From Paracoccaceae bacterium (GTDB lineage: Bacteria; Pseudomonadota; Alphaproteobacteria; Rhodobacterales; Rhodobacteraceae), in assembly GCA_021741245.1 (NCBI GenBank), contig JAIOYF010000001.1:372001-436000 (forward strand): a stretch of DNA of 64,000 nt, in the 5' to 3' direction. Positions 1 through 64,000 of the stretch are shown in pieces. Under the pieces are notes generated by a model that searched no databases, had not been told where the DNA came from, and saw only the letters and a program-made list of their open reading frames with translations. Every line of letters starts with the position of its first letter. The stretch's first letter is position 1. A program made the translations under genes and the position numbers.

Positions 1-390
1 CCGGCGCAGGTGCACGATTGGTATCTGTCGGTCTATATTGACGCCCTTGAATGGGTGGAGGCGCCAAATACCATTGGCATGAGCCAATTTGCCGATGGCG
101 GTGTGGTGGGGTCAAAACCCTATGCGGCCTCTGGCGCCTATATCGACAGGATGTCGGATTATTGCGGGGACTGCCGCTACCGTGTGAAAGAAAAGACGGG
201 CCCGCAGGCCTGCCCCTTCAACTTGCTGTATTGGGATTTTCTGATCCGCCACAGGGATCGGTTTGAAGGCAATCCGCGCATGGCGCAGATGTATCGCACC
301 TGGGACAAGATGGATGCAGACAGGCGGGCCACAACCTTGACCGAGGCTGCGGGATTTCTTGCGCGTCTAGACCAAGGTGAAAGGGTCTGA
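1..390 (+). CDS. Cryptochrome/photolyase-related protein, C-terminal fragment
   Basis: The reading frame is open from base 1, so this is the last 129 residues of a longer flavoprotein that begins outside the window. The fragment contains the stretch around HDWYL and EWVE, then a CGDC motif followed 13 residues later by the Cys of ACPFN. This spacing matches the C-terminal [4Fe-4S] ligands of the bacterial FeS-BCP group (Agrobacterium PhrB, Rhodobacter CryB), whose fourth Cys lies further upstream and is not visible here. Members bind FAD and repair (6-4) photoproducts or act as blue-light regulators. The sequence alone does not say which role applies. It converges on the MORN gene. Confidence 0.85.
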   Translation, partial: PAQVHDWYLSVYIDALEWVEAPNTIGMSQFADGGVVGSKPYAASGAYIDRMSDYCGDCRYRVKEKTGPQACPFNLLYWDFLIRHRDRFEGNPRMAQMYRTWDKMDADRRATTLTEAAGFLARLDQGERV

Positions 391-410
391 ACACGCCCCG
401 CGCCGGTAGA

Positions 411-446
411 GCCGCCTTGGGGGGCATTGAGCCCCCGCGCGGCGGC
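411..446. terminator. Hairpin between convergent genes
   Basis: A GC-rich two-part stem sits between the photolyase and the convergent MORN gene. The outer arms GCCGCC (411-416) and GGCGGC (441-446) enclose an inner stem GGGGGC/GCCCCC (420-425/431-436). There is no run of T on either strand, so a role as a bidirectional terminator is only plausible. Confidence 0.35.
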
Positions 447-492
447 GTTGCCACGGATCAACCTCGTGCCTTTTGGCACATGACGGTTCGGA

Positions 493-1959
493 TCAGTTCT
501 GCGGATCGCTTGGCGGGGCCGCATCGGAGGGTGCCGCACCGCTGCTGTCGCTTTTGGGTGCGGGGGCGGTCAGGATGCCTGCCTGCCAAATGCCTTCGGC
601 AATCTGCCCGCTGGCATAGGTCAGCTTGCCCATGCCCTCTCGACGCCCCTTGACGAAACTGCCCTCATAGCTGTCGCCGCTGGGATAGGTGGCCATACCG
701 GTGCCGTTGATCTCGCCCGCCGTCCACTCACCGTTATAGCGAAAGCCGTCGGGCATGGTGATCTCGCCCATGCCTTCGCGAATGCCGTTGACGAAATCGC
801 CCGTGTAGACGGTGCCATCGGCATAGGTGGCTGTGCCTTTGCCCTGCCGCTGACCGTCGATCCAATCGCCCTCATAACGATAGCCATCGGGCAGGGATAG
901 ACTGCCCTTGCCGCGAGGTTTTGCCTCCACGAAGGTTCCGGTGTAAACGGCCCCGCCCACATAGGTCGCGGTCCCCTCGCCATTGATCACGCCCGCGACC
1001 CAAGTGCCTTCATAGGTTGCGCCATCGGCATAGGTGATCTTGCCCGTGCCTGCGGGCTGATCATCCGAGACCTCGCCCTCATAGACAGACCCATCTGGAA
1101 AGGTGATCCGACCCGTGCCTTGCAGGCGCCCAGCGACCCAGTCGCCATCAAAAATCGCGCCATCCGTGCCGGTGAAGACGCCCTTGCCACTGCGCCGATC
1201 GCCCTCGAACCCGCCTTCGTAGACATGACCTATCGCATAGGTCAGCCGCCCTTGGCCCTGCTTTTGGCCATCCACGAAGGCACCCTCATACACATCGCCA
1301 TTGGGTTGCGTCAGCCGCCCCGTGCCGTTGATCTGGCCGCCCACCCATTGCCCGACATAGGTCAGGCCATCTGGCAGGGTCAGCGTGCCTTCGCCCGCGC
1401 GCATGCCCGCTTGCAGCATTCCGTCATAGACGGTGCCATCGGCATAGGTGATCTTTCCCTTGCCTTCCTTTACGCCGTCTACCCACGCCCCCTCATAGCG
1501 AAAGCCACCAGCCCCTTCCAACACGCCCTGACCATGGTGTTTTCCATCCACAAAAGCGCCCGTGTAGACCGACCCGTCAGGATAGCGCGCCACGCCTTGA
1601 CCGGTCATCTTGCCCTCGGTCCAATCCCCCTCATAGCTGCCGCCATTGGAATAGGTGATCTTTCCGGTGCCCTCGGGCTTGCCCGCCGCAAACTGCCCCT
1701 CATAGACAGAGCCGTTGGGATAGCGCGAAATGCCTGTGCCGCGAATTTCCCCCGCGACCCAGTCACCGCTATAGGAATAGCCGTTTGGCAAGGTATAGGT
1801 GCCCGTCCCATCCTGACGACCATCCTTGAAGGTGCCCTCGTAGAACGAGCCATCGTCATATTGCTTTGTGATGACCTCGCCATCCTGCGCCCAAACCGAT
1901 CCCGGCAGGCATAGGCCTGCCATCATCGCCCCGGCCAGAAGTCTTGTGCGCTGTCGCAT
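493..1959 (-). CDS. Secreted MORN-repeat protein
   Basis: The 488-residue product starts with a signal peptide (MRQRTRLLAGAMMAG, cleavage near VWAQ-DGE). About 18-19 tandem MORN repeats of 23 residues follow, each with a YEG/YTG/YSG core and a G-x-G step, almost to the end. A short Pro/Ser/Ala-rich tail closes the protein. ATG at 1959 is preferred because GGGG lies six bases upstream; an in-frame ATG at 1965 and GTG at 1989 also exist. MORN repeats form an elongated beta-meander that scaffolds membranes or proteins. Bacterial secreted examples are mostly uncharacterised, so the cellular role is unknown. It is divergent from nadE. Confidence 0.85.
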   Translation of the reverse strand: MRQRTRLLAGAMMAGLCLPGSVWAQDGEVITKQYDDGSFYEGTFKDGRQDGTGTYTLPNGYSYSGDWVAGEIRGTGISRYPNGSVYEGQFAAGKPEGTGKITYSNGGSYEGDWTEGKMTGQGVARYPDGSVYTGAFVDGKHHGQGVLEGAGGFRYEGAWVDGVKEGKGKITYADGTVYDGMLQAGMRAGEGTLTLPDGLTYVGQWVGGQINGTGRLTQPNGDVYEGAFVDGQKQGQGRLTYAIGHVYEGGFEGDRRSGKGVFTGTDGAIFDGDWVAGRLQGTGRITFPDGSVYEGEVSDDQPAGTGKITYADGATYEGTWVAGVINGEGTATYVGGAVYTGTFVEAKPRGKGSLSLPDGYRYEGDWIDGQRQGKGTATYADGTVYTGDFVNGIREGMGEITMPDGFRYNGEWTAGEINGTGMATYPSGDSYEGSFVKGRREGMGKLTYASGQIAEGIWQAGILTAPAPKSDSSGAAPSDAAPPSDPQN

Positions 1960-2135
1960 TGTCATCCCCACAGTTTGTCCATTGGCCACGATCCGCTGAT
2001 CGTGTCCGCATCTTGGTCAAAGCCTAGCCGCAGGCTTCGCGCCTGACAAGCTTTGCAACCAAGGACCGATGCAGCGTCTTTCCCTTGCGCGACAACCTGC
2101 TAGAACGAGGGCGACCGAAAAAAGAAGGTGCCGTC

Positions 2136-3794
2136 ATGGCTGAGACTTTTCGCCTTTCGCTTGCCCAGTTGAACCCTTCGGTGGGGGCTTTGGCCGCAAA
2201 TGCCGCAAAGGCGCGCCGCGCATGGGAAGAGGCCAAGGCGGCGGGCAGCGATATGGTGGCGCTGACCGAGATGTTCATCACAGGCTATCAAACGCAGGAT
2301 CTGATCCTGAAGCCCGCGTTTCACACCGCGGCGATTGCGGCGATTGAGGCGCTGGCCAAGGAGTGCACACCGGGGCCCGCACTGGGAATCGGGGGGCCGG
2401 CACTGGTCGATGGCAGGCTCTACAATGCTTACTACATCTGTCAGGGCGGGCGGATTACCGCGACAGTGCTGAAATATCACCTGCCCAACGAGGCGGTTTT
2501 TGACGAAAAGCGCATCTTCACCTCGGCGGATGTTCATGGCCCCTATATGGTCGGTCCGCTGCGCATCGGCACCCCGATCTGCGAGGATGCCTGGCACCCG
2601 GACGTGGCCGAAACCCTGATGGAAACCGGGGCCGAGATTTTGTTGGTGCCCAATGGCTCCCCCTATCATCGGGGCAAGCCCAATCTGCGGCTTAATCTGA
2701 TGGTGGCCCGCGTGATCGAGACGGGGCTGCCGCTGGTCTATCTGAACATGGTGGGCGGGCAGGACGATCAGGTGTTTGACGGCTCCAGCATGGTGCTGAA
2801 CCCCGGTGGACAACTGGCCGTACAGATGCCGCAGTTTGAGGAAAACATCACTCATGTCACCTTTCGGCGCGGGGCCGAGGGCTGGGTGGCCGATCAGGGC
2901 GAGATTGCACATATCCCCCCGATTGGTGAGGCGGACTATCGGGCCTGTGTCTTGTCGCTTGCCGATTACATGGCGAAATGCGGGTTCAAAAAGGCCGTAC
3001 TTGGCCTTTCGGGCGGGATCGATTCTGCGATCGTTGCGGCCATCGCCGCCGATGCCATCGGGCCTGAAAACGTGCGCTGCGTGATGCTGCCGAGCGAATT
3101 CACCAGCGCCCATTCACTGGAAGATGCCGCCGCCTGTGCGCACGCGCTTGGCTGTCGTCTGGATACCTTGCCGATCACTGCCGCGCAAAATGCTGTGGCC
3201 GAGACTTTGGCCCCACTGTTTGAGGGGCTGGCCGAGGATACGACCGAGGAAAACATCCAGTCCCGCCTGCGTGGCGTTTTGCTGATGGCGCTGTCGAACA
3301 AATTTGGCGAAATGCTGCTGACCACGGGAAACAAGTCAGAAATGGCCGTCGGCTATTGCACCATCTATGGCGACATGAATGGCGGCTATAACCCGGTCAA
3401 GGATATGTACAAGACGCGCATGTTCCTAACCGCCACATGGCGAAATGAGCATCACCGCGATTGGATGAAGGGCCCTACGGGTGAGGTCATCCCGCAGCGG
3501 ATCATCACCAAACCACCCTCTGCCGAATTGCGTGCCAACCAGACCGACCAAGACAGCCTGCCCCCTTATGAGGTGCTGGATGCCATTTTGGAAGGTTTGG
3601 TCGAGCGCGACCTTTCGGTGGCTGAACTGGTGGCCGAGGGCTTTGATCGGGCCACGGTCAAGCGGGTGGAGCATCTGTTGTATTTGGCCGAATACAAACG
3701 CTTTCAATCCGCCCCCGGCACAAGGCTGACGCAAAAGGCGTTTTGGCTTGATCGCCGCTATCCCATCGCCAATCGGTTTCGCGACGATAGCTAA
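2136..3794 (+). CDS. nadE: NAD+ synthase, glutamine-hydrolysing
   Basis: NadE amidates deamido-NAD+ with ATP and glutamine in the last step of NAD+ synthesis in the cytosol. The 552 residues show the two expected domains. The N-terminal nitrilase-type glutaminase has a Glu45-Lys113-Cys149 triad (TEMF, VLKYH, ICED). The C-terminal N-type ATP pyrophosphatase carries the PP-loop SGGIDSA at about 292-298. ATG at 2136 follows AAGAAGG by seven bases; an upstream in-frame start at 2085 lacks such a site. It is a single gene with its own 5' region shared with the divergent MORN gene. Confidence 0.95.
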   Translation: MAETFRLSLAQLNPSVGALAANAAKARRAWEEAKAAGSDMVALTEMFITGYQTQDLILKPAFHTAAIAAIEALAKECTPGPALGIGGPALVDGRLYNAYYICQGGRITATVLKYHLPNEAVFDEKRIFTSADVHGPYMVGPLRIGTPICEDAWHPDVAETLMETGAEILLVPNGSPYHRGKPNLRLNLMVARVIETGLPLVYLNMVGGQDDQVFDGSSMVLNPGGQLAVQMPQFEENITHVTFRRGAEGWVADQGEIAHIPPIGEADYRACVLSLADYMAKCGFKKAVLGLSGGIDSAIVAAIAADAIGPENVRCVMLPSEFTSAHSLEDAAACAHALGCRLDTLPITAAQNAVAETLAPLFEGLAEDTTEENIQSRLRGVLLMALSNKFGEMLLTTGNKSEMAVGYCTIYGDMNGGYNPVKDMYKTRMFLTATWRNEHHRDWMKGPTGEVIPQRIITKPPSAELRANQTDQDSLPPYEVLDAILEGLVERDLSVAELVAEGFDRATVKRVEHLLYLAEYKRFQSAPGTRLTQKAFWLDRRYPIANRFRDDS

Positions 3795-4121
3795 GTCTTT
3801 GTTAGGTCTGTGCTGATCTGACATAACTTGGGCTTGTTGAACGAAGGTCAAAAAGCTGTCTGCCAAGATTTCCGTCATGTTGCACGGGTGGCGGAAAATA
3901 TCGGCTATGGATGCGCCAAGTCTGGTTCCCAACGGGCTGCCAATGGTCTTTTGGCAGGGCAGGGCTGTATGTCACTGATCTGCCGGGCGCGTAAGTTCTG
4001 AAGAAAAAGCCTGGCCATAAGAATTTTTTTCGCCCGCCTGCATCCAAATGGCAGCGTCGCGGAGTCTTAGGGGTATTCGGGCTGCAGATCGGCTGTGGCT
4101 CTTAACTCCGAGGACATGAAT
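3795..4121. other. Intergenic region upstream of the DUF4394 gene
   Basis: This stretch of about 330 bases has no convincing gene on either strand; the open frames in it have poor starts and no family resemblance. It should carry the promoter of the DUF4394 gene. A 12-base element at 4043-4054 (TCCAAATGGCAG) resembles one at 5035-5046 ahead of the ECF sigma gene and may be part of a sigma-dependent promoter. Confidence 0.5.
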
Positions 4122-4925
4122 ATGACCAAGCTGACCTTTACCGTCGCCGCAACCGCACTTCTGGCAAGCACCACCTTGGCAGCCGCCGATGGCCATTCCG
4201 GCCTGATGGCCATTGCTTTGTCGGGTGACAAGATGATTCATCAGATTGACGTAAAGACCGCGATGGTGAGTGCGTCGATGGAGGTTGCAGGTGTTGGCAA
4301 ACTTCTGGGGATTGATCTGCGGCCAGCCACAGGGCAGTTGATTGGGGTGACCGACACGTTCGAGATTGTGGAGATTGACCCGCAGACCGGAATGGCGACG
4401 GTGATCTCCAAAATGGACAAGGAACTTCCCCTTACGGATGGCGGATCTGTGATTGTGGATTTCAACCCGCAGGCCAATAAACTGCGCTTCATGTCCGGGA
4501 CAACCAACCACCGGGTGGATATCGAAAGCGGTGCCGTTACAGTGGATGGCAGCCTCGCCTATGAAACGACAGATATGCACGCAGGCGAGGTCCCTGCAAT
4601 TGTCGCCGCAGCCTACATCAACTCCTATGGCAAGCCGGAGTCGACCGCGATGTTTGACATTGATGCCACCATAGGGGCCTTGATCAAGCAAACCTCGCCC
4701 AATGATGGAACACTTGCCGCCGTGGGCAAACTCGGCATCGATGGCTCAGACGGCTACGCCTTTGACATTGCAACCGATGCAGAGGGCGTGAACACGGCGT
4801 GGCTTGTTTCGGGTGGCATGCTTCACACGGTTTCGTTGGAAACTGGCAAAGTGGATATGAGCTGGGAGTTGATGGGCACCAATGGTGCGGCCTTGCGTGA
4901 CATCACATTCATGACGGCGATGTAA
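4122..4925 (+). CDS. DUF4394 domain protein, exported
   Basis: The product has 267 residues with a signal peptide (MTKLTFTVAATALLAST, cleavage near LAAADG). The mature part fits DUF4394, a beta-propeller-like domain recognised by the GIDLRPATGQL repeat near the start and by regular four-strand units of about 40 residues. Its function is unknown. ATG at 4122 is chosen because AGGA lies at the right distance; ATG at 4116 is too close to it. It lies directly upstream of an ECF sigma/anti-sigma pair, a setting in which the secreted protein is often a regulon member. A hairpin follows the stop codon. Confidence 0.8.
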   Translation: MTKLTFTVAATALLASTTLAAADGHSGLMAIALSGDKMIHQIDVKTAMVSASMEVAGVGKLLGIDLRPATGQLIGVTDTFEIVEIDPQTGMATVISKMDKELPLTDGGSVIVDFNPQANKLRFMSGTTNHRVDIESGAVTVDGSLAYETTDMHAGEVPAIVAAAYINSYGKPESTAMFDIDATIGALIKQTSPNDGTLAAVGKLGIDGSDGYAFDIATDAEGVNTAWLVSGGMLHTVSLETGKVDMSWELMGTNGAALRDITFMTAM

Positions 4926-4939
4926 GGCCAAAAAACGGT

Positions 4940-4968
4940 GGTCGGGGCAGGTTTACCTTGCTCCGACC
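4940..4968 (+). terminator. Hairpin after the DUF4394 gene
   Basis: A 12-base-pair stem with two G-T wobbles (GGTCGG...CCGACC outer arms, loop TTTAC) begins 15 bases after the stop. No T-run follows, so it may be a Rho-assisted terminator or an mRNA-stabilising hairpin. Confidence 0.4.
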
Positions 4969-5140
4969 TGCCAAGCGGGTTCCCGTGCCGGGGGCTACAA
5001 TGGCATGTGCAAACGCGACACAACTGAGTCAGACTTCCAATGACAGTTTGACGTGTCGGACCACGCTCTTTAACTCTGCTTCGGGGCCATCAGACAAGGT
5101 GGACGAAAAGCGAACGAGGGCATCGTGCAAAGAACGACCC

Positions 5141-5671
5141 ATGACTGACCTTGCGGCATTGATCCAATCTTGCGCGGCCGGAGATCGGTCTGCCCTGAAA
5201 CAGATCATGGAGGCCGAGGGTGGCCGAATGCTTGGCGTTGCGCGACGCATGCTGCGCCGCGCAGATTTGGCCGAGGATGCGGTGCAGGATTGCTTTGTTC
5301 TCTTATGGCGAAAGTGCTCTCAGTTCGATGCACGCCAAGGCCAAGCAAAGGCTTGGATTTACACAATTCTGCGAAACAGATGTCTGACACTTTTGCGCAA
5401 TGGGGATCGCGAGATCGCGCTGGACGAGGATAAGGCCGAGAAAGCTTCGGATGAGGCAATACTTGAAGTTGCTTACAATCGGCTGGAGCGTACGAATGAT
5501 CTGCGCATCTGCCTTGAAACGTTGGACCCGAACAAGCGCATGGCCATCCTGTCATCCTATATTCTTGGCTATAGCCATGGCGAAATCGCCGGGCGGATGG
5601 GGGCGCCCCTTGGTTCGGTCAAAGCATGGGTCCGGCGCGGTCTGCTGATGCTGAGGGAGTGCCTGGCATGA
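5141..5671 (+). CDS. ECF-type RNA polymerase sigma factor
   Basis: The 176-residue protein has the two-domain sigma-70 ECF layout. Region 2 covers about residues 10-75 (AEDAVQDCFVLLWRKCSQFD is its core-binding and -10 recognition helix area). Region 4 lies near the C-terminus, with a helix-turn-helix around the SYILGYSHGEIAGRMG segment. ATG at 5141 begins the family-typical MTDLAALI; upstream codons in frame look non-coding. The stop overlaps the start of the anti-sigma gene (ATGA), so the two are translationally coupled. It probably directs polymerase to its own promoter and that of the DUF4394 gene; the inducing signal is not evident. Confidence 0.9.
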   Translation: MTDLAALIQSCAAGDRSALKQIMEAEGGRMLGVARRMLRRADLAEDAVQDCFVLLWRKCSQFDARQGQAKAWIYTILRNRCLTLLRNGDREIALDEDKAEKASDEAILEVAYNRLERTNDLRICLETLDPNKRMAILSSYILGYSHGEIAGRMGAPLGSVKAWVRRGLLMLRECLA

Positions 5672-6384
5672 CAGACCGCAGCCTTCACGAGCGGATTGAC
5701 GAAGTGGTCGTGGGACTGGCCAGTGAGGCAGAAGTGGCTGAGATAGAAGCCCTTTGTGCCGCCGATCCAGATGTGGCTTCACAATTGGAGAGGGCGCGCC
5801 GCCGCTATGTTGCGCTGGATTACACTGCCGACAATCTGCCCCTCCCCTCCGATCTTTGGACAAGGATTGAGGCATCTCTTGACTCCGAGCAAGAGCGTCA
5901 GGTCGAGGCAGACACTTCGGCAGAAATCATCCCCCTTACCCCGCGCAATACGCAAGGTCGGTGGCGGGCGGCTGCTTTTGGCAGCGCGATTGCAGCGGCA
6001 GTGCTGGCCGTAGCTCTTGGATTTTCGCTTGCGATGGCACCAGAGCCGACGGTTATCGCGGTGTTGCTCGATAGCAAAGGGCAGCCAATTGCCGTTGTTG
6101 AAGGGGCCGAAAACAACCAGACTTTGATCACTTTGCTGGAAAATACCCGCGTCCCAGCGAACAGCGTCATGCAAGTCTGGACAAAACCTGATGAAAACGG
6201 CCCGCCAGTGTCGCTTGGCCTTTTGGCGGCGGCACGGTCGCGCACCCTTACGGCCACAGGTTTGCCGCCCCCGCGCGCAGAGCAGCTTTACGAGATCACG
6301 TTTGAACCGACTGGCGGCTCTCCGACCAACCTTCCAACGGGACCAATTTTGGGAAAAGGCTTCGCAAAAGAGCCTGTGTATTGA
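5668..6384 (+). CDS. RskA-type anti-sigma factor
   Basis: The 238-residue protein has a short cytosolic N-terminal part (residues 1-100) that would bind the sigma factor. One membrane helix follows (about 110-130, AAAFGSAIAAAVLAVALGFS region). The extracytoplasmic domain of about 110 residues matches the anti-sigma-K factor RskA C-terminal family, including PPVSLGLL and a final GPILGKGFA. It holds the ECF sigma factor inactive at the membrane until a periplasmic signal arrives. The start overlaps the sigma stop by four bases. I see no zinc-binding HxxxCxxC motif, so it is not a ZAS-type (ChrR-like) anti-sigma. Confidence 0.85.
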   Translation: MTDRSLHERIDEVVVGLASEAEVAEIEALCAADPDVASQLERARRRYVALDYTADNLPLPSDLWTRIEASLDSEQERQVEADTSAEIIPLTPRNTQGRWRAAAFGSAIAAAVLAVALGFSLAMAPEPTVIAVLLDSKGQPIAVVEGAENNQTLITLLENTRVPANSVMQVWTKPDENGPPVSLGLLAAARSRTLTATGLPPPRAEQLYEITFEPTGGSPTNLPTGPILGKGFAKEPVY

Positions 6385-6390
6385 GCGGCA

Positions 6391-6424
6391 GGGGGCGTCA
6401 AAATCACTCTGTCAGCGCGCCCCC
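6391..6424. terminator. Hairpin between convergent anti-sigma and esterase genes
   Basis: GGGGGCG (6391-6397) can pair with CGCCCCC (6418-6424) across a 20-base loop. It lies between two convergent stop codons. No T-run is visible. Confidence 0.3.
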
Positions 6425-6465
6425 AGCGTTCACACGGGACAACTTTCATGTCGCAAGCGGACTGG

Positions 6466-7356
6466 TCATTCCGCAAGGGCAAGCGCCCTTTTCAGCCATG
6501 CCATCGCAGTTTCATCAGGCAATGCGGATAAAAACCCGTGGGATTGTCCGTCGGCGACAATGAGCTTTGTCCCCGGAAGGGTTGCCAAAGCATAGGACGA
6601 GTCCAAAATCGGGTCGTCCCCCGCGCCCATGATGGTGGTCAGGCGCGGCATCGCGAAACCGGGGGCCAATGGATCATAAAGCGCCGAGCCCGCGATGATG
6701 TCCCTTGGGTCAAGCCTGCGCTTGTAGGAAGCGAGGGATTTTGGGCCCAGACCAATGGCCACATCCGCATCGGATGTGGCGCGATCGGGACGTGAAAGCC
6801 CACCGGGATTGAACAAAACCGCGTCCTCTATGGCGTCGCGATCCTGTGTGGACAGCCCGGCACAGGCCCAAAGCGCAACCATCGCCCCCGCGCTGTCGCC
6901 CATCAGTCTAAGGCGCGGGTGCAGCGCAAGCTGACGTTTCACGGCCGCAACAGCATCGTCGGCCTGCGCGGGCATCTGGTGTTCCGGTGCCAGACGGTAG
7001 CGAACCGAGATCACCTGAGCATGGGTCAGATGGGCGATCCATGCCGCCACAACCCGGTGCGTTTCGGGTGATCCGACGATGAAGCCGCCGCCATGAAAAT
7101 AGACAATGGGCAGCCCCGAAATCCCCTCTGGCGTGAAGACAAGGCCCCCCGGACACCCACCCATGGGTTCAAGCACAGAGATCCCAACATCCTGTGGCAG
7201 GGTCGGGTTGATGACTTCGGGGCAGGCGTTTCGCCAACGCCGCAGGTCCTCAGGCGCGCCATTGATCCAATCGGGTGCGGCAAGTTCGGGCATATCAGAT
7301 GTCCATTCGGGTGAGGGTTGTTGTTGCGCGCGCCGTCGGAGCGGCATGGAATGCAT
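6466..7356 (-). CDS. Alpha/beta hydrolase, HSL-type esterase
   Basis: The protein belongs to the hormone-sensitive-lipase-like esterases. It shows the oxyanion-hole motif HGGGF and the nucleophile elbow GDSAG. The catalytic Asp is probably in DDPILDSS and the His in DGQSHGF near the end. This family hydrolyses short-chain carboxylic esters; the substrate is unknown. The start is uncertain: ATG at 7356 gives 296 residues and ATG at 7347 is close by. An in-frame ATG at 7455 would add an Ala/His-rich leader that has no ribosome-binding site. It stands alone on the minus strand, about 340 bases downstream of the PfkB-type kinase gene. Confidence 0.8.
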   Translation of the reverse strand: MHSMPLRRRAQQQPSPEWTSDMPELAAPDWINGAPEDLRRWRNACPEVINPTLPQDVGISVLEPMGGCPGGLVFTPEGISGLPIVYFHGGGFIVGSPETHRVVAAWIAHLTHAQVISVRYRLAPEHQMPAQADDAVAAVKRQLALHPRLRLMGDSAGAMVALWACAGLSTQDRDAIEDAVLFNPGGLSRPDRATSDADVAIGLGPKSLASYKRRLDPRDIIAGSALYDPLAPGFAMPRLTTIMGAGDDPILDSSYALATLPGTKLIVADGQSHGFLSALPDETAMAWLKRALALAE

Positions 7357-7697
7357 GCCCAAGTCGAAGGTGTTGGCGGTTGTCTGTATATGCAAGGGCA
7401 GGTGATGCTTTCGGAACAGCCTTGCATGGGGCGCCAAAGCTGCCGCTGCCGTCATCGGCAGCCATGCGCAGCGTTGAGAATAGCGCCGCGATCTGTTCCC
7501 GCAAAAGGGGTCTTATCCTCATTCTCGTCTGCCGCCCGAGTTTGTCAGCGTCTTTACGCGTAAATCCACTGTCACACCGAAAGCTGGGTCTTGTCGATAT
7601 CCCCTTCGGTAGTCTGCCTGACCGAAATGCCGGCCAGATTGCGCCGTTGAAAGTGTGGCCAAAGCATAACGCCCGTTTTTCTAAGCCTTTATGGGGA
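7357..7697. other. Intergenic region between esterase and PfkB-type kinase genes
   Basis: This gap of about 340 bases would be shortened if the esterase started at 7455. It should contain the esterase promoter and the 3' end of the kinase transcript. I see no reliable gene in it. A six-base inverted pair TTCGGT/ACCGAA around 7600-7630 has no T-run, so no terminator is called. Confidence 0.4.
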
Positions 7698-8642
7698 TCA
7701 CAGTTCGATGGCTGTGGCCTGCTCAATCAGACGTTCCACATCCTCCGCGCGGCACAGTTGGGTGGCGTCGGTCATCACGGCCGCTGCGGCGGCGGCGGCG
7801 GCCTTTGTCATCGCTGCAGACGCGTCTTCCCCGCGTGCAAGCGCCAGAACAAGCGCCGCTACAAAGCTGTCGCCCGCCCCGACGGTGGATTTTACCTTTA
7901 CCTTCGGTGCGGGTGCAAACAGGCGCAGCCCAACCTCGGCCATCACGTTGCCGTCTGCACCGCGTGCCACGATCACCCGTTTTGCCACACCCCGCGCCAC
8001 CAGATCGCTGGCGAAATCTGCGGTATCGATCCGGCTTTCCAGCTTGCGCCCTGCCAGTTCTTCGCCCTCTTCCCCATCCATCCGCAGCACTTCAAGATCC
8101 GGAATGGGGGAGTTGACGGCCGCAAGCAGCGCCGGGCCCGAGGTGTCAAGCACCACGCGACTGCCCACCATATTCGCGGCAAGCTGGGCGGGGAAATCGG
8201 CAGGCACGCCCGGTGGCTGGCTGCCGGAAATCACGCTGAAACCGCCGGGCCGGACGGTGGCTGCCAAAAGGGTGAACACCCGCGCCCGCTCTGCCTCGCC
8301 CCATTGGGGTCCGGGCAGCATGAAGCGATATTGTTTGCCACTGGATTGTTCTGTCACGGTCAGGCTTTGGCGAGTCTCACCGGGGGCAAGGATCGACATG
8401 AAGGTGATCCCTTCTGCCCGGATCAACCCTGCCAGACGGTCCCCGGTCAGCCCACCCAAGGCGACAAGGGCCACACTTTCGCCGCCCAGTGCCTTTATCG
8501 CCCGACTGACGTTCAGACCGCCACCGCCCGGGTCAAGATGGGGTTCCGAGCAGCGCAGTTTCTGACCCGCGATGATTTCGGGCACGTCAGAGGCCATATC
8601 AAGGGCGGGGTTCAGGGTCAGGGTCAGGATGGGGGCTTGCAT
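7698..8642 (-). CDS. pfkB: PfkB-family sugar kinase (phosphofructokinase type)
   Basis: This 314-residue ribokinase-fold enzyme phosphorylates a sugar phosphate with ATP in the cytosol. The N-terminal segment LTLNPALD followed by KLRC and the glycine-rich PGGGGLNVSRA (about 38-48) is more like E. coli Pfk-2 (fructose-6-phosphate) than FruK. The GAGDSF anion hole with catalytic Asp258 is intact. ATG at 8642 is preceded by AAAGGA; an upstream in-frame start adds 20 residues that do not fit the family. The substrate assignment (fructose 6-phosphate versus fructose 1-phosphate or tagatose 6-phosphate) is inferred from these motifs only. Confidence 0.8.
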   Translation of the reverse strand: MQAPILTLTLNPALDMASDVPEIIAGQKLRCSEPHLDPGGGGLNVSRAIKALGGESVALVALGGLTGDRLAGLIRAEGITFMSILAPGETRQSLTVTEQSSGKQYRFMLPGPQWGEAERARVFTLLAATVRPGGFSVISGSQPPGVPADFPAQLAANMVGSRVVLDTSGPALLAAVNSPIPDLEVLRMDGEEGEELAGRKLESRIDTADFASDLVARGVAKRVIVARGADGNVMAEVGLRLFAPAPKVKVKSTVGAGDSFVAALVLALARGEDASAAMTKAAAAAAAAVMTDATQLCRAEDVERLIEQATAIEL

Positions 8643-8718
8643 GGGCGGTCCTTTCGTCGCCGCACATGGTGGCGCAAACATGGACTTTGGGAAAGCACCC
8701 ATTGGCTTTGCCTGAATG

Positions 8719-8747
8719 AAAAGGGCCGCCCCTGAATGGGACGGCCC
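8719..8747 (-). terminator. Rho-independent terminator of the metallo-hydrolase gene
   Basis: On the minus strand, GGGCCGTCCC and GGGGCGGCCC pair over ten bases with one wobble and a five-base loop, followed by TTTT. It starts 25 bases after the stop codon of the gene at 8772-9707. Confidence 0.85.
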
Positions 8748-8771
8748 CTGTGTTGGTGATGTGAAAGACGG

Positions 8772-9707
8772 TCAGCCGTTCAGCATCATCTGATAGCTGG
8801 CTGGCACATAGCGGAAGCCGCTGTCCTTTGCCTCGACAAACCCCATGCCGGGGAAGGGCATGTGATACCCGATGAAAGGCACACGGTCGGCGGCCAACAT
8901 GCCAAAAACGGATTTGCGGCTTGCGGCGGCGGCGGCCTTGTCCATGTCAAAGCGCACTTCCCATTCGGGATAGGCCAGTGACCAGACATAGTGGTTGGCC
9001 GTGTCTGCCGTGATCGCCAGCATCTTGCCGTCACTTTCCAGCATATAGACCATGTGGCCCGGCGTGTGGCCCGCAGCCATTTTCGCCGTGATGCCTGAGG
9101 CGACGCTGCCACCATCGTCAAGGAAGGTAAGCTTGTCATTCACAGGCTTTACGCTTTTGTCGAAGCCTTCGTTGCCCGCCGCAGACCAATGGTTATGCTC
9201 GACAGCGCCCGTCACATAGCGGGCATTGGCAAAGGTCGGGGTGCCGCCTTCGGTCATCATGCCGCCGATGTGGTCGCCGTGCATATGGGTCAAGACAACG
9301 ACATCAACCTGATCCGGGCTGATACCCGCCGCTGTCAGGGCCACCCCGGTGCCTGCCGCACTCAGGCCCGTGTCAAACAACACAAGTTCAGTCCCGGTAT
9401 TGACCAGCGTCGGGGTAAAGAAGAATTGCGCAACATCGGTTGGGATGAATGCCGCGTCTGCGGCGGCGTTGAATTCCTCTGGCGTGGCGTTCAGGCCAAA
9501 GATTTCATTGGGCTTTTCGACAGGGCGCGTTCCTGCCAGCAGGGTTGTCACCTCAAACCCGCCCAACTTGAAGCGGTTGAAGACGGGGCTTGCGGATCCC
9601 TGCATTTCGACGGCCGCGAAAGCGGCGCGTGGCATCAGGGCTGGGGCAAGGGGCAGGGCGGCCGCTGCAAACAGGGCAGAGCGGCGGGTCATCGTCGCGG
9701 GTTTCAT
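8772..9707 (-). CDS. Tat-exported MBL-fold metallo-hydrolase
   Basis: The 311-residue protein starts with a twin-arginine-like leader (MTRRSALFAAAALPLAPAL), so it is probably folded before export to the periplasm. The metallo-beta-lactamase zinc motif HMHGDH is at 141-146. A second-metal His is in AGHTPGH and an Asp in ITADTANH. ATG at 9707 follows GGAGG; the longer frame to 9794 has no site. The fold hydrolyses lactones, esters or phosphodiesters, and the substrate cannot be told. It lies downstream of the zincin gene on the same strand and has its own strong terminator. Confidence 0.85.
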   Translation of the reverse strand: MKPATMTRRSALFAAAALPLAPALMPRAAFAAVEMQGSASPVFNRFKLGGFEVTTLLAGTRPVEKPNEIFGLNATPEEFNAAADAAFIPTDVAQFFFTPTLVNTGTELVLFDTGLSAAGTGVALTAAGISPDQVDVVVLTHMHGDHIGGMMTEGGTPTFANARYVTGAVEHNHWSAAGNEGFDKSVKPVNDKLTFLDDGGSVASGITAKMAAGHTPGHMVYMLESDGKMLAITADTANHYVWSLAYPEWEVRFDMDKAAAAASRKSVFGMLAADRVPFIGYHMPFPGMGFVEAKDSGFRYVPASYQMMLNG

Positions 9708-9812
9708 GGTCGTCCTCCGATTGGGTTCACATCCGAAAGGATAGGGGTTTCGGTTTGCGAGGCCACTCACAGACTCGTCATCGACGTGCAACAATGCACA
9801 AATGCTGTGCGG

Positions 9813-10223
9813 CTATTCCCACCACGGGTCAATTCTGGCGATGTCCTCATCGCTCCAGCCAAAATGATGCGCCAGTTCATGCACCAAGACATGGGTCACC
9901 AATTCCTGCAGGGACACCGTGCCGCGTTCAGCCCATTCATCTAATATTGGGCGGCGAAACAGCCAGATCACATCGGGATGAAAGGACGGGTCCATAACGG
10001 ATTTATCGGTCAGCGGGACCCCCTCATAAAGCCCCGTCAAGGCAAAGGGATCTTGCATGCCCATCGCTTCAAGCATGTCTTGTGGCGCGAAATCCTCGAT
10101 CCGCAATACGATCTGGCTTGCCGCCGCGCGATAGGGCAAGGGCAACGATACGACCGCCTCATGCGCCATCTGCTCGATCAGCGAAAGGTCTGGTGCGATT
10201 GCGGTGGAGGGGATCTGGGTCAT
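9813..10223 (-). CDS. Zincin-like metallopeptidase family protein
   Basis: The small protein (136 residues) has an HExxH zinc motif, His115-Glu116-Leu-Ala-His119, in the context VTHVLVHELAHHFGWSDEDI. This matches the Zincin_1 (possible metallopeptidase) family, common in alphaproteobacteria and of unknown substrate. There is no signal peptide, so it is cytosolic. It is transcribed towards the Tat-exported hydrolase gene with about 105 bases between them. Start at ATG 10223. Confidence 0.85.
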   Translation of the reverse strand: MTQIPSTAIAPDLSLIEQMAHEAVVSLPLPYRAAASQIVLRIEDFAPQDMLEAMGMQDPFALTGLYEGVPLTDKSVMDPSFHPDVIWLFRRPILDEWAERGTVSLQELVTHVLVHELAHHFGWSDEDIARIDPWWE

Positions 10224-10705
10224 GCTATGACTATAGGGTCGCCCCCGCGCGAACGCAAAGGCCGGGTTGGCAGGCTGGCCACTTACAGTCCTTGGGCGGA
10301 CGCAGGCGGAATTTGTTCGGCTGAGGCGATGTCAGATCGAACGGCAATCCCTTGCGGGCTTGATCGCTCGGCATGAAGCCAGAGCGCCACAGCAGAAATG
10401 CCGCGTCCCACTATCCGCGGTTTCTAGTCCAGTGATGGAGATCGGGCGCAGGGCTTTCCCCAAGTAAGTTGGACGCCTACTTTCCGTCAAAACGCGCCAA
10501 AGCGATTTCTGGCCCGTCCTTGCCTGACCAATGGCCATTTTCTCAAGCGCTCAGCCCGCCCTTCCTTCCGGGTGTTTTTGGCAACCTGATCCCTGCCAGC
10601 CTTGATGATCTGGTCAGGGATCGGAAGATCGAACCGATCTGATCTTGGCAAACTGGACAATTCGCAGGCCATGTGACAGGGAAGAGCGGTCAAGGAGCCT
10701 GTCCC
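10224..10705. other. Intergenic region upstream of gltX
   Basis: About 480 bases lie between the divergent zincin and gltX genes. Short open frames occur on both strands, but none has a good start with a ribosome-binding site or resembles a family I know. A dyad GATCGG-N9-CCGATC (about 10618-10638) lies some 70 bases before the gltX start and could be a regulatory site or leader hairpin. No tRNA-like fold was found. Confidence 0.45.
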
Positions 10706-12037
10706 ATGTCCGCAAAAACCATCACCCGTTTCGCCCCGTCGCCCACCGGCTATATCCATGTCGGCAACCTGCGCACGGCATTGATGAACTATTTGATTGC
10801 CCGCAAGTCAGGGGGGCAGTTCATCTTGCGTCTGGATGACACGGATCAGGAGCGCTCAAAGCAAGAATACTCCGATGCCATCATGCGCGATCTGGAATGG
10901 CTGGGCCTGGATTGGGACCGGGTCGAGCGGCAGTCGCTGCGGATGGACCGCTATCGCGAGGCGGCTGAGGACCTGAAAGGGCGGGGCCGGTTCTATGAGG
11001 TGTTCGAGTCGCCGACCGAGTTGGATCTGAAGCGCAAGAAGCAACTGAACATGGGCAAGCCCCCGGTCTATGACCGTGCGGGGCTGAAACTGTCGTCCGA
11101 CGAGAAAGAAAAATTGCGCGCCGAAGGCCGTGATGGGTATTGGCGATTCTTGCTGGATCAAGAGCGCATCGAATGGACCGACGGCATCTTGGGGGCCATT
11201 TCGATTGATGCGGCCTCGGTCTCGGACCCGGTGCTGATCCGCGCGGATGGTCAGGTGCTGTATACATTTGCCTCCAGCGTTGATGACATTGACATGGGCG
11301 TCAGCTTTATCGTGCGCGGGGCGGATCACGTGACCAATACTGCCACCCAGATCCAGATCATGCAGGCCATGGGCGGCACGCCGCCCAGCTTTGCCCACCA
11401 TTCGCTGTTGACCGGGGCAAAGGGCGAGGAATTGTCAAAGCGCCTTGGCACGCTGTCGCTGCGCGATCTGCGCGCCCGTGGGGTGGAACCTGCGGCACTG
11501 CTGAGCCTGATGTCGCGGCTTGGCTCCTCTAGGCCGGTGGAATTGATTGGCTCGATGGAAGAGTTGATCGAGGGCTTTGATATCGGCACCTTTGGTGCGG
11601 CCCCAACAAAGTTTGACGCCGAAGATCTGTTCCCCCTGACCCGCGCCTATGTGCAGGGACGGTCTTTTGCCGACGTGGCTGCCCCTATTGCCGCGCTTGG
11701 CGTGCCCGCAGATCAGGCAGAGGCATTTTGGGATGTGGCCAAGGGCAACATCACGGTTATGGCCGATCTTGAGGGCTGGTGGACCCTGTTCCGCGATGGC
11801 GCAACGCCTGTGGTTGAAGAGGCTGACCGCGCCTTTGTGGCCGAGGCTTTCGCCCTTTTGCCTGCCCAGCCATGGACGAAGTCCACGTGGTCGGAGTGGA
11901 CCACTGCGGTGAAGGCCGCCACGGGACGCAAGGGCAAGGATTTGTTCCGCCCCCTGCGTCGCGCGCTGACAGGTCTGGATGCGGGGCCAGAGATGGCCGA
12001 TGTCATGCCGATGCTGCCGGGCGTGCCAAAGCTGTAA
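10706..12037 (+). CDS. gltX: Glutamyl-tRNA synthetase
   Basis: This class I synthetase charges tRNA-Glu (or tRNA-Gln in organisms that use the amidotransferase route). It has 443 residues. The HIGH signature appears as HVGN at 18-21 after FAPSPTGYI, and the KMSKS loop as LSKR at 243-246. ATG 10706 follows AAGGAG. Alphaproteobacteria commonly carry two GltX paralogues; the short length fits the smaller type, but I cannot assign its tRNA specificity. The gene appears monocistronic or joined with the MATE gene 66 bases downstream. Confidence 0.93.
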   Translation: MSAKTITRFAPSPTGYIHVGNLRTALMNYLIARKSGGQFILRLDDTDQERSKQEYSDAIMRDLEWLGLDWDRVERQSLRMDRYREAAEDLKGRGRFYEVFESPTELDLKRKKQLNMGKPPVYDRAGLKLSSDEKEKLRAEGRDGYWRFLLDQERIEWTDGILGAISIDAASVSDPVLIRADGQVLYTFASSVDDIDMGVSFIVRGADHVTNTATQIQIMQAMGGTPPSFAHHSLLTGAKGEELSKRLGTLSLRDLRARGVEPAALLSLMSRLGSSRPVELIGSMEELIEGFDIGTFGAAPTKFDAEDLFPLTRAYVQGRSFADVAAPIAALGVPADQAEAFWDVAKGNITVMADLEGWWTLFRDGATPVVEEADRAFVAEAFALLPAQPWTKSTWSEWTTAVKAATGRKGKDLFRPLRRALTGLDAGPEMADVMPMLPGVPKL

Positions 12038-12103
12038 ACGCCTGATCGGCTTTCTGCGCCTTACGGGATTGGCATCACGGGGTGATTGCCGGGGGAATTT
12101 CTG

Positions 12104-13477
12104 ATGACAGCCGGCAGTCCATCCAAGATCGCCTCTGGCAAGGCAAAATTCGTCGAGGGAAATCTGTTTCGCCATGTTGCGGTCATGGCGCTGACCTCGT
12201 CTGTCGGGCTGATGGCGATCTTTATCGTCGATCTGATCAATATCCTTTACATTTCATGGCTTGAAGATCCCGTCCTGACGGCAGCGGTTGGCTATGCGGG
12301 CGCGGTGTTGTTCTTCACCACCTCTTTCGGGATCGGCATATCGATTGCCGTTTCTGCACTCGTCGCGCGGGCTCTTGGCCGGGGCGATGCAGGTCTTGCG
12401 CGCCGTCAGGCCACGCATGGCATGGTTGCGGGCATGGCGGTGGGTCTTGGGTTCACCTTGCTGGTCTGGCTGCTGTTGGGGCCGATCGTTGGGCTGCTGG
12501 GGGCCGAAGGGGCCACGGCCGAGGCCTGCGTTCACTTTCTGCGCATTGTTCTTTTGGGCCAGCCGTTCTTGATGCTGGGGATGATCGGGGCGGCGATCTT
12601 GCGGGCCCATGGCGATGCGCGCCGGGCGATGATGGTCACCGTCTGGGGGGCGGTTGCCTTGGCGATAGCCGATCCACTTCTTATTTTCGGGGCTGACCTT
12701 GGGTTGACCGGGGCCGCCCTTGCTGGCGTGCTGTCGCGATTGGTCATAGCTGCGATGGCGATACTGCCGATCTTGCGCGATCATGGTGGCTTTGTTCCCG
12801 TGACATGGGGCGGTCTGCGGGAGGATGCCCGCGCCATGGCGGCCATCGCGGCCCCCGCCGTTCTGACCCAGCTTGCAACGCCCATCGGGCAGGCCTTTGT
12901 GACGCGCCTGATTGCGCCCTATGGCGAGGCTGCGGTGGCCGGTATGGCCATCACGGGCCGTCTGACCCCCGTCGCCCTTGGGGTGATCTTTGCGCTTTCC
13001 GGTGCCGTTGGCCCCATCATCGGGCAAAACGCCGGGGCCGGCCGGATGGACCGGGTGCGCCGCACCTTTTGGGACGCCTGCCTGTTCATGGGCATCGTCA
13101 TCGTCACGGCGACAGTGGTTTTATGGTTTGCGCGGGAGCCGCTGGCAGATCTTTTCCGGGCTGAAGGGATGACCCGCGATCTGGTGTTCCTGTTCTGCGG
13201 CCCCATTTGTCTTTTGTTCTTTTTCAATGGCTTGATCTTTGTCTCAAACGCGGCATGCAACAATTTGGGCAAGCCGTTTCAGTCAACACTTGTGAATTGG
13301 GGGCGCCACACCCTTGGCACGGTTCCCTTTGCCCTGTGGCTGGGCGGGATCTGGGGGGCCGAGGGTGTGCTGATCGGGCAGGCGGTCGGTGGGGTCGTGT
13401 TCGGTCTGCTTGCCGTTTGGCTGGCGCTGCGGGTCATGGCCGGTGTTGAACGGGCTGCTGCGCGGTCCAATCGCTAG
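12104..13477 (+). CDS. MATE-family multidrug/metabolite exporter
   Basis: The inner-membrane protein of 457 residues has about twelve hydrophobic helices in two halves of similar layout, as expected for MATE transporters. These export cationic drugs or metabolites in exchange for Na+ or H+. The first helix begins near residue 28 after a short cytosolic leader. ATG 12104 is seven bases after GGGGGA. No substrate is suggested by the context. It ends about 95 bases before the glycine riboswitch, so the two units are probably separate. Confidence 0.88.
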   Translation: MTAGSPSKIASGKAKFVEGNLFRHVAVMALTSSVGLMAIFIVDLINILYISWLEDPVLTAAVGYAGAVLFFTTSFGIGISIAVSALVARALGRGDAGLARRQATHGMVAGMAVGLGFTLLVWLLLGPIVGLLGAEGATAEACVHFLRIVLLGQPFLMLGMIGAAILRAHGDARRAMMVTVWGAVALAIADPLLIFGADLGLTGAALAGVLSRLVIAAMAILPILRDHGGFVPVTWGGLREDARAMAAIAAPAVLTQLATPIGQAFVTRLIAPYGEAAVAGMAITGRLTPVALGVIFALSGAVGPIIGQNAGAGRMDRVRRTFWDACLFMGIVIVTATVVLWFAREPLADLFRAEGMTRDLVFLFCGPICLLFFFNGLIFVSNAACNNLGKPFQSTLVNWGRHTLGTVPFALWLGGIWGAEGVLIGQAVGGVVFGLLAVWLALRVMAGVERAAARSNR

Positions 13478-13531
13478 GCCCAACGGGCCGGGGACCAAGC
13501 GTGCCGATATACCGTCGCATACGATTCCCCC

Positions 13532-13560
13532 TTGTCACGGATTGTCCCGGCGGGCTACAG
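13532..13560 (+). promoter_or_regulatory. Candidate promoter of the gcv operon
   Basis: TTGTCA (13532-13537) and CTACAG (13555-13560) are separated by 17 bases. Transcription would begin near 13567, just before the first riboswitch helix, which supports the assignment. Confidence 0.55.
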
Positions 13561-13571
13561 ATTTGGTGTCA

Positions 13572-13746
13572 GGTTCGGGAGAATCCGGGGTGCTTTTTGG
13601 GCGCGCCGGTGCCGAAGGAGCAACCGCCCCGGTAAACTCTCAGGCGCAAGGGACCGTTCTTGACTTTGGACTCTGGAGAGTGGCCATCACTGGCCCGCCG
13701 AAGGGATAACGATCTCAGGCGCCCTGATACAGGGCAAGGACAGAGG
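13572..13746 (+). promoter_or_regulatory. Tandem glycine riboswitch
   Basis: Two glycine aptamers lie in series. The first has the core GCCGAAGGAG (13611-13620), AACTCTCAGG (from 13635) and GGGACCG (13650-13656). After a linker of about 11 bases the second has GGACTCTGGAGAG (13668-13680), GCCGAAGGG (13697-13705), ATCTCAGG (13712-13719) and AAGGACAGAG (13736-13745). Two short hairpins follow (13757-13776 and 13784-13801), the second ending just before the gcvT ribosome-binding site, so the expression platform may act on transcription or on translation start. Glycine binding should turn on gcvT-gcvH-gcvP. Confidence 0.95.
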
Positions 13747-13819
13747 GGGCATCGAAGGACAGGGATTGGCCTGTCCGGATGATGCCGGGGCCCTTCCCGG
13801 CGCAATAAGGAGAGGCGGC

Positions 13820-14941
13820 TTGACCGACCTGTTGCGACTTGGTCTGCACGACCTGCATGTTTCCCTTGGTGGAAAGATGGTGCCCTTTGCGGGCTATGAG
13901 ATGCCGGTGCAATATCCTGCTGGCGTGATGAAAGAACATCTCCACACACGCGCGGCGGCGGGCCTGTTTGATGTCAGTCACATGGGGCAAGTGATCTTGC
14001 GCCCCAAGACCGATATGGCCACGCTTTGCGCGGGGTTTGAGGCGATGATGCCCGTTGATGTGGCAGGCCTTGCAGAGGGTCGGCAACGCTATGGCCTGTT
14101 CACCAATGAGCAGGGCGGCATCTTGGATGATCTGATGTTTGCCAACCGGGGGGACCATCTGTTTGTGGTGGTGAATGCGGCCTGCAAGGCCGCCGATATC
14201 GCCCATATGCAGGCACATCTGGCCGCCGTGGCCGAAGTTCTGCCTGTGACGGACCGTGCGCTTTTGGCCTTGCAAGGGCCGCAAGCGGAAGCGGCGCTTG
14301 CGAGTCTGGTGCCGCAGGTGATGGCGATGCGCTTTATGGATGTTGCGGTTGTCGACAGCGTCTTTGGGGCGCTTTGGATTTCACGGTCCGGCTACACTGG
14401 CGAAGATGGGTTCGAAATCTCGGTGCCCGATGGCGGGGCACATGGCTTGGCCGAGGCGCTGCTGGCGATGGCTGAGGTTGCCCCGATTGGCCTTGGCGCA
14501 CGCGACAGCCTGCGACTGGAAGCGGGCCTGTGCCTTTACGGTCATGACATTGATGAAGGCACGAGCCCGGTCGAGGCGGGCCTGACTTGGGCCATTCAAA
14601 AGACCCGCCGCGCGGGCGGCGCACGTATGGGGGGCTTTCCGGGTGTGGCGCGCATCTTGCGCGAACTCGCCGATGGGCCTGCCCGCCGTCGCGTTGGCCT
14701 GCGCCCTGATGGCCGCGCCCCGATGCGTGAGGGCACGGCACTTTTCTCCCCTGATGGCGCGCCTGCGGGCACTGTCACCTCGGGGGGCTTTGGCCCCTCT
14801 GTTGAGGCACCGATCGCCATGGGATATATTGACGCAAAACTTGCAGATAACGGCACAGCCCTGATGGGGGATGTGCGCGGCAAACACCTGCCGGTCACGG
14901 TCTGCGATCTTCCTTTCCACCCCACCTCTTACAAACGCTGA
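13820..14941 (+). CDS. gcvT: Aminomethyltransferase (glycine cleavage T protein)
   Basis: GcvT takes the aminomethyl group from lipoyl-GcvH, releases ammonia and transfers the one-carbon unit to tetrahydrofolate. The 373-residue protein shows LHVSLGGKMVPFAGYEMPVQ near the start, FDVSHMGQ, SGYTGEDGFE and the usual GARDSLRLEAG. The start is a TTG at 13820, six bases after AAGGAG, which gives the family-typical TDLLRLGLHDLH; the longer frame runs back into the riboswitch. It is the first gene of the operon, followed eight bases later by gcvH. Confidence 0.95.
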   Translation: MTDLLRLGLHDLHVSLGGKMVPFAGYEMPVQYPAGVMKEHLHTRAAAGLFDVSHMGQVILRPKTDMATLCAGFEAMMPVDVAGLAEGRQRYGLFTNEQGGILDDLMFANRGDHLFVVVNAACKAADIAHMQAHLAAVAEVLPVTDRALLALQGPQAEAALASLVPQVMAMRFMDVAVVDSVFGALWISRSGYTGEDGFEISVPDGGAHGLAEALLAMAEVAPIGLGARDSLRLEAGLCLYGHDIDEGTSPVEAGLTWAIQKTRRAGGARMGGFPGVARILRELADGPARRRVGLRPDGRAPMREGTALFSPDGAPAGTVTSGGFGPSVEAPIAMGYIDAKLADNGTALMGDVRGKHLPVTVCDLPFHPTSYKR

Positions 14942-14949
14942 GGCTGACG

Positions 14950-15309
14950 ATGAAGTATACCAAAGAACATGAATGGCTGAGGGTTGAAGGCGATCTTGTC
15001 GTCATCGGCATCACCGAACACGCAGCGACCCAATTGGGGGATGTGGTTTTTGTGGAACTGCCAGAAATTGAAACCATGGTGTCGACCGGGGATGAGATCG
15101 TCGTGATCGAAAGCGTCAAGGCAGCCTCGGATATTCTGGCACCTCTGGATGGCGAGATCGTTCAGGTCAACGCCAAGCTGGTCGATAATCCGGCCCTCGT
15201 GAATGAAGACCCGACCGGGGCCGGGTGGTTTTTCAAGATGGCGATCGACGATCTGGGCGCCCTTGACGACTATATGGACGAAGACGAATACGCCGATTTC
15301 ATCGGCTGA
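14950..15309 (+). CDS. gcvH: Glycine cleavage system H protein
   Basis: GcvH is the mobile carrier of the glycine cleavage complex. The 119-residue lipoyl-domain protein has the modified lysine Lys57 in VVIESVKAASD, and starts with the typical KYTKEHEWL. It shuttles aminomethyl and electrons between GcvP, GcvT and the L protein (Lpd, not in this window). It is followed by 97 bases rich in inverted repeats before gcvP, unlike the tight gcvT-gcvH junction. Confidence 0.96.
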   Translation: MKYTKEHEWLRVEGDLVVIGITEHAATQLGDVVFVELPEIETMVSTGDEIVVIESVKAASDILAPLDGEIVQVNAKLVDNPALVNEDPTGAGWFFKMAIDDLGALDDYMDEDEYADFIG

Positions 15310-15310
15310 G

Positions 15311-15375
15311 GCAAAAATCTTCCAAGATTTTTGCAAATTCCTTTGAAGGAATTTGGCGGGCACGTGCCGTGCCCG
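15311..15375. repeat. Cluster of three palindromes between gcvH and gcvP
   Basis: Three inverted repeats follow each other. The first (15311-15334) has 11-base arms, GCAAAAATCTT and its complement, around CC. The second (15334-15355) has ten-base arms, CAAATTCCTT and its complement, around TG, and shares one base with the first. The third (15357-15375) has eight-base arms, CGGGCACG and CGTGCCCG, around TGC. A short T-run follows at about 15384-15388. As RNA they would form three consecutive hairpins inside the gcv message. Partial terminator, processing site or repetitive extragenic element are all possible. Confidence 0.75.
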
Positions 15376-15406
15376 TCAGGGTCTTTTTGCAACCTGAAGG
15401 TAAGTC

Positions 15407-18247
15407 ATGTCCTATACGCCAGTTGCCTATAATCCCTATGATTTCGCCAACCGTCGCCACATTGGTCCGTCTCCGGCAGAGATGGTGGAAATGCTTGGGG
15501 TTGTGGGGGTCACCTCGTTGGATGAGTTGATCGATCAGACCGTGCCAAAGTCGATCCGTCAAAGCACGCCTTTGGCTTGGGCACCCTTGGCCGAGCATGA
15601 ATTGCTGGACCGGATGCGCGATGTTGCCAGCCGCAACACCGTGATGACCAGCCTGATCGGTCAGGGCTATTACGGCACTGTGACGCCGCCTGCCATTCAG
15701 CGCAACATTCTGGAAAACCCGGCATGGTATACCGCCTACACCCCTTATCAGCCCGAGATTGCCCAAGGGCGGCTTGAGGCATTGCTCAATTATCAGACGA
15801 TGGTTGCCGATCTGACGGGGCTGCCCGTTGCCAATGCCTCGCTGCTTGATGAGGCGACTGCGGCTGCCGAAGCGATGACGATGGCCGAGCGCAGTGCAAA
15901 ATCCAAGGCGCGCGGCTTTTTCGTGGATCGCAACTGCCATCCGCAAACCATCGGCGTCATCCGCACCCGCGCGCTGCCCCTTGGGATCGAGGTGATCGTG
16001 GATGATCCGGCCAAGATGCAGGCGGATCAGGTGTTCGGCGGGATTTTCCAATATCCCGGCACCTTTGGCCATGTCACCGACTATACGGCCGAGATTGAAA
16101 AGCTGCATGTCGCCAAAGCAATCGCCATTGTCGTGACCGACCTTTTGGCGCTGTGCATCCTCAAGGAACCGGGGGCCATGGGGGCCGATATTGCCGTAGG
16201 GTCCAGCCAGCGGTTTGGGGTGCCAATGGGATATGGGGGGCCGCATGCGGCCTTTATGTCGTGCCGCGATGATCTGAAACGGGCCATGCCGGGGCGTATT
16301 GTCGGCGTGTCGATCGACAGTCGTGGCAATCAGGCCTACCGGCTGTCCTTGCAAACGCGCGAGCAACATATCCGCCGGGAAAAAGCCACGTCGAATGTCT
16401 GCACGGCGCAGGCGTTGCTTGCGGTCATGGCCAGCATGTATGCGGTGTTCCACGGCCCCCTTGGCCTGCGCGCCATTGCCGAGCGGGTGCATTTCCTGAC
16501 CAACCGCCTTGCCCGTGCGCTGAAAGCGGCGGGGGCCAAGGTCAGCCCCAAGGCGTTCTTTGATACCATTACGGTCGAAGTCGGTGTGGGGCAGGCGGGC
16601 ATTTTGGCGGCGGCGCGGCATGAGGGGCTGAACTTTCGCAAGATCGGCACGGACCGCGTGGGCATCAGCCTTGATGAGACGACCGACGAGCGCACCCTTG
16701 TGCGCGTTTTGCGGGCCTTTGGAATCGACGGCGTGCCGCCGCACCGCGCTCAAATCGGCTTTCCCGAAGCCATGGTTCGCACCACGACCTATCTGACACA
16801 TCCGGTCTTTCACATGAACAGGGCAGAGTCCGAGATGATGCGCTATATGCGCCGCTTGTCGGACCGTGATCTGGCGCTGGACCGTGCCATGATCCCGCTG
16901 GGGTCATGCACGATGAAGCTGAACGCCGCCGCCGAGATGATGCCGATCACATGGCCGGAATTTGGCAGCCTGCACCCCTTTGCCCCGACCGATCAGGCCA
17001 AGGGCTATGCCGAGGCGATTGGCGATCTGTCGCAAAAGCTGTGCGAGATCACCGGCTATGACGCCATGTCGATGCAGCCCAATTCCGGTGCGCAGGGCGA
17101 ATATGCGGGATTGCTGACCATTCAGGCCTATCACAGGGCACGCGGCGACCATCACCGCACGATCTGCCTCATCCCAACCTCGGCGCATGGCACCAACCCG
17201 GCTTCGGCGCAGATGGCGGGGATGCAGGTTGTCGTGGTCAAATCTGCGCCCAATGGCGATGTGGATGTGGACGATTTCCGCGACAAGGCGGCAAAGGCGG
17301 GCGACAAGTTGGCCGCCTGCATGATCACCTACCCCAGCACGCATGGCGTGTTTGAAGAGACCGTTCGTGAGATTTGCCGCATCACCCATGATCACGGCGG
17401 CCAAGTTTACCTTGATGGCGCGAATATGAATGCGCTGGTGGGTCTGGTGAAACCGGGCGAGATCGGGTCGGACGTGAGCCACCTGAACCTGCACAAGACC
17501 TTTGCCATCCCGCATGGCGGTGGGGGTCCCGGCATGGGGCCGATTGGGGTCAAAGCGCATCTTGCCCCCTATCTTCCCGGTCACCCGCAAACCGGTGGGG
17601 ATGAAGGTCCGGTGTCGGCAGCCCCCTATGGATCGGCCTCGATCTTGCTGATCTCATGGGCCTATTGCCTGATGATGGGCGGCGAGGGGCTGACGCAGGC
17701 CACGCGCGTGGCGATCCTGAACGCCAACTATATCGCGGCGCGTCTGGCGGGCAGCTATCCGATCTTGTTCATGGGCAACAAGGGCCGGGTCGCGCATGAG
17801 TGCATTTTGGATACCCGCCCCTTTGCCGAGGTGGGGGTCACTGTGGATGACATCGCCAAGCGGTTGATCGACAACGGCTTTCATGCGCCCACGATGAGCT
17901 GGCCCGTGGCAGGCACACTGATGGTGGAACCGACTGAGTCGGAGACCAAGGCCGAGATCGACCGCTTTATCACCGCCCTTTTGGCCATCCGCGAAGAAAT
18001 CCGCGCGGTGGAGGCGGGCGAGATTTCGGCTGAGGACAGCCCCCTGCGCCATGCCCCCCATACGGTCAACGATCTGGTCGCCGAATGGGACCGGAAGTAC
18101 AGCCGCGAGGCGGCTTGTTTCCCGCCGGGGTCGTTCCGTGTCGACAAATACTGGCCGCCCATCGGCCGGGTAGATAACGTCTATGGCGACCGCAATCTGA
18201 TCTGCACCTGCCCGCCGCTTGAATCTTATGCCGAGGCTGCGGAGTAA
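15407..18247 (+). CDS. gcvP: Glycine dehydrogenase (decarboxylating), P protein
   Basis: This single-chain P protein (946 residues) is the PLP enzyme that decarboxylates glycine and loads the aminomethyl group on GcvH. The N-terminal and C-terminal halves are both present, as in the fused homodimeric form. The Schiff-base lysine is Lys697 in [16 protein letters not shown]. The conserved N-terminal [10 protein letters not shown] and the [12 protein letters not shown] block are also seen. ATG 15407 follows AAGG. It closes the gcv operon; the azlC start lies only six bases after its stop, so azlCD may be co-transcribed. Confidence 0.96.
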
Positions 18248-18253
18248 GCCCAA

Positions 18254-18970
18254 TTGACCGCAGTTCCAACGGCGCATCCCATCCCCCGTCCCAGTTTTGG
18301 GGCGGGGGTTATTGGGGCCATTCCCATTTCCTTGGGCTATCTGCCGATTGCCTTTTCCTTTGGGGTCGCGGCGACGCGGGCCGGGCTGACCGGGGCCGAG
18401 GCAGTGATGCTTTCTGTCGTGATCTATGCGGGGGCGGCGCAGTTTCTTGCGCTGGCCCTGCTTATATCGGGCGCGCCGCTATTGGTGGCGGCCTTTACCC
18501 TGATTGCGATGAACATACGCCATGTTCTTTATGGTCCGGCCCTTTTGGAACGGGCAGGGCGGGATGTTGATACCGGCCACGCTTGGGCTTGGGCCTTTGG
18601 CTTGACGGATGAAGTGTTTGGCACCGCGCTTGGGGCCTTGGCGCGGGGGCAGCGGTTTTCACAGGCCTTTATGTTTGGCTTGGGTCTTACGGCCTATCTG
18701 TCGTGGATCATCGGCACGGCGGTGGGGGCATGGGCCGGTGGAGGGGCGCTGAACGGATATCCGGCATTGGAGGCGGGCCTTGGCTTTATGCTGCCTGCCT
18801 TGTTCTTAGCGCTGCTGTTGTCGATCCTGTCTGGCGCGCAAATTCCGGTGATCTTGGTGGCAGGGGTCTGCACGGTGGCAATGACCCTGATCGCCTCGTC
18901 AACCTGGGGGATCTTGGCAGGCATGGTTTCAGGCGCGCTTGTTGGCCTGTTTCGCAAGGTTGCCCGATGA
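18254..18970 (+). CDS. azlC: AzlC-family amino-acid exporter, large subunit
   Basis: This 238-residue inner-membrane protein has about six to eight helices. The diagnostic early segment IPISLGYLPIAFSFG is present, with AGAAQFLALALL and MNIRHVLYGPAL. AzlC with AzlD exports branched-chain amino acids and analogues (Bacillus AzlCD, E. coli YgaZH). The start is TTG 18254, with GGAG nine bases upstream. It overlaps azlD by four bases. Position directly after gcvP suggests link with amino-acid excess, but this is inference. Confidence 0.88.
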   Translation: MTAVPTAHPIPRPSFGAGVIGAIPISLGYLPIAFSFGVAATRAGLTGAEAVMLSVVIYAGAAQFLALALLISGAPLLVAAFTLIAMNIRHVLYGPALLERAGRDVDTGHAWAWAFGLTDEVFGTALGALARGQRFSQAFMFGLGLTAYLSWIIGTAVGAWAGGGALNGYPALEAGLGFMLPALFLALLLSILSGAQIPVILVAGVCTVAMTLIASSTWGILAGMVSGALVGLFRKVAR

Positions 18971-19305
18971 ACCTTGGCCTTTTGATCATGGCAGTTTGCG
19001 TCGGCCTCGCGACATGGGGTTTTCGCTTTGGCCCCACAAAGATTGACCTGTCCGCTATGCCAAGCGATGGCTGGCTGGCGCGGTTCCTGGCCTCGACTGG
19101 GCCTGCGGCGATTGCAACGCTGTTTGTCGCCTCGATCTTGCCGATGGTTCAGGGTTTTGGCGGGCCGAACCTGCCCTTGTTCATCGGCATTGCCAGCGTC
19201 TTGGGTTGCTATGCCTTTTCGCGATCCGTTGTGATGTCCACGTTGGCGGGGTCCGTCGCCTATGGTGTGGTTTTCTGGATCGTGGCGCGGCCAGGACTGC
19301 TTTGA
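18967..19305 (+). CDS. azlD: AzlD-family amino-acid exporter, small subunit
   Basis: The 112-residue protein has about four hydrophobic helices and fits AzlD, the small partner of AzlC. Features are the initial hydrophobic stretch, then FGPTKIDLSAMP, and a central ILPMVQGFGGP. ATG 18967 overlaps the azlC stop as ATGA, indicating translational coupling and a two-subunit exporter. Confidence 0.87.
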   Translation: MNLGLLIMAVCVGLATWGFRFGPTKIDLSAMPSDGWLARFLASTGPAAIATLFVASILPMVQGFGGPNLPLFIGIASVLGCYAFSRSVVMSTLAGSVAYGVVFWIVARPGLL

Positions 19306-19337
19306 TGCAATTGGTGCTTGCGTCACCTGACCAAGAG

Positions 19338-19356
19338 GACGACCATCATGGTTGTC
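19338..19356. promoter_or_regulatory. Dyad upstream of the DUF3775 gene
   Basis: A 19-base dyad with a single central base (GACGACCAT-C-ATGGTTGTC, one G-T wobble as RNA) ends immediately before the AGGAGG ribosome-binding site. It could be an operator or a small hairpin that limits ribosome access. No partner copy is seen elsewhere in the window. Confidence 0.3.
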
Positions 19357-19368
19357 AGGAGGTTTCCC

Positions 19369-19686
19369 ATGATTGAAATCAGTGCTTCCAAAGTTGTCCA
19401 GATCATCTTTCAGCACCGCGAAGGCCCGATCGCCCGCGCCGAATTGCATGCCTTTATTGATGGGCTGAATGTAGATGAAAAGGCCCATCTGACCGCGATT
19501 GCATGGGTCGGTCGTGGCGTGTTTGAAGCGTCGGATTATTCCGAAGCGTTGCGCACCGCCTATTCCGAAGCCCGCGCACCAACCTCGGATTACCTGATGG
19601 GCATGCCGCATCTTTCGGAAAACCTTGAAGCCGGGCTAGAGGCGCTGGGCATCGACGTGACGGGTGAGGAAGAAGACCTGCTTTAG
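19369..19686 (+). CDS. DUF3775 domain protein
   Basis: A small, acidic, cytosolic protein of 105 residues that begins MIEISASKVVQIIF and has the central AIAWVGRGVF segment typical of DUF3775. It ends with a strongly acidic tail (GEEEDLL). The family is found in Rhodobacterales and has no known function. ATG 19369 is seven bases after AGGAGG; the longer frame to 19318 runs through the dyad and lacks a site. It lies between azlD and the thioredoxin gene, all on the plus strand. Confidence 0.8.
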   Translation: MIEISASKVVQIIFQHREGPIARAELHAFIDGLNVDEKAHLTAIAWVGRGVFEASDYSEALRTAYSEARAPTSDYLMGMPHLSENLEAGLEALGIDVTGEEEDLL

Positions 19687-19748
19687 GCAAGGGCTTGCGC
19701 GGCGTCTTGGTACCCCCATATATGCATAAATGGGAATGTGAGGCTGCG

Positions 19749-20198
19749 ATGACAGAAAGTGTAAGATTGACCTGCGCCACCTGCGGACAAGCAAACAGGG
19801 TGCCGGTTGCAAGGCTTGGCGATCTGCCCAAATGCGGCAGCTGTGGCGAGGTTCTGGTTGCGCCCAAGGTGATGGAATTGGACGCCACCAGCCATGACAA
19901 GGCCACCCGAAACGATGATTTGCCAATTCTGGTGGATTACTGGGCCCCGTGGTGTGGGCCGTGTCGGATGATGGCACCGGAGTTTGCCAAGGCAGCCACG
20001 ACCCTGTCCCCGAAAGTGCGAATGGCAAAACTGAACACCGAGGATCACCCGGCGGTTTCGCAACGGGCAGGCATTCGCGGGATCCCTGCCTTGATCTTGT
20101 ATCATCGCGGGCGCGAAGTTGGCCGCCTTGCCGGTGCGCGCCCCGCACACGAAATCGTGGGTTTTGTGCAAAAGGCGATGCAAACCGTTGCTGGATGA
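19749..20198 (+). CDS. trxC: Thioredoxin 2 type, zinc-finger thioredoxin
   Basis: The 149-residue protein joins an N-terminal zinc ribbon (Cys9, Cys12, Cys29, Cys32) to a thioredoxin fold with the redox motif WCGPC at 68-72 and the cis-Pro loop GIRGIPALI. This is the TrxC layout: a cytosolic disulfide reductase whose zinc finger responds to oxidation. ATG 19749 is six bases after GAGG. In E. coli trxC belongs to the OxyR regulon; nothing in the upstream sequence here shows that. Confidence 0.92.
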   Translation: MTESVRLTCATCGQANRVPVARLGDLPKCGSCGEVLVAPKVMELDATSHDKATRNDDLPILVDYWAPWCGPCRMMAPEFAKAATTLSPKVRMAKLNTEDHPAVSQRAGIRGIPALILYHRGREVGRLAGARPAHEIVGFVQKAMQTVAG

Positions 20199-20251
20199 GG
20201 CGGTCTCGTGCCTTCATGGCGGGGCATTGCAGCACATAGGGCGACGGTCGT

Positions 20252-21637
20252 TTGTGGAAACTCTTTTCAGGTCAACGGTTACGCACGGGAAAATCCTGGG
20301 CTGAGGCTTCACTTGCTTGGCGGTTTGCCACGGCCGGCGGGCTTGTGATGTTGATTGCTGCGATTGTTGTCGCAGTTTGGGTGTCGGGTCGGATCGAGGC
20401 GGTGGTTGTTCGCAACACCGCCAACTCGACCGCGCTTTTCATGGAAAGCTTCATTGCGCCCCTGATGCAGGACCTGACCAAGGCCAATGAACTGTCGCAG
20501 GAATCGCGGTTGGAGATCGGGCGTCTGATCAAGGAAACCGCCTTGGGGGAGCGGGTCGTCTCTTTCAAGTTATGGCGCGAAGACGGGCTATTGGTCGATG
20601 CCTCCAACACCGAATTGGTCGGTCAGCGATTTGAGGTCACCGAAAACCTCAGGCTGGCCTGGACCGGCAATGTGATGGCCGATTTCGAAGATACGCAGGA
20701 TCCTGAAGATGTTGCGGAGAACGCCCTCGGGGTGCCGCTGATGGAGGTTTACAGCCCCATTCGCGAAATTGGGTCGGGGCGCGTCATCGCGGTGGCGGAA
20801 TTTTACGAGATTGCCACACAGTTGAAGTCCGATCTTATTCAGGCGCGGCTTGCCAGTTGGCTTGCCGTGGCTGTTCTTATGGCGGCCATCGGTGGCAGCC
20901 TGTTCATCATCGTTCTGCGCGGCAGCCTTACAATCGACCGCCAGCTGGCGGCCTTGCAAGAAATGTCGACAAAGAACCTGTCCTTGCGCCGCCGTGTCCA
21001 AGGGGCGGCGGTTCGCTTTTCGGCGATGAACGACAGCGCATTGCAACAGATTGGAACAGATTTGCATGATGGCCCAGCCCAGATGATGGGCTATGCAGCG
21101 CTGCGGATCGACGCGCTGCGCGGCCATATCTCTGGGGCGCAGGGGCAAGCGGAGCTTGATGCCGTTGAACAGGCCATCAGGTCTGCCATGACCGAAATCC
21201 GCAATATGTCGCGGGGGCTGTCTTTGCCAGACATAGATCGCAAGTCGATGTCTGCTCTTCTTGACGCCCTTGCCGCGTCGTTGTCGGAACGGTTCGATGT
21301 TCCGATTGCGGTTTTCGTCGAGATGGACCGCGAAGATCTGCCAAGGGCGATAAAGCTTTGCCTTTATCGCATGGCGCGTGAGGGGCTTAACAACGGTTGG
21401 CGGCATGCCGATGGCAAGGGGCTGGCCTTGCGGCTGAACGTGCAAGAGGGGCAACTGGTCTTCAGTGTTCTGGATGAGGGCGAAGCCCCGGCGACGGATA
21501 TTGATGCAACCGAAGGTCTGGGATTGGCAGGGTTAAGGGATCGGGTCGAAAGTCTTGGCGGCCAGCTTAGCTTGCTTCGACGCCGCTTGGGAGGGCATGA
21601 GTTGCGGATGACCTTGGATATTCGTGAGGTGGAGTGA
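20252..21637 (+). CDS. NarL-type sensor histidine kinase
   Basis: The inner-membrane kinase has about 461 residues. A first helix (about 27-50) and a second (about 205-225) bracket a periplasmic sensor of some 150 residues of unknown ligand. A cytosolic HisKA_3 dimerisation domain follows, with the phospho-accepting His272 in TDLHDGPAQ. The C-terminal HATPase_c shows the N-box-like AREGLNNGWRHA and GLGLAGLRDRVESLGG. The start is uncertain: TTG 20252 has no clear ribosome-binding site, but no better start precedes the first helix. It is coupled with the response regulator five bases downstream. Confidence 0.88.
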   Translation: MWKLFSGQRLRTGKSWAEASLAWRFATAGGLVMLIAAIVVAVWVSGRIEAVVVRNTANSTALFMESFIAPLMQDLTKANELSQESRLEIGRLIKETALGERVVSFKLWREDGLLVDASNTELVGQRFEVTENLRLAWTGNVMADFEDTQDPEDVAENALGVPLMEVYSPIREIGSGRVIAVAEFYEIATQLKSDLIQARLASWLAVAVLMAAIGGSLFIIVLRGSLTIDRQLAALQEMSTKNLSLRRRVQGAAVRFSAMNDSALQQIGTDLHDGPAQMMGYAALRIDALRGHISGAQGQAELDAVEQAIRSAMTEIRNMSRGLSLPDIDRKSMSALLDALAASLSERFDVPIAVFVEMDREDLPRAIKLCLYRMAREGLNNGWRHADGKGLALRLNVQEGQLVFSVLDEGEAPATDIDATEGLGLAGLRDRVESLGGQLSLLRRRLGGHELRMTLDIREVE

Positions 21638-21642
21638 GGGAT

Positions 21643-22281
21643 ATGATTCGCATTCTGATTGCAGATGACCATCCGATTTACCGTGAGGGTCTTGCCAAAA
21701 CCCTTGCGGACAGCCCCGGCATGGTTGTGGTGGGTCAGGCGCAGAATGGCGAAGAGGCGGCAAGACTGAGCGCAAGCCTTCGGCCTGATCTTGTTTTGCT
21801 GGATATCTCTATGCCCAAAGGTGGGGGGATCGGCGCTTTGACCGAAATCCAGAAAATGGATGAACCGCCCAAGGTGGCTATGCTGACGGCCTCGGAAGAT
21901 CATGAAGACCTGTCAACGTCGATGCGACTGGGGGCCCTTGGTTATATCCTCAAGGGGGTGGGTGCGGGTGAACTTGTTGATCTGATTACATCTATTGCAG
22001 GGGGGCAACCCTATGTTCCCCCAACCATCGCAGGACGCCTGTTGGGGCGCAGAGCCGCAGCACCGGGCCAACCGCCCCGCAGCCCCTTTGCGGATCTGAC
22101 AAAGCGCGAGGAGACCATTTTGCGCCTTGTTGCCAAGGGCCACAGCAACCGCGAAGTCGGGGATGAGCTTGGTCTTCAGGAAAAAACGGTCAAGCACTAC
22201 ATGACGTCGATCTTACAAAAGCTGCATCTGCGCAACCGTGTCGAGGCGGCCGTCATGGCGCGGGAATTTTTTGGAGAGTGA
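21643..22281 (+). CDS. NarL/FixJ-family response regulator
   Basis: The 212-residue regulator has a receiver domain (DDHPIYREGL at the start, phospho-accepting Asp54 in LVLLDISMP) and a C-terminal LuxR-type helix-turn-helix (LTKREETILRLVAKGHSNREV region and LQEKTVKHYM). It is the partner of the preceding HisKA_3 kinase; GGAGTGAGGG just before ATG 21643 overlaps the kinase stop region. Its target genes are unknown; the small secreted protein gene directly downstream is a candidate. Confidence 0.93.
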   Translation: MIRILIADDHPIYREGLAKTLADSPGMVVVGQAQNGEEAARLSASLRPDLVLLDISMPKGGGIGALTEIQKMDEPPKVAMLTASEDHEDLSTSMRLGALGYILKGVGAGELVDLITSIAGGQPYVPPTIAGRLLGRRAAAPGQPPRSPFADLTKREETILRLVAKGHSNREVGDELGLQEKTVKHYMTSILQKLHLRNRVEAAVMAREFFGE

Positions 22282-22284
22282 GGG

Positions 22285-22308
22285 ATTTTCGGACCATGGT
22301 CTGAAAAT
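22285..22308. repeat. 24-base palindrome after the response regulator gene
   Basis: ATTTTCGGACCA and TGGTCTGAAAAT form a dyad with no central gap and one mismatch that is a G-T wobble as RNA. It starts four bases after the stop codon. It could be a weak terminator or an operator for the regulator upstream of the next gene. Confidence 0.5.
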
Positions 22309-22394
22309 TTCTGCGATTTCACCAGACCTTGGACGCTGATGCTGTTCGTTGTTCGGGCGTACCTTCTGTCTTACCGAAACAAAAGGAGGTACCC

Positions 22395-22598
22395 ATGAAA
22401 TCCACCGTTCTACTTTGTGCTCTGGCTGCAATTGCCGCTGGTTTTGCTGCCCCGGTCTTGGCTCAACCGTCAAGCCTTGCAATCGCCCTCGACGCGCATG
22501 CTGTCGACACGCAAATTGACCGCCGCAAAAAGCGGGTCAAAGGCGGCTCGGGCTGTGACAGCGCCCGTGATATCGTTGAGCATCCTGAGTGCCGCTAA
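22395..22598 (+). CDS. Small secreted protein, unknown
   Basis: This 67-residue product has a clear signal peptide (MKSTVLLCALAAIAAGFAAP, cleavage after VLAQ). That leaves about 43 residues with a basic patch (DRRKKRVKGG) and two cysteines in GCDSARDIVEHPEC that could form one disulfide. A perfect AAGGAGGT site lies at 22383-22390, so expression is probably strong. I do not recognise the family. It follows a two-component system and has its own 3' hairpin, which suggests an independent short message. Confidence 0.7.
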   Translation: MKSTVLLCALAAIAAGFAAPVLAQPSSLAIALDAHAVDTQIDRRKKRVKGGSGCDSARDIVEHPECR

Positions 22599-22611
22599 TC
22601 CACTGAGACGC

Positions 22612-22637
22612 GTGGGCGGGTTTTGCCGCCCGCCCAC
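22612..22637 (+). terminator. Hairpin after the small secreted protein gene
   Basis: GTGGGCGGG (22612-22620) pairs perfectly with CCCGCCCAC (22629-22637) across an eight-base loop. It lies 14 bases after the stop codon; no T-run follows. Confidence 0.5.
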
Positions 22638-22716
22638 TGCGGCCTTGCAAGAAGCGCGCAAATAGGGTGTTGACCCTGAGGTGCGCGGACCAGTCGTTGA
22701 CCTTTGACGGGCTGCG

Positions 22717-22745
22717 AAAAAGCGCCCCCCTTTTATCGGGGGGCG
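22717..22745 (-). terminator. Rho-independent terminator of ppaC
   Basis: On the minus strand the stem CGCCCCCC/GGGGGGCG (22723-22730 and 22738-22745) is followed by a TTTTT run (22717-22721). It starts nine bases after the ppaC stop. Confidence 0.85.
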
Positions 22746-22753
22746 GTTTGCGA

Positions 22754-23674
22754 TCAGAGTTTAAGCGCGGGAATGATCTGCTTTTTGCGGCTCATGATGC
22801 CGGGAAGCACGACTGTATCGCCGGTGACGGTGCAGCCAAAGGAGGCCTCGGCCAGTTGTTTGACGAGGTCGTTGGGGATCAGCAGCGTTGCCTCTTCCTT
22901 CAAGATATCGACGACGAACAAAAGGACCTGATCGGCACCATCTTCGGCGGCGACGCCGGTCATCGAGGCCATCAGGCTGTCCTTGCGGTCAAGGATCAGT
23001 TTGGGCGCGGTGGTTTCCAGCACCGAGACGCGCAGGTCTTTGCCCGCGACGGTGTATTCCTTGCTGTCCATCCGCAAAAGCTCGGCATCCGAGAAGGCGC
23101 CGACGTCGGACTTCGCCTCGAACAACTCGGACGCATAGGCGGGGATTGCGATGCCCAGATCGGCTGCAAGTTTCTCGGCCACGGCGCGGTCATGCGGCGT
23201 TGTGGTTGGCGAGCGGAATTCCAGCGTGTCGGACAAGATGCATGACAGCATCAGGCCCTTGACCCAATTGGGCATAAGGGCCGCATCACTGTCCATCAGG
23301 TCGTGCATGATGGTTGCGGTGCAGGCCAGCGGGCGGATGGTGATGTCGATCGGGCCTTTGGTTTCCAGCCCGCCCACCAGTTTGTGGTGGTCGATGATGG
23401 CGAGGATGTCGAGGGCATTGACGTTGGCGGGCAGTTCGGCCGGGTTGTTGGTGTCGACGATGACGGCCTTTGTGCCATCGGCGATGTCGGTCGCAATCCG
23501 CGGCTTGGGGCAATCCCAGTGTTTGATGACAAAGGCGGCTTCGGTGTTGGGTTCGCCTAGCAGGACTGCCTCGGCTTTGGTGCCTTTCACCTCATTCAGA
23601 TACCAAGCCCAGATGATGGGGGAGCCGGTGGAATCGGTGTCGGGGGATTTGTGGCCGAAAACGAGCGTGGTCAT
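22754..23674 (-). CDS. ppaC: Manganese-dependent inorganic pyrophosphatase
   Basis: PpaC (family II, DHH superfamily) hydrolyses pyrophosphate to phosphate in the cytosol and drives biosynthetic reactions. The 306-residue protein shows GHKSPDTDS near the start, DTNNP, the IDHHK signature, and the C-terminal DHHA2 domain (SRKKQI near the end). ATG 23674 is preceded by AAAGG; the longer frame is an artefact of the GC-rich leader. The 150-base upstream region holds a G-quadruplex-capable sequence. Its terminator is strong. Confidence 0.94.
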   Translation of the reverse strand: MTTLVFGHKSPDTDSTGSPIIWAWYLNEVKGTKAEAVLLGEPNTEAAFVIKHWDCPKPRIATDIADGTKAVIVDTNNPAELPANVNALDILAIIDHHKLVGGLETKGPIDITIRPLACTATIMHDLMDSDAALMPNWVKGLMLSCILSDTLEFRSPTTTPHDRAVAEKLAADLGIAIPAYASELFEAKSDVGAFSDAELLRMDSKEYTVAGKDLRVSVLETTAPKLILDRKDSLMASMTGVAAEDGADQVLLFVVDILKEEATLLIPNDLVKQLAEASFGCTVTGDTVVLPGIMSRKKQIIPALKL

Positions 23675-23770
23675 GTGCAAACCTTTGTGGGATGGAAATT
23701 TGCGCGGCTTATAGGCCGGATGGGGAAGAATGTCACGGGGGCAATGCTGCGCTGCGGCATTTGAGTTGGG

Positions 23771-23821
23771 CCGCCCCCTCGGCCGCCGCCCACCCACCCA
23801 CCCCGTCGCCCGAGGGGGCGG
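23771..23821 (-). terminator. Long hairpin with G-quadruplex loop between MBL and ppaC genes
   Basis: CCGCCCCCTCGG (23771-23782) is perfectly complementary to 23810-23821, giving a 12-base-pair stem that begins just after the stop of the MBL gene. The 27-base loop, read on the minus strand, contains GGGGTGGGTGGGTGGG (23789-23804). It may end the upstream message or structure the leader of ppaC. No T-run follows. Confidence 0.55.
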
Positions 23822-23824
23822 GGA

Positions 23825-24580
23825 TCAGCTGTAACTCTGGGGCGCTTTGCGCAGCTGGGGCCATTGGTTCGGGTCGTGGCCATAGATCAGCAAGGCGTGG
23901 CGCGCGCGTTGCAGCGCCAAAAGGTGATCGCCGCTTTGGCGCGCGGTCACGCGGTCAGCGGCGTCGGCGTAATCCTCATCCGGTTCCGAGGCGCGGTTCA
24001 GGGCGTCGGCGGCAAGGATGACAGGGCCGGTTTCGGGCAGGTCCAGCATCAGCGACAGATGGCCGGGTGTATGGCCGGGGGTGGGGATCAGCGTCAGCCC
24101 GTGGCACAGGGGGGTGGTTTCGGTGATCTGGTGGGTGGGGAGGTCGGGCCACGCCATCGGGCGGGCCACGCCGAAATAGCACGGGCGGGGATCGGCGCGT
24201 TCGGTGGCCGTCAGGATCAGCGGGCAGGTGATCAGCGGCAGGGCCCCGACGTGGTCGATATGACCATGGGTCAGGACATGGGCGGTCAGGTCTGCGATGC
24301 GGGTTTGGGTCAGGGCCAGTTGCGCGGTGAGGTGGTGATGGGAGGCGTAGTCACGCAATTGGCCAAAGCTGGCCAGACCGTCGGCACGAGCGGCGGCGGC
24401 GGTATCTTGCGCATAAGCCGGGGGAAAGCCGCCATCGACAAGGATCTTCGCGCCAAGGTCGGTTTCCAAAAGATAGGCGGGCAGGCCGATCAGGCGTTTG
24501 CCCGGTCCCACATCAAAAGAGCCGCAGTCCAGAATGGTCAGGCGGGCAAGGCGGTGGTTTTCAAGGGCGGGAAACATCAT
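23825..24580 (-). CDS. MBL-fold metallo-hydrolase
   Basis: The 251-residue cytosolic protein has the zinc signature HGHIDH, a further His in PTPGHTPGH and the bridging Asp in LAADAL. The general form, LPAYLLETD...ILVDGGFP, resembles small lactonase-like (AttM/AiiA-type) hydrolases, but the substrate cannot be inferred. ATG 24580 overlaps the stop of the upstream TraB/GumN gene, so the two are coupled. Confidence 0.82.
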   Translation of the reverse strand: MMFPALENHRLARLTILDCGSFDVGPGKRLIGLPAYLLETDLGAKILVDGGFPPAYAQDTAAAARADGLASFGQLRDYASHHHLTAQLALTQTRIADLTAHVLTHGHIDHVGALPLITCPLILTATERADPRPCYFGVARPMAWPDLPTHQITETTPLCHGLTLIPTPGHTPGHLSLMLDLPETGPVILAADALNRASEPDEDYADAADRVTARQSGDHLLALQRARHALLIYGHDPNQWPQLRKAPQSYS

Positions 24581-25554
24581 GGGAACCGCAGCGGGGCAAG
24601 GGTCCAGCCGCGTGCCTGCAACAGGGCGGCGACGCCTTCGGTGCCCGGTAGGTGCAGGGCCCCAAAGGCCGCGAATGCAGGGCCTTTTGCGGCAGCATCT
24701 TCCAGAACTGGAATCCAGGCACGGTTGCGCGAAATCATCATCGCCTCTTCCATCGCGGCATATTCATCTGCGACCATCTGCGGGGTATAGCCGGGCAATG
24801 CAAGGGTTTCGGCGCGCATCAATTCCCACATAAGGCGGGATTGCCCCTCAAAATAGCTGTCGGCGAGGGTGACGGTGTAATCGGCGGCACGATCCTCCAG
24901 GGCAAGGGCACTGTGGATCATTGCGATCTGTTCATCGCGGGTGAGGTTGTCAAAAATGCGCAGCACCGTGTCAAAGGGTTCAAGCGCCCGGATTGTGATG
25001 CCGTGGTCCTGGGCCGCGTTGATCACCATGCCATCCAGCCCATCGCCAGAGCCGATGGGCATGCTGCAGGCAGGTATCGCAAGCATCATGCTGATGTACC
25101 ACGGCTGAAACTTGGCGGCCAGAAAGGGGGGGATGCCCCGGCGCGACAGGGCCTCGGACAGGCGGGCCCAATCGGCGGGCTTCATTACCTCGGGCAGGGT
25201 GGTGTCCGTGAGGATCATCACCGAAGGGTCGCGCGCCAAAAAATCCTTGAGGGCGGCTTCATCTTCCGGGCCTGCCTCAACCAGAACGGTTTGCGCGGAG
25301 CGTATACTTGGGGCAAGGGCGGCCATGCTGGCGGCATGGCGCGGGTCTTCGAGATGGTAGGTGCCGGCAAGGGTGATGATTTGGCCCGCACGGGTGGCGG
25401 TCCAGAAATTGCCTTCGTGAAAGGGAACGGCCGCGGCGGCATTTTCAAGGGCCGCGCGCTGATCAGCGGGCATCTGGGTCAACAGATTTTCCCCAATGCA
25501 ATCGGCCGCTGCGGGAGAGGCGAGCAAAAACAGGGCGGTCAACAGGGCGCGCAT
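24577..25554 (-). CDS. TraB/GumN family protein, exported
   Basis: The protein (325 residues) has a signal peptide (MRALLTALFLLASPAAADC). The body matches TraB/GumN: the early GTYHLEDPRH (the GxxH signature), a second half with MVINAAQDHGI, and a terminal FGALHLPG motif. Related proteins are proposed to be metal-dependent proteases or heme-binding (Tiki-like), but bacterial function is not settled. ATG 25554 follows GGAGA; GTG 25557 is the alternative. It overlaps the MBL gene by four bases. Confidence 0.85.
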   Translation of the reverse strand: MRALLTALFLLASPAAADCIGENLLTQMPADQRAALENAAAAVPFHEGNFWTATRAGQIITLAGTYHLEDPRHAASMAALAPSIRSAQTVLVEAGPEDEAALKDFLARDPSVMILTDTTLPEVMKPADWARLSEALSRRGIPPFLAAKFQPWYISMMLAIPACSMPIGSGDGLDGMVINAAQDHGITIRALEPFDTVLRIFDNLTRDEQIAMIHSALALEDRAADYTVTLADSYFEGQSRLMWELMRAETLALPGYTPQMVADEYAAMEEAMMISRNRAWIPVLEDAAAKGPAFAAFGALHLPGTEGVAALLQARGWTLAPLRFP

Positions 25555-25658
25555 CACATCTCCGGCTTCTGTGGGACAAAGGTGGCATCTGCAGGCGGCG
25601 ATGTGAAGGGGGAAGCGTCCTTGGTTCGTGTCGTCAGGGTCACCTTTGGGTGGGTTGT

Positions 25659-26318
25659 CTAGTCAGGCCGGGGGAGGCGAATGGTCGGATCATAGGTAAA
25701 CACGGTGATCTGCAATTCGTGGTCAATTCCCGGTTTCCAAGAGTTGATGAATTCGGTCATGTCCCAGCGGATGGGCAGGCGCGTCTTGGGGTCAAGATAA
25801 ACCGTGTTCATGGCGCCGAAAAAGGTGCCGTTTGCATCCTTGTTCGTCTGGGTGCGATAGCCCACCGAGATATAGGTTTTGCCATCAAGGCTGACCATGA
25901 CAGGACAAGCCACATCGGAAATATTTGATGTCTCTTCGGCATGCATCCGGGCAACCTGAGCCTGCCGATCTTCTTGCAACGGGTAATCAGATTTCGTCCA
26001 TGGGCCGTCCATAGTCGGGCCGGTCCAGAAATCTTGCCCGATCAGCATAGAATAGTTTGCGTCCCCGCGGATGCCGGAAACCGCATCAAATGGTGATCCC
26101 CAAAGGGTGTCAACAATGCGAAGCTGTGTTCCATCAGGCGAAAATACATACATTTCTGTACGATGCGGCGGGCGTTTGAAGACATCCAGATCGGTGGCGT
26201 GGATCTGGCGCACCTCTTCCAGACACTCGGCGCCATGTGCCGCAGCGTCGGCCTCTTGGGCGGCAAGGGGATTGGGCAAGAGCAAAAGCGTGAAAGAAAA
26301 TATCATGAAACGGGACAT
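25659..26318 (-). CDS. Secreted protein, unknown
   Basis: This 219-residue product has a signal peptide (MSRFMIFSFTLLLLPNPLAAQ). The mature part has Cys residues in AECLEEV and VACPVMV, which may pair, and a mainly beta character, with segments such as MYVFSPDGTQLRIVDTLWG and TYISVGYRTQT. I do not recognise a family. ATG 26318 follows GGAG; the longer frame from 26489 has an Arg-rich leader with no site. Codon use and GC are slightly lower than around it. Its start faces the groESL promoter region on the other strand. Confidence 0.65.
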   Translation of the reverse strand: MSRFMIFSFTLLLLPNPLAAQEADAAAHGAECLEEVRQIHATDLDVFKRPPHRTEMYVFSPDGTQLRIVDTLWGSPFDAVSGIRGDANYSMLIGQDFWTGPTMDGPWTKSDYPLQEDRQAQVARMHAEETSNISDVACPVMVSLDGKTYISVGYRTQTNKDANGTFFGAMNTVYLDPKTRLPIRWDMTEFINSWKPGIDHELQITVFTYDPTIRLPRPD

Positions 26319-26500
26319 GGGAAATACTCCGACAACAGAATGTCGCCAAAGCCTATCCAATGAAAACCGCCATGACGACCTGATTCGGGCAAAGCCCGGT
26401 CGGGTCGGATTGGGGCGCATCATGCGGTTTGCACCGATCGGGTTTTCTGCAAGGCCGTTGCGAACCTTTGCGTGACATAAATTTTTCACACCATGGGGTG

Positions 26501-26529
26501 TTGACTTGAAGGGGGCGCTTGCCTAACTC
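26501..26529 (+). promoter_or_regulatory. Candidate groESL promoter
   Basis: TTGACT (26501-26506) and TAACTC (26524-26529) are 17 bases apart. The expected transcription start would fall within or just before the CIRCE element, a typical arrangement for HrcA repression. Confidence 0.65.
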
Positions 26530-26538
26530 AGGGCTCCA

Positions 26539-26565
26539 TTAGCACTCATCTGATGTGAGTGCTAA
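26539..26565 (+). promoter_or_regulatory. CIRCE operator (HrcA-binding site)
   Basis: The element is a perfect TTAGCACTC-N9-GAGTGCTAA inverted repeat, the consensus binding site of the heat-shock repressor HrcA. It lies 36 bases before the groES start. hrcA itself is not in the window. Confidence 0.97.
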
Positions 26566-26601
26566 AAGATGTAACCTGGAAACCTAAGGGAGTGTTACCA
26601 G

Positions 26602-26889
26602 ATGGCTTTCACACCGCTTCATGACCGCGTTTTGGTCCGCCGCATTCAAGGCGAAGATAAAACCAAGGGCGGCCTGATTATCCCCGACACCGCCAAAGAA
26701 AAGCCCGCCGAAGGCGAGATCGTTTCCGTTGGCGCAGGCGCGCGCAAGGATTCGGGCGAGCTGATCGCACCGTCGGTCAAAGCTGGCGACCGTATCTTGT
26801 TCGGCAAATGGTCGGGCACTGAAGTTACGCTGAATGGCGAAGAACTGCTGATCATGAAAGAAAGCGATATCCTCGGGATCATTTCCTGA
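26602..26889 (+). CDS. groES: Co-chaperonin GroES (Hsp10)
   Basis: The 95-residue protein starts [14 protein letters not shown] and has the [13 protein letters not shown] mobile loop and the SGTEV roof segment. It forms the heptameric lid of the GroEL chamber. AAGGGAG precedes ATG 26602. First gene of the CIRCE-controlled groESL operon. Confidence 0.97.
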
Positions 26890-26893
26890 GGGA

Positions 26894-28596
<1,703 letters not shown>

Positions 28597-28620
28597 TCCT
28601 GCCGGATCACTGAGCTTAGA

Positions 28621-28648
28621 AAGGGGCGGCCATTGTGCCGCCCCTTTT
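28621..28648 (+). terminator. Rho-independent terminator of groESL
   Basis: AAGGGGCGGC (28621-28630) pairs with GCCGCCCCTT around the loop CATTGT and runs into TTTT. It lies 25 bases after the groEL stop. Confidence 0.92.
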
Positions 28649-28742
28649 GCATTTGTGCCAAGAAACAGCCATGTTCGGGCCATAGGGCGGTCTGGCTGTG
28701 TCCACCTTGCTTTGTCCGTCTGGCTGTAAAGAGGTTGCCCAA

Positions 28743-29927
28743 GTGTCGCGCTTGCTGATGATCGTGCCTGCCCCGGTGAACCGTCTGGCTGACGGGCACC
28801 TTCGCATGGACGTGAAGTTTGTCGAGGGGATGCGATTGCACAAGGCCCTGTGGCCGGGCGCAATCACTGTCGTGATGTGGGACCATGGGCAGGCCATCCC
28901 CTTTGGCGCGGAATATGCGCCAGATGCCTTGGGCTTTGATTATCTGGTGTTGGAGCCGGGACACCCTGTGCCACAGGACGTCTTGCTGCGCCATGATCGG
29001 ATATTAGCCTCGGCCGATATGGTGGAGACGCTGGATCTGGCGGGTCCGGGCAAGCTGCCCGTCACCTTTTCCGTAGAATACACACTTGGCACCCGGCTTC
29101 GGATTGTGGCGCTGGACCGGGGATTGAGTTGGCCGCGCAAGATCTGGTCGATGCTGTGGAACCTGAGAATGGAGCGGCGTCGGCGGCAGGCATTTCGGCG
29201 CTGTGCCGGGCTGCAAGCCAATGGTTATCCGGCGTATGGGGCATATGCCGGGCTCAATCCCAGCACGATCTTGTATCTGGATGGGCGGATGCGGCGGGAG
29301 ATGCTGGCCACGCCTGAAGAGATGGCCGCAAGGGCCGCGTCCTTGCGCCAAGGTGGGCCGCTGCGTCTTGTGCATTCCGGGCGGCTGGAGCCGATGAAGG
29401 GCGCGCAAGACTTGTTGCCCATGGCCCAGCGTTTGGTCGAACGGGGCGTGGATTTCACTTTGGATGTGTTTGGGACTGGCTCGCTGGAGGCGGAGTTGCG
29501 CGTCGGGGCTGGTGCTTTGGCGGGGCGGCTGCGGGTTCACGCACCAATGGATTTTGAAACAGAGCTTGTGCCGTGGATGCGGGCACATGCGGATGTGTTT
29601 ATCTCATGCCACCGCCAATCAGACCCGTCTTGCACCTACCTTGAAAGCATGGGCTGCGGGGTCCCGGTTTTGGGGTATGACAATGCGATGTGGGCGCAGA
29701 TGCGGGCAGATTGCGGGGCGGGGTGGCTGGTGCCCATGGCGCGGTGGAGCGCCCTTGCCGATGAGGTGGCGCGGCTTGCGGTTGCGCGGGAAGAGATCAT
29801 CGAGCATGCCCAAAGGGCACTGACCTTTGCAGGGTTTCACGACTTTGAAACCGAATTCACCCGGCGCATGCAGCACCGGGCCGAGCGGGGCTGGGATCAG
29901 GCCCGTGCGGCTGCAACCGAGGCCTGA
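28743..29927 (+). CDS. Family-4-like glycosyltransferase
   Basis: The 394-residue protein has a GT-B fold. Near the middle is LVHSGRLEPMKGAQDLL, the start of a Glycos_transf_1 domain. A donor-site segment CTYLESMGCGVPVLGYDN provides the E-x(7)-type motif of GT4. GTG 28743 is chosen (GAGG eight bases before it, followed by VSRLLMIVPAP); GTG 28698 is an alternative. It adds a sugar from a nucleotide donor to an unknown acceptor, probably in a surface polysaccharide. The next gene encodes a parallel beta-helix protein, which supports a link with polysaccharide. Confidence 0.82.
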   Translation: MSRLLMIVPAPVNRLADGHLRMDVKFVEGMRLHKALWPGAITVVMWDHGQAIPFGAEYAPDALGFDYLVLEPGHPVPQDVLLRHDRILASADMVETLDLAGPGKLPVTFSVEYTLGTRLRIVALDRGLSWPRKIWSMLWNLRMERRRRQAFRRCAGLQANGYPAYGAYAGLNPSTILYLDGRMRREMLATPEEMAARAASLRQGGPLRLVHSGRLEPMKGAQDLLPMAQRLVERGVDFTLDVFGTGSLEAELRVGAGALAGRLRVHAPMDFETELVPWMRAHADVFISCHRQSDPSCTYLESMGCGVPVLGYDNAMWAQMRADCGAGWLVPMARWSALADEVARLAVAREEIIEHAQRALTFAGFHDFETEFTRRMQHRAERGWDQARAAATEA

Positions 29928-30043
29928 CGCCCTGCGCGCGGTGGCCTGAGGCTGCGTTAACCCCCTATTGATACTTCTCTCCCTCGCGTGGGTCGGCGGT
30001 GCGCGGCCCGTTGACCAATCAGGCGAAGCGAGGGTTTTGGGAT

Positions 30044-32332
30044 ATGAACAAGGCAATTACTGACGGGTTGGTGTTGATGCCGCCGCCATTTGCGGATGGG
30101 CTGAACCTGTGGTCACGGGAGGATGGCGAGCCCGGGCAGGGGTCTTATGCGGGCCAGCCCAATGCGGCCTTTGTGCCTGCCGATTCAGATTTTGGCGGCG
30201 CACTGGAGTTGCAAAAGACGCAGGCCACGCAAAAGCTGCGGTGTTTTCAGCAGATCCCCATTCAGCCGGGGCTGTATTTGCAGGTCACGGTGCGGGTGAA
30301 ATGTATCTCTGGTGCGTTTCCTGCTGTGCGGATCGCCGGTTGGGCCGGGCGCTCGAACGGCACCAATGTGCCCGGAGTGGTGCAGGCGGGGCCTTCGGTA
30401 CAACTGACGCAATATGGTGAGGTCGTCGAACTGACCGCGATCATCGGCACAGGCGAGCGTGGTGGCGTGACCATGGCATGGGGCGTCAGTGCGGTTTACG
30501 GCCATATCGGGCTGGATCTTACCGGGACCAATGGCGGGGTCGTGCGGGTGGATGATATCGCGATCGAGGATATCACCGGCATCTATCTGCGTGATATTTT
30601 CGATGCGGTCGATGTGCGCGACTATGGCGCGCATGGCGATGGGGTGACTGATGACACGGCGGCCTTTGATGCGGCAGATGCGGCGGCACTGGGCCGCACG
30701 ATCACAGTGCCTGCGGGAACCTATCTGATCAATGGCAACCTGACGATCGAAAACCCGATCCGGTTTCAAGGCACGCTGATCCAACCCGCCAATGTGCGGC
30801 TGGCGCTGACCCGGAACTATGATCTGGACAGTTACACAAGTGCGTTTGGCAATGAGCTTTTGGGGTTCCGCAAGGCGTTGCAGGCCTTGTTCTATTTCAC
30901 CGACCATGTTGCGCTGGATCTGTCCGATCGCCGGGTTGATCTGGTCGAACCCCTTGATGTGGCGGCAATCTGTGGCCTCACGACTTTTGCGCAGCGCAGG
31001 TTTCTGACCAACGGGCAGTTGAACGCTGTGGCGGGACCAGCATGGGATACGGATGTGGTGACCTCAGTCGGGACCTATAACACCTCAAACCCGACGCGGC
31101 TGAGCGGGGTTGCCAATATCGCAAATATCCCGATTGGCGCGCGGGTCAGCGGCACGGGCGTGGGGCGTGAGGTGTATGTGGTGGACAAGAACCTTGGCAC
31201 CGGCAACATCACGCTAAGCCTGCCCCTGTGGGGTGGGTCTGGCACGCGGACCTTTACCTTTGAGCGGTATAAATATCTGCTGGATTTCTCAGGGTTTGAG
31301 GATCTGAGTCGGTTCGAGGTCGACCGGATGGATCTGAATTGCAACGGCATTGCCAGCGGGATCATGTTGCCGCGCATCGGTCTTACGATCACCATGACGG
31401 CCAGTGTATTCAACCGCCCCAAGGATCGGGCCATCACCTCAATCGGGTCGGGCTGTCAGGGGCTGATCGTGGACGGGTGCCAGTTCTGGTCGAACGAGCA
31501 ACCACTTCTGGCGCAAAACCGCACCTCGATTGCGCTGAACATCAACGCCAATGACGCCAAGATCCGCGACAATCGGGTGGTGCGCTTTGCGCATTTTGCC
31601 GTGGTCAATGGTGGGGGGCATCTGTTCCTTGGCAACCATTTCTTTCAGGGCGATTCCGCAACGGCAGGCATTCGGCGCGCAGGCTTGGTGATCACACAGA
31701 CCAATCCGCGGATGACCTTTTCGGGCAATTACGTGGATAATTGCTGGATCGAATGGTCCAACGAACATGATGTCGATCCGAATTTCACATCCGGCTTTGG
31801 CTTTGGCGGCTTGACGGTGGTGGGCAACCACTTCTTTGCCAGTGATGTGGCCCCGTGGTTCCGCTGGTTGGTGATTGCGCCCAAGGGGTCGGGCCAGTTT
31901 GTTCATGGCCTGAGTGTTTCGGACAATACCTTCCGCACCATCAATGGTTCGGTTGATCGGGCCGAGGGCGTGGATACGACCAACGGCACGCTGGACTATG
32001 GCCGTTTCCGGAATATCACTTTTGCGACCAACGCCTTTAACGGCGTTAGTCAGATCGCGATGAGTCCGCTTACAATCCAACATTCGCAAAACTCGGTTTC
32101 GGATACATGGGTGGTGGATGGCGGAGCTTTCATGCCCTTTGGCAGCTGGGCGCGGAACACTCAGTCGCTGGTGATGGAGGGCGCAGTGCTGAGCAGCAGT
32201 GGTGCGGAGAATTTCGTGATGCCCTATGTGGTCAATGAGCAAGGGGCGGCCAAGAACCAGGTCAATCTGCGTTGGCCTTCGCCTGTGCGGGGCAAGGTTC
32301 TGGCGACGATCCGCTGTGACAATCCGACCTGA
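30044..32332 (+). CDS. Pectate-lyase-superfamily parallel beta-helix protein
   Basis: The product has 762 residues and no evident signal peptide. An N-terminal beta-sandwich-like part (about 1-185) is followed by a Pectate_lyase_3-type start (VDVRDYGAHGDGVTDDTAAF) and a right-handed parallel beta-helix. Repeating short strands with N-G and G-N turns (FSGNYVDN, VVGNHFF, VSDNTFR) continue to about residue 730. Such proteins bind or cut polysaccharides; phage tailspikes share the fold. Without catalytic residues that I can place, substrate and activity are unknown. ATG 30044 is chosen from the MNKAITDG start. A terminator follows. It may be exported by a type I or other leaderless route. Confidence 0.75.
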   Translation: MNKAITDGLVLMPPPFADGLNLWSREDGEPGQGSYAGQPNAAFVPADSDFGGALELQKTQATQKLRCFQQIPIQPGLYLQVTVRVKCISGAFPAVRIAGWAGRSNGTNVPGVVQAGPSVQLTQYGEVVELTAIIGTGERGGVTMAWGVSAVYGHIGLDLTGTNGGVVRVDDIAIEDITGIYLRDIFDAVDVRDYGAHGDGVTDDTAAFDAADAAALGRTITVPAGTYLINGNLTIENPIRFQGTLIQPANVRLALTRNYDLDSYTSAFGNELLGFRKALQALFYFTDHVALDLSDRRVDLVEPLDVAAICGLTTFAQRRFLTNGQLNAVAGPAWDTDVVTSVGTYNTSNPTRLSGVANIANIPIGARVSGTGVGREVYVVDKNLGTGNITLSLPLWGGSGTRTFTFERYKYLLDFSGFEDLSRFEVDRMDLNCNGIASGIMLPRIGLTITMTASVFNRPKDRAITSIGSGCQGLIVDGCQFWSNEQPLLAQNRTSIALNINANDAKIRDNRVVRFAHFAVVNGGGHLFLGNHFFQGDSATAGIRRAGLVITQTNPRMTFSGNYVDNCWIEWSNEHDVDPNFTSGFGFGGLTVVGNHFFASDVAPWFRWLVIAPKGSGQFVHGLSVSDNTFRTINGSVDRAEGVDTTNGTLDYGRFRNITFATNAFNGVSQIAMSPLTIQHSQNSVSDTWVVDGGAFMPFGSWARNTQSLVMEGAVLSSSGAENFVMPYVVNEQGAAKNQVNLRWPSPVRGKVLATIRCDNPT

Positions 32333-32354
32333 GCACCGGGAGTTCAGCAGATCA

Positions 32355-32382
32355 GGGGCGGCCGTTGGGGGCCGCCCTTTTT
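32355..32382 (+). terminator. Rho-independent terminator of the beta-helix gene
   Basis: GGGCGGC (32356-32362) pairs with GCCGCCC (32371-32377) and is followed by TTTTT. It lies about 23 bases after the stop and next to the convergent PNPOx-like gene. Confidence 0.85.
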
Positions 32383-32870
32383 CATGGGCAAAGGTCACGG
32401 GCGGTCAGCCGATAGGCCCGCGCGAACCCGCCATTGAGCAGCGCCGATTGCGGGAGGAGGCGCACAAGGGCGAAGTCTGCGAAATCGATGTAGAGTTTTG
32501 CCTTGGGCTGGCGGGCCAGCCAAGCCGCGCGCAATTCGCTGCGCACCGGATCGTCGGTCGCGATGAAAGAAGCTGTGGCGCGGATCATCAGGCGCGGATG
32601 GGTCAGGGGATCGCCCTTGTCCCCGACCTCACCCAACAAGATGGCACAGGCTGGGTTCTGGCGCAGGGCCGCAAAATGGGGGGCGAGGGCCGAGATCAGC
32701 GTGATCGGCCCCCCATCAGGCGCAAGGCCAAACCCGATGCGCGATATGCCAGGGCTTCCCGACTCTGGGTCGGTCCAGGCAAGGGCGGCGTGGCGGGTTT
32801 GCATCAAGTCTAGCGCAAGCTGGCGGGCGGGTTCATCGGCAGGGGCGACGGGATCTGGGGATTGTGCCAT
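32382..32870 (-). CDS. Pyridoxamine 5'-phosphate oxidase family protein
   Basis: This 162-residue split-barrel flavin-binding-like protein begins near DEPARQLALDLMQTRHAALAW. It continues with ISALAPHFAALRQNPACAILLGE and a PRLMIRATASF strand, as in PNPOx-like and HugZ-type proteins. The cofactor (FMN, F420 or heme) and the reaction are not determined. The start is uncertain: ATG 32870 (chosen) or ATG 32894. It is divergent from the SulP gene with only about 75 bases between the starts. Confidence 0.78.
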   Translation of the reverse strand: MAQSPDPVAPADEPARQLALDLMQTRHAALAWTDPESGSPGISRIGFGLAPDGGPITLISALAPHFAALRQNPACAILLGEVGDKGDPLTHPRLMIRATASFIATDDPVRSELRAAWLARQPKAKLYIDFADFALVRLLPQSALLNGGFARAYRLTARDLCP

Positions 32871-32944
32871 TTTGCAAGCTTTCGTCGTTGACATCAGGTC
32901 GGGCGGGGCAGACACCATTACCAAGAAATGGCTATACCCCCCAA

Positions 32945-34585
32945 ATGACCGAAACAAGCGCCCACACCCCGTCAGATTTTTTGCCCAAGCTGGTGACAGT
33001 GCTGCGGGAGGGCTATGGTTTGGGCAAGCTACGGGCGGATGCCTTGGCCGGGTTGACGGTGGCGATTGTCGCGCTGCCCCTGTCGATGGCCATTGCGATT
33101 GCCAGCGGTGTTGGGCCGGAGCGCGGCCTTTATACCACAATCATTGGCGGATTTCTGGTGTCGGCCATTGGCGGCAGCCGGTATCAGATTGGTGGCCCCG
33201 CGGGGGCATTTATCGTGCTGGTCGCGGCCTGTGTGATGACGACCGGGGTGGAGGGCCTGATCCTTGCCACGTTTCTGTCAGGCTTCTTGCTGATCGCCGT
33301 CGGGGCTTTGCGCCTTGGCACCTATATCAAGTTCATCCCCTATCCGGTGACGATCGGCTTTACCGCCGGCATCGCGGTGATCATTTTTTCTTCGCAGATC
33401 AAGGATTTGTTCGGCTTGCAGCTGGGCGGGCCAGAGCCTGCGGAATTCGTGCACAAGCTGGGGGCCATTTGGGCCGCGCGGGGCACGGTTTCTGTGGCTG
33501 CTATGGCGGTGGCCTTGGCGACCGTGGGTCTGATCCTTGGGGTCAAGCGGTTGCGGCCCGGATGGCCCAATATGCTGATTGCGGTTGTGGCGGCCTCGGT
33601 CGTTGTGGCGGTCTTTGGGATTGGGGTGGAAACCATCGGATCGCGCTTTGGGGCGCTGCCGCGCACGCCGCCTGCGCCTGCCTTGCCCTTGCTGACTGCC
33701 GAGGCGATTTGGGCCGCACTGCCTTTTGCGCTGAGTTTCACGCTGCTGGGGGCGATTGAATCGCTGCTGTCGGCGGTGGTGGCCGATGGCATGACCGGGC
33801 GCAGGCACCGCAGCAATGCCGAACTGATGGCGCAGGGCGTGGCCAATATCGGCTCCGCCCTCTTTGGCGGGTTTTGCGTCACCGGGACCATTGCGCGGAC
33901 GGCCACGAATGTGCGGGCGGGATCACAAGGGCCGGTGTCCGGCATGTTGCACGCGCTGTTTGTGCTGATGTTCATGCTGCTGGCGGCACCCTTGGCGGGG
34001 TTCATCCCGCTGGCGGCGCTGGCTGGGGTTCTGGCGGTGGTGGCGTGGAACATGGCCGAGAAGGAAGAGCTTTGGGGCCTGATCCGCAGTTCGCGCGCCG
34101 ATGCGATGGTGGTGATTGTAACCTTCCTTTTGGTCGTCTTCCGCGATCTGACCGAAGGCATTGTGGTGGGCTTTGCGCTGGGCGGTGTGGTGTTCATCAG
34201 CCGGATGTCCGAGGCCGCACAGGTAGAGCCGCAAGAGGCAGGCTATGATCCCGACATTGGCGGCGATGCGGATCGCGTCACCTATCGGCTGCGCGGCCCC
34301 TATTTCTTTGGTGCGGCGGCGCGGCTTGGCTCGGTTCTGGACAGCATCGCCGACAATCCCAAGGCCTTTGTCGTGGATTTCACTGACGTGCCGTTCATGG
34401 ATTCCTCGGGCGCGCGGTCTTTTGAGCTTTTGGCGCATAAGGTGGCGCGCAAGGGCGGGCAACTCTATCTTGTTGGCTGCCGCGACGACGTGAAAAAGAC
34501 CCTGACAGCCCAAGGCGCACGGGAACCTCTGGTAAGGTTCTTGCCGACGCTTGGGGCGGTGGATCGGGCCGAGGCGAACCGCTGA
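32945..34585 (+). CDS. SulP-family inorganic anion transporter with STAS domain
   Basis: The 546-residue inner-membrane protein has about ten to fourteen helices starting near residue 35 (LAGLTVAIVALPLSMAIAIA). The family motif GGSRYQIGGPAGAFIVLV is present. A cytosolic STAS domain covers about 440-546 (FVVDFTDVPFMDSSGARSFELL). SulP members import sulfate, bicarbonate or dicarboxylates; the substrate cannot be inferred here. No sulfate-assimilation or carbonic-anhydrase gene is adjacent. Confidence 0.9.
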   Translation: MTETSAHTPSDFLPKLVTVLREGYGLGKLRADALAGLTVAIVALPLSMAIAIASGVGPERGLYTTIIGGFLVSAIGGSRYQIGGPAGAFIVLVAACVMTTGVEGLILATFLSGFLLIAVGALRLGTYIKFIPYPVTIGFTAGIAVIIFSSQIKDLFGLQLGGPEPAEFVHKLGAIWAARGTVSVAAMAVALATVGLILGVKRLRPGWPNMLIAVVAASVVVAVFGIGVETIGSRFGALPRTPPAPALPLLTAEAIWAALPFALSFTLLGAIESLLSAVVADGMTGRRHRSNAELMAQGVANIGSALFGGFCVTGTIARTATNVRAGSQGPVSGMLHALFVLMFMLLAAPLAGFIPLAALAGVLAVVAWNMAEKEELWGLIRSSRADAMVVIVTFLLVVFRDLTEGIVVGFALGGVVFISRMSEAAQVEPQEAGYDPDIGGDADRVTYRLRGPYFFGAAARLGSVLDSIADNPKAFVVDFTDVPFMDSSGARSFELLAHKVARKGGQLYLVGCRDDVKKTLTAQGAREPLVRFLPTLGAVDRAEANR

Positions 34586-34973
34586 CCGGATTTGATTCGA
34601 GCATTCGGCCCGAACTCGACCCCCCCTCTCTTGATGATTGCGCAAACACTTTGATCGCCCTTTGCGATGCGTCATTTTGCGCACGGTGGGTGGTTCGGCG
34701 CCATCCCGTGGCGGCTCTCTGTTCCTCACCAACTTGTGAATGCGCAGCGGCTTGATAAACAAAGCCAATTTTTTGTGCGTGTTGTGAACTTTTACTCTAT
34801 TCACACCCGTTTCGTCAATTTTTTTACAAAAATAATGATTGAATAAAGGGGGTTATCAAAAAATTGACTATGCGTTAATGTGGCACTTGGGATCGGGCGC
34901 CCGCATCGGCTTTGGCCGGGCACTGCGGGGCTGGGAGGCGGGCAATGGCCTGCTCGCTATGAGGGAGGACGAC
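34586..34973. promoter_or_regulatory. Long AT-richer regulatory region upstream of acsA
   Basis: About 390 bases without a gene. It holds three TTTGCG half-sites (34641-34646 on the minus strand, 34661-34666 and 34676-34681 on the plus strand), similar to sites of RamB/ScfR-type regulators of acetate genes. A dyad TGTGAA-N11-TTCACA lies at 34783-34805. The segment from about 34760 to 34870 is markedly AT-rich. I cannot pick one -10/-35 pair with confidence. Confidence 0.45.
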
Positions 34974-36938
34974 ATGTCAGAAAAAAGTTCAGCGCAGCCA
35001 GTCTACACGGCATCTGCCGACTTTATCTCAAAGGCGCATATTGACGCCGAAGGATATGAGGCAATGTACGCCGCCTCAATCGCGGACCCGAATGCCTTTT
35101 GGGCAGAGCAGGGCCAGCGTATCGACTGGATCAAACCCTATACCAAGATCAAGAATTCCACGTTCGAGTTGGGCAAGGTATCCATCAAGTGGTTTGAGGA
35201 TGCGACGCTGAACGTCAGCGCCAATTGCATCGACCGCCATATGGTCAACCGCGCCAACCAGACCGCGATCATCTGGGAACCCGATGATCCAAAGACACCC
35301 GCGCAGCACATCACCTATGCCCAGCTTTTGGAAAACACGAGCCGGATGGCCAATGTGCTCAAGGCGCATGGGGTGACCAAGGGTGATCGCGTTGTGCTTT
35401 ACATGCCGATGATCCCCGAGGCGGCCTATGCGATGCTGGCTTGTGCGCGGATCGGGGCCATTCATTCCGTGGTCTTTGCGGGCTTCTCGCCCGATGCGTT
35501 GGCCAACCGCATCAATGACTCTGAGGCCAAGGTGGTGATCACCGCCGACTATGCCCCCCGTGGTGGCAAGAAGACGGCATTGAAATCCAATACGGACAAG
35601 GCGCTGTTTGATTGCTCGGATCGGGTAAAATGCCTTGTGGTCAAGCACACCGGCGATCAGATCACATGGATCGAGGGGCGCGATGTGGATGTGAAGGCCG
35701 AAATGGCCGCCGCCAAACCCTATTGCTCATATGTCGAGGTCGGTGCCGAAGATCCGCTGTTCATCCTTTACACCAGCGGTTCCACCGGGCGGCCAAAGGG
35801 GGTTGTGCACACGACAGGCGGTTATCTGGTCTATGCCTCGATGACGCATCAATACACCTTTGATTACCATGACGGCGATGTGTTTTGGTGCACGGCGGAT
35901 GTGGGTTGGGTTACCGGGCACAGCTATATCGTCTATGGGCCATTGGCCAATGGTGGCACGACCATCATGTTCGAGGGCGTGCCGACCTATCCGGACGCGG
36001 GCCGCTTCTGGGAGGTGTGCGCCAAGCACAAGGTCAACCAGTTCTACACCGCGCCAACTGCGATCCGCAGCCTGATGGGCATGGGGGCCGAGTGGGTTGA
36101 AAAGCACGATCTGAGCAGCCTCAAGCTCTTGGGTTCGGTGGGTGAGCCGATCAACCCCGAGGCTTGGAACTGGTATAACACCCATGTCGGCAAGGGGAAT
36201 TGCCCGATTGTCGATACCTTCTGGCAGACCGAAACCGGCGGCCACATGATCACGCCTTTGCCCGGCGCCATTGCACAAAAGCCGGGGGCGGCGACCAAGC
36301 CGTTCTTTGGGGTCAGCCCTGTGGTGCTGGACCCTGCCAATGCGGCCTTGCAGACCGAAACCGTGGCCGAAGGGGTGCTTTGCATCACTGATGCATGGCC
36401 GGGGATGATGCGCACGCTTTGGGGCGATCATGCGCGGTTTGAGGAAGCCTATTTCAGCCAGTATCCCGGCTATTACTTTACCGGCGATGGCTGCCGTCGT
36501 GATGAGGATGGCGATTACTGGATCACCGGCCGGGTGGACGATGTGATCAACGTCTCGGGTCACCGGATGGGCACGGCCGAGGTGGAATCGGCGCTTGTGG
36601 CACATGAAAGCGTGGCCGAGGCGGCTGTCGTGGGCTACCCACATGACATCAAGGGGCAGGGCATCTATGCCTATGTCACGCTGATGAACGGGGTGGAGCC
36701 GACACCAGAGTTGCGCAAGGAACTGGAGGCTTGGGTCCGGACCGAGATTGGCCCGATTGCCAAGCCCGACCTGATCCAATGGGCCCCCGGTCTGCCGAAA
36801 ACCCGCTCGGGCAAGATCATGCGCCGTATCTTGCGCAAGATTGCCGAGAACGACTTTGCCGCACTGGGCGATACCTCGACCCTCGCCGATCCTTCGGTGG
36901 TGGACGAGTTGATCGAAAACCGGATGAACAGAGGCTGA
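34974..36938 (+). CDS. acsA: Acetyl-CoA synthetase (AMP-forming)
   Basis: The cytosolic enzyme activates acetate with ATP and CoA, releasing AMP and PPi. It has 654 residues, the normal length. The A3-type phosphate loop [14 protein letters not shown] and the A8 hinge region ISGRVDD-like [20 protein letters not shown] are present. The regulatory acetylation lysine is Lys614 in [14 protein letters not shown] 34974 follows GGGAGGA. It begins an apparent unit with adk and a Na+ symporter, consistent with uptake and use of acetate or propionate. Confidence 0.96.
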
Positions 36939-36942
36939 TCGC

Positions 36943-37620
36943 GTGGCGGATACGATGACCCCAACCGTTTTGATCCTGCTCGGCCCTCCGGGGGCCGGGA
37001 AGGGTACGCAGGCCCGAATGCTGGAAGAAGACTTTGGTCTGGTTCAGCTTTCAACAGGTGATTTGCTGCGGGCCGCCGTTGTTGCGGGAACCGAGGCTGG
37101 CAAGCAAGCCAAGGTTGTGATGGAGCAGGGCGGCCTGGTGTCGGACGAAATCGTTCTGGCGATCCTGAAAGACCGCATGGCCCAGCCCGATCTTGCCAAG
37201 GGGATCATCCTTGACGGATTTCCCCGCACGGATGGTCAGGCGGCAGCATTGGACGATCTGTTGGGTGTGGCGGGCCAAAAGGTCAATGCCGCAATCAGCC
37301 TAGAGGTCGATGACGAAGCGATGGTTGGCCGTATTGCGGGCAGGTACACCTGCGCTGCCTGCGGCGAAGGCTATCACGATACATTCAAGCAGCCCGCCAC
37401 CGCGGGCACTTGTGACAAGTGTGGCGGAACGGCGTTCAAACGCCGGGCCGACGACAATGCCGAAACTGTGCGCGAGCGGCTGAATGCCTATCACACACAG
37501 ACGGCACCGTTGATCGCGTATTACGAGGGAAAAGGCGTTCTGAAACGGCTCGATGCGATGGGTGCCATCGCAGAGATCCGCCAGTCGCTTGGCACCATCG
37601 TAAGCCGCGTCGCGGCCTGA
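36943..37620 (+). CDS. adk: Adenylate kinase, zinc-lid type
   Basis: Adk converts AMP and ATP to two ADP. The 225-residue protein has the P-loop GPPGAGKGT (about 14-22) and STGDLLRAAV. A LID with four cysteines (Cys137, Cys140, Cys157, Cys160) fits structural zinc. GTG 36943 is eight bases after GAGG; ATG 36955 (MTPTVLILLG) is an alternative. It starts four bases after acsA, whose reaction makes AMP, so it probably recycles AMP from acetate activation. A second, ribosomal-operon adk is likely elsewhere in the genome. Confidence 0.93.
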   Translation: MADTMTPTVLILLGPPGAGKGTQARMLEEDFGLVQLSTGDLLRAAVVAGTEAGKQAKVVMEQGGLVSDEIVLAILKDRMAQPDLAKGIILDGFPRTDGQAAALDDLLGVAGQKVNAAISLEVDDEAMVGRIAGRYTCAACGEGYHDTFKQPATAGTCDKCGGTAFKRRADDNAETVRERLNAYHTQTAPLIAYYEGKGVLKRLDAMGAIAEIRQSLGTIVSRVAA

Positions 37621-37685
37621 TCGACAAGCCCACACTCTAAATCGGGGGTGGGTGTGGAACAAAGAAAATACTGGGAGTAGCAACT

Positions 37686-37943
37686 ATGGCGGACAAATCA
37701 TCGTCCAATGCCTATTGGGCCGCGAACATTCGGATCATCATGATTTCCTTGGTGATCTGGTTTGTCGCGTCCTATGGCCTTGGCATCATCCTGCGCCCGA
37801 TGCTGGCCGGAGTTACGGTCGGCGGCACCGACCTTGGCTTTTGGTTCGCGCAGCAAGGCTCAATCATCGTCTTTATCGTGCTGATCTTTTTCTATGCATG
37901 GCGGATGAACAAACTCGACGCTGAATACGGCGTAGAAGAATAA
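37686..37943 (+). CDS. DUF4212 protein, Na+/solute symporter small subunit
   Basis: This 85-residue protein has two membrane helices (about 15-35 and 55-75) separated by a short periplasmic loop, ending in a charged cytosolic tail. It matches DUF4212, the small partner encoded just before VC_2705-type sodium:solute symporters. Located 18 bases before the symporter gene. It probably helps assembly or function of the transporter, as YjcH-like proteins are thought to do for ActP. Confidence 0.88.
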   Translation: MADKSSSNAYWAANIRIIMISLVIWFVASYGLGIILRPMLAGVTVGGTDLGFWFAQQGSIIVFIVLIFFYAWRMNKLDAEYGVEE

Positions 37944-37961
37944 GGGCGGGGAAACCAGAAA

Positions 37962-39731
37962 ATGGATCAATATACCCTCAACTTGCTGGTGGTGGGCGCG
38001 TCTTTTGCGCTTTACGTCGGCATTGCGATCTGGGCCCGCGCGGGCACGACCGCCGAGTTCTATGCAGCAGGTCAGGGCGTACACCCTGTTCTGAACGGCA
38101 TGGCCACCGCTGCTGACTGGATGTCGGCGGCCTCGTTCATTTCGATGGCTGGCTTGATCGCCGCTGTCGGCTATGGCAACTCCACCTATCTGATGGGCTG
38201 GACCGGGGGCTATGTGCTTCTGGCGCTTCTGCTTGCGCCTTATCTGCGCAAATTCGGCAAGTTCACCGTGCCGCAATTCATCGGCGACCGCTTTTACAGC
38301 CAAAGCGCACGTATGGTTGCAGTTCTGTCGCTGATCATCATTTCGGTCACCTATGTGATCGGGCAGATGACGGGCGCAGGTGTGGCGTTTGCGCGTTTCC
38401 TTGAAGTCAGCAGTGCGCAAGGCTTGTACATCGCGTCGGCCATCGTGTTCGTCTATGCCGTTCTTGGCGGCATGAAGGGCATCACCTATACGCAGGTGGC
38501 GCAGTATTGCGTGTTGATCGTCGCCTATACCATCCCGGCGGTCTTTATCTCGCTGCAACTGACGGGCAACCCGATCCCCGGTCTGGGCCTGTTCTCGACC
38601 CATACCGAATCTGGCCTGCCGCTGCTGTCCAAGCTGGACCAGTTGGTCACGGAACTTGGGTTCAACGACTATACGAGCCTGCACGGCTCGACCTTCAACA
38701 TGTTCCTCTTCACCCTGTCGCTGATGATCGGTACGGCCGGTTTGCCGCACGTCATCATCCGCTTCTTCACGGTGCCAAAAGTGGCTGACGCACGTTGGTC
38801 GGCTGGTTGGGCGCTTGTCTTCATCGCCCTGCTTTACCTGACAGCCCCGGCTGTGGGCGCCATGGCGCGTCTGAACATCATCGACACCATCTATAACAAC
38901 GGCACGCAGGCTGACTCGGTCCTGTATGAAGAGCGCCCGGAATGGATGCGGACCTGGGAAGTTACCGGACTGCTGAAGTTCGAGGACAAGAACGGCGACG
39001 GTCGTATCCAGTACTACAACGACAAGTCGGAAGCCTTTAAGGCAACTGCTGAAGGGCGTGGTTGGGCTGGTAACGAATTTACCTTCAACAATGACATCCT
39101 CGTTCTTGCGAACCCCGAGATTGCACAGCTTCCGGGCTGGGTGATCGCGCTGATCGCGGCTGGTGGTCTGGCAGCGGCGCTGTCGACGGCAGCCGGTCTG
39201 CTGCTGGCGATTTCTTCGGCCATCAGCCATGACCTGATCAAGGACTTCCTGAACCCGAACATCTCGGAAAAGGGCGAACTTCTGGCCGCCCGTATCGCAA
39301 TGGCGGGTGCGATCGCAGTGGCGACATGGCTGGGTCTGAACCCCCCCGGCTTTGCGGCGCAAACGGTGGCTCTGGCCTTTGGTTTGGCTGCAGCGACGAT
39401 CTTCCCGGCACTGATGATGGGGATCTTCTCAAAGCGCGTGAATGCGGCAGGGGCAACCTTGGGCATGCTTTCGGGATTGGTCGTGACCTGTCTGTATCTG
39501 TTCACCTATCTGGGTTGGTTCTTCATCCCGGGCACAAACATGATGGAAAACATCCCGGCCAACTATCTGTTCGGCGTCCCGCCAGCAGCCTTTGGTCCGA
39601 TCGGTGCGCTGATCAACTTTGCTGTGGCCTATCTGGTCTCGTCGGTGACGGCAGCACCGCCACAGCATGTGCAGGATCTGGTTGAATCGATCCGTGTGCC
39701 AAAAGGTGCAGGCGCAGCCTCCGCCCACTAA
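37962..39731 (+). CDS. Sodium:solute symporter, VC_2705/ActP-like
   Basis: The inner-membrane SSS-family transporter has 589 residues and about thirteen helices. Conserved segments include AGQGVHPVLNGMATAADWMSAASF, near the start, and GGLAAALSTAAGLLLAISSA. The large loop around residues 310-375 (GRIQYYNDKSEAF) is typical of the VC_2705 subfamily. With acsA and adk upstream it probably imports acetate or another short monocarboxylate with Na+. A strong terminator sits right after it. Confidence 0.9.
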   Translation: MDQYTLNLLVVGASFALYVGIAIWARAGTTAEFYAAGQGVHPVLNGMATAADWMSAASFISMAGLIAAVGYGNSTYLMGWTGGYVLLALLLAPYLRKFGKFTVPQFIGDRFYSQSARMVAVLSLIIISVTYVIGQMTGAGVAFARFLEVSSAQGLYIASAIVFVYAVLGGMKGITYTQVAQYCVLIVAYTIPAVFISLQLTGNPIPGLGLFSTHTESGLPLLSKLDQLVTELGFNDYTSLHGSTFNMFLFTLSLMIGTAGLPHVIIRFFTVPKVADARWSAGWALVFIALLYLTAPAVGAMARLNIIDTIYNNGTQADSVLYEERPEWMRTWEVTGLLKFEDKNGDGRIQYYNDKSEAFKATAEGRGWAGNEFTFNNDILVLANPEIAQLPGWVIALIAAGGLAAALSTAAGLLLAISSAISHDLIKDFLNPNISEKGELLAARIAMAGAIAVATWLGLNPPGFAAQTVALAFGLAAATIFPALMMGIFSKRVNAAGATLGMLSGLVVTCLYLFTYLGWFFIPGTNMMENIPANYLFGVPPAAFGPIGALINFAVAYLVSSVTAAPPQHVQDLVESIRVPKGAGAASAH

Positions 39732-39739
39732 CACAGTCT

Positions 39740-39776
39740 GTGCGTCCCCGGCGTGATCCGGGGGCGCACCTTTTTT
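39740..39776 (+). terminator. Rho-independent terminator after the symporter gene
   Basis: GTGCGTCCCCGG (39740-39751) pairs with CCGGGGGCGCAC (39758-39769) with one wobble, followed by TTTTTT (39771-39776). It ends four bases before the ribosome-binding site of the next gene, so it separates or attenuates the downstream signalling genes. Confidence 0.92.
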
Positions 39777-39791
39777 GGTGAGGAGGGATCT

Positions 39792-41615
39792 ATGGACCAA
39801 GCCACTGAAACCATTTTTGGATTTCTAGAGACTGTTCATCCCTATGACAGCCTGCCGCATGATGAGCTGACGCGTGTCGCCGGTTCTTTTGGCCGCAGGG
39901 AAATTGCCGCAGGTGTGGAAATCTACCGCGCAGGACAACCGCTTGAAGGTCTGTATCTGATCAAGCGTGGGTCGGTCGAGGTGACCGAAGGCTCGGGTCA
40001 GGTGATTTCCCTTCTGGGCCCCCGCAACAGTTTTGGCGAACGCGGGGTGCTGCGTGACGGGACTGCTGTGACCACAGCCAAAGCGACCGAGGCCGTTGTG
40101 GTCTTGATCCTGCCCGCAGAGGTGTTTCGTGCACTGATCGCGCAATATCCCGCCTTTGAGCGGTTCTTTCGCCGGGGACCAAAGGCCGAGGCCCGCAGTG
40201 GCGATCTGAGTACCCTAAAAGTGGGCGACCTGATGGCCCGCAGGCCCATTGTCGTTGCCCCATCCGACAGTATCGCCACCGCCGCCCGCAAGATGCGCGA
40301 TGCGCAAGTGTCTTGTCTTGGGGTGGTCGACGAGGGACGATTTCTGGGCATCGTCACCACCCGCGACATGGCCACGAAGGCCTTGGCCGAGGGGCTGGCC
40401 CCCGCGTCGCCAGTGTCGCAGATCATGACGGCCAACCCCGAAGTCCTGACGCCGCATTCGCTTGGCTCGGATATCTTGCACATCATGCTTGAACGCCGGG
40501 TCGGGCACCTTCCCATTGTAGAGGAAGGTCGCTTGGTGGGCATGATCACCCAAACCGATCTGACGCGGTTTCAGGCGGTCAGTTCGGCCCTTTTGGTGCG
40601 CGATGCAGCCGTGGCAGAAACGGTAGCGGAAATGGCAGCCGTGACCGCCCGGATACCCGCACTCTTGATGCAGTTGGTGGGGGGCAATAGCGCGCATGAG
40701 GTGGTGACGCGCCTCATCACCGATATCGCAGACACCGTCACGCGGCGGCTTCTGACCTTGGCGGAGGCAGCACTTGGCCCGGCCCCGGTGCCCTATCTCT
40801 GGCTTGCCTGTGGCAGTCAGGGGCGGCAGGAACAGACCGGCGTTTCGGATCAGGACAATTGCCTGATGATCGACGATGCCGCCACGGATGCCGACATGGC
40901 CTATTTTGCGGCGCTGGCAAAATTTGTTTGTGACGGGCTGAACGACTGCGGCTATGTCTATTGCCCCGGTGATATGATGGCCAGCAATCCGCAATGGCGC
41001 CAAAGGGTTGCGGTCTGGCGGGATTATTTCCGGGGCTGGATCAAACGGCCGGACCCGACCGCCCAGATGCTGGCCAGCGTGATGTTTGATCTGCGCCCGA
41101 TTGGGGGGCAAGCCAGCCTGTTTCACGAGGTGCAGCATGAGACGCTGACCCTTGCGGCCCAGAATTCCATCTTTGTGGCGCATATGGTCTCCAACAGCCT
41201 CAAGCATACGCCACCCTTGGGCCTGCTGCGCGGCTTTGCCACCATTCGGTCGGGCGAGCACAAGAACCACATCGACATGAAGCATAACGGCGTTGTGCCT
41301 GTGGTGGATCTGGGCCGTGTCTATGCGCTGATCGGGGAATTGCCCGACGCCAATACCCGCGCCCGGCTGGAGGCGGCCGAGGCGGCTGGCGTCATCAGCC
41401 CTTCGGGCGCGCGTGATCTGATCGAGGGCTATGACGTGATTGCCCAGACGCGGTTGGAAAATCAGGCGCGCCTGATCCGGTCTGGCCGCGCGCCGGACAA
41501 CTTTCTTGCGCCTTATGATCTTTCGGACTTTGAGCGTTCTCATCTGCGCGATGCCTTTGTCGTCGTGCGCACAATGCAATCCGCTGTGGGCAGTTCCCGC
41601 GGCGCCAGACTGTGA
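39792..41615 (+). CDS. cNMP-binding/CBS/DUF294 nucleotidyltransferase-like protein
   Basis: The 607-residue cytosolic protein has four parts: a cyclic-nucleotide-binding domain (about 15-115, FGERGVLRDG), a CBS pair (about 140-270, LMARRPIVVAPSD), a DUF294 nucleotidyltransferase-like domain with GSQGRQEQTGVSDQDN (from residue 341), and a DUF294 C-terminal helical domain. The G-S...D-x-D pattern of a pol-beta-type nucleotidyltransferase is intact. The family is consistently linked to acetate-type symporters and a DnaQ-like exonuclease, for example next to actP in Pseudomonas. It probably senses nucleotides to regulate transport or acetate metabolism. ATG 39792 follows AGGAGG. Confidence 0.88.
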   Translation: MDQATETIFGFLETVHPYDSLPHDELTRVAGSFGRREIAAGVEIYRAGQPLEGLYLIKRGSVEVTEGSGQVISLLGPRNSFGERGVLRDGTAVTTAKATEAVVVLILPAEVFRALIAQYPAFERFFRRGPKAEARSGDLSTLKVGDLMARRPIVVAPSDSIATAARKMRDAQVSCLGVVDEGRFLGIVTTRDMATKALAEGLAPASPVSQIMTANPEVLTPHSLGSDILHIMLERRVGHLPIVEEGRLVGMITQTDLTRFQAVSSALLVRDAAVAETVAEMAAVTARIPALLMQLVGGNSAHEVVTRLITDIADTVTRRLLTLAEAALGPAPVPYLWLACGSQGRQEQTGVSDQDNCLMIDDAATDADMAYFAALAKFVCDGLNDCGYVYCPGDMMASNPQWRQRVAVWRDYFRGWIKRPDPTAQMLASVMFDLRPIGGQASLFHEVQHETLTLAAQNSIFVAHMVSNSLKHTPPLGLLRGFATIRSGEHKNHIDMKHNGVVPVVDLGRVYALIGELPDANTRARLEAAEAAGVISPSGARDLIEGYDVIAQTRLENQARLIRSGRAPDNFLAPYDLSDFERSHLRDAFVVVRTMQSAVGSSRGARL

Positions 41616-41625
41616 AAGGGGCGTG

Positions 41626-42147
41626 ATGCTCTTTGATTTTATCGCCGCTGCGGCCGCCGGATTTGGCCTTGCGGGTATTGCCATGCTGTTGCGCCATCTG
41701 ACGCGGGGGCTTTTGCCGCGCTGGATCGTGCCTTTGACCGCTGGTGTCGGCATGTTTGGCTATGCGGTTTGGAATGAGTACACGTGGTTTGATCGGGTGA
41801 CGGGCGCTTTTGGCGAAGGGGTTGTCGTCGTCTCGGCCCCAAGCGAGTCACAGTTCTATCGGCCATGGACCTATGTAAAGCCGCTGACCCTGCGCTTTGT
41901 GGCGTGGGATGGGGTGAATGTCTTACGCTCGACCGAAGTGCCCGGCCTTTTGCAAGGGGACGCGGTGATCGTGCATCGTTGGCAAGAAACGCAGCGGGTG
42001 CGCATGGCTTTTGATTGCCTGGCCGGGCGTCAGGTGACGTTGATGGAGGGGGCAAGCCTTGCCCCGGATGGCACCCTTACCAACGCAAAGTGGCAAGAGG
42101 CTGCGGCAGATGATCCGTTGCAGCCGGTGGCCTGTCAGGGGGGCTGA
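41626..42147 (+). CDS. Membrane protein, unknown
   Basis: The 173-residue protein has two N-terminal helices (about 1-20, FIAAAAAGFGLAGIAML, and 33-50) followed by a periplasmic domain of about 120 residues. AAAGGGG precedes ATG 41626. I do not recognise a family. It is tightly packed between the DUF294 gene (10 bases) and the response regulator (one base), so it is probably part of the same signalling unit, perhaps sensing at the envelope. Confidence 0.7.
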   Translation: MLFDFIAAAAAGFGLAGIAMLLRHLTRGLLPRWIVPLTAGVGMFGYAVWNEYTWFDRVTGAFGEGVVVVSAPSESQFYRPWTYVKPLTLRFVAWDGVNVLRSTEVPGLLQGDAVIVHRWQETQRVRMAFDCLAGRQVTLMEGASLAPDGTLTNAKWQEAAADDPLQPVACQGG

Positions 42148-42148
42148 G

Positions 42149-42541
42149 ATGGATCACGACTCCAAACGCAAATACCGGATTCTGGTGGTTGAGGATGAGG
42201 ATAACATCGCCTTTGCACTGGACTATGTCATGATGCGCGAGGGGTATGAAAATGATCGCATCTCCAACGGTAGCGAAGCCCTGTCGCGCATTCGCGAAAC
42301 GCGGCCCGATCTGGTGCTGCTGGATGTGATGCTGCCCGACGTGTCTGGCTATGAAATCTGTCAGGATGTGCGGCTTGATCCAACGCTGAGCGATGTGAAG
42401 ATCTTGATGATGACGGCGCGGGGATCGGCCATTGAACGGCGCAAGGGGCTGGCCCTTGGGGCGGATGGGTTCATCTCAAAGCCCTTTGAGCTAAGCGAAT
42501 TGCGCCAAGAGGTGCGTCGCTTGCTGGCACCGGGCGGCTGA
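42149..42541 (+). CDS. Receiver-only response regulator
   Basis: This single-domain CheY-like protein of 130 residues has an acidic pocket in VVEDED, the phospho-accepting Asp59 in LVLLDVMLPD, the switch Thr89 in MMTARG and Lys111 in FISKPFE. All catalytic positions are present and there is no output domain. It starts one base after the preceding stop and ends eight bases before the pseudokinase-exonuclease gene. Its phosphodonor is unclear because that neighbour lacks the phospho-accepting His. Confidence 0.9.
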   Translation: MDHDSKRKYRILVVEDEDNIAFALDYVMMREGYENDRISNGSEALSRIRETRPDLVLLDVMLPDVSGYEICQDVRLDPTLSDVKILMMTARGSAIERRKGLALGADGFISKPFELSELRQEVRRLLAPGG

Positions 42542-42549
42542 CCTTGGCT

Positions 42550-44661
42550 ATGGGTGCGCCAGTGCAGACCCCCCAAAAATCCGCGTCGCTGCGGTGGCGT
42601 CTTTTGGCATGGTGCGGGATGTTGGCGGTGGGGGTCGTGGCCGCGATCGTGTTGGGGCTGTGGTCGGGCTATCGGCATCTGGGCCAACCGCAAGCGATGG
42701 CTGCCTTTGTGCAGGCGGGTATCCTTGCGGGCTTTTTGGCGCTGGGGGCTGTGGTTTGGCTGTGGTTCACCTTGGATCAGCGGTTGGCGCGGCCCTTGAT
42801 GGCGCTGCCGGGGGCGTTGCGGGGGCGGGCGCATGCGGATGTGGCCCAGCCAATTGATCTGACCGATGCAAGCCCCTTGGGCGATCTGCTGCCTGCCGCC
42901 AATCATCTGGTGGAGGCGCTGCGCCAGACCCGGCACGCGCTGTCCGATGCCGTGGAGCGCGAGACCCAAAGACTAAGCGAGGGCAATGCGAAGCTTGAGG
43001 CGCTTTTGGCCGATGTGCCGGTGGGTGTCTTGATGTGTTCGGGCGACCATCTGCTTGCCTTTTACAATGCGCAGGCGGTGGATCTGATGGGCGCGGGGGG
43101 CACCGCCCCGGGCTTGGGTCGGCGCTTGTTCGACTATCTGCGTGAGGGGCCCATTCACCACGCCTATGCACGGCTTGTGGCCTCGGGGGATGGTGACGCA
43201 GCCTCGACCCTTTTGTGCACCACGCTTGATGGCGCGCGGGTGCTGTCGGCGCGGATGCGGTTGCGCACAACGGCGCAAGGCACGGCGCAGGGCTATGTGC
43301 TGACGCTGCGGGATGTGACAACGGATCTGGCCTCACATGCACGACGCGAGGCGTTTGTGACCGAGGTTTTTGACCGAATCCGCCGCCCCACTGCGACTCT
43401 GTCCACTATGGTGCAGGCCGGGGCGCAGGGCGATGGCGTGCCTGCCCGCTTCGATAAGGTAATGCGCGCCGAGGTGGGCCATCTTGTGCAGGCTTTGGCA
43501 GATCTTTCGGCCCGACACGATGCCGAGCGCACAGAGGACTGGCATCTGCAAATGACGCGCGCCAGTGATCTGGGCGACGGGTTGCGCGCGCGGATGGAGG
43601 CAGATGGCCTTGCCGTCACCATCACAGCGCAAGATATCTATCTGCGTTGCAACGGGTTTGAGGTGATCGCGCTGGTCGCGGGCCTTGCCCAAGAGATGGC
43701 CTTGGCAGGTCTTGCCACCCAATTTGAAGTAGAGATGGGCGAGGATGGGGCCGGGGCTATGATCCGGCTTGTCTGGCCGGGGCATCCCCTGTCCATGGCG
43801 CGGTTGACGCAATGGCTGAATTCGCCGCTGGAGCCGGGCTTTGCCGATGTCTCACGGCAATCTGTCCTCGGGTTTCATGGCACCGAAATCTGGCCCATTG
43901 CCGCGGGGGCCGGGCAGCACGCGCTGTGCCTGCCGATCTTGCACGCGCGGCGGGCCGTCACGCGCCCCGAGGCGATCCGCCGCGCTGTGGTCTATGACTT
44001 TGACCTGTTGTCAAAGGAACGCTCCGCGAAAGTGCAAGATGCCGCCCTTATGGATTTGACCTATGTGGTTTTCGATACTGAAACCACAGGCCTGCTGCCG
44101 GACCAAGGCGATGAAATCGTTCAGATCGCTGCGGTGCGCATCGTCAACGGGCGGCGGGTCGAGGGCGAGGTGTTTGATACCTTGGTCAACCCCCGGCGGG
44201 CCATTCCCGCCGCCTCTACCGCCGTTCATGGGATCACCGACGCGATGGTACAAGATGCGCCCTGTATCGAGGATGTGGCGTCGAGGTTTCATAAATTTGC
44301 CGAAGGGGCTGTCCTTGTGGCCCATAATGCGCCCTTTGACATGGCCTTTTTGCGCCGGGTTGAGGGGGCGATTGCGCGGCGCTTTGACAATCCCATCTTG
44401 GATACCGTCCTTCTGTCGGCGGTCATTTATGGCCAGCAAGAGGTTCACACTCTGGATGCGCTGACGCATCGGCTGGGAATAACCATCCCCGAAGAGGCGC
44501 GCCACACCGCAATCGGCGACACGATTGCCACGGCAGAGGCCGTATTAAAGCTGCTGCCCATCCTCAAAGGGCAAGGGCTGGCAACCTTTGGGCAGGTTCT
44601 GACTGCCGTTCGGCGTCATGGGCGTCTGGTCAAAGATTTGAACGCATCAGGCGTTCGATAG
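42550..44661 (+). CDS. Sensor pseudokinase fused to DnaQ-like 3'-5' exonuclease
   Basis: The 703-residue product has two membrane helices (about 17-38 and 52-76), a HAMP-like linker, and a PAS-like domain (about 150-260). A histidine-kinase-like part (about 265-450) follows, and then a DEDDh exonuclease (about 505-690). In the HisKA-like motif FVTEVFDRIRRPT, the position of the phospho-accepting His is Asp275, so kinase function is probably lost. The exonuclease residues are complete: Asp509 and Glu511 (FDTETTG), Asp597 (HNAPFD), His652 and Asp657. Automated pipelines would call it DNA polymerase III epsilon, but the domain context says otherwise. ATG 42550 is chosen; TTG 42544 is possible. 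It closes the DUF294/regulator unit. Confidence 0.85.
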   Translation: MGAPVQTPQKSASLRWRLLAWCGMLAVGVVAAIVLGLWSGYRHLGQPQAMAAFVQAGILAGFLALGAVVWLWFTLDQRLARPLMALPGALRGRAHADVAQPIDLTDASPLGDLLPAANHLVEALRQTRHALSDAVERETQRLSEGNAKLEALLADVPVGVLMCSGDHLLAFYNAQAVDLMGAGGTAPGLGRRLFDYLREGPIHHAYARLVASGDGDAASTLLCTTLDGARVLSARMRLRTTAQGTAQGYVLTLRDVTTDLASHARREAFVTEVFDRIRRPTATLSTMVQAGAQGDGVPARFDKVMRAEVGHLVQALADLSARHDAERTEDWHLQMTRASDLGDGLRARMEADGLAVTITAQDIYLRCNGFEVIALVAGLAQEMALAGLATQFEVEMGEDGAGAMIRLVWPGHPLSMARLTQWLNSPLEPGFADVSRQSVLGFHGTEIWPIAAGAGQHALCLPILHARRAVTRPEAIRRAVVYDFDLLSKERSAKVQDAALMDLTYVVFDTETTGLLPDQGDEIVQIAAVRIVNGRRVEGEVFDTLVNPRRAIPAASTAVHGITDAMVQDAPCIEDVASRFHKFAEGAVLVAHNAPFDMAFLRRVEGAIARRFDNPILDTVLLSAVIYGQQEVHTLDALTHRLGITIPEEARHTAIGDTIATAEAVLKLLPILKGQGLATFGQVLTAVRRHGRLVKDLNASGVR

Positions 44662-44856
44662 GGTCGGTTGGAACTGGCCGGGCGGCACCAGCCATCTGGC
44701 CCGAAAGGATCGGCGTGACTTGGCCGGGTATCAGGTTTGATTGATAACAGTTTGTGATATCTGCGTGGATACGTATCGCGAAGTCTTGACTTGGCTGCTT
44801 GGTCAGGAGAGGTCTTTACAGCCCTAATGATACGAAAAAATCGGAGCCTGCCACCC

Positions 44857-46203
44857 ATGTCCATCCCTCAATCCGGCGGCGGGACGATCGAGTCCTTTTC
44901 CCAATTGGCTGAAATGATGGAGGCGGGCAACAAGCCCAAATCCGATTGGCGTATCGGCACCGAGCATGAAAAATTCGGTTGGCTTGCGGGCAGTCACAAA
45001 CCGCTGCCCTATGCGGGTGATGCCTCGATCTCGGCCCTGTTCGAGGGCTTGGCTGATCGATTCGGGTGGGAGCGCGTGCGCGAAGGCGGCGAGGTGATCG
45101 GCCTGCAGCGCAATGGCGCCAATGTCAGCCTTGAACCCGGCGGGCAGTTTGAACTCTCGGGCGCGGCAGTGGTGAACATGCACGAAACCGCCGCCGAATT
45201 GCGCAACCATCTGGAAGAGGTCGCGGCCATCGCAGATCCGATGGGTGTGCGCTTTATGGGCATTGGTGCGGCACCGGAGTGGACGCATGATGACATGCCG
45301 CGCATGCCAAAGGGGCGCTATCGGCTGATGACAGATTACATGGGCCGCGTTGGCACCCATGGCACACAGATGATGTACCGCACCTGTACGGTTCAGGTGA
45401 ACCTTGATTACGCGTCCGAGGCCGACATGGTCAAAAAGCTGCGCGTGGCCTTGGCCTTGCAGCCGGTGGCGACCGCGCTTTTCGCCTCCTCTCCGTTTTT
45501 TGAGGGCAAGCTCAATGAGCATCGGTCGTGGCGGTCGCGCATCTGGCGGGGCTTGGATAACAGCCGCACGGGGATGTTGCCCTTTGCCTTCAAGGGCGAT
45601 TTCGGATTTCAGGCCTATGTCGATTGGGTTTTGGATGTGCCGATGTATTTCGTCTATCGCGACGGGAAATACATCAACGCGCTGGGACAATCGTTCCGCG
45701 ATTTCCTGAAGGGCCAATTGCCCGCGCTGCCGGGCGAATTGCCCACGCTGTCCGATTGGGCCGACCACATGACCACGGTTTTCCCCGAGGCCCGCGTCAA
45801 GAAATACATCGAGATGCGGGGCGCCGATTGCGGGGATGAGGCACACATCAACGCATTGCCCGCGTTTTGGGTGGGGCTGATGTATGATCAGACGGCGCTG
45901 GATGCGGCGTGGGATCTGGTCAAGGGCTTTGACGAAGAGACGCGTGAAGGCTTGCGCGTCGCGGCCTCGGTCTCGGCGCTGAAGGGCGAGGCAGGGGGCG
46001 TCAAGCTGAATGATCTGGCACGGGCCGCTGTGGCGCTGTCACACGCCGGATTGGCCGCGCGGGGCCTTGGCGAAGAGAAGTTCCTTGCCCCCTTGGTCGG
46101 GTCGGTTGCCAGTGGTGAGGTGCAGGCCGATCGCTGGTTGCGGTTGTATCAGGGCGAATGGGCCGGATCCCTTGCGCCGATCTACGAGGCATCTAGTTTG
46201 TGA
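44857..46203 (+). CDS. gshA: Glutamate-cysteine ligase, plant/alphaproteobacterial type
   Basis: GshA joins glutamate and cysteine with ATP in the first step of glutathione synthesis. The 448-residue protein belongs to the GCS2-like class found in plants and alphaproteobacteria: RIGTEHEKFG near the start, QFELSGAAVVNMHETA, the MTDYMGRVGTHGTQMM block and the TCTVQVNLDY strand. ATG 44857 has GGAG about eleven bases upstream. The 195-base leader includes a GATACGTATC palindrome (44768-44777). Monocistronic, with a terminator. Confidence 0.94.
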   Translation: MSIPQSGGGTIESFSQLAEMMEAGNKPKSDWRIGTEHEKFGWLAGSHKPLPYAGDASISALFEGLADRFGWERVREGGEVIGLQRNGANVSLEPGGQFELSGAAVVNMHETAAELRNHLEEVAAIADPMGVRFMGIGAAPEWTHDDMPRMPKGRYRLMTDYMGRVGTHGTQMMYRTCTVQVNLDYASEADMVKKLRVALALQPVATALFASSPFFEGKLNEHRSWRSRIWRGLDNSRTGMLPFAFKGDFGFQAYVDWVLDVPMYFVYRDGKYINALGQSFRDFLKGQLPALPGELPTLSDWADHMTTVFPEARVKKYIEMRGADCGDEAHINALPAFWVGLMYDQTALDAAWDLVKGFDEETREGLRVAASVSALKGEAGGVKLNDLARAAVALSHAGLAARGLGEEKFLAPLVGSVASGEVQADRWLRLYQGEWAGSLAPIYEASSL

Positions 46204-46204
46204 C

Positions 46205-46230
46205 AAAAAGGGTCCCTCATGGGGCCCTTT
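46205..46230 (+). terminator. Terminator hairpin of gshA
   Basis: AAAGGGTCCC (46207-46216) and GGGGCCCTTT (46221-46230) pair over ten bases with one wobble and a four-base loop. It begins directly after the gshA stop. Confidence 0.75.
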
Positions 46231-46374
46231 GAACATCGCTAGAACAGACCTTTTATTGGGGGCACGCAAAGGGCATGTCCTTACGCACCCCTTCATGGGG
46301 CCGGCCGGGCAGACTTGATCCCGCTGGGAAACCATAGCCACCGTTTGGCACAGCGCCAATTCACCCCGATTGGA

Positions 46375-46905
46375 TCAGTTCTTGCCGCTGTCGTCTTCGC
46401 CCAGATAGGGCGTATAGGAAATCATGCGCTCGCCATCCCATGCGCTGGCGATGATGCATGGTGCCGCCCCATAGCTGTCACACACAGACCCGTGGACGGC
46501 CAGCAATAAAACGCGTTTGGACGGCAGGGCCTCGCCTTCGGGGGCAAAGACGACGTCTTGGATCACCCAAGACCCGCCGAACCAGCTCGACAGGCTTTTG
46601 CCGACCACGGCATGAATAGCATTGCCACCAGAGCCGCCCAGAAACCCAAGATTGGGGCCGCAAAACGCCCCAGCCTCAAAGATGATCCAGTCATCCGCCG
46701 TGCCATCGCCCGTCAGGTCCACGGCTGAGGCCGGGTCCTCCTCGGGCAAGATCAGGGTGCCACCATCGGCGGCGCAGCGCGCTGTGCTTTCCGTAAAGGC
46801 AAGCGTGATGGCCTGATCCTTTGGCAATGCCCCTTCGGTGGCAAGGGCGGCTGGGGCCAAGGCGGCGACCGACAACGCACTAATAATGGCAAGCACAGCT
46901 TTCAT
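46375..46905 (-). CDS. Secreted protein, unknown
   Basis: The 176-residue product has a signal peptide (MKAVLAIISALSVAALAPAA, cleavage near LATEG). Cysteines occur at ARCAADGG, AFCGPN, SVCDS and APCII, four in all, likely two disulfides. A DLTGDGTADDW motif resembles a calcium-binding or FG-GAP-like loop. I do not recognise a family. It lies ten bases downstream of plsY on the same strand and may be the last gene of the pyrB-plsY operon. Confidence 0.65.
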   Translation of the reverse strand: MKAVLAIISALSVAALAPAALATEGALPKDQAITLAFTESTARCAADGGTLILPEEDPASAVDLTGDGTADDWIIFEAGAFCGPNLGFLGGSGGNAIHAVVGKSLSSWFGGSWVIQDVVFAPEGEALPSKRVLLLAVHGSVCDSYGAAPCIIASAWDGERMISYTPYLGEDDSGKN

Positions 46906-46915
46906 GGTGCGTTCC

Positions 46916-47521
46916 CTATTTCTTGCCAATCCGCGGTTCAGTTCCTGCACGGATTCGGGCGATATTGGCGTTGTGGCGCGCAAAGATCAGCGCGGCCAAG
47001 GCAATGGCAAGCACGGCCATCTGTGGATATCCCAAGACCACCAGCCAGACGGGCGACAAGGCCGCGGCAACAAGCGCCGAGAGAGACGAGATCCGGCTGA
47101 TGGCGGCTGTCACCGCCCATGTGGCGCAGGCGGCAAGACCCGCAGGAAAGGCAAGCACCAAAAGCGTGCCCAAAAAGGTTGCCACCCCCTTGCCACCCTT
47201 GAACCCCAGCCAAACGGGAAACAGGTGGCCAAGAAAGCTGAAAAGGGCCGCGATTTGTGCTGCATCCGGCCCCACCATCGCGCGGGCGATCAAAACAGCG
47301 ATGCCGCCTTTGCCCGCATCCAGCAGCAATGTGGCCAAGGCCGCAGGCTTGTTCCCGGTGCGCAAGACATTTGTGGCCCCGATATTGCCCGACCCAATCT
47401 TGCGCAGATCACCCAAACCAAAGGCGCGTGTGATCACGATACCAAAGGGGATCGACCCCAGCAGATAGGCTAGCACCGCGGTCAGGGCCACCGAGAGGGG
47501 GGCAGAGGTAAAGTCGGGCAT
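46916..47521 (-). CDS. plsY: Glycerol-3-phosphate acyltransferase PlsY
   Basis: This inner-membrane enzyme transfers an acyl group from acyl-phosphate to glycerol 3-phosphate in phospholipid synthesis. The 201 residues have about five to seven helices and the three PlsY motifs: SIPFGIVI with GSGNIGATNVLR, GFKGGKGVAT, and the final FARHNANIARI. It starts three bases after the pyrC' stop. The partner PlsX is not in the window. Confidence 0.95.
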   Translation of the reverse strand: MPDFTSAPLSVALTAVLAYLLGSIPFGIVITRAFGLGDLRKIGSGNIGATNVLRTGNKPAALATLLLDAGKGGIAVLIARAMVGPDAAQIAALFSFLGHLFPVWLGFKGGKGVATFLGTLLVLAFPAGLAACATWAVTAAISRISSLSALVAAALSPVWLVVLGYPQMAVLAIALAALIFARHNANIARIRAGTEPRIGKK

Positions 47522-47524
47522 GAT

Positions 47525-48799
47525 CTATTCCGCTGCAAAAACTTGACGTCCGGCGACAAAGGTCGCCAGAACCTTACCCTCCATCCGCGCACCGTCAAAG
47601 GGCGTGTTCTTTGATTTGGAGCGCAGTTTGAAGCGGTCCAGCACAAAGGGGGTATCGGGGTTGAACAGCACAAGGTCAGCAGGCGCGCCCTCGGCCATGC
47701 GGCCTTGTGGCAGGCCAAGGCGGCGGGCGGGGTTCAGGGCAAGCGCGCGGAACAACTGTGGCAGGTCCAGTTGCCCCGCGTGATAGAGGCGCAGTGCTGC
47801 GGGCAGCAGGGTTTCCAGACCTACCGCGCCCGAGGCGGCATCCTCGAACGGCAGGCGTTTGCTTTCCTCATCCGCCGGGGTGTGGAAACTGCCGATCACG
47901 TCGATCAGACCCGAGGCCACGGCCTCGATCATCGCCATCCGATCATCCTCGGACCGCAGGGGCGGGGTCAGTTTGAAAAAGGTGCGGTAATCCCCGACGT
48001 CGAGTTCATTCAACGTCAGATGGTGGATCGACACCCCTGCGGTCACGTCAAAGCCATTCGCCTTGGCCCGTTCCAGTGCGGGCAGGCTGCGGGCGGTGGT
48101 GATCTGGTCGGCGTGATAGCGCGCGCCTGTCATCTCGACCAAGCCGATGTCGCGGTCCAGCCCGATCCGCTCGGCCATCGCATGCACCGCTGGAATCCCG
48201 CGCAAGGAGGCAAACTTGCCATTGGTGGCCGAGGCCCCGGCTGACAGACCCGGCTCTTGCGGATGGCCAATGACCAGCGCCCCCAAACTGCGGGCATAGG
48301 TCAGGGCGCGTGACAGAACCTTGGTGTTGGTGGCGACATGGGCGGCATCGGTAAAGGCGATAGCACCTGCGTCCAGCAAAAAGCCGATTTCGGTCATCTC
48401 GCGCCCCTCACGCCCCTTGGTCAGGGCGGCCATATGACGGATGCGCACGGGGCTGGCCTCGGCGGCGCGGCGGGTGACGAATTCCAGCACTTCGGGCGTG
48501 TCGATTGCGGGGTGGGTGTCGGGGCGGGCGATGATCGTGGTCACCCCCCCAGCGGCGGCGGCCATCCCGGCAGAGCGAAAGGATTCGCGGTGCCTCTCGC
48601 CCGGCTCGCCGATCTTGACGCCGATATCGACGATGCCGGGGGCCAGATAGGCCCTGCCGCAATTGATCACCTGCGCCCCTTTGGGCGCGCTTGACGCGCC
48701 AAGGGCTGCGATCACACCACCGTCAAGGATGGCGGTGCTTTCGGTCACGGTGCCCGCTTCGGGGTCGATCAGGCGGGCGTTTTCAAGAAAGATCGTCAT
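47525..48799 (-). CDS. Dihydroorotase-like protein, probably non-catalytic (PyrC'/PyrX)
   Basis: The 424-residue amidohydrolase-fold protein is closest to type I dihydroorotase but lacks key zinc ligands. The usual D-x-H-x-H near the start of the barrel reads D58-I-G60-V-K62. The late catalytic Asp of the TDHAPH motif is Phe305 in GSFHTPAD. Other parts of the fold (IGHPQEPGL, SIHHLTLNE, LETLLPAAL) remain. In Pseudomonas an inactive dihydroorotase of this kind is a structural partner of aspartate carbamoyltransferase PyrB. The gene is in the pyrB operon, so a scaffold role is likely and an active pyrC should exist elsewhere. Confidence 0.85.
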   Translation of the reverse strand: MTIFLENARLIDPEAGTVTESTAILDGGVIAALGASSAPKGAQVINCGRAYLAPGIVDIGVKIGEPGERHRESFRSAGMAAAAGGVTTIIARPDTHPAIDTPEVLEFVTRRAAEASPVRIRHMAALTKGREGREMTEIGFLLDAGAIAFTDAAHVATNTKVLSRALTYARSLGALVIGHPQEPGLSAGASATNGKFASLRGIPAVHAMAERIGLDRDIGLVEMTGARYHADQITTARSLPALERAKANGFDVTAGVSIHHLTLNELDVGDYRTFFKLTPPLRSEDDRMAMIEAVASGLIDVIGSFHTPADEESKRLPFEDAASGAVGLETLLPAALRLYHAGQLDLPQLFRALALNPARRLGLPQGRMAEGAPADLVLFNPDTPFVLDRFKLRSKSKNTPFDGARMEGKVLATFVAGRQVFAAE

Positions 48800-49389
48800 T
48801 CTGCGTGCCTTTGGTCAAGGTCGGGCATCTGCGCCCTTTGGGCCTGCCGGATCAGCGACAGGACATGGCGGCCATCGGAAATACGGTCAAATCCGATGGG
48901 CGAAGTGCGGTAGCTGCGGGCATTTCTGAACCGCAGGTTAAAGGTCGATGAGGTAACGCGCCCGCTGTGCGTGGCGAAATGGATCGTGGACAGCGCGCCG
49001 TCATGAAACGTGACGGGGGTGGTGGGCGTGATGGGGTAGTCGTTCAAACTGCGGCCCCGAAGCGGCAGGTCGGTTGCGACAAAGGCCCGCCTGTCAGTCA
49101 GCGTGTACCACGTGTGGCGTCGCAAATAGGTGCCGCCCAAGGGTCCGGCCAGCATGATGCACAGGCCCACACAAAAATGCAGCAACCCGAACATCCAGAA
49201 AAAACCCCCGGCAGAGGCGGCCAGCGCCATCCAGAACAGCGCGAACCCGGCAAAGATAAGGCCAAACAGGCCGGAAAAGACATGCACTGCCGCAAGGTGA
49301 AAGGCCGGGTCTGGGCGGCCCTGCCACAGGATCTTTTCCCCTGGTGCCAGAATGCCTTCCCAACCGGAAAGCTGGGTCAGAAGGGCCAT
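48796..49389 (-). CDS. Membrane protein with PH-like domain
   Basis: The 197-residue protein starts with PGEKILWQGRPDP, a common start of bacterial PH-domain membrane proteins. Two adjacent helices follow (about 38-65 and 68-90), then a beta-rich cytosolic part (TWYTLTDRRAFVATDL onward). It overlaps pyrC' by four bases. Its role is unknown; related proteins between pyrB and pyrC are seen in Rhodobacterales, from recollection only. It is sometimes mis-labelled as an aspartate carbamoyltransferase subunit because of its position. Confidence 0.72.
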   Translation of the reverse strand: MALLTQLSGWEGILAPGEKILWQGRPDPAFHLAAVHVFSGLFGLIFAGFALFWMALAASAGGFFWMFGLLHFCVGLCIMLAGPLGGTYLRRHTWYTLTDRRAFVATDLPLRGRSLNDYPITPTTPVTFHDGALSTIHFATHSGRVTSSTFNLRFRNARSYRTSPIGFDRISDGRHVLSLIRQAQRAQMPDLDQRHAE

Positions 49390-49943
49390 ATGGGCACCCC
49401 AAGGACAAATACTAAAACTAAAACCAAAAGCAACACCATGAACAGCGCCAGAACCGCCGCTGTGCCCGCGTCCTTTTTGCCCGGTGGTGCGGTGGGGCCG
49501 GACAGGGTTTGCGGCTTTTCCGGTTCCGGAAGGCTAAGGGGCGGTGGGGCGGCCTGCGCTTGCGCGAAAGCGCCGACAAAACTTACCCCCTCGGGCAGGT
49601 CGCGAAAGGTAACGGGCCCATCTGCTGCAATCGCGGGATGCACAATCAGCACATACCCGGTCAGTTGATCCAACCAACTGAACCGCTCATCAAGGGCCTC
49701 GGGGCGGACATCATGCCCTTCGATCAAGAAATCGCGCAGGCCAAGGGCAGCCACATCGGAAAGCCGGAGCAATTCCACGCTTTGGGGCGGGATATCGCTT
49801 TGGCCCAGCACATGGGCAAGTTCGCCATTCATTGGCGCATCCAGATCGCGCACCCATGTGGAAAGATCGGCGCGGTGCGGATCGACCGCGAACACACGAA
49901 GCACGCCCCACTCGCCCTTTGGGATGCTTAGCACCTCTGCCAT
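49377..49943 (-). CDS. Tail-anchored protein, unknown
   Basis: The 188-residue protein has a soluble N-terminal domain (MAEVLSIPKGEWGVLRVFAV onward, about 1-115), a Pro-rich linker (about 120-155) and one C-terminal membrane helix ending in LGVPIWPF. It would be anchored by its tail with the bulk in the cytosol. ATG 49943 follows GGGGGG. Its 3' end overlaps the PH-like gene by 13 bases. I know no function. Confidence 0.68.
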   Translation of the reverse strand: MAEVLSIPKGEWGVLRVFAVDPHRADLSTWVRDLDAPMNGELAHVLGQSDIPPQSVELLRLSDVAALGLRDFLIEGHDVRPEALDERFSWLDQLTGYVLIVHPAIAADGPVTFRDLPEGVSFVGAFAQAQAAPPPLSLPEPEKPQTLSGPTAPPGKKDAGTAAVLALFMVLLLVLVLVFVLGVPIWPF

Positions 49944-50022
49944 AGGATGCCCCCCGACACACACCAAACAGTCAGGACCCGCGCCTGACCGCGTTGATCT
50001 TGCACAGAGATCGCTGCCTGGA

Positions 50023-50151
50023 TCATCCGGCGCTCCAGATAAACCAGATCACAAAGACGGCCAAGGCAAGCAAGACAACCGTTGCCACCCGGCCCGACAT
50101 AGCCGCGTCCGAGGGGCGTTTGCGCGGGGGTTTTGGCGGCTTGTCAGACAT
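50023..50151 (-). CDS. Small single-helix membrane protein
   Basis: A 42-residue product: a basic cytosolic N-terminus ([18 protein letters not shown]) followed by one membrane helix ([18 protein letters not shown]). Its start overlaps the pyrB stop by eight bases and has GAGG upstream, so it is translationally coupled with pyrB. It is easy to miss because of its size. The function is unknown. Confidence 0.65.
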
Positions 50152-51106
50152 AGGCCTCAACCGCCTTTCGTCCACGATCCGCCCGCAGATTGCGCGCCAG
50201 CAGGTCCATGCAGGCCATGCGCACGGCCACACCCATTTCCACCTGTTCCTGAATGACGCTGCGGTTGATATCATCGGCCAACTCGCCGTCAATCTCGACC
50301 CCGCGGTTCATCGGGCCGGGGTGCATGACGATGGCATCGGGCTTGGCGTAAGACAGCTTTTCAGCATCCAGACCGTAGCGGTGGTAATATTCGCGCTCTG
50401 ACGGGATGAAACCGCCATCCATCCGTTCTTTTTGCAGGCGGAGCATCATCACGACATCGACGCCCTCCAACCCCTGTTTCATGTCGTCAAACAGCTCGCA
50501 GCCGAAATCCTGCACGCCTGCGGGCATCAGCGTGGGCGGCGCGATCAGGCGGATGCGGTTCTCCATCTTGCCAAGCAGGATCAGGTTGCTGCGCGCAACC
50601 CGGCTGTGTGCGATATCACCGCAGATCGCGATGGACAGGCGCTGAATCCGCCCCTTGGCACGGCGGATGGTGAGGGCATCCAAGAGCGCCTGTGTGGGGT
50701 GCTCGTGCCGCCCGTCGCCTGCGTTCAGCACCGCACAATTGACCTTGGACGCCAGCAGGTTCACCGCGCCAGAGGACCCGTGCCGCACGACCAGCAAATC
50801 GGGGTGCATCGCGTTCAGCGTCAGGGCCGTGTCGATCAGCGTCTCACCCTTTTTGACCGATGACTGGGCGACAGACATGTTCATCACATCCGCGCCAAGC
50901 CGCTTTCCGGCCAGCTCGAAACTTGCCTGCGTGCGGGTGGAGTTTTCAAAGAACATGTTGATCTGGGTCAGCCCGGCCAGCACGTCTGATTGTTTGACGG
51001 TGCGGCGGTTCAGGTCGACATAGCGGTCTGCCAGATCCAATACCGCGAGGATATCTTGTGGGGAAAGGTGCTCGATGCCCAAAAGGTGGCGGGGGCGGAA
51101 GGTCAT
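50144..51106 (-). CDS. pyrB: Aspartate carbamoyltransferase catalytic subunit
   Basis: PyrB makes carbamoyl-aspartate from carbamoyl phosphate and aspartate in pyrimidine synthesis. The 320-residue protein has the carbamoyl-phosphate motif [19 protein letters not shown], the HxxQ-type HPTQALLD, and [12 protein letters not shown] near the C-terminus. No pyrI regulatory subunit is adjacent; instead an inactive dihydroorotase is in the operon, which is the class A/B-like arrangement. First gene of the minus-strand operon; divergent from the uracil-DNA glycosylase gene. Confidence 0.96.
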
Positions 51107-51208
51107 GGCGCGTTTCCTCCGGTGTTGGGGTTCAGCCGCTTATGCCAATTTGGGGCGGTTGGGGCAACGCCCATTGCGACTGCTGTCGCAGGGGCCTAGC
51201 GTAGCGCC

Positions 51209-52030
51209 ATGGGAATCAATGTTGATATCGCACAGGACTGGCATGCGGCGCTTGCAGCGCTGTCGTGGCAAAATGATCTGGGCGTCGAAGACGTGGTTCT
51301 AGATGCCCCCGTCAATCGCTATGACCTGCCCGAGGCCACACGTGCGGTCAAGGTTGACGCCCCCGCCCGTGTGCCAAACGTCCCATCCCCCGCCAAAACG
51401 CCACCGCCCATCATGGCGGCCCCTGCGGTTGACGTGGTGGCCGTGGCGCAGGCTTCGGCGGCGCGTGCGGGGTCACTTGATGCGCTGCGCGAGGCGCTTG
51501 CAGCCTTTGAGCATTGCGATCTGAAGCGTGGGGCGCGCAACCTTGTGTTTGCCGATGGCAACCCAAAGGCGCGGGTGTTGATACTGGGCGAAGCACCGGG
51601 CCGGGATGAGGATATGGAGGGCCTGCCCTTTGTGGGCAGCGCGGGGCAGCTTTTGGACCAGATGTTTGCCGCCATCGGGATGTCGCGGCGCAGTCCCGAT
51701 GCCGAAGCGGCACTTTACATCACCAATGTCATGCCATGGCGGCCACCGGGCAACCGTGATCCGGAGCCTGATGAGATCGCCATGATGCGCCCCTTTGTCG
51801 AGCGTCACATTGCCTTTGTTGATCCAGAGGTGATCGTGGCAATGGGCAACACGCCGCTTTTGGCACTGACGGGCAGCAAGGGCATCTTGCGCGCGCGCGG
51901 AAGCTGGGGGCAGGCCTTTGGCAAGCCGCTTTTGCCGATGACGCATCCCGCCTATCTGTTGCGCAACCCGATTGCCAAGCGCGAGGCATGGTCCGATTTG
52001 CTAGCGCTGCAAGCGCGTTTGCGGGGGTAG
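51209..52030 (+). CDS. Family-4-like uracil-DNA glycosylase lacking Fe-S cysteines
   Basis: The 273-residue protein has a non-conserved N-terminal part (about 1-90, Pro-rich) and a UDG fold. Motif A GEAPGRDED begins at Gly127, and the C-terminal motif is MTHPAYLLRN. Family 4 enzymes bind a [4Fe-4S] cluster by four Cys; here only Cys103 remains. The others align with Lys106, Trp177 (NVMPWRPPGNR) and Met193 (EIAMMRP). It is still likely to excise uracil from DNA, but without a cluster. It lacks the KRRIH loop of UdgX. It is followed three bases later by the LysE gene. Confidence 0.85.
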   Translation: MGINVDIAQDWHAALAALSWQNDLGVEDVVLDAPVNRYDLPEATRAVKVDAPARVPNVPSPAKTPPPIMAAPAVDVVAVAQASAARAGSLDALREALAAFEHCDLKRGARNLVFADGNPKARVLILGEAPGRDEDMEGLPFVGSAGQLLDQMFAAIGMSRRSPDAEAALYITNVMPWRPPGNRDPEPDEIAMMRPFVERHIAFVDPEVIVAMGNTPLLALTGSKGILRARGSWGQAFGKPLLPMTHPAYLLRNPIAKREAWSDLLALQARLRG

Positions 52031-52033
52031 GGC

Positions 52034-52663
52034 GTGTTCCCGGTTGATCTTGCGGTTCTGCTGGCCTTTGTGCCCGCAGGGTTGGCGCTGAACCTGACTC
52101 CGGGAGCGGATATGATGTTTTGTCTGGGGCAGGGGCTGCGTTCTGGCCCCGCCTCGGCAATGGCGGCAAATTTTGGCATCGCTGTCGGGGGATTGGTGCA
52201 CACGCTGGCAGCGGCGCTTGGCCTTGGCGCGGTCCTCGCCGCCCATCCCGCTGCGTTCGACGTGATCCGCTGGGTTGGGGTTGGGTATCTTTTATGGCTG
52301 GCGATCAAAGGGCTGCGCGCCCAAGGCGGACTGGTGGCCCCGAACCGGGGGGCGCTTGCGCCGTTGCGGGCCTTTCGTGAGGCGCTTATGGTCAACTTGC
52401 TGAACCCGAAGGTGATCTTGTTCATCCTTGCCTTCTTGCCACAATTCGTGGACCCGACCCGTGCGGTATTTGCGCAGTTTCTGACGCTTGGGTTGGTCTT
52501 TGCCTTGGGCGGGCTTGTGGTGAATGGGGCCGTCGGGGTGTTTGCGGGCCGACTGGGGCAGGGGCTGGCCACGTCGCCCGTGTTTGCGCGTTGGCTGGGC
52601 TGGGCTTCTGCAGGTATATTCGGGCTTTTGGCCCTGCGCCTTGCGCTGATGGAAAGGGTTTAG
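52034..52663 (+). CDS. LysE-family amino-acid exporter
   Basis: The 209-residue inner-membrane protein has about six helices and the RhtB/LysE start LLAFVPAGLALNLTPGADMMFCLGQGL, with the later NLLNPKVILFILAFLPQFVD. It exports amino acids or related metabolites such as homoserine lactone; the substrate is unknown. GTG 52034 is the only reasonable start. It is packed between the UDG gene and moaB. Confidence 0.88.
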   Translation: MFPVDLAVLLAFVPAGLALNLTPGADMMFCLGQGLRSGPASAMAANFGIAVGGLVHTLAAALGLGAVLAAHPAAFDVIRWVGVGYLLWLAIKGLRAQGGLVAPNRGALAPLRAFREALMVNLLNPKVILFILAFLPQFVDPTRAVFAQFLTLGLVFALGGLVVNGAVGVFAGRLGQGLATSPVFARWLGWASAGIFGLLALRLALMERV

Positions 52664-52665
52664 GC

Positions 52666-53208
52666 ATGAGCCGTGTTGATGAGAGCAAAGAATTCATCCC
52701 CGTGCGCATCGCGGTGCTGACGGTATCTGACACGCGGCAGGCGGCGGATGATCGGTCGGGCGATACGCTGGTTGAGCGTTTGACGGGCGCGGGCCATCTG
52801 CTGGCAGCACGCGGGATCGTCACCGATGACCGTGACAAGATCGCAGACCACCTGCGCGCGTGGATCGCCGACCCGGCGGTGGATGTGATCTTGACCACGG
52901 GTGGCACGGGCCTGACCGGCCGGGACGTCACGGTTGAGGCGCATCGTGACGTCTATGAGAAAGAGATTGAGGCCTTTGGCACCGTCTTTACCATCGTCAG
53001 CATGCAAAAGATCGGCACATCGGCGGTGCAAAGCCGGGCCTGTGGCGGGGTTGCGGGCGGCACCTATCTGTTCGCCTTGCCCGGCAGTCCGGGGGCCTGT
53101 CGCGATGCCTGGGATGAAATCTTGCGCTGGCAATTGGATTACCGCCATAAACCTTGCAATTTCGTGGAAATCTTCCCGCGTTTGGAAGAACATCGCCGCA
53201 GAAAGTAG
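52666..53208 (+). CDS. moaB: Molybdopterin adenylyltransferase-like protein MoaB
   Basis: MoaB-type proteins adenylylate molybdopterin before metal insertion. The 180-residue product has the MoCF_biosynth signature TTGGTGLTGRDVTVEA, the early VLTVSDTR and the later ALPGSPGACRDAWDEIL. ATG 52666 is two bases after the LysE stop, in the sequence of UDG-LysE-MoaB genes that appear co-transcribed. No other moa genes are nearby. Confidence 0.93.
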   Translation: MSRVDESKEFIPVRIAVLTVSDTRQAADDRSGDTLVERLTGAGHLLAARGIVTDDRDKIADHLRAWIADPAVDVILTTGGTGLTGRDVTVEAHRDVYEKEIEAFGTVFTIVSMQKIGTSAVQSRACGGVAGGTYLFALPGSPGACRDAWDEILRWQLDYRHKPCNFVEIFPRLEEHRRRK

Positions 53209-53303
53209 CGACGGAACCTTGGAGTTTCGTCGTAACAGTGTTGTGGCTGGCTCTGTTATCCAGACGTGCTATCTGCTGAATGGCGAAGAATGACGGAGTT
53301 GCA

Positions 53304-54761
53304 ATGCGGTTTTTGGCACGTTCCCTGATGGGGCTTTTCATGGCGGCGGTGACGGTGGGTTTGCTTGCGCTGGCAGGCAACCTGATTGCCGGGGCCGTGG
53401 CCGAGAAAATGGCAGAAGATCGCCCGTCGCAGCCTGCACGTGAGCGGATTTATTCGGCCAATGTGATTGCGGTCACACCGGGAACGATTGCCCCCGAAAT
53501 GCTCGCCTTTGGCGAGATCAGATCGCGCCGCACCCTTGATTTGCGGGCACCGCGTGGCGGCCGGGTGGTCGAGATTGCAGCCGGGTTCGAAGACGGGGCC
53601 GAGGTTCGTGAGGGCCAGATTCTGCTGCGCCTTGATCCCGCAGATGCCACATCGGCGCGCGATCTGGCCATGGCGGGCGTTGCCGATGCCGAGGCCGAGG
53701 GCCGCGATGCCGCCCGCGCGCTGATCCTGTCGCAAGATGATCTGGCGGCCGCACAGGGGCAGGTCGATCTGCGCAAACAGGCCCTGACCCGGCAAGAGGA
53801 CCTGCAAAAGCGCGGCGTCGGCTCATCTGCGGCGGTGGAAACGGCGGCACTGGCATTGTCTTCGGCGGAACAGTCGGTCTTGTCGCGTCGCTCTGCCGTG
53901 GCGCAGGCCGAGGGTCGGGTGGATCAGGCAGCCTCTTCGTTGTCGCGGGCCAAGATCAGTCTGGCCGAGGCCGAGCGCGCCTTGGCTGATACCGAAATCA
54001 AGGCCAGCTTTACGGGCCGCCTGAACGGGGTAACGGTCGTTGCGGGTGGCATTGTCAGTGCCAATGAACAATTGGCCCAGATCATCGACCCTGACGCGCT
54101 GGAGGTGTCCTTTCGCCTGTCTACAGCCCAATTCGCGCGGCTGCTGGACCAAGGGGGCGATCTGATCAACGCGCCCGTTTCCGTGACCCTTGATGCCTTT
54201 GGTGCGGAAATCCGTGCGGATGGTGTGATCGAGCGCGTGGGCGCGGCGGTGGGTGAGGGGGCTTCGGGCCGCTTGGTCTATGCAGCCCTGAACACAAGCC
54301 GTGGCTTTCGTCCGGGTGATTTCGTGACGGTACGCATTTCTGAACCGGCGCTTGAAAACGTGGCTCTGCTGCCTGCGACGGCGGTGAACGGCGATGGCGT
54401 CGTCCTTGTGCTTGGGGCCGAGGATCGGTTGGAAGAGGTCAAGGTGCAGGTCGCTCGTCGGCAGGGCAATGATGTGCTGATTGACGCGCGGCCCGTAGCC
54501 GGGCGCGAAGTGATTGCCGAACGCTCGCCCCTGTTGGGGGCTGGCATCCGCGTGCGGCCCATCCGGCCCGAAGGGACCGCAGCACCGGCCGCGCCCGAAA
54601 CAGTTGAACTGACGTCTGAAAGGCGGGCCGAGTTGATCGCCTTTGTCGAGGCCAATACCCGGATGCCTGCGGATGCCAAGGCCCGGATCTTGGAGCAATT
54701 GACGCAAGAAAAGGTTCCGGCACAGGTTATTGCCCGCCTTGAATCGCGGATGGGGGGCTAG
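53304..54761 (+). CDS. RND efflux periplasmic adaptor
   Basis: This membrane-fusion protein of 485 residues has an N-terminal helix (about 8-30) that anchors it, split lipoyl halves (RAPRGGRVVEI and DTEIKASFTGRL), a long alpha-hairpin of about 110 residues rich in Ala/Gln/Glu, and beta-barrel parts (ISEPALENVALLPATAV). A further C-terminal segment of about 60 residues follows the usual end. GGAG precedes ATG 53304; ATG 53280 is possible. It works with the RND pump encoded three bases downstream; the outer-membrane channel is not here. Confidence 0.9.
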   Translation: MRFLARSLMGLFMAAVTVGLLALAGNLIAGAVAEKMAEDRPSQPARERIYSANVIAVTPGTIAPEMLAFGEIRSRRTLDLRAPRGGRVVEIAAGFEDGAEVREGQILLRLDPADATSARDLAMAGVADAEAEGRDAARALILSQDDLAAAQGQVDLRKQALTRQEDLQKRGVGSSAAVETAALALSSAEQSVLSRRSAVAQAEGRVDQAASSLSRAKISLAEAERALADTEIKASFTGRLNGVTVVAGGIVSANEQLAQIIDPDALEVSFRLSTAQFARLLDQGGDLINAPVSVTLDAFGAEIRADGVIERVGAAVGEGASGRLVYAALNTSRGFRPGDFVTVRISEPALENVALLPATAVNGDGVVLVLGAEDRLEEVKVQVARRQGNDVLIDARPVAGREVIAERSPLLGAGIRVRPIRPEGTAAPAAPETVELTSERRAELIAFVEANTRMPADAKARILEQLTQEKVPAQVIARLESRMGG

Positions 54762-54764
54762 GTC

Positions 54765-57700
54765 ATGGCAGCCATGGGCAGCGGCGGGGCAGGCGCAGGC
54801 GGCATCATCGGGTATTTCACCCGCCACCGGACGGTTGCCAATCTGCTGCTTGTGGTCATGATCGTCGCTGGCCTTGCCGCGGCCAGCCGGATACGGGCGC
54901 AGTATTTCCCCGATGTCGTGATCTCGGAGGTCACGGTTGATGTAAAGTGGGATGGTGCCGGGGCCGAGGATGTCGACCGCGCAATCATTCAGGTTCTGGA
55001 ACCCGCGCTTCTGGCGGTGGAGGGGGTGACCGACTCCTCCTCGCGCGCACAAGAGGGCAGCGCGCGGATCGTGCTGGAGTTTGAGCCGGGGGCCGATCTG
55101 ATCGTCGCCACCGAGGATGTGCAATCTGCGGTCGACAGCGTGCGCAACCTGCCCGCCGAGGCCGATGACCCAGAGGTGCGACGCACCCAATGGCGCGATC
55201 AGGTCACCGATGTGGTGATCACCGGGCCCGTTGGCATTGATCAGCTTGCCCGCTTTGCCGATGAGTTTACCGGGCGTCTGTTTCAGGTTGGCATTACGCG
55301 GACAAGCATCCGTGGCCTTGCCGATCCGCAAACCATTGTCGAGGTGCCCTCGGTTGCCCTGATCCGACATGACGTTACCATGCGCGAGATCTCGCAAGCC
55401 ATCGCCACGGCGGTGCGCAGTTCCCCCGCCGGGGATGTGGGCGATGGGTCGGCCCGCGTGCGCACCGGCACCGAGCGGCGCACGGCTGCGGAAATTGCCG
55501 GGATCGTCCTGCGCAGCCAGCCAGATGGCACCAAGCTGACCATTGGCGATATGGCGACGGTGCGTGTGGAAAGCGCCGATCGTGGACGGGCATCCTATGT
55601 TGGCCAAAATCCGTCCATGACCATCCGGGTGGACCGCAATGCCGAAGGCGATGCGATCCGGATGCAGACTGCGGTGCAAGAGGTCGCCCAAGAGATGCAG
55701 TTGGGTCTGCCGCCGGGCGTGACGGTGGAATTGGTGCGGGCAAGGGCCGAACAGATCACCGATAGGCTGTATCTGCTTCTGGACAACGGTCTGACAGGTC
55801 TTGCGCTGGTCGTTTTGCTGCTGTTCTTGTTCCTCAATGCCCGCACGGCCTTTTGGGTGGCGGCAGGCATTCCGGTGGCCATGCTGGCGGCGGTGGCCGC
55901 CATGTATGCCACGGGTCTGACCATCAACATGATCTCGCTCTTCGCCCTCATCATCATGCTGGGCATCGTGGTCGACGATGCCATTGTGGTGGGGGAGCAT
56001 GCCGATTTCCGGGCGCGCGTCTTGGGGGAAGATCCTGTTTCCGCTGCCGAAAACGGGGCCATTCGGATGGCGCAGCCCGTCATCGCCTCCACCCTGACGA
56101 CGGTCATTGCGTTCTTTGGCCTTGTGGCGATTGGGGGGCGGTTTGGGAACCTGATTTCCGACATCCCCTTTACCGTCATCGCGGTGCTGATGGCCAGTTT
56201 GGTGGAATGTTTCTTGATCTTGCCAAACCATATGGCCCACGCCATCGCAAAGGCGCGCGAAGAAAAGTGGTATGACTGGCCGTCTAGGAAGGTCAACCGC
56301 GGGCTGTTTTGGTTTCAGAACCGGGTGATGAAGCCCCTGATGCGGTTGGTGATCCGGGCGCGCTATCCGGTTCTGGCGGGCGCGCTGGTGATCTTGGCGT
56401 TTCAGGCGTCGCTCTACATCACGGGTGATGTGCGCTTTCGGTTCTTCAACGCGCCGGAACAGTCCTCGGTCACGGGCAATTTCTCGATGCTGCCAGGGGC
56501 CACGCGGGAAGATACGCTTGCCATGATGCGCGAATTGCAGCGGGCTGCGGATGCCGTTGCAGCCAAGTATGAAGCCGAAAATGGCACCAACCCGATCACC
56601 TTTGCCATGGCCGAAATAGGCGGCTCGGCGGGGCGTGGTCTGTCGAGTGCAGATGGCAAATCGGCCGACCTTTTGGGCGCGATTTCCATTGAGTTGATCA
56701 GCCCGGATGCCCGCCCCTATTCCAGCTTTGCCTTTGTGGCGGCCTTGCAAGAAGAGGTGATTTCGCACCCCTTGATGGAAGAGCTTTCGTTCCGGGGCGG
56801 GCGGTTTGGGCCGGGCGGCGATGCGCTGTCGATTGATCTTTTTGGCGCGTCTTCGGCAGATCTGAAACTGGCGGCAGAGGCATTGAAACAGCGGCTTGCA
56901 GCCTTCCCCGAGGTTTCAGCGCTGGAAGACAGCCTTGCCTATGACAAGGAAGAGTTGATCCTGAACCTGACCCCCATGGGCCAATCCATGGGCTTTGCCA
57001 TTGACGATCTGGGCAGCACCCTGCGGGATCGCTTGAACGGGATCGAGGCGGCAACCTATCCTGACGGCCCGCGTAGCGCCGCCGTTCGGCTGGAACTTCC
57101 CGCTGCGGAACTGACGGCAGATTTTCTGGAGCGCACGCTGCTGCGCGCCGCGCCGGGCAATTATGTGCCGCTGGCTGATCTGGTGACGGTCGAGCGTCAG
57201 GCCGGGTTTTCAACCATCCGGCGCGAAAACGGTCTGCGGATTGTCACGGTTTCTGGTGATCTGGCCGAAGACAACCCAACCCGCGCCGCAGAGATTCAGG
57301 CGACCATCCGCGAGACGATTTTGCCCAAGCTGCAAGAGGATTTCGGGATTGAGACGCGGCAGGGCGGGTTGGTTCAGCAAGAAAGGGATTTTCTGGGCGA
57401 TGCTGCAACGGCGCTGATCCTGTGTCTGACCGGGATTTACCTGTGCCTGAGCTGGATTTTCGCCAGTTGGACCCGCCCGATTGTGGTGATGTCGGTCATT
57501 CCCTTTGGTCTGATCGGGGCGATCTGGGGGCATTATGTCTGGGAGGTTCCGCTTTCGCTGTTCTCGATTGTCGGCCTGATCGGGATGTCTGGGATCATCA
57601 TCAACGACTCCATCGTTCTGGTGTCGACAATTGACGAGTATTCCGAAAAGCGCAGCCTGTCAGAGGCGATTGTCGATGGTGTGTCCGACCGACTGCGCCC

Positions 57701-58142
57701 GGTGTTGTTGACGACGTTGACAACCGTGATGGGTCTTGCGCCGCTGCTGTACGAGAAAAGCTCTCAGGCAGAGTTTCTGAAGCCCACGGTGATCACGCTG
57801 GTCTACGGCTTGGCCTTTGGCATGGTGCTGGTCTTGTTGCTTGTCCCGGCGCTTGTGTCGGTTCAGTCCGATTTTGGGCGCATGTCACGGGCCTTTCGGC
57901 GGGGGATGCGTCGGGGTCCACGCATGGCGATCTGGACAGCTGGACTGTGCATGACGGGGATATTTGCCGTGACCTTGGTGCCCATCTTGGTGGATGGGGC
58001 GCTGCCCGCTTGGATGGTGGCACGTGTGCCCGGCCTGTCAGCGGCGACGCCCGGAACGGCCTTTGGGGTGTTTGTTGCAGGCTCTGCCATCGTGGCCATG
58101 GTCAGCTTTGTCTTGGCCAGATTTATCCCACAGCGCCGCTAG
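54765..58142 (+). CDS. RND-family efflux pump, inner membrane
   Basis: The 1125-residue protein has the AcrB-type layout: helix 1 near the start (TVANLLLVVMIVAGL), a large periplasmic loop, helices 2-6 with GIVVDDAIVVGEHADF (the proton-relay Asp pair), a second loop, and helices 7-12. It exports drugs, metals or lipophilic compounds using the proton gradient. The two C-terminal additional hydrophobic segments (after residue 1040) make it about 70 residues longer than AcrB. It is co-transcribed with the adaptor. Confidence 0.92.
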   Translation: MAAMGSGGAGAGGIIGYFTRHRTVANLLLVVMIVAGLAAASRIRAQYFPDVVISEVTVDVKWDGAGAEDVDRAIIQVLEPALLAVEGVTDSSSRAQEGSARIVLEFEPGADLIVATEDVQSAVDSVRNLPAEADDPEVRRTQWRDQVTDVVITGPVGIDQLARFADEFTGRLFQVGITRTSIRGLADPQTIVEVPSVALIRHDVTMREISQAIATAVRSSPAGDVGDGSARVRTGTERRTAAEIAGIVLRSQPDGTKLTIGDMATVRVESADRGRASYVGQNPSMTIRVDRNAEGDAIRMQTAVQEVAQEMQLGLPPGVTVELVRARAEQITDRLYLLLDNGLTGLALVVLLLFLFLNARTAFWVAAGIPVAMLAAVAAMYATGLTINMISLFALIIMLGIVVDDAIVVGEHADFRARVLGEDPVSAAENGAIRMAQPVIASTLTTVIAFFGLVAIGGRFGNLISDIPFTVIAVLMASLVECFLILPNHMAHAIAKAREEKWYDWPSRKVNRGLFWFQNRVMKPLMRLVIRARYPVLAGALVILAFQASLYITGDVRFRFFNAPEQSSVTGNFSMLPGATREDTLAMMRELQRAADAVAAKYEAENGTNPITFAMAEIGGSAGRGLSSADGKSADLLGAISIELISPDARPYSSFAFVAALQEEVISHPLMEELSFRGGRFGPGGDALSIDLFGASSADLKLAAEALKQRLAAFPEVSALEDSLAYDKEELILNLTPMGQSMGFAIDDLGSTLRDRLNGIEAATYPDGPRSAAVRLELPAAELTADFLERTLLRAAPGNYVPLADLVTVERQAGFSTIRRENGLRIVTVSGDLAEDNPTRAAEIQATIRETILPKLQEDFGIETRQGGLVQQERDFLGDAATALILCLTGIYLCLSWIFASWTRPIVVMSVIPFGLIGAIWGHYVWEVPLSLFSIVGLIGMSGIIINDSIVLVSTIDEYSEKRSLSEAIVDGVSDRLRPVLLTTLTTVMGLAPLLYEKSSQAEFLKPTVITLVYGLAFGMVLVLLLVPALVSVQSDFGRMSRAFRRGMRRGPRMAIWTAGLCMTGIFAVTLVPILVDGALPAWMVARVPGLSAATPGTAFGVFVAGSAIVAMVSFVLARFIPQRR

Positions 58143-58153
58143 GAAGCGGTTCG

Positions 58154-58960
58154 TCAGGGTGCCGGGCAGCCCAATATCTCGACCCCGCGCCCGGCTGTTC
58201 CCAGAACCGTTACGGTGACGGCGCGCCGGTCCAGCGCAAAGGGTGCGCCTGACGGGGGCACCATATCGACCACGGCCACCATTTTGTCGCCCACGCGGTT
58301 GACCTGCGCCTCTGAGACCCAGACACCCTGCACGCCGGGTTCTACCACAACCACTTCGTTGGTGCCCTGTGGGGGCAGTCTGACCTCGGCTGTCAGGCGC
58401 AGGCCGTCGCGGATGGGCTCAACAGTGCAGGCGATCTGGGTCATGCCCGCCTCGTGCGCCGTGGCGGGCCTTGCCCGCAGGGCTGTGCTGATCACCTTAT
58501 CTGGGCCGCCTTTGCCCAAGAGGTCTACGGTCAGATCAAGCGTCGCAGGCATGCAGATATCTTTGCAGACCCCCAGATCGACCCGCGCCCGCAAATGCAC
58601 GGGGCGCGACGGATCTTTGGCGATGACCTCAATCGGCAGAACCAATTCATCATGATACCCGACGGATTGTATGCCATTGGTGTGAAACACATCCGGCGTG
58701 GGCCAATGAAACCGCACGGATTTGACGTTTTCTGATCCGGCCCAGTCAAAGCTGGGCGGAATACCCGCATCCCCCGGCGCGCGCCAATAGGTCTTCCATT
58801 GTGGCGCAAGGCGCAGATGCAGGGCCGTCATCCTGCTGCCCGTCTCCATCCGCCAGCCTTCGCGGAACGTCCCTTCCAAGATATCAGATTGCGTGACGCC
58901 TTGCGCAGACACAGGTCCGGCAAGGCACGAAAGCAGGGCAAGGAGCATAAGACTTTTCAT
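58154..58960 (-). CDS. DsbD-alpha-like periplasmic protein
   Basis: The 268-residue product has a signal peptide (MKSLMLLALLSCLAGPVSAQ). The mature part resembles the N-terminal (alpha) domain of DsbD, with segments WKTYWRAPGDAGIPPSFDW and the cysteine pair Cys132-Cys136 in GVCKDICMPATL. It lacks the membrane and gamma domains of a full DsbD, so electrons must come from another carrier (a CcdA/ScsB-type partner). The start is uncertain (GTG 58984 is upstream). Convergent with the RND operon and divergent from yqgE. Confidence 0.82.
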   Translation of the reverse strand: MKSLMLLALLSCLAGPVSAQGVTQSDILEGTFREGWRMETGSRMTALHLRLAPQWKTYWRAPGDAGIPPSFDWAGSENVKSVRFHWPTPDVFHTNGIQSVGYHDELVLPIEVIAKDPSRPVHLRARVDLGVCKDICMPATLDLTVDLLGKGGPDKVISTALRARPATAHEAGMTQIACTVEPIRDGLRLTAEVRLPPQGTNEVVVVEPGVQGVWVSEAQVNRVGDKMVAVVDMVPPSGAPFALDRRAVTVTVLGTAGRGVEILGCPAP

Positions 58961-59092
58961 GCTTGGCACAATAGATTTGGCCACGGCGATGGAAAGTCAC
59001 AAAGACGGGATATCTGCGCGAGCGGTTCTCTCTTGAGGCATTGGTGCATCAGGGTCATGTTGGGGGCGTACCTTGGGAAAGGATTCCCGACG

Positions 59093-59647
59093 ATGGATCT
59101 TGATGGAAAACTGTTGGTGGCGATGCCCGCGATGGAAGATCCGCGATTTCGGCAAAGCGTTATCTTGATCTGCGCCCATTCCGCCGAAGGGGCGATGGGG
59201 CTGATTATCAACAAGCCTGCGCCAGACCTGAGTTTTTCGGGGTTGCTGGAACATCTGGATATTCCGCGCGCGCCAGATGGGCGGGACATTCTGGTGCATT
59301 TCGGCGGGCCGGTGGAACGGGGGCGCGGCTTTGTCTTGCATGCCCATGATTACCCCGCAGGTCCTGCCACCATGCAGGTTGGCGATGACTATCGGATGAC
59401 CGCGTCTTTGGATATTCTGGAAGCACTGGCGCGGGGCGAGGGGCCCAAGCACGCCTTGCTTGCCCTTGGGTATTCGGGCTGGGGGCCCGGTCAGCTTGAT
59501 TCTGAAATCCTGCGCAACGACTGGCTGATTTGCGACGCGCCAGCCGATCTTGTCTTTGCCGCTGATGACAGGGGCAAGTGGCGTGCAGCCCTTGGGTCGA
59601 TGGGGATTGATCCGCTGACCCTTTCGCCCGTCGCTGGCCGCGCCTGA
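59093..59647 (+). CDS. YqgE/AlgH family protein
   Basis: This 184-residue cytosolic protein fits UPF0301 (YqgE/AlgH): LDGKLLVAMPAMEDPRFRQSVI at the start (given here in part), SAEGAMGLIINKP, FGGPVERGRGFVLH and ALGYSGWGPGQLDSEI. Its function is not established; AlgH affects alginate and other regulation in Pseudomonas. ATG 59093 begins the conserved MDLDGKL; an ATG at 59057 is in frame. It converges on the ALDH16 gene. Confidence 0.9.
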   Translation: MDLDGKLLVAMPAMEDPRFRQSVILICAHSAEGAMGLIINKPAPDLSFSGLLEHLDIPRAPDGRDILVHFGGPVERGRGFVLHAHDYPAGPATMQVGDDYRMTASLDILEALARGEGPKHALLALGYSGWGPGQLDSEILRNDWLICDAPADLVFAADDRGKWRAALGSMGIDPLTLSPVAGRA

Positions 59648-59662
59648 CCGGGGCGCGGGTGC

Positions 59663-62002
59663 TCACTCGCCGTAGGGGATCCAGATCGTCTTGACCTCGG
59701 TCGCGTGGCGCAAGAATGCGCGTCCTTCGCCCATGGGGCTGAACCAATCACGGGCATGGCCGTTGTTGACCCAAGTGCGCTTGAGATTGCCAGCGGCTTC
59801 CTTTTCGATCTGCGCGGAAACCGCGCTGGAGGAAAAGCTCCACACCGCATCAACATCCATATGCCCGGCCAAGGGCTTGGCCAATTCTGCATGCGATCCG
59901 GTGACGATATTGACCACGCCCGACGGCAGGTCTGAGGTTTCAAGCACCTGATAAAAGTCGGTTGCGGCAAGGGGGAACGGCTCTGACGGCACCAGAACAC
60001 AGGTGTTTCCCATCGCAATCGCTGGACCCATGACCGAGATCAGCCCCAAAAGCGGGGCCTCATCCGGGCAGAGCGCACCGATCACGCCACAAGCTTCGTT
60101 CATGGCAAGCGCCACGCCACGGATGGGCACCGACTTGGCCGCGCCATCGTATTTGTCGGCCCATGCAGCATAGGTGAACAGACGGGCAATCGCGGCCTCA
60201 ACCTCATCGCGGCCAGACTTGCCTGTCATGTCCTGCAGCCGTCGCGCGAATTCCTCTGCCCGGGCGGACAGGTTTTCTGCGATGTAATACAAAATCTGGG
60301 CGCGGTTGTGCCCCGTGGTCTTGGCCCAACCTTTGGCCGCCTGTGCCGCCTCTACCGCGTTGCGGATGTCTTTGCGGTTGCCAAGGCCCGCATGGCCCAA
60401 AAGCCGACCGCGTGGGCAGAAGACGGGCTTGGAATAACCGCCATCAGGGCGCGCCTGCTTGCCGCCGATGTAAAGCTTGGCCGTGCGGTCTAGCCCCTCA
60501 ACCTCTGCCGATGCAGGTGCGGAATTGGCCGCGATGGCTTTGAGGGGACCGGGTTTGCCTGCGGGTTTGAGATAGGCCATCAACCCTTCCCAGCCGCCCT
60601 CGCGCCCGAAACCGCTTTCGCGCACCCCGCCAAAGCTAGCGGCGGCGTCAAAGAGGTTGGTCGCATTCACCCAGACCACGCCTGCGCGCAGCTTTGGTGC
60701 AATATCAAGGGCGAGGTTCACATTCTCAGTCCAGACCGTGGCGGCAAGGCCATAGCGGGTGTTGTTGGCCAGTTCCACCGCCTCGGTCGGAGTGCGGAAG
60801 GTCATGGAGACCAGGACAGGGCCAAAGATTTCCTCCTGCATCAGGCGGCTGGCGGTGCCTAGCCCGGTGATCAGGGTGGGCGGGTAATAGCAGCCCGCTG
60901 GCAGGGGTGTCTTGGCGCGGTAAACCTCTCCATCCGAGGCATCTACCATTTCGGTGATCGCGGCCAGTTGCACGGGATCAACGACCGCGCCCACATCAAT
61001 GCATTTGTCCAGCGGATCGCCGATGCGCAACCCATCCATGCGGCGGCGCAGCTTTTCATGAAAGCGCTCGGCCACGCCCTCTTGCACCAAAAGGCGGCTG
61101 CCAGCACAGCAGACCTGACCCGAATTGAACCAGATCGCATCAACCAACCCTTCAACGGCGGAGTCGAGATCGGCGTCGTCAAAGACGATATAGGGGGATT
61201 TCCCCCCCAACTCCAAGGTCAGGGCCTTGCCTGTGCCCGCCGTGGCCGCTCGGATGCGCTTGCCAACCGAGGTGGAGCCTGTGAAGGCGATCTTGTTCAC
61301 ATCCGGATGGGCGACCAGTGCCGCCCCGGTGTCGCCATCGCCCGTGACGATGTTCAAAACGCCCTTTGGCAGGCCCGCCTCGCGGGTGATTTCGGCAAAG
61401 AGCAGCGCCGTTAGGGGTGTGTATTCGGCGGGTTTCAGCACAACGGTGTTGCCCGCGGCCAAGGCAGGGGCCACCTTCCATGCCAACATCAACAGCGGAA
61501 AGTTCCACGGGATGACCGCGCCGCACACGCCAAGCGGCGCATGGTCGGGCAGTTCTGACGCCAATAGTTGGGCGATCCCCGCGTGATAGTAGAAATGCCG
61601 CGCAACCAAGGGCACGTCGATATCCCGGCTTTCCCGGATCGGTTTGCCATTGTCCATGGTTTCCAGCACGGCCAGCAGACGGCTGTGCTTTTGCACCAAG
61701 CGCGCAAGGGCATAGAGGTATTTCGCTCGGGTATGCGCGGGCAGGCGCGCCCATTTCGGCTGCGCCCGCCGCGCGGCCTTTACCGCCGCATCAACCGTGG
61801 CGGCAGAGCCTTGGCTGACAAGGGCAAGGGGCTGGGCCGTGGCCGGGTTCTTGGTTTCAAAAACGGCCTCGGGGGCGGTAAAGCCACCATCGATGTAGTG
61901 GCCAAAGGTTGCCTTGTGCTTGGCCAGCCAAGCCAAAGCCTCGGCGTTGGATTCCGGGGCAGGGCCATAGGACATGGTGTCGAAAATCTCTTTCACAGTC
62001 AT
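59663..62002 (-). CDS. ALDH16-type double aldehyde dehydrogenase
   Basis: The 779-residue protein has two aldehyde-dehydrogenase units. The first (about 30-490) is catalytically complete: PWNFPLLMLAWKVAPALAAG, GSTSVGKRI, LELGGKSP with the general-base Glu, and the nucleophile Cys298 in NSGQVCCAG. The second (about 520-779) keeps the NAD-binding pattern but has no catalytic Cys. This is the ALDH16 arrangement described for Loktanella. It oxidises an unknown aldehyde with NAD+. Its start overlaps the small winged-helix-like gene, and deoC is upstream, so acetaldehyde from deoxyribose breakdown is a possible substrate. Confidence 0.9.
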   Translation of the reverse strand: MTVKEIFDTMSYGPAPESNAEALAWLAKHKATFGHYIDGGFTAPEAVFETKNPATAQPLALVSQGSAATVDAAVKAARRAQPKWARLPAHTRAKYLYALARLVQKHSRLLAVLETMDNGKPIRESRDIDVPLVARHFYYHAGIAQLLASELPDHAPLGVCGAVIPWNFPLLMLAWKVAPALAAGNTVVLKPAEYTPLTALLFAEITREAGLPKGVLNIVTGDGDTGAALVAHPDVNKIAFTGSTSVGKRIRAATAGTGKALTLELGGKSPYIVFDDADLDSAVEGLVDAIWFNSGQVCCAGSRLLVQEGVAERFHEKLRRRMDGLRIGDPLDKCIDVGAVVDPVQLAAITEMVDASDGEVYRAKTPLPAGCYYPPTLITGLGTASRLMQEEIFGPVLVSMTFRTPTEAVELANNTRYGLAATVWTENVNLALDIAPKLRAGVVWVNATNLFDAAASFGGVRESGFGREGGWEGLMAYLKPAGKPGPLKAIAANSAPASAEVEGLDRTAKLYIGGKQARPDGGYSKPVFCPRGRLLGHAGLGNRKDIRNAVEAAQAAKGWAKTTGHNRAQILYYIAENLSARAEEFARRLQDMTGKSGRDEVEAAIARLFTYAAWADKYDGAAKSVPIRGVALAMNEACGVIGALCPDEAPLLGLISVMGPAIAMGNTCVLVPSEPFPLAATDFYQVLETSDLPSGVVNIVTGSHAELAKPLAGHMDVDAVWSFSSSAVSAQIEKEAAGNLKRTWVNNGHARDWFSPMGEGRAFLRHATEVKTIWIPYGE

Positions 62003-62241
62003 TTCGTGAGCGCCCAACTCTTCGCCAACTTTTTCATTTTCCCAGCTTGTTGTAGGGCCTGTCCCGCCCAACGCATGTCGTATTGCCATGTAAAGAACAG
62101 GTCGCCTGATGCTCGAAGCTCACTCTCATGGTTATCCCAAATATATTGCGCGATTTTAGTAAGATGTGCCTCACCGTTGAGACTGTGGAGCGCATCAAGG
62201 ATCCAATTTTGAAGATCGGCTTTAGTTGCCTTTGCTGTCAT
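61999..62241 (-). CDS. Small winged-helix-like protein
   Basis: The 80-residue cytosolic product has the pattern ILDALHSLNGEAHLTKIAQYIW, similar to the winged-helix domain found at the N-terminus of Mrr-type restriction enzymes and in stand-alone wHTH proteins. A second part is WQYDMRWAGQALQQAGKMKK. GGGGTAAG precedes ATG 62241. By hand count 116 of 243 bases are G or C (48%), well below its neighbours at about 60%, which suggests recent acquisition. It overlaps the ALDH16 start by four bases and begins four bases after deoC. The family assignment is tentative. Confidence 0.65.
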   Translation of the reverse strand: MTAKATKADLQNWILDALHSLNGEAHLTKIAQYIWDNHESELRASGDLFFTWQYDMRWAGQALQQAGKMKKLAKSWALTK

Positions 62242-62245
62242 GTTC

Positions 62246-63259
62246 TTACCCCATCGCGTGGCGGTTTGCGGCCGAGTAGTGGCCGGTCAGGTGATGTTCC
62301 AATTGCCGCTCGATATCGCCCAAAAGGCTGGAGGCGCCAAAGCGGAACAGGTCGGGTTGCAACCATGGCAGGCCCAACTCATCCTTCATCAGCGCCAGAT
62401 ACAAGAGCGCGTCCTTGGCTTTGGAAATTCCGCCCGCGGGTTTGTAGCCGACCTTTATGCCGGTGCGATCCTGATAATCGCGTATGCAGCGGATCATCGT
62501 CAGGCTGACGGGCAGAGTGGCATTGACGCCCTCTTTCCCGGTCGAGGTCTTGATGAAATCGGCCCCCGCCATCATGCAGATCAGGCTGGCGCGGGCCACG
62601 TTGCGCAGCGTTCCCAATTCGCCCGTGGCTAGGATCGCCTTGACATGTGCATCGCCACAGGCGGCGCGCATCTCGCGCATTTCATCATACAAGGCTTGCC
62701 AGTTTTGCGTCAGCACATGGCGGCGGGAAATCACGATGTCGATTTCACGCGCGCCTGCCTTCACACTTTCGCCAATCTCGGCGATGCGGAGGTGATAGGG
62801 CGACAGGCCAGCCGGAAATCCGGTTGAAACAGCGGCGACGGGGATAGTCGTGCCCTCAAGCGCGCGCACCGCCGTTTCGACCATATCGTGATACACACAG
62901 ACCGCGCCCACGGTCAGCCCCTGCATCCCCAGTGCCGCCAACATATCGGGGCGCACGGGTTGCCGGGCCTTGGCGCACAATCGCTGCACGCGGCCTTTGG
63001 TATCATCCCCCGACAGGGTGGTCAGATCGATCAGGCTGATCGCCTTGAGAAGCCAAGCCGCCTGATAGTCTTTCTTGACGCTGCGACGCCCGCCCAATGT
63101 GGCACAGCGGCGTTCAATCGCGGAGGTATTGGCCTGCACTGATGCGACCCAGTCCAGATCAAAGGTCATGCCGGGATTGCGCATATGGCCCACCTGCGGC
63201 AGCTGGTTTGCGGCAGTCGCGATCGCGGTGGTGTCAGGGGAATGGGTCTGCACGATCAT
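62246..63259 (-). CDS. deoC: Deoxyribose-phosphate aldolase
   Basis: DeoC cleaves 2-deoxyribose 5-phosphate to acetaldehyde and glyceraldehyde 3-phosphate. The 337-residue long-form enzyme has the Schiff-base Lys237 in ADFIKTSTGK, the proton-relay Asp in EIDIVISRR, and the second Lys in VGYKPAGGI. The start may be ATG 63259 or GTG 63253, the latter better spaced from GAGGG. It precedes the wHTH-like gene and the aldehyde dehydrogenase gene that could oxidise its acetaldehyde. Confidence 0.94.
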   Translation of the reverse strand: MIVQTHSPDTTAIATAANQLPQVGHMRNPGMTFDLDWVASVQANTSAIERRCATLGGRRSVKKDYQAAWLLKAISLIDLTTLSGDDTKGRVQRLCAKARQPVRPDMLAALGMQGLTVGAVCVYHDMVETAVRALEGTTIPVAAVSTGFPAGLSPYHLRIAEIGESVKAGAREIDIVISRRHVLTQNWQALYDEMREMRAACGDAHVKAILATGELGTLRNVARASLICMMAGADFIKTSTGKEGVNATLPVSLTMIRCIRDYQDRTGIKVGYKPAGGISKAKDALLYLALMKDELGLPWLQPDLFRFGASSLLGDIERQLEHHLTGHYSAANRHAMG

Positions 63260-63363
63260 GCCCTCGGCTTTGGGGGTGGGTCCCGTCTAGGGCGCAACAT
63301 GGCACGTCAAAGCGCTGCCCTGCAAGGGTGCCGCGCAGCAGAGTTGACCGTTTGGTCAGAAAG

Positions 63364-63771
63364 TCAGTTCCGTTGCACCGGCTCAAGCAAGGCGGGATCG
63401 ACCACCTCCATCTCGGGGTCATAGGTGGCCCAGTCGGTTCCGACGCCGGTGGCTGGCATATCCTCTTCGCGGATTGCCAGATGCATATGGGCCTTGGCGA
63501 TGAAATTGGCGGTGATCGGTGCGGTCAGGAACAAGAACAGCGTGATCAGCAACTCATGCCAACTGGTTTTGCCCTCGATCAGCATGAAATACGCCATGGA
63601 GGCGATCAATGCCGAGCCGACGCCGACCGTTGTGGCCTTGGTCGGGGCATGCAGACGCTGCATCGTGTCGCGCAGTTTCAAAAGGCCAAAGCTGCCAACC
63701 AGCCCGAACAGCCCGCCGATGACCAACAGCGCCGAGATGGCATATTCGATATAAGCGTCCATGCCGTTCAT
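63364..63771 (-). CDS. mnhG: Monovalent cation/H+ antiporter subunit G
   Basis: MnhG/PhaG is the last subunit of the multi-subunit Mrp-type antiporter, which exchanges Na+ or K+ for protons. The 135-residue protein has three helices, the early LFGLVGSFGLLKLRDTMQRLH segment and the HAPTKATTVGVG signature typical of subunit G, then a charged C-terminal tail. It overlaps mnhF by four bases. ATG 63762 is an alternative start. Confidence 0.9.
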   Translation of the reverse strand: MNGMDAYIEYAISALLVIGGLFGLVGSFGLLKLRDTMQRLHAPTKATTVGVGSALIASMAYFMLIEGKTSWHELLITLFLFLTAPITANFIAKAHMHLAIREEDMPATGVGTDWATYDPEMEVVDPALLEPVQRN

Positions 63772-64000
63772 TCGATGATGTCCCCGCGCAAGATGAATTT
63801 GCAGTAGGCCACGGTCGAGACGAAACCCGTCATGGCAAACAGCAACGCCGCTTCAAAATTGATGCCGGATTTGGTCTTGATCCCGTAAAGCACGATCAGC
63901 GCGATCACGTTGACCACCATCGTATCCAACGCAAGGATGCGGTCGGGCACGCCGGGGGCGCGGAACACGCGGTAGACATTCATCGCAAGGCCGAAGCCAA
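63768..64000 (-). CDS. mnhF: Monovalent cation/H+ antiporter subunit F, partial
   Basis: The reading frame remains open at the window edge, so the N-terminus is outside. Visible are YRVFRAPGVPDRILALDT, the family signature of MnhF/PhaF, followed by two helices and the stop. It overlaps mnhG as ATGA. The remaining mnh subunits should lie beyond the end of the window. Confidence 0.88.
   Translation of the reverse strand, partial: GFGLAMNVYRVFRAPGVPDRILALDTMVVNVIALIVLYGIKTKSGINFEAALLFAMTGFVSTVAYCKFILRGDIIE

Follow-up and report, generated by a model that had tools for sequence, protein, structure and literature searches.

The question raised by this locus is whether a protein built like a sensor histidine kinase, with the kinase residues replaced, could pass its signal to a nuclease on the same chain. 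In the window (the whole 64,000-nucleotide stretch of Paracoccaceae DNA that was analyzed), positions 42550-44661 of the forward strand translate as a single stop-free frame of 703 amino acids. The initial annotation saw in its product membrane helices, a PAS-like domain, and a histidine-kinase-like region joined to a DnaQ-like exonuclease. Translation, Pfam, an AlphaFold2 model, and Foldseek confirm that these parts lie on one product, arranged as follows.

42550..44661, + strand: membrane-PAS-pseudokinase-DEDDh exonuclease fusion, 703 aa (translation, Pfam, AlphaFold2, Foldseek)
42589..42837, + strand: pair of long helices at the N terminus, aa 14-96 (14-44 and 47-96 in the model)
43012..43320, + strand: PAS domain, aa 155-257 (PAS_4, E 4.5e-6)
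43321..43545, + strand: pseudo-DHp hairpin, aa 258-332, in which Asp275 takes the phospho-His position; putative docking site of the receiver (model, profile alignment, co-occurrence)
43546..43959, + strand: degenerate CA/ATPase-like domain, aa 333-470 (model, Foldseek, profile alignment, residue counts)
44065..44541, + strand: DEDDh exonuclease core, aa 506-664, with D509, E511, D597, H652, and D657 (RNase_T, E 5.2e-38)

By their hydrophobic sequence, the two N-terminal helices are predicted to be the membrane part, with almost no external loop. A long helix lies between them and the PAS domain, and a linker runs between the CA-like domain and the exonuclease.

The domain search bore out part of the proposed architecture; RNase_T and PAS_4 were matched, and neither HisKA nor HATPase_c had a Pfam match in the 703-residue protein. 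Among 42 aligned relatives, Pfam matched HisKA in three (best E 0.0019) and HATPase_c in one (E 0.052). Evidence for the resemblance to kinases thus comes from structure and profiles. Structure prediction did produce the expected elements: the AlphaFold2 model, made from 42 sequences (mean pLDDT 81.5, pTM 0.63; block means of 63-89 in the DHp part and 84-96 in the CA part), contains a DHp-like hairpin (helices 257-292 and 299-330) and then a CA-like fold up to residue 468. The best PDB matches of this middle part in Foldseek were WalK (E 1.6e-16), LOV-kinases, and VicK, all as multidomain alignments with an rmsd of at least 13 Å, and the DivL structure 4q20 was among the matches at rank 50. 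Profile alignment with hhalign to the cores of SLC5-type kinases, using as reference the 16 intact cores of 17 found (the remaining one is without the HELRTP-like motif), gave a probability of 98.0 and an E value of 1.5e-12 over 212 columns. Judged from the model and the profiles, the kinase-like region is real, though without Pfam kinase matches.

In the same alignment, D275 takes the place of the phospho-accepting His, as had been claimed, and the N-box Asn and the G1 Asp correspond to E382 and W409. Among 143 distinct sequences, position 275 is Asp in 88 and Glu in 37, with three each of gap, Pro, and Ala, two each of Leu, Thr, and Gly, and single instances of Ser, Gln, and Arg. It is never His in these 143 (three of which are the gaps), so that the conserved His whose discovery was to count against the initial reading does not appear at this position. 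Position 382 is Asn in only 1/102 and 2/52 sequences, and position 409 is Trp in 98/102 and 44/52. Thus, the three features that would make this a sensor histidine kinase, namely, the phospho-accepting His, the N-box Asn, and the G1 Asp for Mg-ATP, are all replaced, and the kinase core is, by these residues, a predicted pseudokinase, as the annotation had proposed. What is left is a PAS-DHp-CA fold without a phospho-His, that is, a module of the DivL type, by model, Foldseek, hhalign, and residue counts. One can envision that Asp275 is itself a phospho-acceptor or relay aspartate and that the module still takes part in phosphotransfer; an acidic residue is indeed found there in 125/143 distinct sequences. 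However, Glu, Ala, Gly, Thr, Pro, and others also occur at this position, and neither the N-box nor the G1 residue required for ATP is retained; we regard this reading as highly improbable.

The exonuclease site has had the opposite fate. Best PDB matches of the C terminus were the PolC, DinG, and DnaQ exonucleases, mostly within 2 to 3 Å, and the RNase_T fold together with the five catalytic residues (Pfam, Foldseek, frames) places the domain in the DEDDh (RNase_T/DnaQ) group. The five residues named at the outset as a complete DEDDh site, Asp509, Glu511, Asp597, His652, and Asp657, are invariant in 81/81 aligned sequences, and the D-E-D-H-D set is complete in 231/231 related frames (220 distinct exonuclease sequences), including those of loci without the pseudokinase. 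Since position 275 is never His and the DEDDh residues are invariant, the family combines a pseudokinase with a nuclease site that is intact. The frames come from two samples described below, a first set of 121 loci, of which three frames were dropped for lack of the letters ETTGL, and a genus-level survey, in which L236 and L240 were skipped for the same reason; these five also carry D-E-D-H-D.

A scan of genome contigs gave 581 relatives, of which the best 80 were analyzed. In all 80 of these loci, the CA part and the exonuclease share one frame, which rules out a sequencing artifact or frame error as the source of the fusion; stand-alone exonuclease relatives nonetheless exist. The DHp part scores as full in 77 of these best 80, whereas in L067, L072, and L083 it is missing or truncated; L074 runs off the end of its contig. 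The nearest relatives among the best 80 are labeled Pseudotabrizicola, Gemmobacter, and Cereibacter, and others Rhizobiales, Pusillimonas, and Arenimonas. Several other exonuclease relatives have different hydrophobic N-terminal parts, for example, an EamA transporter in L103 (the others were judged by eye). In public plasmid records, relatives either carry no annotation or appear as "3'-5' exonuclease," "exonuclease domain-containing protein," "DNA polymerase III subunit epsilon," or "hypothetical protein." We rejected the identity of replicative DnaQ, and the exonuclease is probably not the replicative proofreader, because the window's genome has a separate 242-residue DnaQ-like frame.

The fusion gene follows a series of genes on the same strand.

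34971..36938, + strand: acs, acetyl-CoA synthetase (Pfam AMP-binding, E 2.5e-86, AMP-binding_C, and ACAS_N; the start codon is our choice, and the listed ORF starts at 34839)
37686..37943, + strand: DUF4212, small symporter subunit (TIGR03647, E 6.9e-32)
37962..39731, + strand: VC_2705-family sodium/solute symporter, putative acetate-type by context (TIGR03648, E 6.6e-245)
39792..41615, + strand: cNMP-binding domain, two CBS domains, DUF294 nucleotidyltransferase, and DUF294_C (Pfam)
41569..42147, + strand: small protein, a conserved member of the operon, with hydrophobic stretches near its N terminus (start at 41569 is our choice; no family matched in Pfam or NCBIfam)
42149..42541, + strand: receiver-only response regulator, 130 aa (Response_reg, E 2.6e-26)

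This gene order, from DUF4212 and the symporter through DUF294/CBS, the small protein, and the receiver to the exonuclease, is found repeatedly. In the best 80 of the 581 loci, several of them cut by contig ends, we counted DUF294 in 77, the small protein in 74, the symporter and the receiver in 69 each, DUF4212 in 62, and acs in 51. The TIGR03648 symporter with its DUF4212 subunit marks this as a putative acetate symporter locus of the VC_2705 family. It is this family membership, together with the gene context, that underlies the term "acetate uptake," and to that extent the proposed acetate linkage holds, with acs, DUF4212, and the symporter all upstream. The neighboring receiver had been noted for its intact Asp59, and that residue is conserved: D59 is kept in 126/127 receivers, K111 in 124/127, and T or S89 in 123/127. 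Since the receiver retains its phosphorylation residues, phosphorylation by a true kinase would be expected.

Is the receiver tied to the pseudokinase in anything more than position? In the first set, DHp length could be scored in 101 frames with the CA part (L074 excluded). Under the stricter of two definitions, 86 have a receiver and 15 do not (87 and 14 under the looser one); here, L073 and L123 count as receiver-less though a weaker receiver frame, below the 40% threshold, abuts, and L093 counts as receiver-bearing with its receiver 4.6 kb away. The DHp segment is at least 60 residues long in 86/86 receiver-bearing members, whereas the 15 receiver-less ones measure 9, 19, 19, 45, 53, 55, 56, 57, 71, 71, 73, 73, 75, 77, and 79 residues. 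A short DHp (9 to 57 residues) is thus found in 8/15 receiver-less and 0/86 receiver-bearing members, and the CA part of these eight stays at 135 to 141 residues. For L065, with a full DHp and no local receiver, a 72% identical receiver was found at another place in the same genome. Four others, L069, L070, L071, and L075 (Rhizobiales-like, L071 being labeled Arenimonas), keep a DHp of 71 to 73 residues and have no close receiver genome-wide; the best match is 46% identical, in frames of 228 to 247 residues, presumably PhoB-type regulators by their size.

A second, genus-level sample took 246 genomes of the window's family; the exonuclease is present in 115, of which we examined 114, the window's own being excluded. 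One locus, L183, lies at a contig edge and was left unscored. Of the 113 scorable genomes, 41 have both receiver and pseudokinase, 61 have neither, 11 have the pseudokinase without the receiver, and none has the receiver without the pseudokinase. DHp length, scored in 111, is full in 41/41 genomes with a receiver (71 to 81 residues) versus 2/70 without; the two exceptions, L169 and L232, have DHp segments of 70 and 66 residues and no receiver in the stretch examined. The two samples overlap, in that 14 of the 114 survey loci share an identical exonuclease with the first set, and the survey genomes are related, so the counts overstate independence. Parsimony gives seven changes of the receiver and six of the DHp. 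Independent-pair sign tests gave 3:0 in the first set (with four pairs showing no difference) and 1:0 in the survey, too few pairs for significance. A simulation run after these tests, on one quick tree of the exonuclease domain with 6, 8, or 12 changes placed randomly, either weighted by branch length (capped at 1) or evenly, yielded 0 of 100,000 traits in each of the six settings that reached the observed agreement of 109/111. Covariation between receiver and DHp, measured as mutual information in two versions (the first dominated by near-invariant columns), was not enriched; of the top 50 pairs, 16 fell in the DHp versus 17.4 expected, at an Neff of 88.8, and docking thus gained no support from it. 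By their co-occurrence, the receiver and the pseudo-DHp are linked in evolution, and the link between regulator and pseudokinase suggested for this locus is upheld by the survey counts and the simulation. As in the DivL type, then, the pseudokinase co-occurs with a receiver-only regulator, with L069-L071, L075, L101, L102, L169, and L232 as exceptions; in L101 and L102, a receiver and a kinase are in the cluster and the pseudokinase part is absent.

These counts also bear on a plainer reading, in which the core is a functionless, decaying remnant, the protein a plain membrane-anchored exonuclease, and the receiver a hitchhiker. Absence of the core from 61/113 scorable genomes that have the exonuclease, the loss of the catalytic motifs, and the failure to find covariation with the receiver all fit such decay. 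Yet the CA part keeps a confidently modeled fold, the DHp length hardly varies in the receiver-bearing survey members, and its shortening or loss tracks the absence of the receiver, as random decay would not. We therefore think a mere remnant rather improbable. What the 61 genomes do say is that the kinase-like part is an optional regulator; since they use the exonuclease without it, gating is not essential to the role of the exonuclease.

DivK is a receiver-only protein. Its partner in Caulobacter, DivL, is a PAS-DHp-CA protein whose phospho-His is replaced by Tyr and which senses the phosphorylation state of DivK, and alphaproteobacteria without DivK are frequently without the DHp-CA part of DivL (PMC4211667). 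The system described here is the same in its PAS-DHp-CA module without a phospho-His and in the loss of DHp-CA parts accompanying the absence of the regulator. It differs in that DivL retains the H, N, G1, F, and G2 boxes apart from Tyr550, whereas here the N-box and G1 residues are also lost, the residue at the His position is mostly Asp or Glu, and a nuclease sits on the same chain (PMC4211667). With DnaQ/PolC-type DEDDh 3'-5' exonucleases, the C-terminal domain shares the fold and the five catalytic residues; here, in contrast, there are a predicted membrane tether and an adjoining nucleotidyltransferase.

At the level of sequence, the comparisons establish that the two halves are fused, that kinase motifs have been lost, that the exonuclease site is intact, and that the receiver is linked to the pseudo-DHp and the exonuclease to the nucleotidyltransferase. 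From these we infer the docking, the gating, the direction of the effect, the catalysis, the substrate, and the role in acetate use. We imagine that a true kinase elsewhere would phosphorylate the neighboring receiver-only regulator, which would dock on the pseudo-DHp hairpin as DivK does on DivL; docking would shift the arrangement of DHp and CA and so alter the C-terminal exonuclease, with the PAS domain as a possible second input. That a receiver-read, DivL-like pseudokinase gates a membrane-tethered DEDDh 3'-5' exonuclease in this way seems to us the probable reading, held with some reserve, and the original suggestion that signaling ends in nucleic acid or nucleotide cleavage rather than phosphotransfer is partly supported. 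The signal might also run the other way, the pseudokinase titrating or protecting the phosphorylated receiver, or controlling another kinase, while the exonuclease is constitutive. In favor of this, DivL controls another kinase, CckA, and phosphate sinks are known. However, among loci that were chosen by their exonuclease rather than genome-wide, no frame matching the pseudokinase profile lacks the exonuclease, save two intact kinases, and having pseudokinase and exonuclease on one chain suits control in cis. We consider a reversed signal unlikely.

Gating by a phosphorylated receiver calls for a kinase. In 17/121 first-set loci, an SLC5-type histidine kinase is encoded no more than 7 kb from the exonuclease. 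That of Paracoccus methylovorus (HisKA, E 1.6e-20; HATPase_c, E 1.6e-29; subthreshold SSF, E 0.00048) adjoins a receiver-only regulator. In the window's genome, an SLC5-type kinase whose H-box is intact is encoded next to another receiver-only gene. Co-occurrence does not single it out as the cognate kinase; a relative of it is matched in 222/246 family genomes, set against the receiver in 41 surveyed loci, and hence there is no discrimination.

The earlier reading of the locus left out the DUF294/CBS partner. DUF294 is present in 111/114 survey loci, and its GSxGRxE..DQD nucleotidyltransferase motif is intact in 214/218 homologous DUF294 ORFs. A set of 80 genomes, selected because they match DUF294 strongly, contained 34 exonuclease matches at E ≤1e-50. 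Of these, 26 are within 6 kb of a listed DUF294, and five more (L111, L117, L119, L125, and L129) proved on reading the locus to be near or fused to one; in G481 (13.8 kb) and G486, DUF294 is not near the exonuclease, and G037 was left out. The distance check covered 55 exonuclease places, including all 34 of these matches, with most short DnaQ-like ones omitted. L111 encodes a single 712-residue protein with RNase_T (E 3.3e-34), CBS, DUF294 (E 1.7e-33), and DUF294_C; L130 was also read as an exonuclease-DUF294 fusion. The family is common, with a match above the curated cutoff, many of them weak, in 224/299 sampled genomes of the phylum. By these counts, the exonuclease has its most constant partner in the DUF294/CBS nucleotidyltransferase, which accompanies it more regularly than the pseudokinase does, and this suggests that the exonuclease acts on something that the DUF294 enzyme makes or marks. 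In the open-access literature searched, we found no description of a pseudokinase-exonuclease fusion or of an exonuclease-DUF294 pair.

In our reading, the exonuclease would work together with the nucleotidyltransferase of its own operon, most likely removing or degrading whatever that enzyme attaches or produces, and the circuit may be tied to acetate uptake. CrbS/CrbR and other SLC5/STAC acetate systems likewise have an SLC5-containing kinase and a link to symporter genes (PMC5715377, PMC8402216, PMC9100948). They differ in that CrbR binds DNA, whereas the regulator of the present locus consists of a receiver alone and is linked to an exonuclease as output; the words "exonuclease" and "nuclease" are absent from three CrbS/R main texts, and "exonuclease" is absent from the RpuS/R paper (PMC5715377, PMC8402216, PMC9100948, PMC5436829). 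Pflu5625, with cAMP-binding, CBS, and nucleotidyltransferase domains, is described in one of the CrbS/R papers as belonging to the CrbR/acetate regulon, and its mutant as having no phenotype; by those domains, it may be a DUF294-type protein. In the portion of PMC3710099 that treats it, DUF294_C is grouped with the C-terminal domains of GlnD and GlnE. The difference from GlnE/GlnD-type nucleotidyltransferases is that the reversing partner here would be a DEDDh nuclease, and no nucleotidyltransferase reversed by a DEDDh nuclease was found in the literature searched. As a tentative possibility, the phosphorylated receiver and the dead kinase might switch an "eraser," an exonuclease undoing a nucleotide mark or oligonucleotide signal of the DUF294/CBS enzyme and so tuning acetate uptake. 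Were that so, which we think rather unlikely, a two-component pathway would end in a nuclease instead of in gene expression or a second messenger synthase.

If the proposed gating is true, a nuclease is under the control of a receiver-only regulator by way of a dead kinase in its own polypeptide, which is an output undescribed in the literature searched, and the DivL principle would apply to metabolism as well as to the cell cycle. The recurrent pairing of DEDDh exonuclease and DUF294/CBS, including single-protein fusions, would also give a handle on the function of DUF294.

A small conserved protein is encoded at window positions 41569-42147, between the gene for the CBS/DUF294 nucleotidyltransferase and that for the receiver-only regulator. 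It was present in 74 of the 80 loci examined, these being the best 80 of 581 relatives, and searches of Pfam and NCBIfam returned no family match for it.

The window's own genome also carries, at a separate locus (L247), an SLC5-type histidine kinase:

G000:C17:250631-253315, SLC5-type histidine kinase

Adjacent genes encode a small protein that is hydrophobic and another receiver-only regulator, and no exonuclease was found in the stretch around it. A relative of this kinase occurs in 222 of the 246 genomes sampled from the window's family.

Some copies of the exonuclease are of note for their taxon labels. Two of them, L067 (labeled Pusillimonas) and L072 (labeled Neopusillimonas), carry betaproteobacterial labels and fall within the Rhodobacteraceae part of the tree; both have lost the receiver and the pseudo-DHp hairpin. 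Such nesting, together with these losses, resembles the pattern that follows horizontal transfer. The copy on a chromosome labeled Exiguobacterium profundum (L040, CP059262.1) groups with Rhodobacteraceae, and this chromosome is probably a mislabeled MAG. For the pair L006 (Pseudotabrizicola formosa) and L148, we saw that the exonuclease of L006 is identical to that of the sampled genome G686.

In four loci, an exonuclease like that of the feature is part of a different fusion:

L103:8274-9779, EamA-type (DMT) transporter fused to the exonuclease (Pfam)
L106:9403-10911, minus strand, the same fusion (sequence likeness to L103)
L111:7503-9638, minus strand, single protein that combines the exonuclease with CBS and a DUF294 nucleotidyltransferase (Pfam)
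L130:9036-11147, minus strand, the same three parts in one protein (BLAST)

A DUF294 gene adjoins both EamA fusions. The single-protein fusion in L111 and L130 links the two predicted activities, exonuclease and nucleotidyltransferase.
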